The notes beneath the pieces are model-generated. The model ran no database searches. It was not told the origin of the DNA and worked only from the letters and a program-made list of their open reading frames with translations. Positions 1-34,470 of a stretch of 34,470 nt of DNA are shown one piece after another (within the stretch, counting starts at the first letter, position 1; every line of letters starts with the position of its first letter). The translations under genes and the position numbers were made by a program. The stretch comes from a virus, in the IMG/VR virus record IMGVR_UViG_3300032083_000307, positions 1 through 34,470 of that record. One strand, 5' to 3'.

Positions 1-89
1 CTATTACCGTATTTTTTTATGGCTGCTTGTATACCTTTTTTTGCTATATATTTTACTACTATACCTGCTGCCACTATTGGAAACGCCAT
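1..89 (-). CDS. Small basic/hydrophobic protein, cut by the window edge
   Basis: A minus-strand frame starts at ATG 89, sharing one base with the stop of the upstream gene (TAATG). It reads 29 codons to base 1 without a stop. The product begins MAFPIVAAGIVVKYIAKKG: a short hydrophobic segment followed by a lysine-rich amphipathic part. If base 1 is joined to base 34470, the next codons are AGA TGA, giving a 30-residue protein whose stop overlaps the next gene's ATG (ATGA). Function is unknown. A small membrane-active peptide in the neighbouring holin cluster is possible but is only inference. Confidence 0.6.
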   Translation of the reverse strand, partial: MAFPIVAAGIVVKYIAKKGIQAAIKKYGN

Positions 90-451
90 TATTTTTTTCC
101 TCCAAAGAACTTAGTTGCAGATCTTATGCCAAATGATGCAGCTATAACGACACCAAGAGAATAGCTATACCATTGCGGTGCTTCTCCTAGTGCAGCAAAT
201 CCTGCTGCTGCAATCTCTCTGCCCCAATCCCCACAGAAAGATAAAATAAATGGGCCACTTAACAGCAGTGTCAACCATTCATCTTTCCACGAGTTCTGTG
301 TAGCTTTCATAGCTTCCAGATCCCAGTCTATTTCACCTGTAGCAATCTTTAAATCTTTAGTCGCTTTAGCCTTTTGTACAGCAGTCTTGCCTTCAATCCA
401 TGAACCAGCAAGTCCAGCTATAGGGCCAAGTACATTACCTAACCCAAACAT
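89..451 (-). CDS. Putative three-helix holin (GTA-holin-like)
   Basis: This 120-residue protein has a hydrophobic N-terminus (GLGNVLGPIAGLAGSWI), a charged KA-rich helix, and two further hydrophobic stretches around residues 58-72 and 95-112. The motif WKDEWLTLLLSGPFI resembles the 3-TM holin family found in phages and gene transfer agents (recalled, not searched). It would permeabilise the inner membrane at lysis. It lies among other small membrane genes with TAATG couplings on both sides, which fits a lysis cassette. No endolysin is visible nearby, so the role is probable but not proven. Confidence 0.6.
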   Translation of the reverse strand: MFGLGNVLGPIAGLAGSWIEGKTAVQKAKATKDLKIATGEIDWDLEAMKATQNSWKDEWLTLLLSGPFILSFCGDWGREIAAAGFAALGEAPQWYSYSLGVVIAASFGIRSATKFFGGKK

Positions 452-534
452 TATTTACCACACTGACATTTGTCACAGCAGTTACAAGGCATAGCAAGTA
501 TTGCACGTAGAATACGGTTTAGGTAGGGCATCAT
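451..534 (-). CDS. 27-residue cysteine-rich microprotein
   Basis: A short frame starts at ATG 534 inside an ATGA overlap with the 54-residue membrane protein upstream. It ends in a TAATG overlap with the holin-like gene. The product has a basic amphipathic N-terminal half (PYLNRILRAILAM) and a C-terminal cluster CNCCDKCQCGK, five cysteines in nine residues. This could bind zinc or another metal. Coupling on both sides argues that it is translated. No family is recognised. Confidence 0.55.
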   Translation of the reverse strand: MMPYLNRILRAILAMPCNCCDKCQCGK

Positions 535-695
535 TCTGCCCCACCTTTTTCTTTTAATACAATACCAAAGATACCGCCTATGATACCTGCCCATGTTAGT
601 ATAGGCAAGCTGAACATAAAACCTAGTCCTACACCTGCTAGAGCAAGTGCTAGATAAGTTGTAGGCTCTTTAAGTCTTCCAGTAATCCAATCCAT
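531..695 (-). CDS. Small two-helix membrane protein, holin-like
   Basis: This 54-residue protein is MDWITGRLKEP followed by two hydrophobic helices (about residues 13-30 and 33-47) and a charged KEKGGAE tail. Length, charge pattern and topology match small phage holins. It overlaps the microprotein gene by ATGA and sits two genes from a second holin-like protein, so the pair may act as holin and antiholin. That pairing is inference. Confidence 0.6.
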   Translation of the reverse strand: MDWITGRLKEPTTYLALALAGVGLGFMFSLPILTWAGIIGGIFGIVLKEKGGAE

Positions 696-706
696 ATTTA
701 TTCTCC

Positions 707-1066
707 CTATTTAAATGTAATAGCGACACCAATTGACAGGTCACTATATTTAAAGTCTTTGTCTAAAGATAGTTTAGAGTAAGCAGACAGGCTATTACTT
801 AAAGCCATTGTACTCTTTACTGATGCACCAGAAACACTAAAAGAATCTCCGCTTGCATATCCCCAGTCTAACGCTGGTCTAATTGATAGTCTTGAAATGT
901 TTGCAGTTACGCCTACATCACCCGACCACTTTTTAGTTTTAATGCCGTACTCTACAGAAGCATCAGGTTTAAACATTGACATAATGCCACTCTTTATAAC
1001 GCCTTCAGCCTGTGCTGACATCGCTGTTAGTGTAACGATAGCACCTGCAAGAAATAACTTTCTCAT
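707..1066 (-). CDS. Secreted outer-membrane-type beta protein
   Basis: The 119-residue product has a clear Sec signal peptide (MRKLFLAGAIVTLTAMSAQA, cleavage after residue 20). The mature part consists of alternating strands rich in Ser, Gly and aromatic residues and ends VAITFK, close to the C-terminal aromatic signature of outer-membrane barrels. At about 99 residues it could form only a small barrel or beta sandwich. It probably goes to the host envelope, for lysis or surface change such as superinfection exclusion. It lies between a DUF1127 gene and the holin-like genes. Exact function is unknown. Confidence 0.6.
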   Translation of the reverse strand: MRKLFLAGAIVTLTAMSAQAEGVIKSGIMSMFKPDASVEYGIKTKKWSGDVGVTANISRLSIRPALDWGYASGDSFSVSGASVKSTMALSNSLSAYSKLSLDKDFKYSDLSIGVAITFK

Positions 1067-1070
1067 ATTA

Positions 1071-1217
1071 TCATCCTCCGAATCCTGTTAGTCTTCTAAT
1101 TTCACCACGAGATATTCCTAGATCTTGTAGTTGTCTTTCTGTCATACTCATTAAAGTATAGTATGCAGCCCTATTTTCCATGTATACATGGTATTTTTTT
1201 AGTAGTTTTTTCAACAT
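1071..1217 (-). CDS. DUF1127-family small protein
   Basis: This 48-residue protein starts MLKKLLKKYHVYMENRAAYY and continues with the DUF1127 core, TERQLQDLGISRGEIRRLTG. DUF1127 (YjiS-like) proteins are numerous in alphaproteobacteria, where some bind RNA and affect phosphate and carbon metabolism. The phage copy may mimic a host regulator. It has a good ribosome binding site (AAGGAG) and its own predicted promoter and stem-loop immediately upstream, unlike most genes in this arm, which suggests separate timing or dose control. The family call is confident; the role is inferred. Confidence 0.75.
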   Translation of the reverse strand: MLKKLLKKYHVYMENRAAYYTLMSMTERQLQDLGISRGEIRRLTGFGG

Positions 1218-1241
1218 AGTATAACTCCTTTATGTACATAC

Positions 1242-1260
1242 GTCAGTATTATTGACTGAC
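1242..1260 (-). promoter_or_regulatory. Inverted repeat in the DUF1127 leader
   Basis: Arms GTCAGT and ACTGAC (6 bp) flank a 7-base loop ATTATTG. The repeat lies between the predicted promoter and the start codon, so it would form a hairpin in the leader RNA or serve as an operator. Confidence 0.4.
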
Positions 1261-1281
1261 TAGTAAGTTATACCATATCTA

Positions 1282-1310
1282 GTTATAACATAAAAGAGAT
1301 AATATTGCAA
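1282..1310 (-). promoter_or_regulatory. Predicted sigma70-type internal late-arm promoter
   Basis: On the minus strand a -35 box TTGCAA (1305-1310) is separated by 17 bases from a -10 box TATAAC (1282-1287). The intergenic gap it occupies is the largest within this minus-strand block. It would drive DUF1127, the secreted protein and the holin-like genes. It is based on hexamers only. Confidence 0.5.
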
Positions 1311-1325
1311 CCCCGTTATGCATTT

Positions 1326-1655
1326 TTATTCTTTTGATTTAGTTTTAGTTAATGCTGTAGCACCCATAAAGCCTAATACGACACCCATCTGTGCTACAAG
1401 AAAGGTGTTAAGAAACCCTGATGCAGACTCCATACGAGCTACATTAATGATAGGCGTAAGTAATAGTATTACAGTTACAATGGTTGTACCCATAGCTAAC
1501 CAAGCCATAGTACGTTGCGTATCCATCATCTTGTCTTCGTTTTCTAGGCGTATCCATCGTTCATGGCGATTTAGCTCTTCATCAGTAATGATTCCGTCAC
1601 CATCTGTGTCAGCTACTGCGTACTTGCTATCTGCTTGTAGTTTTTTAGGTGACAT
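1326..1655 (-). CDS. EF-hand-like membrane protein
   Basis: This 109-residue protein carries an EF-hand loop, DTDGDGIITDEEL (residues 16-28), with acidic residues at the usual calcium-coordinating positions. Two hydrophobic helices follow (about 50-70 and 84-102), and the tail is basic (TKTKSKE). It is probably an inner-membrane protein with a calcium-sensing N-terminal domain. Similar EF-hand plus two-helix proteins occur in marine phages (recalled). It overlaps the upstream gene by 11 bases and has an AAAGG binding site. A lysis-timing role is possible given the nearby holin-like genes, but that is speculative. Confidence 0.55.
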   Translation of the reverse strand: MSPKKLQADSKYAVADTDGDGIITDEELNRHERWIRLENEDKMMDTQRTMAWLAMGTTIVTVILLLTPIINVARMESASGFLNTFLVAQMGVVLGFMGATALTKTKSKE

Positions 1656-1863
1656 GTTTACCTTTCATTCTTAATACGTGTTCATTATAACTTATGCCTA
1701 ACTCTTTAGCTCTTTTTACTCTAAGTTTAACTACCATTAAGTCTGGGTTTTTCCAAAACTTTTTTACGGCTTTATCCCATAAAAATTTTTTATATACTAA
1801 ATCTTTATTGTCAGAAGGTTGCCATATATTAGATAATACTGGCCCACCATTATGTCCTAACAT
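1645..1863 (-). CDS. LGHNGGP-motif small phage protein
   Basis: This 72-residue basic protein begins MLGHNGGPVLSN. I recall the LGHNGGP signature from many small hypothetical proteins of marine and other phages. The remainder is lysine-rich and helical (KKFLWDKAVKKFW, KLRVKRAKELG). Function is unknown. It starts in a TAATG overlap with the upstream gene. Confidence 0.6.
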   Translation of the reverse strand: MLGHNGGPVLSNIWQPSDNKDLVYKKFLWDKAVKKFWKNPDLMVVKLRVKRAKELGISYNEHVLRMKGKHVT

Positions 1864-2063
1864 TATGCTTCTTCTCCATAAGGATTAAATGCAAAACATT
1901 TAGCTTTTACGTAGTGTCCTGTAGCGAGTAAACCTTGAGCTATAGGTATTACTTGTTCTTCACAATGGGCTTCTGTTTGAAACAAATGATCTCTTCTTAC
2001 TAATACTTCACAGGAAGTAGTATCTGTAGGTACTGCACAGTAAAGTATTATAGCAAGGTACAT
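1863..2063 (-). CDS. Small cysteine-containing probable exported protein
   Basis: This 66-residue protein has a short hydrophobic N-terminus (MYLAIILYCAV), then a polar region with further cysteines at about residues 18, 34 and 56, suggesting disulfides in the periplasm. It is coupled by TAATG to genes on both sides. I do not recognise a family. Confidence 0.5.
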   Translation of the reverse strand: MYLAIILYCAVPTDTTSCEVLVRRDHLFQTEAHCEEQVIPIAQGLLATGHYVKAKCFAFNPYGEEA

Positions 2064-2617
2064 TATTTTTTTAACATTTTTACTAAAAAGTCTATATCAT
2101 CGCCTGCACCAGAAAGAACATATGATTCTTTTTTACCACTACGTTGTTTTCTTTTTTCTTTCATCATACGTTGTTTATACTCTTTTTCTAATCTAGCTAA
2201 CTCTTTCATAAATAGTCCATACTTAGACAAAGTAATAGGTGATTTATTTTTTCCTTTACTACTGCTTATATCTTTTTTTAGTTTAGCTATATCATTTTTA
2301 AATTTTTTAGTTTTTGGTATTAAAGAAGAAGTAACTGTAGTTTTAGAAATAGATAAACTTGGTCTAGATTTAGGTTTTACAGATTTTTTAGGAGCTAGTG
2401 ATTTTTTATTATTTTTAAGAGCTTTACGTGTTTTAGCTGCTACCCTAAGTGCTTCTAGTTTTTCTTGTCGTTTAGCTTCCACTGCTTCACGACCTACAAG
2501 TTTAGGTTTAATAGCTTTCTTTTTAGCCGCAGGTTTTTTTCCTTTTTTAGCTAAATATTTTTTACGTAGCTCTACTAGTTCGTTTTCACGTTTTTTCTCT
2601 GCTGCTTCTCTGCTCAT
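2063..2617 (-). CDS. Lysine-rich coiled-coil protein
   Basis: This 184-residue protein is very rich in lysine with some arginine. Two related N-terminal units begin SREAAEKKRENELVELRKK and GREAVEAKRQEKLEALR, indicating an internal duplication of about 43 residues. A low-complexity basic middle (residues 60-110) and a helical C-terminus (LARLEKEYKQRMMKEKRKQR) follow. The charge suggests DNA or RNA binding, perhaps inside the capsid. It is the largest of the basic proteins encoded between 2063 and 5401. Confidence 0.55.
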   Translation of the reverse strand: MSREAAEKKRENELVELRKKYLAKKGKKPAAKKKAIKPKLVGREAVEAKRQEKLEALRVAAKTRKALKNNKKSLAPKKSVKPKSRPSLSISKTTVTSSLIPKTKKFKNDIAKLKKDISSSKGKNKSPITLSKYGLFMKELARLEKEYKQRMMKEKRKQRSGKKESYVLSGAGDDIDFLVKMLKK

Positions 2618-2632
2618 AATAATAATAATATC

Positions 2633-2968
2633 CTATGTGTTTTTAGTAGTATACACCATACCACCCTTACGATAGTCTATGTGACCTGTCTTCATTAAAC
2701 CACCACGATTTAAAGCTTTTAAACTACCTTTTATATTTCTTTGATCTGATTTAGATTTATCAGGCTTTTGACTTTTCATCCACCTAGCATATTCTTTTAC
2801 TGTTTTTTCTTTAAGCCATTGTTCTGCATACGCATCTTCTGCATTTTGGTCTTTTAAATCTTTTTGATCCTGTGCATCTTGTTTTTTCTTTATGTACTCT
2901 TCATATTTTTTATAAGCTGTACCATCTTTTGATTGTCCACTTAGCCATTCTTTAAACGCTTTAAGCAT
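2633..2968 (-). CDS. Charged helical protein with a C-terminal RKGGMVY tail
   Basis: This 111-residue protein is highly charged and helical over residues 1-85 (KKYEEYIKKKQDAQDQKDL). It ends in a glycine motif, DYRKGGMVYTTKNT, related to the KGGM/KGGA motifs of the 90-residue protein at 3534-3806 and the GGYVKNYSHGGF segment of the 744-residue virion protein. The shared motif suggests a common binding partner or virion location. Function is unknown. Confidence 0.5.
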   Translation of the reverse strand: MLKAFKEWLSGQSKDGTAYKKYEEYIKKKQDAQDQKDLKDQNAEDAYAEQWLKEKTVKEYARWMKSQKPDKSKSDQRNIKGSLKALNRGGLMKTGHIDYRKGGMVYTTKNT

Positions 2969-2969
2969 A

Positions 2970-3287
2970 TTAAGATCCTTTTTTCCATTTTTTAGATGGA
3001 GACTGTGTTTTACTAGGACTCCATTTTACTTTATCTGCCCAGTAAGCTGCTGACATCTTACCTTTAGCTATATTTTTAGCGTGACGAGACTTAAATGCTT
3101 CACGTTGCCCTGCTGTTTGATTGGTTTTAACGCCCTTTTGTCCAAATTTAATATATTTATACTTACCACCTTCACTCGCCATGACGTGATGTGACTTACC
3201 ACTGCCATCATTCAGTCTTTGAGGCTTATTTACGCCTTTTAAGCCTACTTCTTTTATTTTATTTTTGACTCGCTCAGGTATACTCAT
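2970..3287 (-). CDS. DUF6321-like basic phage protein
   Basis: This 105-residue protein contains a conserved block, KYIKFGQKGVKT, then EAFKSRHAKNIAKGKMSAAY and WADKVKW. I associate this pattern with the DUF6321-type family of phages and large DNA viruses. The R/K-H-x-K-N-I-xx-G-K-M-S-A-AYWA signature is strong, but the family number is from memory. It is probably a small virion-associated or nucleic-acid-associated protein. Its start overlaps the upstream stop (TGATG). Confidence 0.6.
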   Translation of the reverse strand: MSIPERVKNKIKEVGLKGVNKPQRLNDGSGKSHHVMASEGGKYKYIKFGQKGVKTNQTAGQREAFKSRHAKNIAKGKMSAAYWADKVKWSPSKTQSPSKKWKKGS

Positions 3288-3532
3288 CAGACTCTCCTAA
3301 AGTTACGTGTTTTCTTTGCTATATTTTTAGGTTGTTTACTAAACTGTTTACCTTTAGCTTTATCTTGCCGTTTTTTACGAGTTGTAGCAGCGTATTCAGA
3401 GCTAGACAGTGATTTAATAGCACTAGAAGGCAGATACCTTTCCCCTGTTTGGGCAGAAGGTTTACCTGACTTCGTTCTCCAGTCTTGTTTAGTCCATTTA
3501 GCTAACGACTTTTGTGATTTTTTCAAAGACAT
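3287..3532 (-). CDS. DUF5872-like basic phage protein
   Basis: This 81-residue protein has the pattern LAKWTKQDWRTKSGKPS, then GERYLPSSAIKSLSSSEYAA and GKQFSKQPKNIAKKTRNFR. I recall this as DUF5872-type, found in marine phages and nucleocytoplasmic large DNA viruses. The family is known by sequence only. Its position beside the DUF6321-like protein repeats a pairing common in such genomes. Confidence 0.6.
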   Translation of the reverse strand: MSLKKSQKSLAKWTKQDWRTKSGKPSAQTGERYLPSSAIKSLSSSEYAATTRKKRQDKAKGKQFSKQPKNIAKKTRNFRRV

Positions 3533-3533
3533 A

Positions 3534-3806
3534 TTATATCTTTACAAGCTTGTAGCCTTTTTCTTTAGCTGCTGCTCGTATATCAGCAAGTGTCATTGAC
3601 TTGCCTTTTGCCATACCACCTTTTTTCATGTAGCCCATTTTATTTCTAACTGCGCTAGGAAGTTTACTTACACCTTTGTTTCCTTTTGGTGCAGCTTTAA
3701 GTGCGCCACCAGCAGCGTAGCCTTTTTTCTTCATAGCACCACCTTTGGCATACCCTTTTTTCTTCATGCCACCTTTAGCGTAGCCTTTTTTCTTTTTCAT
3801 AACCAT
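3534..3806 (-). CDS. KGYAKGG-repeat protein
   Basis: This 90-residue protein opens with three tandem KKKGYAKGG-type units (third copy KKKGYAAGGA), then a linker and a fourth degenerate unit, GYMKKGGMAKGK. It ends in a compact SAP-like or LEM-like helix pair (MTLADIRAAAKEKGYKLVKI), the kind of short motif that can bind DNA or RNA. The start at 3806 is chosen because AAGGAG lies 8 bases upstream; a longer frame exists but lacks such a site. The repeats are also visible at DNA level as tandem units of about 27-30 bases. Function is unknown. Confidence 0.6.
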   Translation of the reverse strand: MVMKKKKGYAKGGMKKKGYAKGGAMKKKGYAAGGALKAAPKGNKGVSKLPSAVRNKMGYMKKGGMAKGKSMTLADIRAAAKEKGYKLVKI

Positions 3807-3810
3807 CGTA

Positions 3811-4485
3811 TTACTCCTTATTATACAAGTTATCAAATACTCTGTGTGTATCCCACACGTAATCTAAATCTTCTTTAGAGTGAAACACTCTTTGACTAGG
3901 TTTGAAGTCTGGCGCACCTTCTCCTGTCTCAAACCAAGCAGGGTGCGTAACTCTTACTCTGTTATTCGGTAATGCTACAATGTTTCCTGTGTAGCTACCT
4001 GCGTCTACTAGCTCTAATACATGGCTCTGTTTATGCTGTGCAGGGTCATCCGCTATCTCAGAGCCTGTGTAGTCTACTGTGAATATGTATTTAGCTGGAT
4101 AGAACTCACCGTCTACTTTCGCCATCCAAGGGGCTGGTGTAGCCCTGTTCAGCACGTAGACTGAGTGATCATGTGACATACAATCCCAAGGCTGTGCTGC
4201 ATAGGCTGGTAGCTCTTCAGCCCACTCCTCTACGGGTGTGTCACCTACGAGTGCTGTAATAGGCATTCTCGCCCACATCGCTCCACCATGTACGTTAGGT
4301 TCGTCTGTGTCATCTGATTCGCAACCAGTAAAGATGACTTGGAAGCTCAGTGATCTATTTGGCATAGTCGTCACAGCTATTACCATGCAATGTAGGAACT
4401 CACCGTGGTATCGTTCAAAATTACATGTATATTCTCTGCGTACCCATGCCTTGAAGTATGGGATATTACTCTGTAAGTACGGCAT
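3811..4485 (-). CDS. Conserved marine-phage protein (MPYLQ family), function unknown
   Basis: This 224-residue soluble protein starts MPYLQSNIPYFKAWVRREYT and continues HGEFLHCMVIAVTTMPNRSL. The middle contains AMWARMPITALV, and the C-terminal half contains YIFTVDYTGSE, AQHKQSHVLELVD and PNNRVR. I recognise this layout from conserved hypothetical proteins in cyanophages and pelagiphages, where it sits upstream of structural genes. No catalytic motif is evident. It is the only mid-sized non-basic protein in this block. It overlaps the upstream gene by 20 bases. Confidence 0.6.
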   Translation of the reverse strand: MPYLQSNIPYFKAWVRREYTCNFERYHGEFLHCMVIAVTTMPNRSLSFQVIFTGCESDDTDEPNVHGGAMWARMPITALVGDTPVEEWAEELPAYAAQPWDCMSHDHSVYVLNRATPAPWMAKVDGEFYPAKYIFTVDYTGSEIADDPAQHKQSHVLELVDAGSYTGNIVALPNNRVRVTHPAWFETGEGAPDFKPSQRVFHSKEDLDYVWDTHRVFDNLYNKE

Positions 4486-4771
4486 TCTTTTTATGTTTCC
4501 TCCGCAATTCTGATTTAGCTTGTTTGAAAAGATTAGCTATTGCTGTCTTTCCCATTACTTTAGCACGTTGTTCAGCTACTGTCAATATCTGAATTTTTCT
4601 TGCGTAGGGTTTCTTTATTCGTTTTACTTTTGCTATCGTAGCCTTTGCATCAGCCATTGTAGCAAATTTTATGGATACCGTATCCTTTGGGTTTTCATCT
4701 GTGTATAATCTACGGCCAGATCCTTTAGGCTTCTTACCTGTTCCTACTTTAGGATCTTTTCTTTTTGCCAT
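4466..4771 (-). CDS. Basic phage protein (KDPKVGTGKKPKGSGRRLY family)
   Basis: This 101-residue lysine/arginine-rich protein begins MAKRKDPKVGTGKKPKGSG. A small alpha/beta region follows (VSIKFATMADAKATIAKV), then a helical tail. The N-terminal block is strongly conserved in marine phages as I recall. It usually lies beside the MPYLQ-type protein, as here. It may bind nucleic acid or act as a small capsid-maturation partner; neither is shown. Confidence 0.6.
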   Translation of the reverse strand: MAKRKDPKVGTGKKPKGSGRRLYTDENPKDTVSIKFATMADAKATIAKVKRIKKPYARKIQILTVAEQRAKVMGKTAIANLFKQAKSELRRKHKKNAVLTE

Positions 4772-4880
4772 TTTTAACTATTGTTTTTAATGTCTTGGCT
4801 TGATTAGCGTGTGTTTTAGACGCTTTCGTTAAACCTGATATAACTTTTTTTAATTTTTTTTTAGTTGTTTTGCTATGCAT
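4749..4880 (-). CDS. 43-residue lysine-rich protein
   Basis: A short frame from ATG 4880 to TAA 4749 overlaps the next gene by 23 bases. The product, MHSKTTKKKLKKVISGLTK followed by ASKTHANQAKTLKTIVKN, is strongly basic and helical, like its neighbours. It fills an otherwise empty gap in a packed operon. The initiation region is weak, so it is moderately supported. Confidence 0.4.
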   Translation of the reverse strand: MHSKTTKKKLKKVISGLTKASKTHANQAKTLKTIVKNGKKKRS

Positions 4881-4888
4881 TTGTTTTC

Positions 4889-5401
4889 CTATGACCTATA
4901 TCCACCGCCCTTGGCTTTATACTGTTTAGCAAGCATCTGAGCTTTACGTGCAGACCACTGACCTGGATTACCACCTTTACCGCCTGCTTTAATTCTGTTA
5001 AATAAATTTTTACGCATAGAAGGTTTTGTATAGTTGCCTGCTTCATTGACAGAAGAACCACGACTTAACTTTAATTTACCTGCGTTTTTATCACGAGCAA
5101 AAGAACGATTAGCAGATGCTTTTATTGCACGTAAATTAGATGGGCTGTTATCCATTGGATTACCGTTTTTATGATCTACATCTTTACCATCACCCTTACG
5201 CACAGCTCCACTCTTTATTGCTGCACGTCTAGCTGCATTACGCGAAGTACGTTTAGCTACTTGCTCTGGTCGTGATTTATATCGAGCATTCTCCTGTGCA
5301 TAGTTACGCTTCTTCTTAGATTTAGCAGCTACTGCACCGCCTACGTTCATCTTACGTTTAGCAGGCTTAGTGGTCTTTTTTGCTTTTGTAGTTCGGGTCA
5401 C
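4889..5401 (-). CDS. HNH endonuclease fused to a basic GQWSARKAQ tail
   Basis: This 170-residue protein has a basic leader, then an HNH region (about residues 33-105): the block ENARYKSRPEQVAKR, the DVDHKNGNPMDNSPSNLR core with the DH and N residues, and the SANRSF end. The C-terminal 45 residues (RKNLFNRIKAGGKGG, then NPGQWSARKAQML) form a separate domain that I recall from small marine-phage proteins. The start is GTG at 5401 with AAGGA upstream; ATG 5350 is an alternative. It may be a homing nuclease or a packaging-associated HNH. No terminase neighbour is visible to decide. Confidence 0.65.
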   Translation of the reverse strand: MTRTTKAKKTTKPAKRKMNVGGAVAAKSKKKRNYAQENARYKSRPEQVAKRTSRNAARRAAIKSGAVRKGDGKDVDHKNGNPMDNSPSNLRAIKASANRSFARDKNAGKLKLSRGSSVNEAGNYTKPSMRKNLFNRIKAGGKGGNPGQWSARKAQMLAKQYKAKGGGYRS

Positions 5402-5612
5402 TGTACGAATGTTCCTTCCATCCTTCTGCTCTCATTGAATCTTCTACGTGTTTAAGTGTAAACTTTCTACCATAATGAGCTTCGCAAGCTGCTCTTACGT
5501 AAAAGACATCACTGTGCGGTATGTGTAAATTATCTACATTACCATTTAAAAGATTATCATAGAATGTTTCTAATACTTTGTCTGTATATAGTTTTACTGA
5601 TTTTTGTGCCAT
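5367..5612 (-). CDS. Unknown small protein, first gene of the leftward arm
   Basis: This 81-residue protein (from ATG 5612) is the promoter-proximal gene of the leftward arm. It is predicted alpha-helical with one likely helix-turn-helix-sized segment (SDVFYVRAACEAHYGRKFTL). An in-frame TTG at 5618 is not preferred because an ATG lies two codons downstream. It overlaps the HNH gene by 35 bases. Its position suggests a possible regulator of the late arm, but no family is recognised. Confidence 0.55.
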   Translation of the reverse strand: MAQKSVKLYTDKVLETFYDNLLNGNVDNLHIPHSDVFYVRAACEAHYGRKFTLKHVEDSMRAEGWKEHSYSDPNYKSKKDH

Positions 5613-5689
5613 TGTCAATACTTTATTTTACAAATACGAATTTATCTTACGTATTAATCATATATACAAATATCATATATAGTGTGACA

Positions 5690-5755
5690 TTTAAAGTGTT
5701 ACATTTACAATATATTTTAATCTTTTTTGTATAAGCATTTAAAATGTTACATATA
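5690..5755 (+). repeat. Pair of 18-base direct repeats
   Basis: TTTAAAGTGTTACATTTA (5690-5707) and TTTAAAATGTTACATATA (5738-5755) match at 16 of 18 positions with starts 48 bases apart. They could be iterons or operators for the leftward arm. A weaker relative (ACTTTAAGTGTTGTG) follows near 5806. Confidence 0.5.
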
Positions 5756-5898
5756 AGTGTTAATTTATTTTAACTATTAATTAGTTTTAATGTATCACTT
5801 TAAGTGTTGTGTTGTGTTATATATAGTTTTACACATATCTAATACCATGTCAACCCCTAAAATATATTATGTCAGCAAATAGTGTGAATAAGACACAT

Positions 5899-5912
5899 TT
5901 TGTGATCACAAA
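5899..5912. promoter_or_regulatory. Perfect 14-bp palindrome, operator candidate
   Basis: TTTGTGATCACAAA is a perfect dyad in the noncoding control region, a shape typical of a dimeric repressor site. It resembles two CRP half-sites without the usual 6-bp spacer, so a CRP site is unlikely. Confidence 0.45.
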
Positions 5913-6068
5913 TATGACCCAACCCCCATGTGATTACGTCAGTGTATATTGTGGTTAACACTCTATTTTCCAGATCTGTGTATATATTCAAGTACGTATA
6001 CGGGGTACGGTGCCATGCCCCATGCCTACCGTGCAAATATATGAGAACAAACCGTGAACATATGAACG

Positions 6069-6084
6069 GTCACATAAATGTGAC
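6069..6084. promoter_or_regulatory. Dyad GTCACAT-AA-ATGTGAC, operator candidate
   Basis: Seven-base arms surround a two-base centre. The left arm and centre (GTCACATAAAT) recur at 6397-6407, just ahead of the stem-loop before the first rightward gene, as expected for a regulator with more than one site. Confidence 0.45.
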
Positions 6085-6270
6085 GCCTATGCTAAGATGA
6101 AAAACCACATTTTTTATTTATGCCTATGATAATAAGGCCTTGAGCAATGGTGGTTAATTGTTATCACGTCACTTGCCACAATATAAAATATTATATGAAT
6201 ACGATTTAAAAAAATGGGTACGTGTTACAATGGCGGACTATAAAAAAAAATATAACGTGGTCATTGCTCC

Positions 6271-6295
6271 AACTCTCCCTTGCAAGGGAAACATT
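6271..6295 (+). repeat. 25-bp stem-loop element, copy 1
   Basis: AACTCTCCCTTGCAAGGG followed by AAACATT. The core TCCCT-TGCA-AGGGA forms a 5-bp stem with a 4-base loop. This is the only copy not directly followed by a gene; copy 2 lies 140 bases downstream. Confidence 0.75.
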
Positions 6296-6410
6296 ATATT
6301 ATATCTCAAATAAAATTAACGCTTGTGATCCTATCAGATATGTGCATAATCTAATTATGGAAGGCGAGTAGCCAACCGCTAAACCGTGGCAAAAATGTCA
6401 CATAAATATT

Positions 6411-6435
6411 AACTCTCCCTTGCAAGGGAAACATT
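6411..6435 (+). repeat. 25-bp stem-loop element, copy 2
   Basis: Identical to copy 1 over all 25 bases. It ends 15 bases before the ATG of the first rightward gene (6451). Confidence 0.75.
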
Positions 6436-6450
6436 AAAGAAAGTAAAAAA

Positions 6451-7137
6451 ATGACAAATAAAATTGAAAGCTTTAACAGCGAATTAACTAGAGTGCAACT
6501 TGCCGTTACTAGAGTTTTGAAAGCTCAAAATTCTAATGAGAAAAAAGAAGCTAATCACTTGAAGCAACAGACGGATTATTTCAACAGTCCAGAACATTTA
6601 GAAGATTTATTTGTGATCGGTCAAAGATATGACCAACATTTTCAAAATAGAAATAATGGATTATCAAAGCGTCAATTTGATGTTTTAAAAGCTGATGATC
6701 CATCAGTTAAAAGATGCAATGTCAAAAAAGCTGACCTTGAAAATGACGGCCTAAACAAAATTTCCCAACGTCTGAGCGAGTGTCATAATTATTTCGCATA
6801 TAATAACGAATTCGAGGCCGCTCGCGTCGAGATGCAAGAAGGCGAAAAACCAAAAACTTGCACTTCTTTACAGCGCGTGATTGTTCACATGACGAGCAAA
6901 AACTTATTTCCATATGATGCGCCCAAAAAGACTAAATCCGCTCAATGGGTAGTTGATCAAGTTTTTAAAATGATCGAGAAAAATGAACTTTCCCTTGATC
7001 AATTTATTAACGCATTCGGAAAAGACGAGCGTGTTGCAAGGCATGTAAGAGGCACGCAAATTGTCAAAGAAATGGGATCTACAAAAGTTACCCCAGAAAA
7101 AACGACCAATCAAAAAGGCGTATCAATAGCCGCCTAA
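6451..7137 (+). CDS. Unknown 228-residue protein, single-gene early unit
   Basis: This is the first gene of the rightward arm, preceded by the stem-loop element and closed by its own strong terminator, so it is transcribed alone. The protein is soluble, mixed-charge and helical. Residues about 30-75 include NHLKQQTDYFNSPEHLEDLF; a central region contains LQRVIVHMTSKNLFPYD; the C-terminal part (SAQWVVDQVFKMIEKNELSL) could be a helical bundle. No catalytic or clear helix-turn-helix motif is recognised. Its 3' half is locally richer in CG dinucleotides than neighbouring genes. An abundant early protein (replication initiator, master regulator or host-takeover factor) would fit; that is inference. 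Confidence 0.6.
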   Translation: MTNKIESFNSELTRVQLAVTRVLKAQNSNEKKEANHLKQQTDYFNSPEHLEDLFVIGQRYDQHFQNRNNGLSKRQFDVLKADDPSVKRCNVKKADLENDGLNKISQRLSECHNYFAYNNEFEAARVEMQEGEKPKTCTSLQRVIVHMTSKNLFPYDAPKKTKSAQWVVDQVFKMIEKNELSLDQFINAFGKDERVARHVRGTQIVKEMGSTKVTPEKTTNQKGVSIAA

Positions 7138-7154
7138 AATATCCAAATCAAATT

Positions 7155-7184
7155 GGGTAGCATTTATTTGCTACCCTTTTTTTT
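7155..7184 (+). terminator. Intrinsic terminator after the first rightward gene
   Basis: An 8-bp stem, GGGTAGCA / TGCTACCC, with a 6-base loop is followed at once by eight T residues. It separates the 6451-7137 gene from the rest of the arm. Confidence 0.9.
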
Positions 7185-7192
7185 ATGTCATT

Positions 7193-7222
7193 ACGGTCAT
7201 AGTTAGGCAGTGAACGGCAGTG
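7193..7222 (+). repeat. ACGGTCATA + GGCAGTG repeat cluster, copy A
   Basis: ACGGTCATA (7193-7201) is followed by GGCAGTG at 7206-7212 and 7216-7222, spaced 10 bases (one helical turn) apart. The same combination recurs at 9139-9179. It lies directly upstream of a predicted promoter. Confidence 0.55.
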
Positions 7223-7242
7223 AGCCAAAATAAATATAGTGC

Positions 7243-7271
7243 TTGACAGGGTATAGGCTATATGGTAGGTT
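7243..7271 (+). promoter_or_regulatory. Predicted promoter with flanking direct repeats
   Basis: A -35 box TTGACA (7243-7248) and a 17-base spacer lead to a -10 box TAGGTT (7266-7271). GGGTATAGGC occurs twice, at 7249-7258 inside the spacer and at 7272-7281 just past the -10 box, as if for operator binding. It follows the terminator and would start the second rightward unit. Confidence 0.6.
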
Positions 7272-7306
7272 GGGTATAGGCACTAGCTATATGCCTAAGA
7301 CATTTT

Positions 7307-7331
7307 AACTCTCCCTTGCAAGGGAAACATT
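7307..7331 (+). repeat. 25-bp stem-loop element, copy 3
   Basis: Identical to copies 1 and 2. It sits in the leader downstream of the predicted promoter and 11 bases before ATG 7343; the ribosome binding site GGAG follows immediately. Confidence 0.75.
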
Positions 7332-7342
7332 GGAGCAACACG

Positions 7343-7474
7343 ATGACTTTTGAAATACTAATAACTTTGTATGGAATCTTTTTAATGGTTTATATGCCAT
7401 ATGTTTTGATTAAAGTAATACGTATGCGTAGAGCAGACAGAAAGGCTTGGGAGAAGTACAATGGTAGAACGTAA
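7343..7474 (+). CDS. 43-residue single-span membrane protein
   Basis: MTFEILITLYGIFLMVYMPY leads into VLIKVIRMRRADRKAWEKYN: one N-terminal transmembrane helix (residues 3-26) and a basic cytoplasmic tail. GGAG at 7332-7335 lies 7 bases before the ATG. The gene overlaps the next by 14 bases. A small inhibitor of a host membrane target is possible; function is unknown. Confidence 0.55.
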   Translation: MTFEILITLYGIFLMVYMPYVLIKVIRMRRADRKAWEKYNGRT

Positions 7475-8084
7475 CGGAGTTCACATTAGTAAGATGACAA
7501 GTAAGCTAGAGGATTTACGTGCTATATCTACTAACACGGCAACGAATGAGTATTGCATCAAGCAGAACAGTACGGCTAAAAGCAATAATATATGTACACA
7601 TTGTTATTCACATACAATGCTGAAGTCGTACCGCAAGAATATGCAACCTGCATTGCAACACAACAGTGATTTCCTATCAAGTAAAGTACATGATGTGGAA
7701 TATCTACCTGTTTTACTAGACGCATTCATCAGATTCAATGCACATGGAGAATTGATAAATCTCAATAACTTAATTAATTATGTAAACATTGCCAAGAAAA
7801 ATCCACATTGCCGATGTGTCTTGTGGACTAAACGCAATGATCTGATTGTTAAGTATTTCAAGGAGAACGCCAAGCCGTCTAACTTTATTCTTATCTACAG
7901 TAATCCTATTATATCTACTGTTATGGGCAAGATACCGAAGTATTTTGATAAGACATTCAATAACGTGCTAGAGCATGAACACGTAGCCTTGCAGAACTGT
8001 ACAGGGCAGAAGTGCAAAGATTGTATGCTATGTTATACAGAGAATGACACGACAGTAATTGTTGAGAAGGTAAAAAAGTATTAA
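7461..8084 (+). CDS. Cysteine-rich GP88-like phage protein
   Basis: This 207-residue protein has nine cysteines in three groups: C32 with NICTHCYS (C45, C48), HCRC (C117, C119), and the C-terminal cluster NCTGQKCKDCMLCY (C180, C185, C188, C191). Between them lies FNAHGELINLNNLINYVNIA and VLWTKRNDLI. The layout matches what I recall of the phage 'gene product 88' family, thought to bind metal or an iron-sulfur cluster. The CxxC near the N-terminus hints at a radical-type or zinc fold, but no CxxxCxxC radical-SAM motif is present. GGGAG upstream of ATG 7461 supports the start. Confidence 0.65.
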   Translation: MVERNGVHISKMTSKLEDLRAISTNTATNEYCIKQNSTAKSNNICTHCYSHTMLKSYRKNMQPALQHNSDFLSSKVHDVEYLPVLLDAFIRFNAHGELINLNNLINYVNIAKKNPHCRCVLWTKRNDLIVKYFKENAKPSNFILIYSNPIISTVMGKIPKYFDKTFNNVLEHEHVALQNCTGQKCKDCMLCYTENDTTVIVEKVKKY

Positions 8085-8107
8085 CTCTCCCTTACAAGGG
8101 AAACATT
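8083..8107 (+). repeat. 25-bp stem-loop element, copy 4 (loop variant)
   Basis: It differs from the other copies at one base only, in the loop (TACA instead of TGCA), so the stem is intact. Its first two bases are part of the preceding stop codon (TAA 8082-8084). It ends 12 bases before ATG 8120. Confidence 0.75.
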
Positions 8108-8119
8108 GGAGGAAGTAAA

Positions 8120-8263
8120 ATGAGTGATTTTGAAACAACACATTGGAGAGCCAAGTATCTTAACGAGTATCTTAAAGATAAGCAACCCATTAAGCTAACT
8201 AAAGACCAAAAGAGGAGACTAGTTAGGCATTTGATAGCTAAAGAGTTTGTAGATGACAAATAA
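8120..8263 (+). CDS. 47-residue charged helical protein
   Basis: MSDFETTHWRAKYLNEYLKD is followed by KQPIKLTKDQKRRLVRHLIA and KEFVDDK. It is helical, with no cysteines or membrane segment. GGAGG lies 8 bases before the start. It overlaps the next gene by 11 bases. Function is unknown. Confidence 0.6.
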   Translation: MSDFETTHWRAKYLNEYLKDKQPIKLTKDQKRRLVRHLIAKEFVDDK

Positions 8264-8414
8264 AAAGAAGGGCTTGACATACCGCAACCCTGTCGCTAGA
8301 GATATGTTACAGGAGCGTAAGTCACCGCAAGTGATACCGCCTAAAAAGGGGAGCAAGGCAGTACGCAACCGCAAGAAGGAGAAGCAAAATGCGATACGAG
8401 ATAATGAACTTTGA
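8253..8414 (+). CDS. Small basic RNPVA-motif protein (DUF7230-like)
   Basis: This 53-residue basic protein carries RNPVARDM near the N-terminus and a basic VRNRKKEKQ region near the C-terminus. The pattern is familiar from very small phage proteins listed under DUF7230 (from memory). Overlapping frames on both sides fit a compact operon. Function is unknown. Confidence 0.55.
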   Translation: MTNKKKGLTYRNPVARDMLQERKSPQVIPPKKGSKAVRNRKKEKQNAIRDNEL

Positions 8415-8532
8415 GAAGACTATCAAAGTCAAGAAACGCCCATTGAGGGTCAAAAAGTTTCGCTCACAAGAGTGGAAAATCGAGCGCAGTAAAATGCGTA
8501 AACTGAAACATGCTAACATAAGGAGAGCATAA
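8389..8532 (+). CDS. 47-residue basic protein
   Basis: MRYEIMNFEKTIKVKKRPLR leads into VKKFRSQEWKIERSKMRKLK and ends HANIRRA. It has strong net positive charge. AGGAG at 8377-8381 lies 7 bases before ATG 8389. It overlaps the preceding gene by 26 bases and ends one base before the next ATG. Nucleic-acid binding is likely from composition only. Confidence 0.5.
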   Translation: MRYEIMNFEKTIKVKKRPLRVKKFRSQEWKIERSKMRKLKHANIRRA

Positions 8533-8533
8533 A

Positions 8534-8896
8534 ATGATAAAAGTTACATTCACTACCCAGAGAAACAAAACTATTGAAAACCCAAATGACATTGTTCCGA
8601 CAGTGTACAAGTATGCAGATAGTAGATGTCCTATGGGTAGTAATGAGTACAAAATACTCGATACGATAATTGTTGAACACTACGCAACACATACTGTAAA
8701 TGAGCTAGTAGAAATTACTGGAGTTTACAAAGCAAGAGTATTGTGGAGAATCAAGTTTCTTATGGAAAATGGCTATATTCAGCCTAAGAGTAGGATTTAT
8801 TTGACCAAGGAGCAAAAACAGTCTCTGAGAAAGCAAATATCAGCCAACAAAAAAGCAATCAAATCAGCTATGGCAAAACTCAATCGTGCGGCTTGA
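8534..8896 (+). CDS. Helix-turn-helix DNA-binding protein
   Basis: This 120-residue protein has a probable helix-turn-helix at residues 55-82 (VNELVEITGVYKARVLWRI, then KFLMENGYI), shaped like MarR/ArsR-type winged helices (helix 2, turn, recognition helix, then the wing around YIQPKSRIYL). The C-terminal helix is lysine-rich. It is a candidate regulator of the rightward arm or of the dyads in the control region. Ribosome binding site AAGGAG at 8520-8525. Its target is inferred. Confidence 0.6.
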   Translation: MIKVTFTTQRNKTIENPNDIVPTVYKYADSRCPMGSNEYKILDTIIVEHYATHTVNELVEITGVYKARVLWRIKFLMENGYIQPKSRIYLTKEQKQSLRKQISANKKAIKSAMAKLNRAA

Positions 8897-8920
8897 CATA
8901 TGCCAATAATGGCCTATGAT
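8893..8920 (+). promoter_or_regulatory. Predicted promoter TTGACA-16-TATGAT
   Basis: The -35 box at 8893-8898 overlaps the preceding stop codon; the -10 box is at 8915-8920. Boxes match the sigma70 consensus well. Transcription would start around 8927, downstream of ATG 8900, so it would serve the genes from 9194 onward rather than the first gene. Confidence 0.45.
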
Positions 8921-9136
8921 ATAGGTATCCTAGTTGACGGTAAGGAGAAAGTTATCAAGATTGATGACACATATCCTGCCGTCAACGATTGGGAGACTGC
9001 AACAATTTTCGCCATACAGTTGATCACTTCAAAATATGGCGAAAGTGACATTGAGTTTTTATTCTGTAAAGATTATCCATCAGAGGAGTACAAAAAATAT
9101 GGTTACATACATGAAACGCCAATTCGAGTTCAATAA
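8900..9136 (+). CDS. Small acidic protein, unknown
   Basis: This 78-residue protein, MPIMAYDIGILVDGKEKVIK onward, is acidic with alternating short strands and one helix (WETATIFAIQLITSKYG). It starts 3 bases after the preceding stop, so translation is probably coupled; an internal ATG (8909) is possible. It resembles other small phage proteins with a beta-alpha-beta layout but belongs to no family I recognise. Confidence 0.5.
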   Translation: MPIMAYDIGILVDGKEKVIKIDDTYPAVNDWETATIFAIQLITSKYGESDIEFLFCKDYPSEEYKKYGYIHETPIRVQ

Positions 9137-9138
9137 CT

Positions 9139-9179
9139 ACGGTCATAAGGCAGTGGGCAGTGGGCGGCAGTGGGCAGTG
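9139..9179 (+). repeat. ACGGTCATA + GGCAGTG repeat cluster, copy B
   Basis: ACGGTCATA (9139-9147) is followed by four GGCAGTG units at 9149-9155, 9156-9162, 9166-9172 and 9173-9179, as two tandem pairs. It shares its composition with the cluster at 7193-7222 and, like it, lies in a gap between genes. Confidence 0.6.
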
Positions 9180-9193
9180 ATCGGAGAAATATA

Positions 9194-9346
9194 ATGAAAA
9201 ACAAAAATAGTTATAATTACATTGTGTGGGTTGGTGGTTGTGATGATTACTATATTTCATATGATAGAGCAAAAGAACATTATGATGAGTGGATTGATCA
9301 AGGTTATACTGATGTCCATCTAATAGGAGTTACTGAACATGAATAG
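9194..9346 (+). CDS. 50-residue VGGxDDYY-type phage protein
   Basis: MKNKNSYNYIVWVGGCDDYY is followed by ISYDRAKEHYDEWIDQGYTD. I recall this small beta-alpha family in marine phages, where it is usually annotated hypothetical. CGGAG lies 8 bases before the ATG, and the gene overlaps the next by 8 bases. Function is unknown. Confidence 0.6.
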   Translation: MKNKNSYNYIVWVGGCDDYYISYDRAKEHYDEWIDQGYTDVHLIGVTEHE

Positions 9347-9905
9347 ATTTATAGTAGATCACGATGTTGCAGACATAGCTCAGTCACTGTGTGACCAACA
9401 CATAGTAAAGATGCCACTCGAAGAAGCACAGATGTTATGCACTGCACTATGGCATCACAGGCCAGAGTATGCGGAAAGGCGTGGGTTGTATAAGCCTGTG
9501 CATCAGAAACATCCATGTACTCTGTGGGCTATGGAGACTAGTGATAACTACCGATATGCTTGGCGTCTGTATGATGCCATGCTCGATGAGTATACACACA
9601 GGTATGGCAAGAAACATGGTTGTGCAAAACACTATGACTCTCTTCACGAAGGCGTTGTTTATATACCACAGGGTGGCCTGACACCACACCCTCAGTGTTT
9701 CTCAGGTCACGATGACCTCAAGACAGATGAGAAGTGGCCTATCAAAGCATACAGGGCGTTCTACAAGCGTGACAAGATGTCCTTTGCACGTTGGAACAAG
9801 AACAGAGCTATGCCTGAATGGTTACGAGAGGGCATATATGAAGATGACTTGGTGACAAAAAGAAACCTATGGTCAGTAGATTTAGAGGAGTTAGTAGTAT
9901 GTTAA
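9339..9905 (+). CDS. Conserved phage protein, CDQHIVKMPLEEAQ family
   Basis: This 188-residue protein starts FIVDHDVADIAQSLCDQHIV and continues KMPLEEAQMLCTALW. Further conserved blocks are HPCTLWAMETSDNY and KWPIKAYRAFYKRDKM. The CDxHVVKM-ExxQ-LCT pattern is widespread in phages and is sometimes linked to pyrimidine-dimer glycosylase-like proteins; I cannot confirm that link from the sequence. Histidine, cysteine and acidic residues in the first motif could form an active site. AGGAG precedes the ATG. It could act in DNA repair or modification. Confidence 0.55.
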   Translation: MNRFIVDHDVADIAQSLCDQHIVKMPLEEAQMLCTALWHHRPEYAERRGLYKPVHQKHPCTLWAMETSDNYRYAWRLYDAMLDEYTHRYGKKHGCAKHYDSLHEGVVYIPQGGLTPHPQCFSGHDDLKTDEKWPIKAYRAFYKRDKMSFARWNKNRAMPEWLREGIYEDDLVTKRNLWSVDLEELVVC

Positions 9906-10564
9906 CGATTGAGGAAAAGAAAAAACGTAACGCAAAGTATTCTAGAAAGTACCGACAAAACAATAAAGAAGCTATAGCAGAGGCTAATAAAAAATATTAC
10001 CACAAGAATAAAGAACACCTGAAAGAGAGCATGAAAGAATACAGACAAAACAGTAAAGAAACGGTAAAGGAGTATTGGAAAGAATATTACCAAAAGAATA
10101 AAGAAGCTATAGCAGAGGCCAGTAAAAAATATTACCAAAAGAATAAAGAACGTATGGCAGAGTACTGTAAAGAGTATCGTAAAAATAAATATAGCACTAA
10201 TTTAGACTATAAATTTCGTCATTTATTACGAAGTGCTTTGTATAGAAATTTAAAAAGATATTTAATAAAAGAAACTAATCCAGAGTTTTCTTATACTAAA
10301 GCATCTTCATCTCTTTTAGGTTGTACTGTGGAAGAATTAAAAACACATATTGAAAATCAGTTTGAAGATGGTATGACATGGGAAAACTGGGCACATGATG
10401 GGTGGCATTTAGATCACATAATTCCCTGTAGTTCTTTTGACCTGACAAAAAAGAAAGAACAGAAAAAGTGTTTTCATTACACAAACCTACAACCATTGTG
10501 GGCAGAGGATAATTTGAGCAAGAGCAGTAAATTAAACTGGAATAAAAAGGAGTTAGTAGTATGA
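9899..10564 (+). CDS. HNH endonuclease with repetitive basic N-terminus
   Basis: The 221-residue protein has two parts. Residues 1-100 are a highly charged repeat array built from KYYxKNKE and EYRQNxKE units. Residues 110-215 are an HNH domain with WHLDHIIPCSSFDL (the H-D-H core) and CFHYTNLQPLWAEDNLSKS (the N and final motif). The preferred start is ATG 9899 with GAGGAG at 9885-9890. Such free-standing HNH proteins are usually homing nucleases in phages. It overlaps the next gene by ATGA. The repeat array has expanded recently (see the internal repeat). Confidence 0.85.
   Translation: MLTIEEKKKRNAKYSRKYRQNNKEAIAEANKKYYHKNKEHLKESMKEYRQNSKETVKEYWKEYYQKNKEAIAEASKKYYQKNKERMAEYCKEYRKNKYSTNLDYKFRHLLRSALYRNLKRYLIKETNPEFSYTKASSSLLGCTVEELKTHIENQFEDGMTWENWAHDGWHLDHIIPCSSFDLTKKKEQKKCFHYTNLQPLWAEDNLSKSSKLNWNKKELVV
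9962..10151 (+). repeat. In-frame 55-base direct repeat inside the HNH gene
   Basis: Bases 9962-10016 and 10097-10151 match at 52 of 55 positions, with starts 135 bases (45 codons) apart. Both encode NKEAIAEAxKKYYxKNKE. This looks like a recent duplication within the basic linker. Confidence 0.8.
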
Positions 10565-10746
10565 AAAAATATGCAGTATTAATTACAGGTGAGGTGACAA
10601 GAAGTTTATCTGTCACTGCCGACAATGAAGAAGAGGCACAGGCAGAAGCCTGTAGCGAGTGGAGTAGTCTGGTAGGTGGTGATGCAGACACCGCCAAAGT
10701 ACTACTACTAATTGAGGAGAATAAAGATATATTAAAAAGTGTTTGA
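10561..10746 (+). CDS. 61-residue small phage protein
   Basis: MKKYAVLITGEVTRSLSVTA leads into DNEEEAQAEACSEWSSLVGG. It is one strand pair plus one helix, and resembles the protein at 12224-12424 (also MKKY-, strand, E-rich helix with EAxxxA), so the two may be paralogs. GGAG precedes the start. Function is unknown. Confidence 0.6.
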   Translation: MKKYAVLITGEVTRSLSVTADNEEEAQAEACSEWSSLVGGDADTAKVLLLIEENKDILKSV

Positions 10747-10771
10747 CAGTATCAACAGGGTGTGATACACC
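10743..10771 (+). promoter_or_regulatory. Probable promoter with operator dyad
   Basis: TTGACA (10743-10748) is followed by GGTGT-GAT-ACACC, a perfect 5-bp-arm inverted repeat at 10759-10771, in the gap before the 10825 gene. A -10 box is uncertain: GATACA 10764-10769 gives a 15-base spacer, and TATATA at 10772-10777 is too far. The dyad would overlap the polymerase site. Confidence 0.4.
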
Positions 10772-10824
10772 TATATAAGCAAGGCACAGTTGCCAAGCGT
10801 TAACCAACAATAGGAGTTAAAAAA

Positions 10825-10956
10825 ATGAAAATTATAATTAGTATGCCAACCCCAGAGTTACAGAAAGCGGCTGAAGAAAAGGTCGAGGACTGGACTAAGC
10901 AGTGGGGTGTGTTTGAAAAACAAAAAGAGAAACTAGAAAATGAGGAGAATACATAA
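10825..10956 (+). CDS. 43-residue acidic helical protein
   Basis: MKIIISMPTPELQKAAEEKV continues EDWTKQWGVFEKQKEKLENE. AGGAG lies 8 bases upstream of the start and a TAATG overlap couples it to the DUF932 gene, so it is likely translated. No family is recognised. Confidence 0.5.
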   Translation: MKIIISMPTPELQKAAEEKVEDWTKQWGVFEKQKEKLENEENT

Positions 10957-11789
10957 TGCCATTTGATTTTACAATACCAGAGACAGTAGACTTTGACATA
11001 GCCTTTGAGGATACAAAGGTAGATGACAAGAAGTATGTTCTTAACGCAACGACAGGTGAGTACCTGAATGTAGTAGGCAAAGACTTCACCTGTGTCAGTC
11101 ACCCTGAACACTACAACGGTGTGATGACAACTATCGTAGATACACTAGGCACTGATGCAGTAGAAGATGCACAGATCAGGTGGAAAGTTGCACGTAATGG
11201 AGGGTGGACTATGATGGACATGGTACTGCCTAAAGTTAAGAACTTTGTGCGTACAGATAAGCATGAGACTGAGGTAAGCCAGAGAGTTATCTCATTACAT
11301 GGTGTAGACTCATCATGTTCTAGCATCTGTCTACATGGTTGGATAGACTTCTTCTGTACCAATGGGTGCATCTCAGGTGAGCATGACAAGGTGAAGCGTA
11401 AGCATACATCAGGCTTTGACTTTGACATATTCCAGATGCAACTGAGAGACAGTCAGCGTAGCTTTCACGAGCAGGCTCAGAGGCTACAGACATGGGCTGA
11501 ACAGAGAGTCTATGTAGATGAGGTCAAAGCGATGCTTGATGACATGATAGGCTCTAAGCAGAAGGCTGAGAAGATGTATGAATTGTACTGTGCTGAAGCA
11601 TCAGTGCGAGGTCACAACAAGTATGCAGTGTACTCAGCATTCACGAACTACAGTTCATGGGCTGATGAGCGCAACGGTTTCAGCCTACGTAACACAGGCT
11701 ATGACACGAGGAATATCAGTATGTTTAATCGTGAAGTAGAAGTATCTAAGTGGATAGATAGTCCACAGTTTAATCAACTAGCCGCATAA
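10956..11789 (+). CDS. DUF932 family phage/plasmid protein
   Basis: This 277-residue protein matches the DUF932 layout: VLNATTGEYLNVVGKDFT in the N-terminal domain, a central region ending in GWIDFFCTNGCISGEHDKVK (the conserved CxNGxxxG), and a long helical C-terminus (SFHEQAQRLQTWAEQRV). DUF932 proteins are common in phages and plasmids; their role is unsettled, and links to DNA replication or recombination have been proposed. Here it heads a run of small early genes behind a probable operator-controlled promoter and precedes the replication genes, which fits an early DNA-related role. Confidence 0.8.
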   Translation: MPFDFTIPETVDFDIAFEDTKVDDKKYVLNATTGEYLNVVGKDFTCVSHPEHYNGVMTTIVDTLGTDAVEDAQIRWKVARNGGWTMMDMVLPKVKNFVRTDKHETEVSQRVISLHGVDSSCSSICLHGWIDFFCTNGCISGEHDKVKRKHTSGFDFDIFQMQLRDSQRSFHEQAQRLQTWAEQRVYVDEVKAMLDDMIGSKQKAEKMYELYCAEASVRGHNKYAVYSAFTNYSSWADERNGFSLRNTGYDTRNISMFNREVEVSKWIDSPQFNQLAA

Positions 11790-11801
11790 GGAGGGCAACA
11801 T

Positions 11802-11957
11802 ATGGAGTTAGATCTTGATCACGAGCCTAGTTTAAATCACTGGGCTCGAAGACTGGCTGACGATGACATAGCTACAGGCTACCATACAAATTGGGATCAT
11901 GCCTATGAGTGTGCGTGGCACTCTTTGGATGCAGAATATAATTACAGTTACATATAG
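11802..11957 (+). CDS. 51-residue acidic protein
   Basis: MELDLDHEPSLNHWARRLAD continues DDIATGYHTNWDHAYECAWH. It has a strong binding site AAGGAGG (11788-11794). It is acidic and rich in His and Trp. No family is recognised. Confidence 0.55.
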   Translation: MELDLDHEPSLNHWARRLADDDIATGYHTNWDHAYECAWHSLDAEYNYSYI

Positions 11958-11966
11958 GAGAGCAAC

Positions 11967-12113
11967 ATGGGTAGTAAAGAGTTGAATAGAATATGGGAAG
12001 TCCTGCACACCTATCGTGAGGATTGCATACCAGAGGGTAGCATGTCTAACGATGATGAGTGGGATGACATATGCTACACGATGGCGAGACTAAAGGAGAT
12101 GCTTAATGACTGA
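11967..12113 (+). CDS. 48-residue acidic helical protein
   Basis: MGSKELNRIWEVLHTYREDC continues IPEGSMSNDDEWDDICYTMA. AGGAG lies 8 bases before the ATG. It overlaps the next gene by 8 bases. No family is recognised. Confidence 0.5.
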   Translation: MGSKELNRIWEVLHTYREDCIPEGSMSNDDEWDDICYTMARLKEMLND

Positions 12114-12237
12114 TGAAGATAAGCTACATGAGTGGCTGAGAACCTGCCCATTTGATTGGCTGATGGTTGGGGTAGTTGAGGGATTGAGAACTGTAAACTT
12201 TGAGATAGAGGAGGAGATAGACGATGAAGAAATATAG
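12106..12237 (+). CDS. 43-residue acidic protein
   Basis: MTDEDKLHEWLRTCPFDWLM continues VGVVEGLRTVNFEIEEEIDD. It overlaps both neighbours (8 and 14 bases), and AAGGAG at 12093-12098 lies 7 bases before the ATG. The acidic C-terminus could mimic DNA, as in some anti-restriction proteins; that is speculative. Confidence 0.45.
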   Translation: MTDEDKLHEWLRTCPFDWLMVGVVEGLRTVNFEIEEEIDDEEI

Positions 12238-12424
12238 AGTATCAATTTGCCTTGAGGAAGGCGTGGTCGTGGAGGTCAATGCTGAAAGTAAAGAAGATGC
12301 AGAAGACAAAGCACATAGTCTAGCCGCAGATTGGGGTGGTTCAAGTTACCCAAAAGAATATAAAGACAACTGTGTACATAGAGATTATTGGACTCAAAAT
12401 GCAGAGGAGATAACAAATGGCTAA
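12224..12424 (+). CDS. 66-residue small phage protein
   Basis: MKKYRVSICLEEGVVVEVNA then ESKEDAEDKAHSLAADWGGS. Two strands plus an acidic helix, the same plan as the protein at 10561-10746. GAGGAGG precedes the start, and it overlaps the next gene by 8 bases. Function is unknown. Confidence 0.55.
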   Translation: MKKYRVSICLEEGVVVEVNAESKEDAEDKAHSLAADWGGSSYPKEYKDNCVHRDYWTQNAEEITNG

Positions 12425-12614
12425 ATGGGCGGCAGAGGAATGGGATTCACCCAAGGAAGATACAAAGCGTATACTTGTACGCATCAAACGTGTAGCTGAC
12501 ATCATAAAGTCAGACGCACTGTGCAAGTCACGCCCTACTGTTAGAGATAAGGCAGGTGAATTGTTGGGATTAATAGATATGTTGGAGAGTAAACTAGATG
12601 AATACAAATGGTAG
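12417..12614 (+). CDS. 65-residue helical protein upstream of the integrase
   Basis: MAKWAAEEWDSPKEDTKRIL continues VRIKRVADIIKSDALCKSRP and then a second helix to the C-terminus. It overlaps the integrase start by 17 bases, so the pair is probably co-translated. A recombination directionality factor would fit the position, but those are normally basic winged helices and this protein is near neutral, so the idea is weak. Confidence 0.5.
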   Translation: MAKWAAEEWDSPKEDTKRILVRIKRVADIIKSDALCKSRPTVRDKAGELLGLIDMLESKLDEYKW

Positions 12615-13746
12615 AAATAAAATGACAATAAAGTTACCTAGATACGTACAAGCTATAAAGAAGTCTGGTAGACCCACTGAATACCGATTTAATCCCCCTC
12701 AAACTTTAGTAGACGAGGGGGTAGTAAAACGTGAAATGTACGGTAGTGATGTCAGTCAGGTTAAGCGTATAGCTAAACACAATAATGCTTTAATTGATCA
12801 ATACAGAGAAGAGAAAGCTAAAGTTTTAAACATAACAAAACATAGCAAAGTCAGTGATCTCGTTAGGTTATACTATGAATCTAATGACTTTGACATGCTA
12901 CGTGACACAACCAAGGCTGACTATAGGTATTTATTAACTATACTATGTAATTCTATGGGTAATAGGAAGTATTCTGACATTACAAGTAAAATAGCCAAGG
13001 CTGCATATGAGGAATGGGTCAAACGAGGTGTCAGTTTTGCTAATCATATAGCTACTTGTTCATCTAGGGTGTTTAACTATGCCATAGAGATGGAATATAT
13101 CATGTTTAATCCCTTTACAAACATAAAACGTAAGCCTTTGGCTAAACGTAAGGTGGTATGGCAACATGAAGACGTGTTAAAGTTCCTTGACGAGGCATAT
13201 TCTGACTTCAGTACACGTAATATTGGTCTTATTATTCAGATGGCTTACGAATGGTGTCAGAGGCTAGGTGATATGCGTACATTACGTTGGGAGGACATAG
13301 ATTTTGATAGTAAAATGCTTACGTTAGAACAGAGCAAGCGTAGAGCAGAGGTATTTTTACCTATATCAGATGACCTTATGGCAATGTTAAGTGATCAGCA
13401 TGATGACTTTGGCTTTCAACAGTACGTAGCACCTCACATACTGCCCACTGAGGGCGTGTATTATCCTTATGCGATGCAAAGGCTCTCAAAAAATGGAAGG
13501 GCTGTCATGCGTAAAGCTGGGCTATCTGAGAAGCTACGATTAATGGATTTACGAAGAACAGGAGTAGTACAGATGGTCGAAAAGAAAGTTCCATTGCCTA
13601 ATATTATGTCTGTTACTGGTCACGCAAATGTTGCATCTGTGAAACCCTATTTAAAAAATACGTACACAGCGGCAAATGAAGCCTTGACACAGAGAAATGT
13701 ATCTGTACAATCGAACACTGTGAGTAACATTGAAAGTGATACATAA
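12598..13746 (+). CDS. int: Tyrosine recombinase (phage integrase)
   Basis: This 382-residue integrase has an N-terminal core-binding helical domain (about 78-170) and a C-terminal catalytic domain (185-355). Catalytic residues seen are R222 (CQRLGDMRTLRW), K247 in the beta hairpin, R319 (LMDLRRTG), H342 (TGHANV) and tyrosine Y351 (VKPYLK). The usual first histidine of the HxxR motif is Met316; this position varies among phage integrases, so activity may be kept. ATG 12622 is an alternative start. It sits directly upstream of the primase (TAATG). It implies site-specific insertion, hence possible lysogeny; no attP was identified. Confidence 0.9.
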   Translation: MNTNGRNKMTIKLPRYVQAIKKSGRPTEYRFNPPQTLVDEGVVKREMYGSDVSQVKRIAKHNNALIDQYREEKAKVLNITKHSKVSDLVRLYYESNDFDMLRDTTKADYRYLLTILCNSMGNRKYSDITSKIAKAAYEEWVKRGVSFANHIATCSSRVFNYAIEMEYIMFNPFTNIKRKPLAKRKVVWQHEDVLKFLDEAYSDFSTRNIGLIIQMAYEWCQRLGDMRTLRWEDIDFDSKMLTLEQSKRRAEVFLPISDDLMAMLSDQHDDFGFQQYVAPHILPTEGVYYPYAMQRLSKNGRAVMRKAGLSEKLRLMDLRRTGVVQMVEKKVPLPNIMSVTGHANVASVKPYLKNTYTAANEALTQRNVSVQSNTVSNIESDT

Positions 13747-14513
13747 TGAATATTAATAAATTACTAAATGATATAACACTTATAAATGGTGATACAAAAA
13801 GAATAGATTGCCCTGAATGTAAGGGTAAGAAAACATTTACGATCACCAATAATATGGGTTCCATCGTATGGAACTGTTACAAGGCAGGGTGTACTGTATC
13901 AGGAGGTAGACGTGTACACCTATCAAGTGATGACATACGTAAGTCACTGGGTAAAACTGTATTAGAGATTGAAGGTATACCTAAGTTTATTAGGCCAGAA
14001 TGGATAGTACGTGATTCAGATAAGATAGCACCTTACTGTGAAGAGTGGGGGTTAGATGCTGAAGAACTTGGATTACTGTATGACGTAAAGGAACACAGAG
14101 TTGTCTTTCCAGTGATGCATAATGGTCACACCGTTGATGCTACAGGCCGTAGTCTGGGTAAAAGATTACCTAAGTGGAAACGGTATGGAAAAAATGCCTT
14201 GCCCTACGCTCACGGCTATGGTAATGTCGCTGTAGTTGTTGAAGACTGTGTGAGTGCCGCTGTTATTGGTAGTCATGTATATGTAGGGGTTGCAGTGTTG
14301 GGTACATCTCTATCGGAATTGCATAAAAAGTATCTTGCACAGTTTTCAACGGCAGTAATAGCACTAGACCCAGATGCTCTACCTAAGACACTGCAATTTG
14401 CAAAAGAACTAAGAGGATACGTAGATACTGTACGTGTTCTTAGACTTAACGATGATTTAAAATATAGAAACCCTGATGACCTACAGAATCTAACACGCAT
14501 AGGAGAAAGCTAA
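13746..14513 (+). CDS. DNA primase (T7 gp4 N-terminal half-like)
   Basis: This 255-residue primase carries a zinc-binding domain with C22-xx-C25 and C44-xxxx-C49 (DCPECKGK, WNCYKAGCT) for template recognition. A Toprim-type catalytic core has E166 (VVVEDCVSAAV) and D208/D210 (ALDPDALP). It makes RNA primers for lagging-strand synthesis. In T7 this domain is fused to the helicase; here the helicase is the next gene, joined by TAATG, as in HMO-2011-type phages. Length and motif order agree with a stand-alone primase. Confidence 0.85.
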   Translation: MNINKLLNDITLINGDTKRIDCPECKGKKTFTITNNMGSIVWNCYKAGCTVSGGRRVHLSSDDIRKSLGKTVLEIEGIPKFIRPEWIVRDSDKIAPYCEEWGLDAEELGLLYDVKEHRVVFPVMHNGHTVDATGRSLGKRLPKWKRYGKNALPYAHGYGNVAVVVEDCVSAAVIGSHVYVGVAVLGTSLSELHKKYLAQFSTAVIALDPDALPKTLQFAKELRGYVDTVRVLRLNDDLKYRNPDDLQNLTRIGES

Positions 14514-15736
14514 TGGAATTAAGTTTAATAAGAAGTTTAATGGACAAAGACTTTTACGATGAACATCGTGGAGCAAGGTGTCCAAACAGACTATTCAGTA
14601 AGGATGTACGTAAGATAAAAGAAGCTATTGATGCCGCGATGGATCGGTATGAGCGAAGCGTTACACCTGCTGAGATAGAATCATTATTCATGTCGAACAA
14701 TCCGACATTGACTACGGCACAGAAGCAGGCTTACAGTGCTTTATTTACGCAGATAACAAGTAAGCCACCGTTAGGTAATGACATAGCACAGGAAGTATTG
14801 TCCAAGCTATTTCAACAGGTAGTTGGTGAGGATATAGCTAATCTAGGCTTTGACTATGTAAATGGTGACAAGACGAGCCTTGAGCCACTACGTAACCTTC
14901 TGGAACAGTATGCTGATGACTTTACACCTGATCTAAACATAGAGTGGGATGACATAGAAATAGATACGTTACTCTCTAAGAATGACCTAGAAGCACGTTG
15001 GACATTCAACATAGCTACGCTTACACGTAAGCTGGAAGGCGTAAACGATGGACATCTAATTGAGATAGGTGCTAGGCCTAATACTGGTAAGACATCATTT
15101 CATGCGTCATTAGTTGCCGCACCAAACGGTTTTGCACATCAGGGTGCTAAATGTATTATCCTGTGTAACGAAGAAGGATCTCATCGTGTCGGTGCTAGGT
15201 ATCTAACTGCCGCTACAGGTATGACTATGCATGAGATAAAGAAAGATCCTGTTAAAGCTAGAGAATTATACGCCAAGGTAAAAAACAATATAAGAATTAA
15301 AGATGCTAGTAATCGTGACATGGCTTGGGTTGAGAGCGTGTGTAAGTCTTATAAACCTGACGTAGTTATACTTGACATGGGAGATAAGTTTGCTCGTACT
15401 GGTGGCTTTGCCAGAACAGATGAGGCACTCAAGGCTAACGCCATACATGCTAGGCAGATAGCCAAGCAACATGAGTGTGCAATATTCTACATGTCACAGT
15501 TATCTGCTGATGCAGAGAATAAGGTGGTACTCAATCAGGCTATGATGGAAGGCTCACGTACAGGTAAGGCCGCAGAAGCTGACCTGATGATACTGATAGC
15601 GAAGAACCCACCAGTAGAAGGGCAAGAGGAAGAAGATACTATGCGTCACCTGAACCTAGTTAAGAATAAATTATCAGGTTGGCATGGTATTATCCACTGC
15701 GAATTAGAATACAAAACAGCGAGGTATGTAGTATGA
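14513..15736 (+). CDS. Replicative DNA helicase (DnaB/T7 gp4-like)
   Basis: This 407-residue protein has an N-terminal linker domain (1-150) and a RecA-like C-terminal ATPase. Walker A is GARPNTGKTS (186-195), a catalytic acidic pair follows LCNEEG (218-222), Walker B is VVILDMGD (284-291), and a sensor-like FYMSQLS occurs at 325-331. It would form a hexamer that unwinds DNA ahead of the phage polymerase and work with the separately encoded primase. It overlaps the GIY-YIG gene by ATGA. Confidence 0.85.
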   Translation: MELSLIRSLMDKDFYDEHRGARCPNRLFSKDVRKIKEAIDAAMDRYERSVTPAEIESLFMSNNPTLTTAQKQAYSALFTQITSKPPLGNDIAQEVLSKLFQQVVGEDIANLGFDYVNGDKTSLEPLRNLLEQYADDFTPDLNIEWDDIEIDTLLSKNDLEARWTFNIATLTRKLEGVNDGHLIEIGARPNTGKTSFHASLVAAPNGFAHQGAKCIILCNEEGSHRVGARYLTAATGMTMHEIKKDPVKARELYAKVKNNIRIKDASNRDMAWVESVCKSYKPDVVILDMGDKFARTGGFARTDEALKANAIHARQIAKQHECAIFYMSQLSADAENKVVLNQAMMEGSRTGKAAEADLMILIAKNPPVEGQEEEDTMRHLNLVKNKLSGWHGIIHCELEYKTARYVV

Positions 15737-16284
15737 AAATAGAAAATGGAACAATTAGAAAAGATGGAAAAAGATACGATGGTTCTACTTGGAGAAAAAC
15801 AGGAACTAACCATACTATGAATGGAGATGGTTTGATATTTTATAAAAGAAAGTATAGAACATTAGAAGGTTATTTACAGCAGGGTGGAAAAATAAATAAA
15901 GTTTCGTTTAATTCTAAAAAACCACAAGATATAAAAGCTATATCTACTGCTTTGTGGAATAAAGAAAAGACAGGGTATGTCTATGCAATTACTAATCCTG
16001 CATGGGAAGGGTGGATAAAGATAGGTATGGCAGTTGATGCAGAGGATAGATTAAAAGGCTATCAAACATCTAGCCCACTCAGAGACTTTGTTCTATTACA
16101 CAAAAAGTTTTTTGACAATAGACGTAGAGCAGAAGCTGAAGCACATATAAGCGCAGATAAAATTGCAAAAGAACGTAGAGGTGAGTGGTTTAATATCAGT
16201 GAAGATAATGCAATTAATATAATTAATAGTATTGACAATGTAGAAAAAACAGGTATACAAGAGTTAAAAGAGGTATTTATTTAA
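15733..16284 (+). CDS. GIY-YIG-type nuclease (T5orf172-like)
   Basis: This 183-residue protein has a GIY-YIG-like core: GYVYAITNPAWEGWIKIGMA (the two strands), a basic helix around RLKGYQTSSPLRDFVLL, and the catalytic-type glutamate in RRAEAEAH, ending RRGEWFNIS. This resembles the T5orf172/MUG113 branch. The N-terminal 70 residues are basic and probably bind DNA. It sits exactly between helicase and polymerase with a 4-base overlap upstream and one base downstream, the usual place for a mobile nuclease. It is more AT-rich and uses simpler lysine codons than its neighbours, which suggests later acquisition. Confidence 0.75.
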   Translation: MKIENGTIRKDGKRYDGSTWRKTGTNHTMNGDGLIFYKRKYRTLEGYLQQGGKINKVSFNSKKPQDIKAISTALWNKEKTGYVYAITNPAWEGWIKIGMAVDAEDRLKGYQTSSPLRDFVLLHKKFFDNRRRAEAEAHISADKIAKERRGEWFNISEDNAINIINSIDNVEKTGIQELKEVFI

Positions 16285-16285
16285 A

Positions 16286-18334
16286 ATGATTACAATCCTA
16301 GATGTAGAAAACACAGTCGTAAAAAGAAATGGTAAGATGCATCTTGATCCATTTGAACCAGAGAATACATTGGTCATGGTGGGGATGCTAGATGGTACTG
16401 GACACGAGCAAATTATAACTTTTGACCACACTGAGCATCCCCCCACTGAAAACGGTAGACAGATAGTACAGGATAAACTTAACCTGACTACACGTCTTGT
16501 CGCACACAATGCCGCACACGATTTGATGTGGTTGTGGGAGTCAGGCTTTACCTATGAGGGTGAAGTGTTTGATACAATGCTAGGTGAGTATATACTACAA
16601 CGAGGACAGAAAGAACCTCTATCACTAGAAGCATGTGCTGAACGTCACCAGTTACATACACAGAAGCAAGACACATTAAAAGAATATTTTAAACAGGGAT
16701 TAAATGTTGCAGAAATACCACACAACGAACTGTCTGAGTATTTGTCTGCTGACTTACATGCAACGCAACAGTTGTTCAGAGAACAGGACAAGCAGTACTC
16801 GTATGGTACAGGCAGGACACTTGTAGATACTATACGTCTTACAAACCAGTTAGCTGTACACCTAGCACGTATATACCAACGTGGGTTCAAGGTAGATATG
16901 AAAGCATTAGAAGAAGTACGTAAAGAGTTTGAACAGGAGAAACAAGAGCTTACAACTCAGCTAGATAAACAGGTGCAAGAACTTATGGGTGATAGACCAA
17001 TTAATCTTAACAGCCCAGAGCAACTGTCTTGGGTTATATTTAGCCGTAAGGTATTTGATAAGAAAGTATGGGCTGAGGCATACGAGGATCGTGTATCCGA
17101 CAGGAAACATCTAGCCAACGTAAGACAGATGACATTACCCCTGCACAAGCAGTACGCTGTCGTCTGTACTCAGTGTATGGGTCATGGATGGATACGTAAG
17201 AAGCGTAAGGATGGATCACCGTATAAGAACACAAACAACTGTCCTGAGTGTGATGGAGCAGGGTATCTGTACCGTGATAGAAAAGAGTTAGCTGGGCTGA
17301 AGTTCAATGCACCAGATGCTAAATGGGCAAGTGCCAATGGCTTCAGTACAAGCAAAGACAATCTCGTATACTTAGAAGGTATAGCTAGATCTCGTGGTAT
17401 GTATGATGCAGAGGTATTTCTACAACGAGTACGTAGACTGTCAGCACTTGATACTTATCTATCTAGTTTCGTTGAGGGTATAGCTACTCATGTTAAACAG
17501 GATGGTAAGCTACACGTAAGACTACTGCAACACAGGACAGGTACAGGCAGGTTATCTGGTGCTGATCCTAATATGCAGAACATGCCCAGAGGTGGTACGT
17601 TTCCTGTGAAGAAAGTATTTGTATCTCGTTGGGATAACGGAGAGATCATGGAGGCTGACTTTGCACAGCTAGAGTTTAGAGTTGCAGCATTTCTCAGTCA
17701 GGACAGAACAGCTATCAAAGAAGTATCTACAGGCTTTGATGTGCATAGCTACACAGCTAAAGTTATTACTGAAGCAGGACAGAATATCTCCAGACAAGAC
17801 GCAAAGGCACATACATTTGCACCTCTCTATGGTGCGTCAGGCTTTGGTCGTACACCTGCCGAAGCTGCATATTACCAACAGTTTACGACTAAGTATTCAG
17901 GCATAGGTGCATGGCATAAGCGACTCGCCAAGGAAGTCATTACGACAGGTAATGTTCGCACACCATCAGGTCGTGAGTTTGCATTTCCTTTGGCTACACG
18001 TAGAGCGAATGGAAGTATCACATACTTTACTCAGGTAAAGAACTATCCTGTGCAATCATTTGCTACAGCAGACATCGTGCCAGTATCTCTTATCTACATA
18101 GACAAGATGTTACAGGCTAATAATTTACAATCATGTGTCGTTAATACCGTACACGATTCAATCGTGATTGACGTACACCCTAACGAGAAGGAGAAAGTAA
18201 TACGGATCATCAATCGTACTAACGAAGTACTGGTTGATATAGTCAATAAGAAGTGGAACATAGACTTTAATGTACCATTATTATTAGAAGCAAAAATAGG
18301 TAAGAATTGGCTTGACACTAAAGACGTAGCATGA
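16286..18334 (+). CDS. polA: Family-A DNA polymerase with DnaJ-type zinc insertion
   Basis: This 682-residue PolA has an intact 3'-5' exonuclease: D6 and E8 (LDVENT), D79 (HNAAHD) and D156 (YLSADLHAT). Polymerase motifs are A with D458 (EADFAQLEFRV), B with R503, K507, F511 and Y515, and C with H623 D624 (VHDSIVID). Between the domains lies a zinc module, CTQCMGHG (294-300) and CPECDGAG (319-325), which matches half of the DnaJ central domain. I recall this unusual insertion as a hallmark of the HMO-2011 polymerase. Phe at the position equivalent to E. coli 762 differs from T7's Tyr. It replicates the phage genome. Confidence 0.95.
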   Translation: MITILDVENTVVKRNGKMHLDPFEPENTLVMVGMLDGTGHEQIITFDHTEHPPTENGRQIVQDKLNLTTRLVAHNAAHDLMWLWESGFTYEGEVFDTMLGEYILQRGQKEPLSLEACAERHQLHTQKQDTLKEYFKQGLNVAEIPHNELSEYLSADLHATQQLFREQDKQYSYGTGRTLVDTIRLTNQLAVHLARIYQRGFKVDMKALEEVRKEFEQEKQELTTQLDKQVQELMGDRPINLNSPEQLSWVIFSRKVFDKKVWAEAYEDRVSDRKHLANVRQMTLPLHKQYAVVCTQCMGHGWIRKKRKDGSPYKNTNNCPECDGAGYLYRDRKELAGLKFNAPDAKWASANGFSTSKDNLVYLEGIARSRGMYDAEVFLQRVRRLSALDTYLSSFVEGIATHVKQDGKLHVRLLQHRTGTGRLSGADPNMQNMPRGGTFPVKKVFVSRWDNGEIMEADFAQLEFRVAAFLSQDRTAIKEVSTGFDVHSYTAKVITEAGQNISRQDAKAHTFAPLYGASGFGRTPAEAAYYQQFTTKYSGIGAWHKRLAKEVITTGNVRTPSGREFAFPLATRRANGSITYFTQVKNYPVQSFATADIVPVSLIYIDKMLQANNLQSCVVNTVHDSIVIDVHPNEKEKVIRIINRTNEVLVDIVNKKWNIDFNVPLLLEAKIGKNWLDTKDVA

Positions 18335-18369
18335 TATACCTACAATTCTAACAAAGGAGAAATAAATAT

Positions 18370-19263
18370 ATGAATCAAATAGCAAATTTAGACACAAGTA
18401 ATTATGAAGCAATGGCAAAGGCAATGGGCATGAGTTCACTGGCTGTGCCGACTAAAGAGAAGACTAACTCTCTTGCAAGACTACGCATACATCACACACC
18501 TTTAATGGGTCAGGAAGAGATCAAAGGTAAAATGACTAACGTTGAGGTAGTCAGTGGTGGTACATACAAACTGGAGATTCCAGAGGGTGAGACTTACTAC
18601 GCTGAGAGTGTAGCTATACGCCCCTTCCTACAGAGGTTTATGTACAAACGTTTCATTAAGGGTAATGATAACACACCTAATAGGTTTGTTAAGACTGTGA
18701 TGGCAGATAATCTTAACATGGATATGAAAGACAACGATGGACAGTTTAATTGCGGTAAGCCTGCAGGTTATATAGCAGACTTTAAAGCGTTACCTGAGTC
18801 TATGCAGGATTTAATTAGACAGATAAAACGAACAAGAGTATTGTTTGGCACTGTTGATTTAGTTAACCCTGTAGATGCCAATGGTAATTCTGTAGAGGTA
18901 GAATCTACACCCTTTATATGGGAAGTAGAAAACCGTGATGCCTTTAAAATAATGGGAGATATGTTTAACAAGTTAAATAAAATGAAACGTCTTCCTGTTC
19001 AGCATTATATCAAAGCGGCTACTGAAGAAAGAAAACTGCCAAATGGAAGTTCTTTTTACCTTCCTACTGCTGAGTTAGACCTGTCAGAAACATTAGATAT
19101 AGACAGCAATACTCAGGAAAACTTAGCTAACTTTTTAGCTTGGGTAACTAACTATAATGAATACATTATGGGTGCTTGGAATGAAAATATGCAGAAACAT
19201 CAGTCTGTAGATACTGAGACTGTTGATGAGTTTATTGACATTAACGCTGAAGAGTTCGTATAA
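18370..19263 (+). CDS. Putative ssDNA-binding protein
   Basis: This 297-residue protein lies between polymerase and exonuclease, where T7-like phages often place ssDNA-binding functions. Conserved-looking parts are LARLRIHHTPLMG (35-47), a beta-rich segment (GGTYKLEIPEGETYYAESVA) and RPFLQRFMYKRF. The C-terminus is acidic (VDEFIDINAEEFV), resembling the acidic tails of T7 gp2.5 and SSB that contact other replication proteins. I recall similar proteins beside marine-phage exonucleases. No OB-fold motif can be assigned by eye. AAGGAG precedes the start. The function is inferred. Confidence 0.5.
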   Translation: MNQIANLDTSNYEAMAKAMGMSSLAVPTKEKTNSLARLRIHHTPLMGQEEIKGKMTNVEVVSGGTYKLEIPEGETYYAESVAIRPFLQRFMYKRFIKGNDNTPNRFVKTVMADNLNMDMKDNDGQFNCGKPAGYIADFKALPESMQDLIRQIKRTRVLFGTVDLVNPVDANGNSVEVESTPFIWEVENRDAFKIMGDMFNKLNKMKRLPVQHYIKAATEERKLPNGSSFYLPTAELDLSETLDIDSNTQENLANFLAWVTNYNEYIMGAWNENMQKHQSVDTETVDEFIDINAEEFV

Positions 19264-20120
19264 TGAACCATCCTGCTGAACTTCCGCTACATCAGTACCT
19301 TGATAATGCATCCAATGGCAAGACAACTATGTCTGATAAAACCATTGATCGTGTTGCACAAGATATTAAGGATGCAATGAAGCGGCAGTTTGGTGGGGGC
19401 AACAAAAGGGATGAGTTTCGTCTTCGTATGTCAAACATAGGTAGACCTACATGCCAACTCTGGTGGGAAAAGAATCATCCAGAGAAGGCACTCCCGAAGC
19501 CTACCACTTTCGTAATGAACATGTTAATAGGAGATATAGTTGAAGCAGCATTTAAAGGAATACTTACAGAAGCAGGCATTAAGTTTGAGGAATCTGATAC
19601 TGTATCATTGGAGCTTGATAGTGACACTAGAATTAATGGTAGTTATGATCTTGTTATTGATGGTGCATTGGATGATGTAAAATCGGCATCGCCTTGGTCT
19701 TATCAAAATAAATTCGAGTCTTATGATACATTAGCTGAAGGAGATTCTTTTGGCTACGTAGGTCAATTAGCAGGATATGTAAAAGCATCAGGCAAGAAAG
19801 TTGGAGGCTGGTGGGTTGTCAATAAAGGAAATGGAGAAATAAAGTATGTTCCTGCAACAGGATTAGATTTAAATACAGAAATAAAAAAGATAAAAGAAAA
19901 GGTTAAAGTTGTTGAGTCTAATGAGTTTAAAAGATGCTTTGAACCAGAAGAAGAAGTATATCGAGGTAAGCCTTCAGGAAATAAAAAACTACCAAGTAAC
20001 TGCAAATTCTGTGATTACAGATATGCGTGTTGGGATACAATAAAGGATTTACCATCCAAAGTATACCAAGGTAAGAAGACACCCCCTACTGTGTCTTACA
20101 TTGGAGAAGTAGTAGGGTGA
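19263..20120 (+). CDS. PD-(D/E)XK exonuclease with Fe-S cluster (Cas4/RecB-like)
   Basis: This 285-residue nuclease shows the PD-(D/E)XK core: D129 (GSYDLVID), then D138-x-K140 (LDDVKSAS), and Q168 (YVGQLAGY). Four cysteines, C64 near the N-terminus and C247, C250, C256 (CKFCDYRYAC), form the 1+3 pattern of Cas4/AddB Fe-S nucleases. It probably degrades host DNA or processes ends for recombination, alongside the adjacent endonuclease I. It starts in a TAATG overlap and ends in a GTGA overlap. No CRISPR genes are present, so it is not part of an adaptation module. Confidence 0.8.
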   Translation: MNHPAELPLHQYLDNASNGKTTMSDKTIDRVAQDIKDAMKRQFGGGNKRDEFRLRMSNIGRPTCQLWWEKNHPEKALPKPTTFVMNMLIGDIVEAAFKGILTEAGIKFEESDTVSLELDSDTRINGSYDLVIDGALDDVKSASPWSYQNKFESYDTLAEGDSFGYVGQLAGYVKASGKKVGGWWVVNKGNGEIKYVPATGLDLNTEIKKIKEKVKVVESNEFKRCFEPEEEVYRGKPSGNKKLPSNCKFCDYRYACWDTIKDLPSKVYQGKKTPPTVSYIGEVVG

Positions 20121-20569
20121 ATGGTAAACGCTTTCAAGCTGCCCTAAAGCATGGGTATAGAAGTGGGTTAGAGATGAAAGTCTCTGACTACCTAAAAGAA
20201 CTGGATGTACCTGTGATATATGAGGCCATTAAGATTGAATGGGAAGACCTCATGTACCGCACGTACACGCCAGACTTTGTGTTGCCTAACGGTATTATAA
20301 TAGAGACAAAAGGTCGCTTTACTGCGGCAGATAGACGCAAACACATTGAAATAAAGAAACAACACCCTAAGTTAGATATACGCTTTGTATTTTACAACAG
20401 CAGAAACAAACTAAACAAGGGTGCAAAGACTACGTATCAAGGATGGTGTGACAAGAATAAGTTTTTATATCACGACAGAATCGTGCCACTTGAATGGCTG
20501 AAAGAAAAAGGAAAGAACAAACATAAACCTATAATACAATTACCCTATAAAAAAATAATAAGGAGATAA
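20117..20569 (+). CDS. T7-type endonuclease I (Holliday junction resolvase)
   Basis: The 150-residue length matches T7 gp3. Catalytic residues line up: E19 (SGLEMKV), D53 (YTPDFVL), E63 and K65 (IIETKGRF). It cuts branched DNA and helps break down the host chromosome. The start is GTG 20117, inside the stop of the exonuclease (GTGA); the nearby ATG 20121 is in another frame. Confidence 0.9.
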   Translation: MNGKRFQAALKHGYRSGLEMKVSDYLKELDVPVIYEAIKIEWEDLMYRTYTPDFVLPNGIIIETKGRFTAADRRKHIEIKKQHPKLDIRFVFYNSRNKLNKGAKTTYQGWCDKNKFLYHDRIVPLEWLKEKGKNKHKPIIQLPYKKIIRR

Positions 20570-20572
20570 GAT

Positions 20573-20920
20573 ATGACTATACAAGTAGATAACTTCGATG
20601 TTAATGACATTATACTGCGAATGAAACCTAATTTTTCTGATAAAGGTAAATGGAATGGTTATATAGATATGGAGATTATTACAGACAATAAACACACAAT
20701 GCATAAAGACGATTACATTCAGCTTATGCAGGTTGCTTCCTTGGTTTGTTCTTCACTACCTGTTATGGAAATAAATGAAGAGTTTAGGGATATTCTTTGC
20801 GATTATGTTGAAAGTATGATAGAACATGACGATAAAGTAGAAAAGAATGATATAATAAAAAAATCTATAGCCAACGCTACAGGAAATATAATTAAAGTAA
20901 ATTTTGAGAGGAGCAATTAA
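20573..20920 (+). CDS. Unknown 115-residue acidic protein
   Basis: MTIQVDNFDVNDIILRMKPN, with a short strand pair (WNGYIDMEIITDN), then two helices (YIQLMQVASLVCSSLP and RDILCDYVESMIEHD). It is acidic. AAGGAG lies upstream, and one base is shared with the next start (TAATG). No family is recognised; the DNA-metabolism context suggests an accessory factor. Confidence 0.55.
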   Translation: MTIQVDNFDVNDIILRMKPNFSDKGKWNGYIDMEIITDNKHTMHKDDYIQLMQVASLVCSSLPVMEINEEFRDILCDYVESMIEHDDKVEKNDIIKKSIANATGNIIKVNFERSN

Positions 20921-21159
20921 TGAGTATTAAACCAGAATATGATGCGGTAGAAAAACCAGAACATTATAATCAAGATCACGACATAGAATGTATTGATGCC
21001 ATACGTGCCGCTCTAGGCTCAGGGTTTAAAGAGTATTTACAGGGTAACATACTTAAATACATATGGAGACATAAGTATAAGAATGGTGTAGAAGATTTAA
21101 AGAAAGCAAGATGGTATCTGGATAGACTTATCGAAGCAGAGGTAAGCAATGATAGCTAA
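20920..21159 (+). CDS. DUF3310 protein (T7 gp1.7-like)
   Basis: This 79-residue protein matches the DUF3310 signature: EKPEHYNQDHDIECIDAI, then FKEYLQGNILKYIWRHKYKN and DLKKARWYLDRLI. The domain is related to the phage nucleotide kinase T7 gp1.7, which converts dTMP and dGMP to diphosphates. It sits beside RNR, consistent with dNTP supply. Only the DUF3310 core is present, so catalytic activity is not certain. Confidence 0.85.
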   Translation: MSIKPEYDAVEKPEHYNQDHDIECIDAIRAALGSGFKEYLQGNILKYIWRHKYKNGVEDLKKARWYLDRLIEAEVSNDS

Positions 21160-21307
21160 AATACTATTAACACTTGACATTGATGAAGAAGAGTATAGAA
21201 TGCCTTCAGATGGAAAGATAGAACAAGAACTACAAGAAGCAGTACATGAATTTGTATATGATATAGACGGCATGGAGATTAAAGCTATGCGAATAACAAC
21301 GGAGTAA
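21149..21307 (+). CDS. 52-residue small protein
   Basis: MIAKILLTLDIDEEEYRMPS continues DGKIEQELQEAVHEFVYDID. A beta-alpha-beta layout ending in a basic strand (IKAMRIT). It overlaps the DUF3310 gene by 11 bases and ends 4 bases before the RNR start. Function is unknown. Confidence 0.5.
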   Translation: MIAKILLTLDIDEEEYRMPSDGKIEQELQEAVHEFVYDIDGMEIKAMRITTE

Positions 21308-21311
21308 TTAA

Positions 21312-23219
21312 ATGAGCAACAACTACCTACCCACCGATTACCAAGCATTTATTCATACCTCACGGTATGCTCGTTGGTTAGAAGACGAGAACAGAAGAGA
21401 GACATGGCCTGAGACTGTACGTAGGTACATGGACAATATTGTAAAGCCTATCGTAATAACTGAATCAGAATTTAAAAATATAGAGGATAGCATACTTAAT
21501 CTTAGTGTTATGCCTAGCATGAGAGCTTTAATGACAGCAGGTGCTGCATTAGATCGTGACAATACCGCAGGATATAACTGCAGCTATCTACCAGTAGATG
21601 ATCCAAAAGCATTTGATGAAGCTATGTATATATTATTATGTGGTACAGGTGTAGGCTTCAGTGTTGAACGTCAGTACATACAGAAACTACCTGAGATACC
21701 TGAGATGTCAGAAAGCGACACTACGGTCATAGTCAAGGATAGCAAAGAGGGATGGGCAAAAGGATTACGACAGGTACTTGCTCTACTCTGGGCAGGAGAA
21801 ATACCTAAGTGGGATGTCAGTCAGATCAGACCAGCAGGAGCTAGGCTGAAGACGTTTGGTGGTAGAGCATCTGGCCCTGCACCACTGATTGACCTGTTCA
21901 ACTTCTGTGTAAATACATTTAGATCTGCATCAGGTAGAAAGTTGTCATCCATAGAGTGTCACGACTTGATGTGTTACATTGGACAGATCGTTGTAGTAGG
22001 TGGTGTGCGTAGATCAGCCATGATCTCACTGTCCAATTTATCAGATGGTAGAATGAGACATGCTAAATCAGGTAACTGGTGGGAGACAGCAGGACATAGA
22101 GCATTGGCGAATAACTCTGTCTGTTATACAGAAAAACCTGACTCAGAAACTTTCATGCGTGAGTGGCTTGCACTTGTTGAAAGTAAGTCAGGTGAACGAG
22201 GTGTATTTAATAGACAGGCATGTAAAGTATTAGCAGAGCGTAGCGGTAGACGTGATCCAGACCACGAGTTCGGCACAAACCCCTGCTCAGAGATTAGCTT
22301 GAGGCCGTATCAATTCTGCAACCTAACTGAAGTCGTTGTACGTGCAACTGATACACTGAAAGACATTAAAAATAAAGTTGAGTCTGCTACGATACTAGGC
22401 ACAATACAGTCTAAGTATACTAAGTTTCCTTATCTACGTAAGATATGGCAGCGTAATACTGAAGAGGAAAGGTTGCTAGGTGTAAGTCTGACAGGTGTAA
22501 TGGACAATCCTATTATGACATCAGCTAACAAGAACTTAGCTAGAGACTTAGAGAGCCTTAAACAGCATGCCGTATACGTAAACTCTGTATGGTCTAAGAG
22601 GTTAGGCATTGAACAGAGTACTGCGGTTACATGCTGTAAGCCATCAGGCACAGTGTCACAGTTAGTAGACTCAGCATCAGGCATACATGCCAGACACTCA
22701 CTGCACTACATTAGAACTGTACGTGGAGACAACAAAGATCCTCTTACACAGTTTATGAAGTCTCAGGGCATACCGTTTGAGCCATGTGTTATGAAGCCTG
22801 ACAGCACGACAGTGTTCAGCTTTCCTATTGCAGCACCAGCTAAGTCTGTCACACGTAATGACATGACAGCTATACAGCAGTTAGAGATGTGGCTCGTCTA
22901 TCAAAGGCACTGGACAGAACACAAACCTTCTGTTACAATAACAGTTCGAGACAATGAGTGGATGGAAGTAGGTGCCTTTGTGTATAGAAACTTTGATGAG
23001 ATGAGTGGTGTGTCATTTTTACCACACTCTGATCATACTTATCAGCAAGCACCATATCAGGATTGCACTAAACATGATTATGGTATATTAAAAAGTATTA
23101 TGCCTAGTAAAATAGACTGGTCTAAGCTGTCAGACTTTGAAGCTGAAGACACAACTAAGTCATCACAGACTTTCGCATGCACTGGCGAAGTTTGTGAAAT
23201 GGTAGACATCAGTGCGTAA
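21312..23219 (+). CDS. nrdJ: B12-dependent (class II) ribonucleotide reductase, monomeric
   Basis: This 635-residue enzyme resembles the monomeric class II type (RTPR). Active-site elements are C90 (GYNCSYLPV), the catalytic block NPCSEISL with C325 and E327, a GTGVGFSVER nucleotide-site region, CCKPSGTVSQL, and the C-terminal redox pair CTGEVCEM (623, 628). It reduces ribonucleoside triphosphates using adenosylcobalamin, so the host must make or import B12. It is a key dNTP source with endonuclease I, MazG and DUF3310 nearby. The monomeric form is common in marine phages. Confidence 0.92.
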   Translation: MSNNYLPTDYQAFIHTSRYARWLEDENRRETWPETVRRYMDNIVKPIVITESEFKNIEDSILNLSVMPSMRALMTAGAALDRDNTAGYNCSYLPVDDPKAFDEAMYILLCGTGVGFSVERQYIQKLPEIPEMSESDTTVIVKDSKEGWAKGLRQVLALLWAGEIPKWDVSQIRPAGARLKTFGGRASGPAPLIDLFNFCVNTFRSASGRKLSSIECHDLMCYIGQIVVVGGVRRSAMISLSNLSDGRMRHAKSGNWWETAGHRALANNSVCYTEKPDSETFMREWLALVESKSGERGVFNRQACKVLAERSGRRDPDHEFGTNPCSEISLRPYQFCNLTEVVVRATDTLKDIKNKVESATILGTIQSKYTKFPYLRKIWQRNTEEERLLGVSLTGVMDNPIMTSANKNLARDLESLKQHAVYVNSVWSKRLGIEQSTAVTCCKPSGTVSQLVDSASGIHARHSLHYIRTVRGDNKDPLTQFMKSQGIPFEPCVMKPDSTTVFSFPIAAPAKSVTRNDMTAIQQLEMWLVYQRHWTEHKPSVTITVRDNEWMEVGAFVYRNFDEMSGVSFLPHSDHTYQQAPYQDCTKHDYGILKSIMPSKIDWSKLSDFEAEDTTKSSQTFACTGEVCEMVDISA

Positions 23220-23233
23220 AAGGAGAAGTATAA

Positions 23234-23452
23234 ATGAATATTAATATAGATGGTAAAGACTACGAAATAGATGAGAAGGATGAAAAGAATGCTGAACTTA
23301 TTGGTGTTCTTGGAGTTGTAAGAACAGGCGACAATGCATTACCTTTACTGCAACACATACAGCAGTGTGTGCAAGCAGTACACTCAGGTAAGTTACAAGA
23401 GTTAAAAAACTTATTACCTAAAGAAGAAAAAGAAACTAAGGCTAAGAAATAA
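23234..23452 (+). CDS. Small protein, DUF6447-like
   Basis: This 72-residue protein, INIDGKDYEIDEKDEKNAEL, begins with a two-strand hairpin and then a helix (LQHIQQCVQAVHSGKLQEL). That plan recalls DUF6447 proteins of marine phages; the match is from memory. AAGGAG precedes the start. Function is unknown. Confidence 0.5.
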   Translation: MNINIDGKDYEIDEKDEKNAELIGVLGVVRTGDNALPLLQHIQQCVQAVHSGKLQELKNLLPKEEKETKAKK

Positions 23453-23463
23453 GGAGATAATCC

Positions 23464-23721
23464 ATGAAAAAAAATCTAACCAGAGCAGAACGTGGCCTTG
23501 GAAAATATGATGCCCCACTGAAGGTTCAATTTCAGAAGGGCTTTGATGATTTTAAACGTGGTCGTGTAGGAAATCCATTCCATAAAGATACCATGCAACA
23601 CCGAGAATGGAACAGAGGATTTAACAAAGCATGGTATGATAATCTAAAGCGAGTAACTAAGTATGAACAAACTAGAAACAGAGGTAAAAGAATGGCTGAA
23701 GGAGAAGTACAACATGTCTGA
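23464..23721 (+). CDS. RMF-like small protein
   Basis: This 85-residue basic protein contains a pattern close to the ribosome modulation factor fold: FQKGFDDFKRGRVGNPF, then REWNRGFNKAWYDN. E. coli RMF shows a similar order (G-Y-x-x-G-x-x-G-R, CPY, W-x-x-GW). RMF dimerises and silences ribosomes in stationary cells. Phage proteins of this fold may act on host translation, or only share the fold with other small phage proteins. AAGGAG at the start supports translation. It overlaps MazG by 8 bases. Confidence 0.5.
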   Translation: MKKNLTRAERGLGKYDAPLKVQFQKGFDDFKRGRVGNPFHKDTMQHREWNRGFNKAWYDNLKRVTKYEQTRNRGKRMAEGEVQHV

Positions 23722-24043
23722 CTTTAATGCTTATCAAAGATCGGCACTAAGAACTGCTGTGTATCCACCTGAACACAAGATACTTTACCCTGCACTAGGA
23801 CTAGCAGGAGAAGCAGGTGAGGTAGCTAACAAAGTTAAGAAGGTTATGCGTGATGGTATAGAGAACCAACCAAATGACTGGAAAGAACAGATAGCTAGTG
23901 AGATAGGAGATGTTCTGTGGTACTGCGCTGCACTGGCACAGGATCTAAACATGTCACTAGGTATGATAGCAAGTCTTAACGAAAGAAAACTAAGTAGTAG
24001 GTTTGATAGAGGTAAGATAAACGGTAGTGGAGACAATAGATAG
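23714..24043 (+). CDS. mazG: MazG-like nucleotide pyrophosphohydrolase
   Basis: This 109-residue protein has the MazG helices with metal-binding acidic residues: LGLAGEAGEVANKVKK (E-x-x-E) and EIGDVLWYCAALA (E-x-x-D). It hydrolyses (d)NTPs or lowers host alarmone levels. ATG 23714 is preferred because AAGGAG (23699-23704) lies 9 bases upstream; an in-frame ATG at 23663 would lie deep inside the RMF-like gene. It is the last gene before the convergent terminator. Confidence 0.9.
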   Translation: MSDFNAYQRSALRTAVYPPEHKILYPALGLAGEAGEVANKVKKVMRDGIENQPNDWKEQIASEIGDVLWYCAALAQDLNMSLGMIASLNERKLSSRFDRGKINGSGDNR

Positions 24044-24051
24044 AAACATTT

Positions 24052-24082
24052 AGGGGGCTTAACGCCCCCTTTTGTTTATTTT
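24052..24082 (+). terminator. Terminator at the convergence of the two arms
   Basis: The stem AGGGGGC / GCCCCCT (7 bp, loop TTAAC) is followed by TTTTGTTTATTTT on the plus strand. On the minus strand the following tract is poor in T, so it mainly stops rightward transcription. It separates MazG from the converging 1196-residue gene. Confidence 0.85.
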
Positions 24083-27000
24083 AATTCTAGTTCACCAAAC
24101 ACAAAAGAATAATAATCTAATAAATCATCATCAGGATTAACAGCTTCATATTCATCTAAAGGTAATCCATATTGTGAATTTATTTTGTCGTTGTATTCTT
24201 GATACGCATCTTCCGCATATCTTTTTTGCGAACCACTTAAATTATTATAATAATTTGTTAAATTTTTTATTAAAAGTTTTTCGTATTTAGGATCGTCAGG
24301 ATCTGCTCCTATAGGTATCATAGCTTTTGTTCTAGCTAATCTTTTATACTTACTTAACAATTTTGTTATTAATATTTGTCTTTTTGAATTTATTCTTTCT
24401 GAAATGTATTCGTCTGATCTTACATATTCTGCCAGTTCATCTTCTACATATTCAGACATATAAAATTTAGATAAGTTTGTTCTTTTAAAATCATTTTTTA
24501 TTTTTTTAGGCGTAACATGTTTATAGTCAAAACCTAATCTTTTTAATTCTCTTTCTACATCAGTTAACTTTGGCATTGGTGTAAGTCCAGTTAACTGTTT
24601 AATTATAGGATTATATCTTAATATGCCACCTCTTCTTGTAGAAGATTGCAATGCTAAACGTTCACTGTCTTCGTTTTGTTCCTTTGGAACAGACCTAAGT
24701 GCTTGTCTCATAAACACCTCCATAAAAGAAACTAATTGATCATCTCTTCTAATATCAGATGAGTTATTTGGAAGAAGCAAATAATCATCCATATCACTTA
24801 TTGGAGTATCTGATGTTGCTGCAATATCTTTTAACATGGCTAAAGGAATAAGACCTGTATTAGCTATACCACCTAAATATTTAGCAGCAGCTTGCATTAA
24901 ATTACCTGGCTCTTCTCTATTTTGAATAACTTGTTCTAATTGATTTACTAAATATAACTGGCTTCCTGATCTACTTGTAGCACCAGTTAAAGCACTTATA
25001 AATTCTTTAATATCAAATGGATTATCTCTGAAGCTAACCATTAAGTTGTTATACAATTTATCATCTATAGCACCTGTGTCTACATTTCCTAAATCTTCTG
25101 CAGTAGGTAGTCCAACAGAGGATACTACTCCTAAAAAATCAGCTCTAAATAATAGGTCTGCCATAAAAGCATACATAGAAAATGGGCCAAGTGCAGCACG
25201 AGTATCGTACTTTTCTCCTTGAACTACGTACTCATATGCTCCTGTAGTTTCATCTCCAAATTTATATCTTAAACCAATAAATGCTCCTAACATTGCAAGA
25301 CCAGTCATTTGTTTACCTAGAGTTTCCGCATTAATAGTAAGTCCTTTTCCTGTTTTACCCAGAGTTGCTCTTTCAACTCCTGTGGACAATTTTTTACCTT
25401 GAGATTTTACTGCAGGTTTATTTAATATTCCTCCCATATTTACCATGCCTAATATAGGTGCATGTGTGTACACAAATCTAAATTGGTTTACCATGTATCT
25501 AGGAAAAGGAATAGCAGTAGATCTAGCTAATTCTAAACCAACATTATCAAATCCTTTAACAAAAGAATTAGCTACATTGTTAAAAGTTCCTTGTCTACTG
25601 GCAAAGTCACCAGTTTGATAAGTAAACTCCCATGCTTCTGTCATAGATCTTGATAAATAATCATGTGGAACTTCATTAAATCTACCTGAAGCTAATACTT
25701 TACTCAAACTATCAAGCTCTCCATTTTTTCCTAATGGTGCTGCTGCAATTCTCATGTCTAATTCTCTTGTAAATATAGCACGTTTAAACATGTTATCACT
25801 TAAAGTATTCAAAGTATTTAGATTTTGAGCTAAACCAAGTATACCACTTTCAACTTGTTTTATTTCTCCTATATCACCCATACCTCTTAAAAGTTTAGAA
25901 ATGTCATTAGTAAAATTAAACTGTTCATTACCTAATATTTTAAACAAAGAATCTGTTTCTGCACTCATCATTCCAAATTTCAGGTCTTTTAACATTATAG
26001 ACTGAACACCATTTCTTAATTGAGCCATACCTAAGTTAGCAATATTGCTACCTTGTATCTTTAATATCGCTTCTGATTCTTCTTTTGTATATAATTTTCC
26101 TGTTTCTTTATTTACCGCTGCCATCTGTTCTTTTAAAGCATTATTATAATTCCAAACACGAGGATCTATAGTGCCTTTTGCTACATTAAATGCACCTTGA
26201 CTAATATTATCTAATGCATAAATATAGTTTCTTAAATATCCATTAGAAGTGTTTCGTATTGTAGTAGAAATTTGAGTAGTCATAATACCTATTCGAGCTT
26301 TATTTAAATTTAAAAAACCTTGCCTTACCTTACTACCTATACCGTAATTTTTTTTCTCTAATGCTATTCTTGCTCGATTTGATAGTGGACTGTAACCAGA
26401 TGCCAAAAGAGCATTGTCTAAATTATTTAATGCTATTTTCGATTCTTCATAAATATTAGGATTTATTTTAGCTGTGCCTTTACCTACTTTACCTATTGTT
26501 CCAAGTATTGTACCTGCACGAGAAATTTCTTCTACAAATAAAGGTGCTAAATGTTCAAAAGTTATTTTGTGATCGTTTAATATAGGTTCTATTTCATCTA
26601 AAAAATCTTTGTCTCTAGTAATTGCTCTAGTTAATCTTGACGCAATTCTTTCAACAGGCTCTCCTTCTCCCCCAATACCTTTTAACTTCGGTAACTCCTT
26701 ATTAATTCTTGCAGCAGCAACTGCAATATTTTCAATTTCTTGTGTACTAAACCTTGCTTTTTTTCTTTGTCTTAACTTTTTACCTGTCTCTAAAAATTTT
26801 GGAACAGTTTCTTCTAAAGATAATTTTTCTCCTTTTAACAAATATTTTTTTATATCTTTAGCTTGACTTGCTAGTTTTATAATTTCATCATTTTCAGTTT
26901 CTGTAAGAATAGGTTTTACTTGTTTTAAGTATACTTCTTTTTGTATTCTTTTTGCTTCCTTTAAGTTTCTATCAGCTATAAAACCTCCTGCTCTTGAGTT

Positions 27001-27666
27001 TTTAAATTTTGTTATGCCTGCATAGCCTCCAAACAAACCGCCTGTAACACCACCAATGACACCACCTATGCCTATATCTTTATAGTCTATACTATCTTTT
27101 AAATCTAATTCTACTCTAGCTTGTTCTTGTAAATTTATTGTTCCTGCTGCTGCAGTTGCATCTATTCCTGTACCTATAGCCGCACTTTTTATTCCTTGTT
27201 TTGTTACTTGTCCTTTTAATTTTTTACTTAATGCAGATCTTATACCTGCCTTAACAGCTTGCTGTGCAGCAATAGTACCTGCTTTTGCAGCACCAAAAGA
27301 AAACATGCCTGCGTAAGTAGAAGGTGCAGTCATTACGCCTTCAAAATAATCTCCTGCTGCTTTAAACCCAAAGTCTCCATCCATTCTATCAAAGGTATCC
27401 ATAAGTCTACCCATAGCTTGAGACTCTTGTTCTGATGAAGTTTTTGCATAGTATAAGTCACGAGCAGCAGTTACTTCATTTGTAGCCTGCCCACGAAAAT
27501 GCTCCATGTATTTATCATACAAAAAGGTATTGTCTTGTAAATCTTTTTGATCATATCCACCACGATTAGATAAAAACAATCTTGCGTCATTTACAAAGTC
27601 TTCATTTTGAAGCAAAAAATCTTTATTTAATGCTTCTTTTTTATACTTATTATATATCGCTGTCAT
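24076..27666 (-). CDS. Very large probable internal virion (ejection) protein
   Basis: This 1196-residue protein is the last gene of the leftward arm. An N-terminal helical part leads to hydrophobic Gly/Ala-rich segments at about 114-220 (AQQAVKAGIRSALSKK; GIGGVIGGVTGGLFGGYAG), which may insert in membranes. Long helical regions, a further hydrophobic stretch (LTINAETLGKQMTGLAMLGA) and a highly charged C-terminus follow. Size, position and mixed helical/membrane character resemble podovirus core proteins (T7 gp16-like) that pass into the host envelope. No transglycosylase active site is evident. It is not a terminase, portal or capsid protein. Confidence 0.55.
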   Translation of the reverse strand: MTAIYNKYKKEALNKDFLLQNEDFVNDARLFLSNRGGYDQKDLQDNTFLYDKYMEHFRGQATNEVTAARDLYYAKTSSEQESQAMGRLMDTFDRMDGDFGFKAAGDYFEGVMTAPSTYAGMFSFGAAKAGTIAAQQAVKAGIRSALSKKLKGQVTKQGIKSAAIGTGIDATAAAGTINLQEQARVELDLKDSIDYKDIGIGGVIGGVTGGLFGGYAGITKFKNSRAGGFIADRNLKEAKRIQKEVYLKQVKPILTETENDEIIKLASQAKDIKKYLLKGEKLSLEETVPKFLETGKKLRQRKKARFSTQEIENIAVAAARINKELPKLKGIGGEGEPVERIASRLTRAITRDKDFLDEIEPILNDHKITFEHLAPLFVEEISRAGTILGTIGKVGKGTAKINPNIYEESKIALNNLDNALLASGYSPLSNRARIALEKKNYGIGSKVRQGFLNLNKARIGIMTTQISTTIRNTSNGYLRNYIYALDNISQGAFNVAKGTIDPRVWNYNNALKEQMAAVNKETGKLYTKEESEAILKIQGSNIANLGMAQLRNGVQSIMLKDLKFGMMSAETDSLFKILGNEQFNFTNDISKLLRGMGDIGEIKQVESGILGLAQNLNTLNTLSDNMFKRAIFTRELDMRIAAAPLGKNGELDSLSKVLASGRFNEVPHDYLSRSMTEAWEFTYQTGDFASRQGTFNNVANSFVKGFDNVGLELARSTAIPFPRYMVNQFRFVYTHAPILGMVNMGGILNKPAVKSQGKKLSTGVERATLGKTGKGLTINAETLGKQMTGLAMLGAFIGLRYKFGDETTGAYEYVVQGEKYDTRAALGPFSMYAFMADLLFRADFLGVVSSVGLPTAEDLGNVDTGAIDDKLYNNLMVSFRDNPFDIKEFISALTGATSRSGSQLYLVNQLEQVIQNREEPGNLMQAAAKYLGGIANTGLIPLAMLKDIAATSDTPISDMDDYLLLPNNSSDIRRDDQLVSFMEVFMRQALRSVPKEQNEDSERLALQSSTRRGGILRYNPIIKQLTGLTPMPKLTDVERELKRLGFDYKHVTPKKIKNDFKRTNLSKFYMSEYVEDELAEYVRSDEYISERINSKRQILITKLLSKYKRLARTKAMIPIGADPDDPKYEKLLIKNLTNYYNNLSGSQKRYAEDAYQEYNDKINSQYGLPLDEYEAVNPDDDLLDYYSFVFGELELK

Positions 27667-27669
27667 ATT

Positions 27670-29676
27670 TTATTTTGCACTTTCTACTGCTTTTTGTAAA
27701 TCAAATCCTGCCTCAACTAATTTTGTATATTTTGGATGTAAGCTACCTATTTTAGTTGTAGATCCATTTTCCTCAGTTATTTCTAACTCTATTGTTCCTG
27801 CGTTAGTAACCATAACTTTATTAACTTTTATATTGTCAAAAGTTTGTCCTGTAAGGTTGTACTCAGCTCCTTTATTCTTTTTTAAATTTGACATAAATGT
27901 ATTTGCCTTTATAGTATCATCATCTTGTTTAAAAAAACCGCCAACTATAGGAAGATTAGCAAAAATAGATCCACTACTATCCTGAACTTGTTTATCTGTT
28001 CCTTGCGCTGCAGAAAGTATGTCAATTTTCTCTAATATTTTAGCTGAGTCAGGATAATTCATCTCATACCAATCAAACCAATCATTTGGCGATGGTACGC
28101 CTACTACTCCTTGACTACCTATTTCATCTAAAAATTCTTTATATCTACTTTGTAAGTATTCCATTTCAAGAATTTTATCTATACCTGTTCCATCTCCTGT
28201 ATTACCTGTTCCTATATCATTAAAAATATTTATGCCTAGATCTGCATTAAAGTCATCTATGAACTGTTTAACATTATTAGGCAAAGGCACTGGTGGAGGT
28301 TGTACAGCTATACTTTTTCCTTTTATAGTTGTGAACATAGAAGGTGTAAAAAACGGTTTAAATGGTGAAGTTATTGCATCAGATGCAGCTTCTAAATCTG
28401 ACATAATTCCTATAGTGCTTACCGCATCTGTATCTTCAGATATTTGTCTAACTTCTTCCATCATATTATCATACGCTGTAGTATCACCATCTAATCGTAC
28501 AGGCAACACCTCTACTATAGGATTACCCATTGAATCTTGACTCTCGACTATTCTGTAATCTATTCCTTTTGAAATAAGAGACATTATTTTATTTTTTGTA
28601 TTTTGTACAACATTAGGGTCAGCATCTGTATAAGTTTTTATATTTTTTCCTGAACCTGTATAATAAGAGTTTATATTAGATAATTGGTTTACTATCTGAT
28701 TTGCTTTATCTATTAAAAATCTACCTTCTTGTTTCTCTTTATACTTTGGTAAAAATCCTTCAGCAGCATAGCCTCCTTCACCTTTTAAAGGAACATTATA
28801 CTCTATTCCTGAGTACACATTTAATTGACCTAATATATCTTTTGTTAAACTTTTTATAGAGGCTTGGTTAAACGGTTCTGGTGGTTTATATTTATCATCT
28901 ATATTTTTTATAATAGTTTTGTGTATTTCTACTTCACCTGTTGCTATCTCAAATTGATTTTGCAAGTCAGCTAATTCTGCTTCATTATCTGTCATGCCCA
29001 TTAATACTGCTATGTTTTCAGCAATATGACCAAACTTTATTGCTCTTTTTCTTGAGTCTTCTTCGTTGTAAGCATTTATAAACTTTGTCCTTTCTCCTGA
29101 AGAAGATAAAGTTTCTATAAAAGGTACATCATTGTCTTGTTTTTTATCAAAGGTAATTCCACTTGCTGATAATAGTTCATCTGTTTCCGTATTAATAGCA
29201 CCAGAAATATCTTTTCTAAATAATTGGTTCATTCCTACAGCCATTTCACCAGATACTTTAGGTGGAGGCACATATGCTCCTTTTATTCTATTTGCTATTT
29301 GTGTAGCTGTGATAGATGGATTATTTTTTCTTTGTTCTAAACCTAGTAAATCATACGCACTAAATTTTCCTGAAGTATTAGCTACAGCATTTTTTACTTC
29401 ATTTGCTTTTGCTAATGCTGCATCAATATTTCCACCTGCCTGATCTACTAAATAGTCTACAAGATCCATGTCATTATTTACTACTGCTGCTATTGATTTA
29501 AGGCCATCCTTAAAACTGCTAAATTCTGTAGCATGTTTTTCGCTACCCTCAACTATAGTCTTAGCACGTAATGCTGACATTTGACTTATCTTATCATAAG
29601 TTTTTTCCATATCATCTTTTAAGCCAGTTGCAAGACTGTCTGCTAATCCAGTTACAAATCCTTGTCCAAAACTCAT
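27670..29676 (-). CDS. Large probable virion protein (668 residues)
   Basis: The N-terminal 120 residues are helical and Ala/Lys-rich (FGQGFVTGLADSLATGLKDD). A mixed domain (180-400) has many Asp and Lys residues, then a Pro-rich turn (PPPVPLPNNVKQF) and a C-terminal domain with strands (TIELEITEENGSTTKIGSL). The start overlaps the upstream gene by ATGA, and only 3 bases separate it from the 1196-residue gene, so the two are co-translated and probably act together as internal or tail proteins. I do not recognise a family. Confidence 0.5.
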   Translation of the reverse strand: MSFGQGFVTGLADSLATGLKDDMEKTYDKISQMSALRAKTIVEGSEKHATEFSSFKDGLKSIAAVVNNDMDLVDYLVDQAGGNIDAALAKANEVKNAVANTSGKFSAYDLLGLEQRKNNPSITATQIANRIKGAYVPPPKVSGEMAVGMNQLFRKDISGAINTETDELLSASGITFDKKQDNDVPFIETLSSSGERTKFINAYNEEDSRKRAIKFGHIAENIAVLMGMTDNEAELADLQNQFEIATGEVEIHKTIIKNIDDKYKPPEPFNQASIKSLTKDILGQLNVYSGIEYNVPLKGEGGYAAEGFLPKYKEKQEGRFLIDKANQIVNQLSNINSYYTGSGKNIKTYTDADPNVVQNTKNKIMSLISKGIDYRIVESQDSMGNPIVEVLPVRLDGDTTAYDNMMEEVRQISEDTDAVSTIGIMSDLEAASDAITSPFKPFFTPSMFTTIKGKSIAVQPPPVPLPNNVKQFIDDFNADLGINIFNDIGTGNTGDGTGIDKILEMEYLQSRYKEFLDEIGSQGVVGVPSPNDWFDWYEMNYPDSAKILEKIDILSAAQGTDKQVQDSSGSIFANLPIVGGFFKQDDDTIKANTFMSNLKKNKGAEYNLTGQTFDNIKVNKVMVTNAGTIELEITEENGSTTKIGSLHPKYTKLVEAGFDLQKAVESAK

Positions 29677-30209
29677 GCTGTTCTCCTTGCCATTAATCCT
29701 GATGGTTCATTACTAGACGGTTCAGCCATAGGTTCTTTAGGCATTTCTTCCATCATAGGTTCAGCTATAGGTTCTTTTGTTATATTATTTTTTTCTTTTA
29801 TTTCTTCTTTAAACTCTCTAATAGCTTTTTGTGTCAATCTTTGTTTAGTATTTTCATCCATTTCATCTATACCAGATGTATACTCTACATTAGAACTATC
29901 TCCTATTAAACTTATAAATTCTATTAGTATAGGTGTTACTAACATTCCTACATCTATTGTGTGTAAACCTTCCATAACACTACTTAGCTGCATAATATTA
30001 GCTAATTTAGTTACAGGCACTCCCATTTTTAATACTTCTATAACTTGTTCCGCAGCTTCGTCAGAAGATAGTCTTTCTATATAATAACCTGATGCTTCTT
30101 CTACTGTGCTATATCTAGGAGGTTGTTGCCAAGGTCTAGCACCTAATTCTGCAGTCATAGCCATTCCTGGCACAGGAGCATTTAAACTTTTACTTTGTTG
30201 TTCTTGCAT
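29673..30209 (-). CDS. Acidic proline/glutamate-rich late protein (178 residues)
   Basis: Residues 1-130 are helical with an amphipathic core (AAEQVIEVLKMGVPVTKLAN and LVTPILIEFISLIGD). The C-terminal 45 residues repeat short EPxAEP units (KEPIAEPMMEEMPKEPMAEP), giving a flexible acidic tail. It is coupled to the 668-residue gene by ATGA. It may be a small virion or chaperone-type assembly protein. No family is recognised. Confidence 0.5.
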   Translation of the reverse strand: MQEQQSKSLNAPVPGMAMTAELGARPWQQPPRYSTVEEASGYYIERLSSDEAAEQVIEVLKMGVPVTKLANIMQLSSVMEGLHTIDVGMLVTPILIEFISLIGDSSNVEYTSGIDEMDENTKQRLTQKAIREFKEEIKEKNNITKEPIAEPMMEEMPKEPMAEPSSNEPSGLMARRTA

Positions 30210-30420
30210 TTATTCTTTCCTTATGTATAGCACTATATATTTGATAAGCAATTTCTGCAGGAGAAGGAGTATTGTTTGCAGGCATACTATTATTTCTTCT
30301 AGGCATTAAAGAATCAGACATTTTATTAAGTCTATCAGCCTCTTTAGTTTTATTATTTTCTTGACTGTCTCTTATTTGAAACTTTTTATATGCAGTTAAA
30401 CTGTTATTATTACCATACAT
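30190..30420 (-). CDS. 76-residue polar protein
   Basis: MYGNNNSLTAYKKFQIRDSQ onward, rich in Asn, Lys and Arg, with PRRNNSMPANNTPSPAEIAY preceding a C-terminal helix. AAGGAAA precedes the ATG. It overlaps the next gene by 20 bases and lies 11 bases after the 744-residue gene. Its place between virion genes suggests a linker or minor virion component; the role is unknown. Confidence 0.5.
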   Translation of the reverse strand: MYGNNNSLTAYKKFQIRDSQENNKTKEADRLNKMSDSLMPRRNNSMPANNTPSPAEIAYQIYSAIHKERINARTTK

Positions 30421-30431
30421 TATATTTTCCT

Positions 30432-32666
30432 TTACCCTGTTACTATTGTTGTTGCAGGAAACATACCACTAATCCAAGCTGATCCTAGCGTTCCAATTAA
30501 ATTACCTATGGCTGAACCCATCGCAGTGCTACTAGCATTAGCACTCACAGCTAACTGTGTTTCAGAATTTAATTCTGCTATAGCCAGTTCTTTAATTCTT
30601 TCTTGTGCATTGTCTGCAGCAGTCCAAGCAAACTCCATACTATCTCCGTAGTAACTCCATAAATCTTTATACGCTGTATTTGAAATATCAAGCAATGCAT
30701 TTGCATTAAGTTCATTTGCTCTATTTATTGCAACTGTGTCTGCTGTAGCTACTTCTCTTCTCCAAACAGCATTATTTTGATCTATAACTAATCTGTTATT
30801 AGCATTAAATTGTTCTCTTTGATTTTTTAATTCTGTATTAAACTGTGCCTGTACATTTGCTTCACCTGCATTAAACTTAGCTTGTGCGTTAGCTTGAGAA
30901 GCATTAAATTGAGATGTAGTGTTTTTTAAGTTTTCAAAAAATTGATTTGTCTGATTTTCACTTGTAGCATTAAACTGTTGGGCGGCATTTACTGCAGCAG
31001 AATCTGTAAACAAAGATTGTATCATTTGTTGAGATTTAAATATAGATGTCTGTTGTTCTTTATCTACATTAGCCATATTCATTTGCATAAACTTTTGTGC
31101 ATTTTCTACAGCAGCTTGTTGGCGATTGTTTAAGTTAGATACGTCTAAATTAGCTAATGCTGCTGCTTCTCCCATAACTAGAGCTTGTTTATTTGACAAG
31201 TTATTTAATTCCATAGTATTTGCAATTTTGCTATTTTCTAACATGACCTGCTGCTCTGCAGTAAAATTCATATTAGCTATATCACTTACTTTAGATGCAT
31301 TTACAACTCTAGCTTGAAAATCTTGATCAAACTTTTGACCCATAAATTTTGCTCTTTGTTCAGCAGCTAACATTGCACGTTGCTGTTTATTACTTAGATT
31401 TTGAGCTTCAAACTGTCCAAACATTTGAGCGTCAGACGATGCTATTGGCAATGCAGATTCCATAGCAGCTTGTAGTATAGCCTGTCCTGCCATACTAGAT
31501 GCACCCATACCACGAGCTAACATTGCATTATTGGCTGCTCTAATTGCTCCTGCAGCCCAAGGTGGAGACTCCCCACCATCAAACTCTTGCATTAACTCTG
31601 CCAACTGACCTTTTACTGTAGCCTGTTTACTAGGTGTAGCATTAGCTGCCTGTATTTGTTCTGTAAACTCCGCAGCTTTCATAGGATTAACTTGACCTGT
31701 TACAACTTCACCAAATTCTAATTTTCTTCTAGGTATAGCAGTTTCATCTATAAGAACAGGCTTACCTTGTGCAGCCTCTAAATCTGACACCATAGTCTCA
31801 GTAGATTCTTCTCCTTTAAAAGTTTCATCAGCACCAATAGTACCTTGTGCAGGTTGTAACTGACCTACTTCTTTTCTTACATCTTCTTCTGTTTTATCTG
31901 CATCATAAGTTGCAGCAGTCATATTAGTCGGTGCAGTAGCTTGTTGAGTTCCTGCTATAACAGTTCCTGCAGTTAAATTTCCTGGAAGTTGACCTGTATT
32001 AGGATCTACTAATTGATCCTGTCTTATAGTAGTACCCACAGGTTGAACAGTTGCACCTGCAACTAATCTAGGATCTTGCGCTCTTTGTGCCATTAAATTA
32101 CCTAACTGCCCAGTTTGACCTACAACTGGTGGTTGCACTAATCCTGGAGGAAGTGTAATTGGATCATCTGGATCAACTTCTCCTGGTGGACTAGCTTGTG
32201 GTGGGTTAGTGCCTATTGTTGGCCCTAATGGTGGCAGACCAGGGCTAAATGGTGGTGGGTCAGCAGGGGGTGGCCCAGCATCAATAGTATTTGTGTTAGT
32301 TTGAGTGTTATTATTAGAAGTATTATTATTTGTTACGTGCTGGGTATTATCATATTCTCTTTTTGCTTTATTATATGCCTGTCTAGCTCCTCCTGCAAGC
32401 CAGTTATCTTCTTGCATACCTCCCATATTAGCTGGTGTATTACGACTTACCCAATCACTATAACTTGCAAAGCCTCCATGAGAATAATTTTTAACGTAAC
32501 CACCTTGTACCATTTGTATAGCGTTATTTGTATACATGTTCATTTGTTTTTGTTTATCAGGATTATTCTTTAAATAAGTATTAAAACCAGACATGTCACC
32601 ACCGTAGCCTAATTTTACAGCAATACGTTTAGCTGCTTCAGGTTTAAATCCTTTGAATTGCATCAT
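30432..32666 (-). CDS. Large coiled-coil virion protein with proline-rich hinge
   Basis: This 744-residue protein has several parts. An N-terminal module ends in GGYVKNYSHGGFASY (54-68). A Pro/Gly-rich stretch follows (about 128-175: GPPPADPPPFSPGLPPLG). From about 380, a long Ala/Gln/Asn-rich coiled coil contains repeated NLSNKQ(A/Q) and QFNA units, ending in a hydrophobic Gly/Ala segment (TAMGSAIGNLIGTLGSAW). The FNA-repeat coil followed by a region with LWSYYGDSMEFAWTAADNAQ recalls virion proteins of marine phages. AAGGAAAT precedes the ATG. It is probably an internal or tail protein. Confidence 0.6.
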   Translation of the reverse strand: MMQFKGFKPEAAKRIAVKLGYGGDMSGFNTYLKNNPDKQKQMNMYTNNAIQMVQGGYVKNYSHGGFASYSDWVSRNTPANMGGMQEDNWLAGGARQAYNKAKREYDNTQHVTNNNTSNNNTQTNTNTIDAGPPPADPPPFSPGLPPLGPTIGTNPPQASPPGEVDPDDPITLPPGLVQPPVVGQTGQLGNLMAQRAQDPRLVAGATVQPVGTTIRQDQLVDPNTGQLPGNLTAGTVIAGTQQATAPTNMTAATYDADKTEEDVRKEVGQLQPAQGTIGADETFKGEESTETMVSDLEAAQGKPVLIDETAIPRRKLEFGEVVTGQVNPMKAAEFTEQIQAANATPSKQATVKGQLAELMQEFDGGESPPWAAGAIRAANNAMLARGMGASSMAGQAILQAAMESALPIASSDAQMFGQFEAQNLSNKQQRAMLAAEQRAKFMGQKFDQDFQARVVNASKVSDIANMNFTAEQQVMLENSKIANTMELNNLSNKQALVMGEAAALANLDVSNLNNRQQAAVENAQKFMQMNMANVDKEQQTSIFKSQQMIQSLFTDSAAVNAAQQFNATSENQTNQFFENLKNTTSQFNASQANAQAKFNAGEANVQAQFNTELKNQREQFNANNRLVIDQNNAVWRREVATADTVAINRANELNANALLDISNTAYKDLWSYYGDSMEFAWTAADNAQERIKELAIAELNSETQLAVSANASSTAMGSAIGNLIGTLGSAWISGMFPATTIVTG

Positions 32667-32688
32667 TACTTATTTCCTTTTATATATT

Positions 32689-33192
32689 TTAATTGCCTAC
32701 GAGTGGATTGTCAAGAGCTTCTTGCAGTCTCATACTTAGACGTTCCTCAAGTTTAGTCATAGCTTCTTCTATACGACTTTCCGTTTCTCGCATAGTATCT
32801 CGTACATCTTTTTCTGTCTCACGATTTAATGCTTCTACTTCTCGCATAGATGCTAGTGTATCTTTTTGTAACTGGTTCATTTCATCGATAGCATTTTGAA
32901 CTTCATTACGTATCTTATCTACATGACCTTCTACAGACATTATATCTTCACGTAAGTTATTCTTAATGTCACGAGTATAGTCTATAGCTTCATCTAGTTT
33001 AGTCTGTGTTAAAGTATTCTGAGCTGTTATTGTGTCTACATCTATCTCTTGGATAATCTCTTTCATATCCATGTAGTCTTTGTAAAACTCAAAGCCACCC
33101 CACAGACCACCACCTAGTGCCGAAACGATTGGTATAAGTAACATAAGTCTGCCACCCTTTATCTTTGCACCTGCTATTTCTACTTCTGCCAT
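32689..33192 (-). CDS. Membrane-anchored coiled-coil protein
   Basis: This 167-residue protein has one transmembrane helix (about 16-34, LMLLIPIVSALGGGLWGGF). A long acidic coiled coil (45-160) follows, rich in E, D and M with heptads such as MREVEALNRETEKDVRDTM. The plan fits an inner-membrane spanin-like or scaffolding protein with its coil in the periplasm. It sits next to a secreted coiled-coil protein, so a two-part spanin is one reading. AAGGT precedes the start. I recall similar proteins in marine myo- and podoviruses. Confidence 0.55.
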   Translation of the reverse strand: MAEVEIAGAKIKGGRLMLLIPIVSALGGGLWGGFEFYKDYMDMKEIIQEIDVDTITAQNTLTQTKLDEAIDYTRDIKNNLREDIMSVEGHVDKIRNEVQNAIDEMNQLQKDTLASMREVEALNRETEKDVRDTMRETESRIEEAMTKLEERLSMRLQEALDNPLVGN

Positions 33193-33200
33193 GTTATACC

Positions 33201-33605
33201 TTAATTTTCAAATGATAAACTTCTTAGTTGGTTAAGTTCTTGTTGTAGCTTCATTACTTCTAGTTCTTTTTTCTGTAACTCTAGTTCATATAGTCTGTTA
33301 CAATCTATTCTTGACTTAACTCTTTTACCTAGTGGTATTATTATTCTACTGTATACACCTATGTCACCAGTTTTTTTACTGTCAGTAGATATAGTACCAC
33401 CCTGTATTATACCTGTAACTCCAAACTCCCACTGTGTCGCAGATCCTATGGCGTTACTGCAGTCTAGTTCACCAGCTCTAAACTTATCAGCTTGGTAACT
33501 CATACTAGAGTTAGGTAGTGATAAACTTAACGAGTTAGATGTAGAGTCTGCCCAACTAGGTATATAGCTACATACAAGTAGTGATATAATTAATAGTATT
33601 CTCAT
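33201..33605 (-). CDS. Secreted protein with C-terminal coiled coil
   Basis: A signal peptide (about 1-19, MRILLIISLLVCSYIPSWA) is followed by a beta-rich domain with two cysteines (AGELDCSNAIGSATQWEFGV; SRIDCNRLYELEL), probably a disulfide, and a short C-terminal coiled coil (ELQKKELEVMKLQQELNQL). There is no true lipobox (LLVC lacks the small residue at -1). The pattern AGELDCxNAIGSAT..EFGVTGI is familiar from marine phages. It may pair with the membrane coiled coil next door. It is coupled by ATGA to the upstream gene. Confidence 0.55.
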   Translation of the reverse strand: MRILLIISLLVCSYIPSWADSTSNSLSLSLPNSSMSYQADKFRAGELDCSNAIGSATQWEFGVTGIIQGGTISTDSKKTGDIGVYSRIIIPLGKRVKSRIDCNRLYELELQKKELEVMKLQQELNQLRSLSFEN

Positions 33606-33988
33606 TCGTCTTGCTCTATCTTAGAACATATTCTTGAAGATACTAATGTAACTTGCTCCGTACTCTTATACACCTTTGACTCTGTACATATATACATAGC
33701 CCTTGGTAAGTCTATTGATCTTATGTATACCTCAAATAGTTTTCTTCTACTGAAGGATACTTTTATTATCTTTGAACTAGAAGCAAATGGTAATGCTTTC
33801 CAATCTTTTGTAAAGACACCTATCTCATAATACTCTACGTCATCTCTTCTATTAAATATTTTCATCTTTGCTACGTAAACATCGTCTACATAAGATGGTA
33901 CTAGCTTGGGATAGGTAGGTGTCATTTCGTGTGCGTGTAGGGTTGTACAAAAAATAAGACCTAACGCTAGTATTATTTTGCTATACAT
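33602..33988 (-). CDS. Secreted Ig-like protein, PapD-chaperone-like
   Basis: A signal peptide (about 1-19, MYSKIILALGLIFCTTLHA) is followed by a roughly 105-residue beta-sandwich-like domain: VYVAKMKIFNRRDDVEYYEI, then WKALPF, KIIKVSFSRRKLFEVYIRSI. This order resembles the first domain of periplasmic pilus chaperones (N, then W-x-x-LP, then the R/K-rich edge). Cysteines near the end (C106, C121) could pair. The second chaperone domain is missing, so this is resemblance, not a confident family call. It overlaps the upstream secreted protein gene by 16 bases. Confidence 0.45.
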   Translation of the reverse strand: MYSKIILALGLIFCTTLHAHEMTPTYPKLVPSYVDDVYVAKMKIFNRRDDVEYYEIGVFTKDWKALPFASSSKIIKVSFSRRKLFEVYIRSIDLPRAMYICTESKVYKSTEQVTLVSSRICSKIEQDE

Positions 33989-34470
33989 TCTGCTTTAATT
34001 AATGCTGTATAGTTACCTGCTGGTAGAGACTTAGTGCTACCATACTGTGCAGTTGACTCTACAGTAAACCATGTGCTACCTGCAAGTGTTAAGTTAAACT
34101 CAGTTACGTTGTTGTATGTAACTTTTGCAGCTTCATATGCTGACATACCTGCTACAGATACCTGTCCTACGACTGTACTACCTGTCCATGCAACTGAGTC
34201 ATTAAGTGTTGGGCTTGATGAGAAGCTGTTAGGATGTGTAAACTTAGCTTTGTAGTAGTCTGCCTGTGCTACATCTATTCTAATAGAAGCCTTTACACCA
34301 CCGTCTGCTGGTGTTGTAGTTAACTTATAGGGTAATGGATGTCCGTAGACACCTGCTGTTTCAGTCCATACAGAACATTTGCTTTGTACTTGCCCTTGTA
34401 TTGGTGAGTCCACCGCTAATGCAGAAGATGCTGACATTAACAGTATTGCTGTTGCTAATCTTTTTATCAT
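33973..34470 (-). CDS. Secreted beta-rich protein, start at window end
   Basis: The 165-residue protein starts with ATG at base 34470. It has a signal peptide (1-19, MIKRLATAILLMSASSALA). The mature part is Thr/Ser-rich and beta-stranded (KCSVWTETAGVYGHPLPYKL; STWFTVESTAQYGSTKSLPA), with cysteines at 32 and 162 placed to join both ends of a sandwich, as in pilin-like subunits. Being next to a chaperone-like protein strengthens that reading without proving it. Joined to base 1, its ATG would overlap the stop of the 30-residue gene (ATGA). Confidence 0.6.
   Translation of the reverse strand: MIKRLATAILLMSASSALAVDSPIQGQVQSKCSVWTETAGVYGHPLPYKLTTTPADGGVKASIRIDVAQADYYKAKFTHPNSFSSSPTLNDSVAWTGSTVVGQVSVAGMSAYEAAKVTYNNVTEFNLTLAGSTWFTVESTAQYGSTKSLPAGNYTALIKAECIAK

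Follow-up and report, generated by a model that had tools for sequence, protein, structure and literature searches.

What is the role of a 25-base element that is repeated four times among the early genes of a phage? The element, AACTCTCCCTT[G/A]CAAGGGAAACATT, lies on the + strand of a stretch of viral DNA from IMG/VR that we refer to as the window, meaning the whole 34,470 nucleotides analysed. The DNA polymerase encoded in the window is 75% identical to that of Roseobacter phages CRP-345 and CRP-1 and 65% identical to that of Puniceispirillum phage HMO-2011, and the order integrase-primase-helicase-polymerase-RNR is common to all four. These two features identify the window, at 34.5 kb, as part of a podophage of the HMO-2011 type with a genome of ~54 kb. 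Such phages are reported to be dominant and widespread in the ocean, and to our knowledge almost nothing is known about the ordering of their gene expression. A genome analysis of the group found integrases in several HMO-2011-type subgroups and reported integration of CRP-3; the strings ‘promoter’ and ‘palindrom’ never occur in it, and ‘repeat’ stands in it twice, on unrelated matters (PMC9038755). A full-text literature search with the site sequences gave two papers on other subjects and no published description of these sites.

Results

The exact 25-mer, AACTCTCCCTTGCAAGGGAAACATT, was found at 6271-6295, 6411-6435 and 7307-7331, and a fourth copy at 8083-8107 carried one mismatch, TGCA to TACA. 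A scan of the window allowing up to three mismatches gave no further match, and 100 dinucleotide shuffles of the window gave none at all, confirming the four positions and the single variant that had been read from the sequence alone. The 14-base core, TCCCTTGCAAGGGA (pattern TCCCTT-NN-AAGGGA; 6276-6289, 6416-6429, 7312-7325 and 8088-8101), is a perfect DNA palindrome, and the base change in copy 4 sits in its central 2-bp spacer (AC for GC). The palindromic repeat is thus real, but the ‘stem-loop’ by which it had been described is only an interpretation. All four copies have one orientation and share asymmetric flanks.

Copy 1 lies in the leader, 175 nt 5′ of the first early gene (6451-7137, + strand, 228 aa). 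The cores of copies 2, 3 and 4 end 21, 17 and 18 nt before the ATG codons at 6451, 7343 and 8120, and the corresponding 25-mers end 15, 11 and 12 bases before them, which agrees with the 11-15 bases initially claimed. The ribosome-binding site said to come next is present after copy 3 (GGAG) and copy 4 (GGAGG), and is just a weak AAAGAAAG after copy 2. The first early unit is closed by an intrinsic-terminator-like hairpin and T-run (7155-7176, +). No T-tract follows any copy of the element on the + strand, so the view that the element is not a terminator holds. A possible sigma-70 promoter, TTGACA-17-TAGGTT (7243-7271, +), precedes copy 3; its -10 box is weak, and it was seen by eye, was missed by the promoter scan and is conserved in a relative, L003, where copy 3 also keeps its distance of 17 nt. 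Copy 3 is followed by a 43-aa ORF (7343-7474, +) and by the gene for a GP88-like protein (PF17338, 207 aa; 7461-8084, +). Copy 4 begins inside the TAA stop codon of the latter (8082-8084), as had been noticed, and precedes a 47-aa ORF cassette (8120-8263, +) that L003 and L164 do not have in this position. A tRNA or known RNA family could be discarded as the identity of the element, as none was found and there was no Rfam match in the window at the gathering threshold.

We then determined how far the exact sequence reaches. Apart from the identical strain (L001/L002), IMG/VR scans found it only in L003, which has two copies, and in L078/L136, which has one, and relaxing the spacer added no contigs to these. 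The spacer of copy 4 is GC (TGCA) in L003 and AC in L078/L136. Eighty GP88 neighbourhoods contained no copies outside these relatives, and the exact 25-mer was missing even in a neighbour whose adjacent protein is 91% identical. GTDB genome contigs gave 0 matches, and an origin of the element in a host or in a prophage of a sequenced genome was set aside on that result. A loose scan (AACTC N4 TTRCAA N4 AACATT) returned 57 stretches, of which only those of known relatives kept a fully paired stem; the others look like chance matches. By eye, other GP88-bearing phages seem to have intergenic repeats of their own before start codons (TAGCAAAGG-type repeats and TTGATAATTTATAGG hairpins), at L014:~5290-5360, L015:~2500-2560 and in intergenic regions of L017, L020, L023 and L028.

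Relatives were searched for repeated palindromes of any spelling. The search covered CRP-345, CRP-1 and HMO-2011 and two wider sets of loci, one around relatives of the window gene 10956-11789 and one around the first early gene (80 IMG/VR loci). The early region of CRP-345 carries the repeated palindrome TGTCCAACGTTGGACA, and CRP-1 has palindromes of the same family (form GTCCAAYRTTGGAC in both phages) at matching places. HMO-2011 has five early copies of AGTCCGACAGCGGACT (form GTCCGACAGCGGAC), one of them inverted. Of the 80 loci around the first early gene, 76 held at least three copies of a palindrome of their own (3-9), and many contigs around relatives of gene 10956-11789 held 3-8. Most were spelled GTCC[A/G]A-NN-T[T/C]GGAC, the dominant form in relatives, while L181 has three copies of TCCCAA-N-TTGGGA. 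In total, 273 distinct sites matched without mismatch; a reversed-consensus control, run on a smaller set, gave 0 matches at zero mismatches and 2 at one. A logo built from 150 non-redundant sites gives AAA-NN-GTCCRA-NN-TYGGAC-NN-TTT, in which the symmetry of a 6+2+6 dyad carries on, past two mismatched positions, into the flanks. The contexts of the sites do not differ between the spacer forms TG, CA, CG and, in a few phages, GG. The CC-N6-GG layout of the relatives' sites is found in the window palindrome as well.

Hence the exact element is absent from most relatives, which would have counted against it, but differently spelled palindromes stand at matching places, indicating that the class of element is conserved. 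From these searches, the window element emerges as one form of a 14-base palindrome scattered through early genes in lineage-specific spelling. The presence of an integrase did not separate site-bearing from site-less phages. One HMO-2011-type locus, L183, lacks gp01, the first early gene product of the relatives; instead, it has eight copies of GTGAC-N5-GTCAC (at 1120, 2004, 2112, 2667, 2976, 3849, 4958 and 8313) with A-rich flanks, several of them 16-30 nt before start codons, and an unrelated first early gene of 196 aa. It is an analogous system built from other parts.

We next considered where the sites lie. Strict classification of 213 sites placed 91 ahead of a start codon, 57 within genes in an open S-[N/D]-[V/I]-G-Q frame, and 65 in leaders or elsewhere. 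For sites with a downstream start codon the distance peaks at 18-25 nt in relatives; in the window it is 17-21 nt. Some relatives' sites lie ~30 nt 3′ of TTGATA-N16/17-TATAAC promoters, and others directly follow a stop codon. A leader copy is found 216-299 nt 5′ of gp01 in most relatives examined, L162 and L165 being the exceptions. Neighbouring sites are 150-1500 bp apart.

This arrangement bears on two explanations of the repeats. A phage-specific promoter had been proposed for the element, and its 3′-side GGGA, reminiscent of the end of T7 and T3 promoters, and its location before genes would suit a T7-type RNA polymerase encoded by the phage. No such single-subunit polymerase is annotated in CRP-345, CRP-1 or HMO-2011 or was detected among 20 proteins scanned from the partial genome in the window. 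Some of the relatives' sites come after sigma-70-type promoters and others lie inside genes, and no T7-like start stands at the ends of these sites, so that we give this proposal almost no weight. The sites might instead serve a partition, replication or DNA-organising protein in the manner of parS or iterons, rather than transcription. Several 14-bp palindromes in one region of each genome would fit, and the first-gene product could then be a centromere-binding protein; nevertheless, the spacing of 150-1500 bp, the placement relative to promoters and start codons, and the lack of a ParA-like gene in the annotations of CRP-345, CRP-1 and HMO-2011 make such a role very improbable.

The leaders hold further repeats. 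In L145, L146, L147 and viral loci, a recurrent promoter with a dyad of its own, CACTTGATACTTTAGTGAAAGTG...TATAAC, precedes several 5′-leader sites. The palindrome TGTGATCACA occurs in the divergent leader, at 5901-5910 in the window, at L155:4394 and 4469, at L156:3719 and 3793, and at L159:3605, 3637, 3683 and 3714, with up to four copies in CRP-603. We counted 55 in loci L162-L321, which overlap, against ~1 expected, which makes it a second conserved dyad. Directly 5′ of gp01, relatives have a long imperfect inverted repeat (AGTTTAT...ATAAAC type) whose stem sequences differ, for example at the end of L155 (CRP-345), at L192:~3470-3550 and at L162:~4390-4450. It is possibly a leader RNA structure, and in the window a copy of the site takes its place.

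The palindromes could be read as DNA or as RNA. According to the RNA reading, a protein, perhaps gp01, binds a hairpin with a 5-bp stem and a tetraloop in the transcript and controls translation starts or antitermination as at nut sites. In lambda-type phages, nut/boxB sites are short hairpins of early transcripts, specific to each lineage, and the first early gene supplies their cognate N protein. The present sites resemble these in that the stem has 5 bp, the spelling is lineage-specific and the candidate for the cognate protein is likewise a first-gene product, and differ in that no boxA was seen, the loop is not GNRA-like and there are many more copies, including those in genes. All window copies lie in the transcribed orientation, start codons follow 17-25 nt 3′ with the Shine-Dalgarno sequence in between, and gp01 of relatives has an Arg-rich stretch, IDRRRRSEALW. 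The window core has a predicted RNA fold of just -6.2 kcal/mol (z -0.1 to -2.4 in context).

Covariation was compared across the sites. At arm position 5/10 (n = 273) we found 239 A-T, 31 G-C, 3 G-T and 0 A-C pairs. The arms are almost always complementary, and the asymmetric cases (the three G-T and one T-G) would be wobble pairs on the sense strand, as expected of RNA; the three G-T sites, however, trace to three related loci. Symmetric changes do occur (CCA..TGG to CCG..CGG, or CCCTT..AAGGG), as the check for compensatory stem changes had asked, but they and the near-complete matching of the arms are equally compatible with an RNA stem and with a dyad in DNA that a dimer recognises. The stem is near-invariant although pairing would allow changes, and positions 6 and 9, in the supposed tetraloop, are invariably A and T, which a loop does not need and which is natural in a 6+2+6 dyad. 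The symmetric AAA/TTT flanks showed no excess of pairing over independence, and at ±1 and ±2 Watson-Crick pairs were below expectation. Such a dyad, with its variable spacer of 2 bp, is typical of a site for a dimer, and it is in this spacer that window copy 4 differs.

Many copies lie in genes, away from starts, and control of start codons would not account for the ~57 of 213 that are in frame. Together with the flanks, symmetric but lacking pairing covariation, and the inverted copy in HMO-2011, they fit better with a DNA dyad to which a dimeric protein binds. On these site patterns it is rather likely that the sites act as a DNA dyad and not as an RNA hairpin, and we regard the hairpin reading as unlikely.

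If a protein reads the sites, the product of the first early gene is the best candidate, judging by its distribution. By BLAST, gp01 was present in 20 of 21 site-bearing genomes, the 21st being the window, and in none of 9 site-less ones. A gp01 HMM run against 3731 ORFs matched a single sequence outside the family, window ORF 6451-7137 (E = 3e-4), which occupies the same slot. A direct BLAST comparison of this ORF with gp01 found no significant similarity, and hhalign gave E 0.0027 with a probability of just 11%; homology is consequently likely, not proven, and 6451-7137 probably encodes a diverged member of the gp01 family. A Mantel test tied site distance to the distance of gp01 (r 0.72, p 0.0002), and the partial r was 0.73 once the neighbouring gene 10956-11789 was taken into account. 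Part of this correlation could come from linkage and co-inheritance because the gp01 gene lies among the sites. Site distance tracked gp01 far more than the primase or the neighbouring 78-aa family (8900-9136 in the window), which is clade-specific to the same degree. Over 9336-9901 and 10763-11804, the DNA of L162 and that of the window are 95% identical, yet L162 differs from the window in both its first gene and its type of site.

We detected no recognisable DNA-binding domain in gp01, and its structure model (pLDDT 74) gave no convincing PDB match (best Foldseek E 1.9, best VIA Z 3.6). The model of the window 6451-7137 protein was poor (pLDDT 60). A winged-helix protein encoded at 8534-8896 was considered as the cognate regulator and is less likely, since no match could be detected between it and the protein that CRP-345 encodes in the same position. 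The first gene of L183 was similarly dropped as a gp01 homologue, its similarity being undetectable.

The same gene is found behind different upstream genes in different phages, and the ORF at 8120-8263 is missing at copy 4 in L003 and L164. Both observations would suit short identical units that permit cassette swaps by homologous recombination, with little regulatory role, as would L162, L165 and L237, whose sites are of a minority type and which resemble recipients of acquired cassettes. Exchange of cassettes bringing their own sites can explain the minority types, and the odd site of L237 also carries the flanks of the other lineage. A recombination joint in the manner of promoter-early stem-loops (PeSLs) as the main function nevertheless leaves unexplained the in-frame copies at conserved places, the near-absolute constancy of the sequence within a lineage and a co-variation with gp01 that exceeds genome relatedness, and appears quite unlikely to us.

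Discussion

The observations partly support the first reading of the element, which by sequence comparison appears to be a real cis-acting control element of early genes. We favour, at a probability of about 0.55, multi-site early-gene control in which the core TCCCTT-NN-AAGGGA would be a dyad-symmetric DNA binding site whose copies are bound by a gp01-type dimer in operator or stoperator style. We infer that the protein would be made early in infection and that its dimer would bind every copy. Bound just 3′ of early promoters, ahead of Shine-Dalgarno sequences and inside units, it would block or pause host RNA polymerase, so that the gene for gp01 and the early cassettes would be turned down together. 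Since these phages carry integrases, such binding may also confer homotypic immunity. The identical site units could double as joints for the exchange of early gene cassettes. More tentatively, and at somewhat less than even odds, a first-gene protein without a known fold and with fast re-evolving specificity may act as a global early regulator in a heteroimmunity-like system, its 3-9 palindromes serving also as cassette joints and being tolerated in protein linkers.

Of the systems compared, the proposed one would come closest in its working to stoperators, the sites of Cluster A mycobacteriophages such as L5 and Bxb1, which occur in many copies in transcribed regions with a lineage-specific consensus, and whose motif distance tracks repressor distance (PMC6550527). 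Both are sets of sites repeated along transcribed DNA in phages that carry an integrase, and in both the consensus tracks one phage protein. L5-type stoperators are asymmetric 13-bp sites, up to ~30 per genome, bound by a known immunity repressor (PMC6550527), whereas those described here are palindromic 14-bp dyads that number 3-9 per genome and keep to the early region, with a candidate protein of no known fold. Cluster K phages have repeats of unknown function beside the start codons of some genes; the start-associated sequences (SAS) include the ribosome-binding sequence, and extended SAS (ESAS) contain inverted repeats with imperfect 17-bp arms and variable spacers, spelled differently by subcluster (PMC3203893). 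Unlike these, the sites described here are compact 6+2+6 dyads that lie 5′ of the Shine-Dalgarno sequence and also occur in genes, and they differ in sequence from the 13-bp GGGATAGGAGCCC-type start repeat of Cluster K. The PeSLs of T4-type phages are described, in an account that cites the original work, as repeated promoter and palindrome units between shuffled early genes and as composite promoter-terminator motifs (PMC4503421, citing Arbiol 2010). Repeated palindromes amid shuffled early genes are common to both; the present sites lack a T-tract and often a promoter, one of the attached kind standing ahead of some relatives' sites while others directly follow a stop codon.

With a searchable consensus and a named candidate protein, early control, lysogeny and superinfection immunity become directly testable in HMO-2011-type phages, and the spelling of the site offers a sequence tag to sort metagenomic phages by likely immunity type. 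If the proposal is true, one of the most abundant phage groups of the ocean would have a heteroimmunity-like system.

Repeats of another kind lie further downstream in the window, where tandem-like direct repeats of 45-115 nt occupy 9936-10185, inside the coding region 9869-10564 of an endonuclease VII-like protein.
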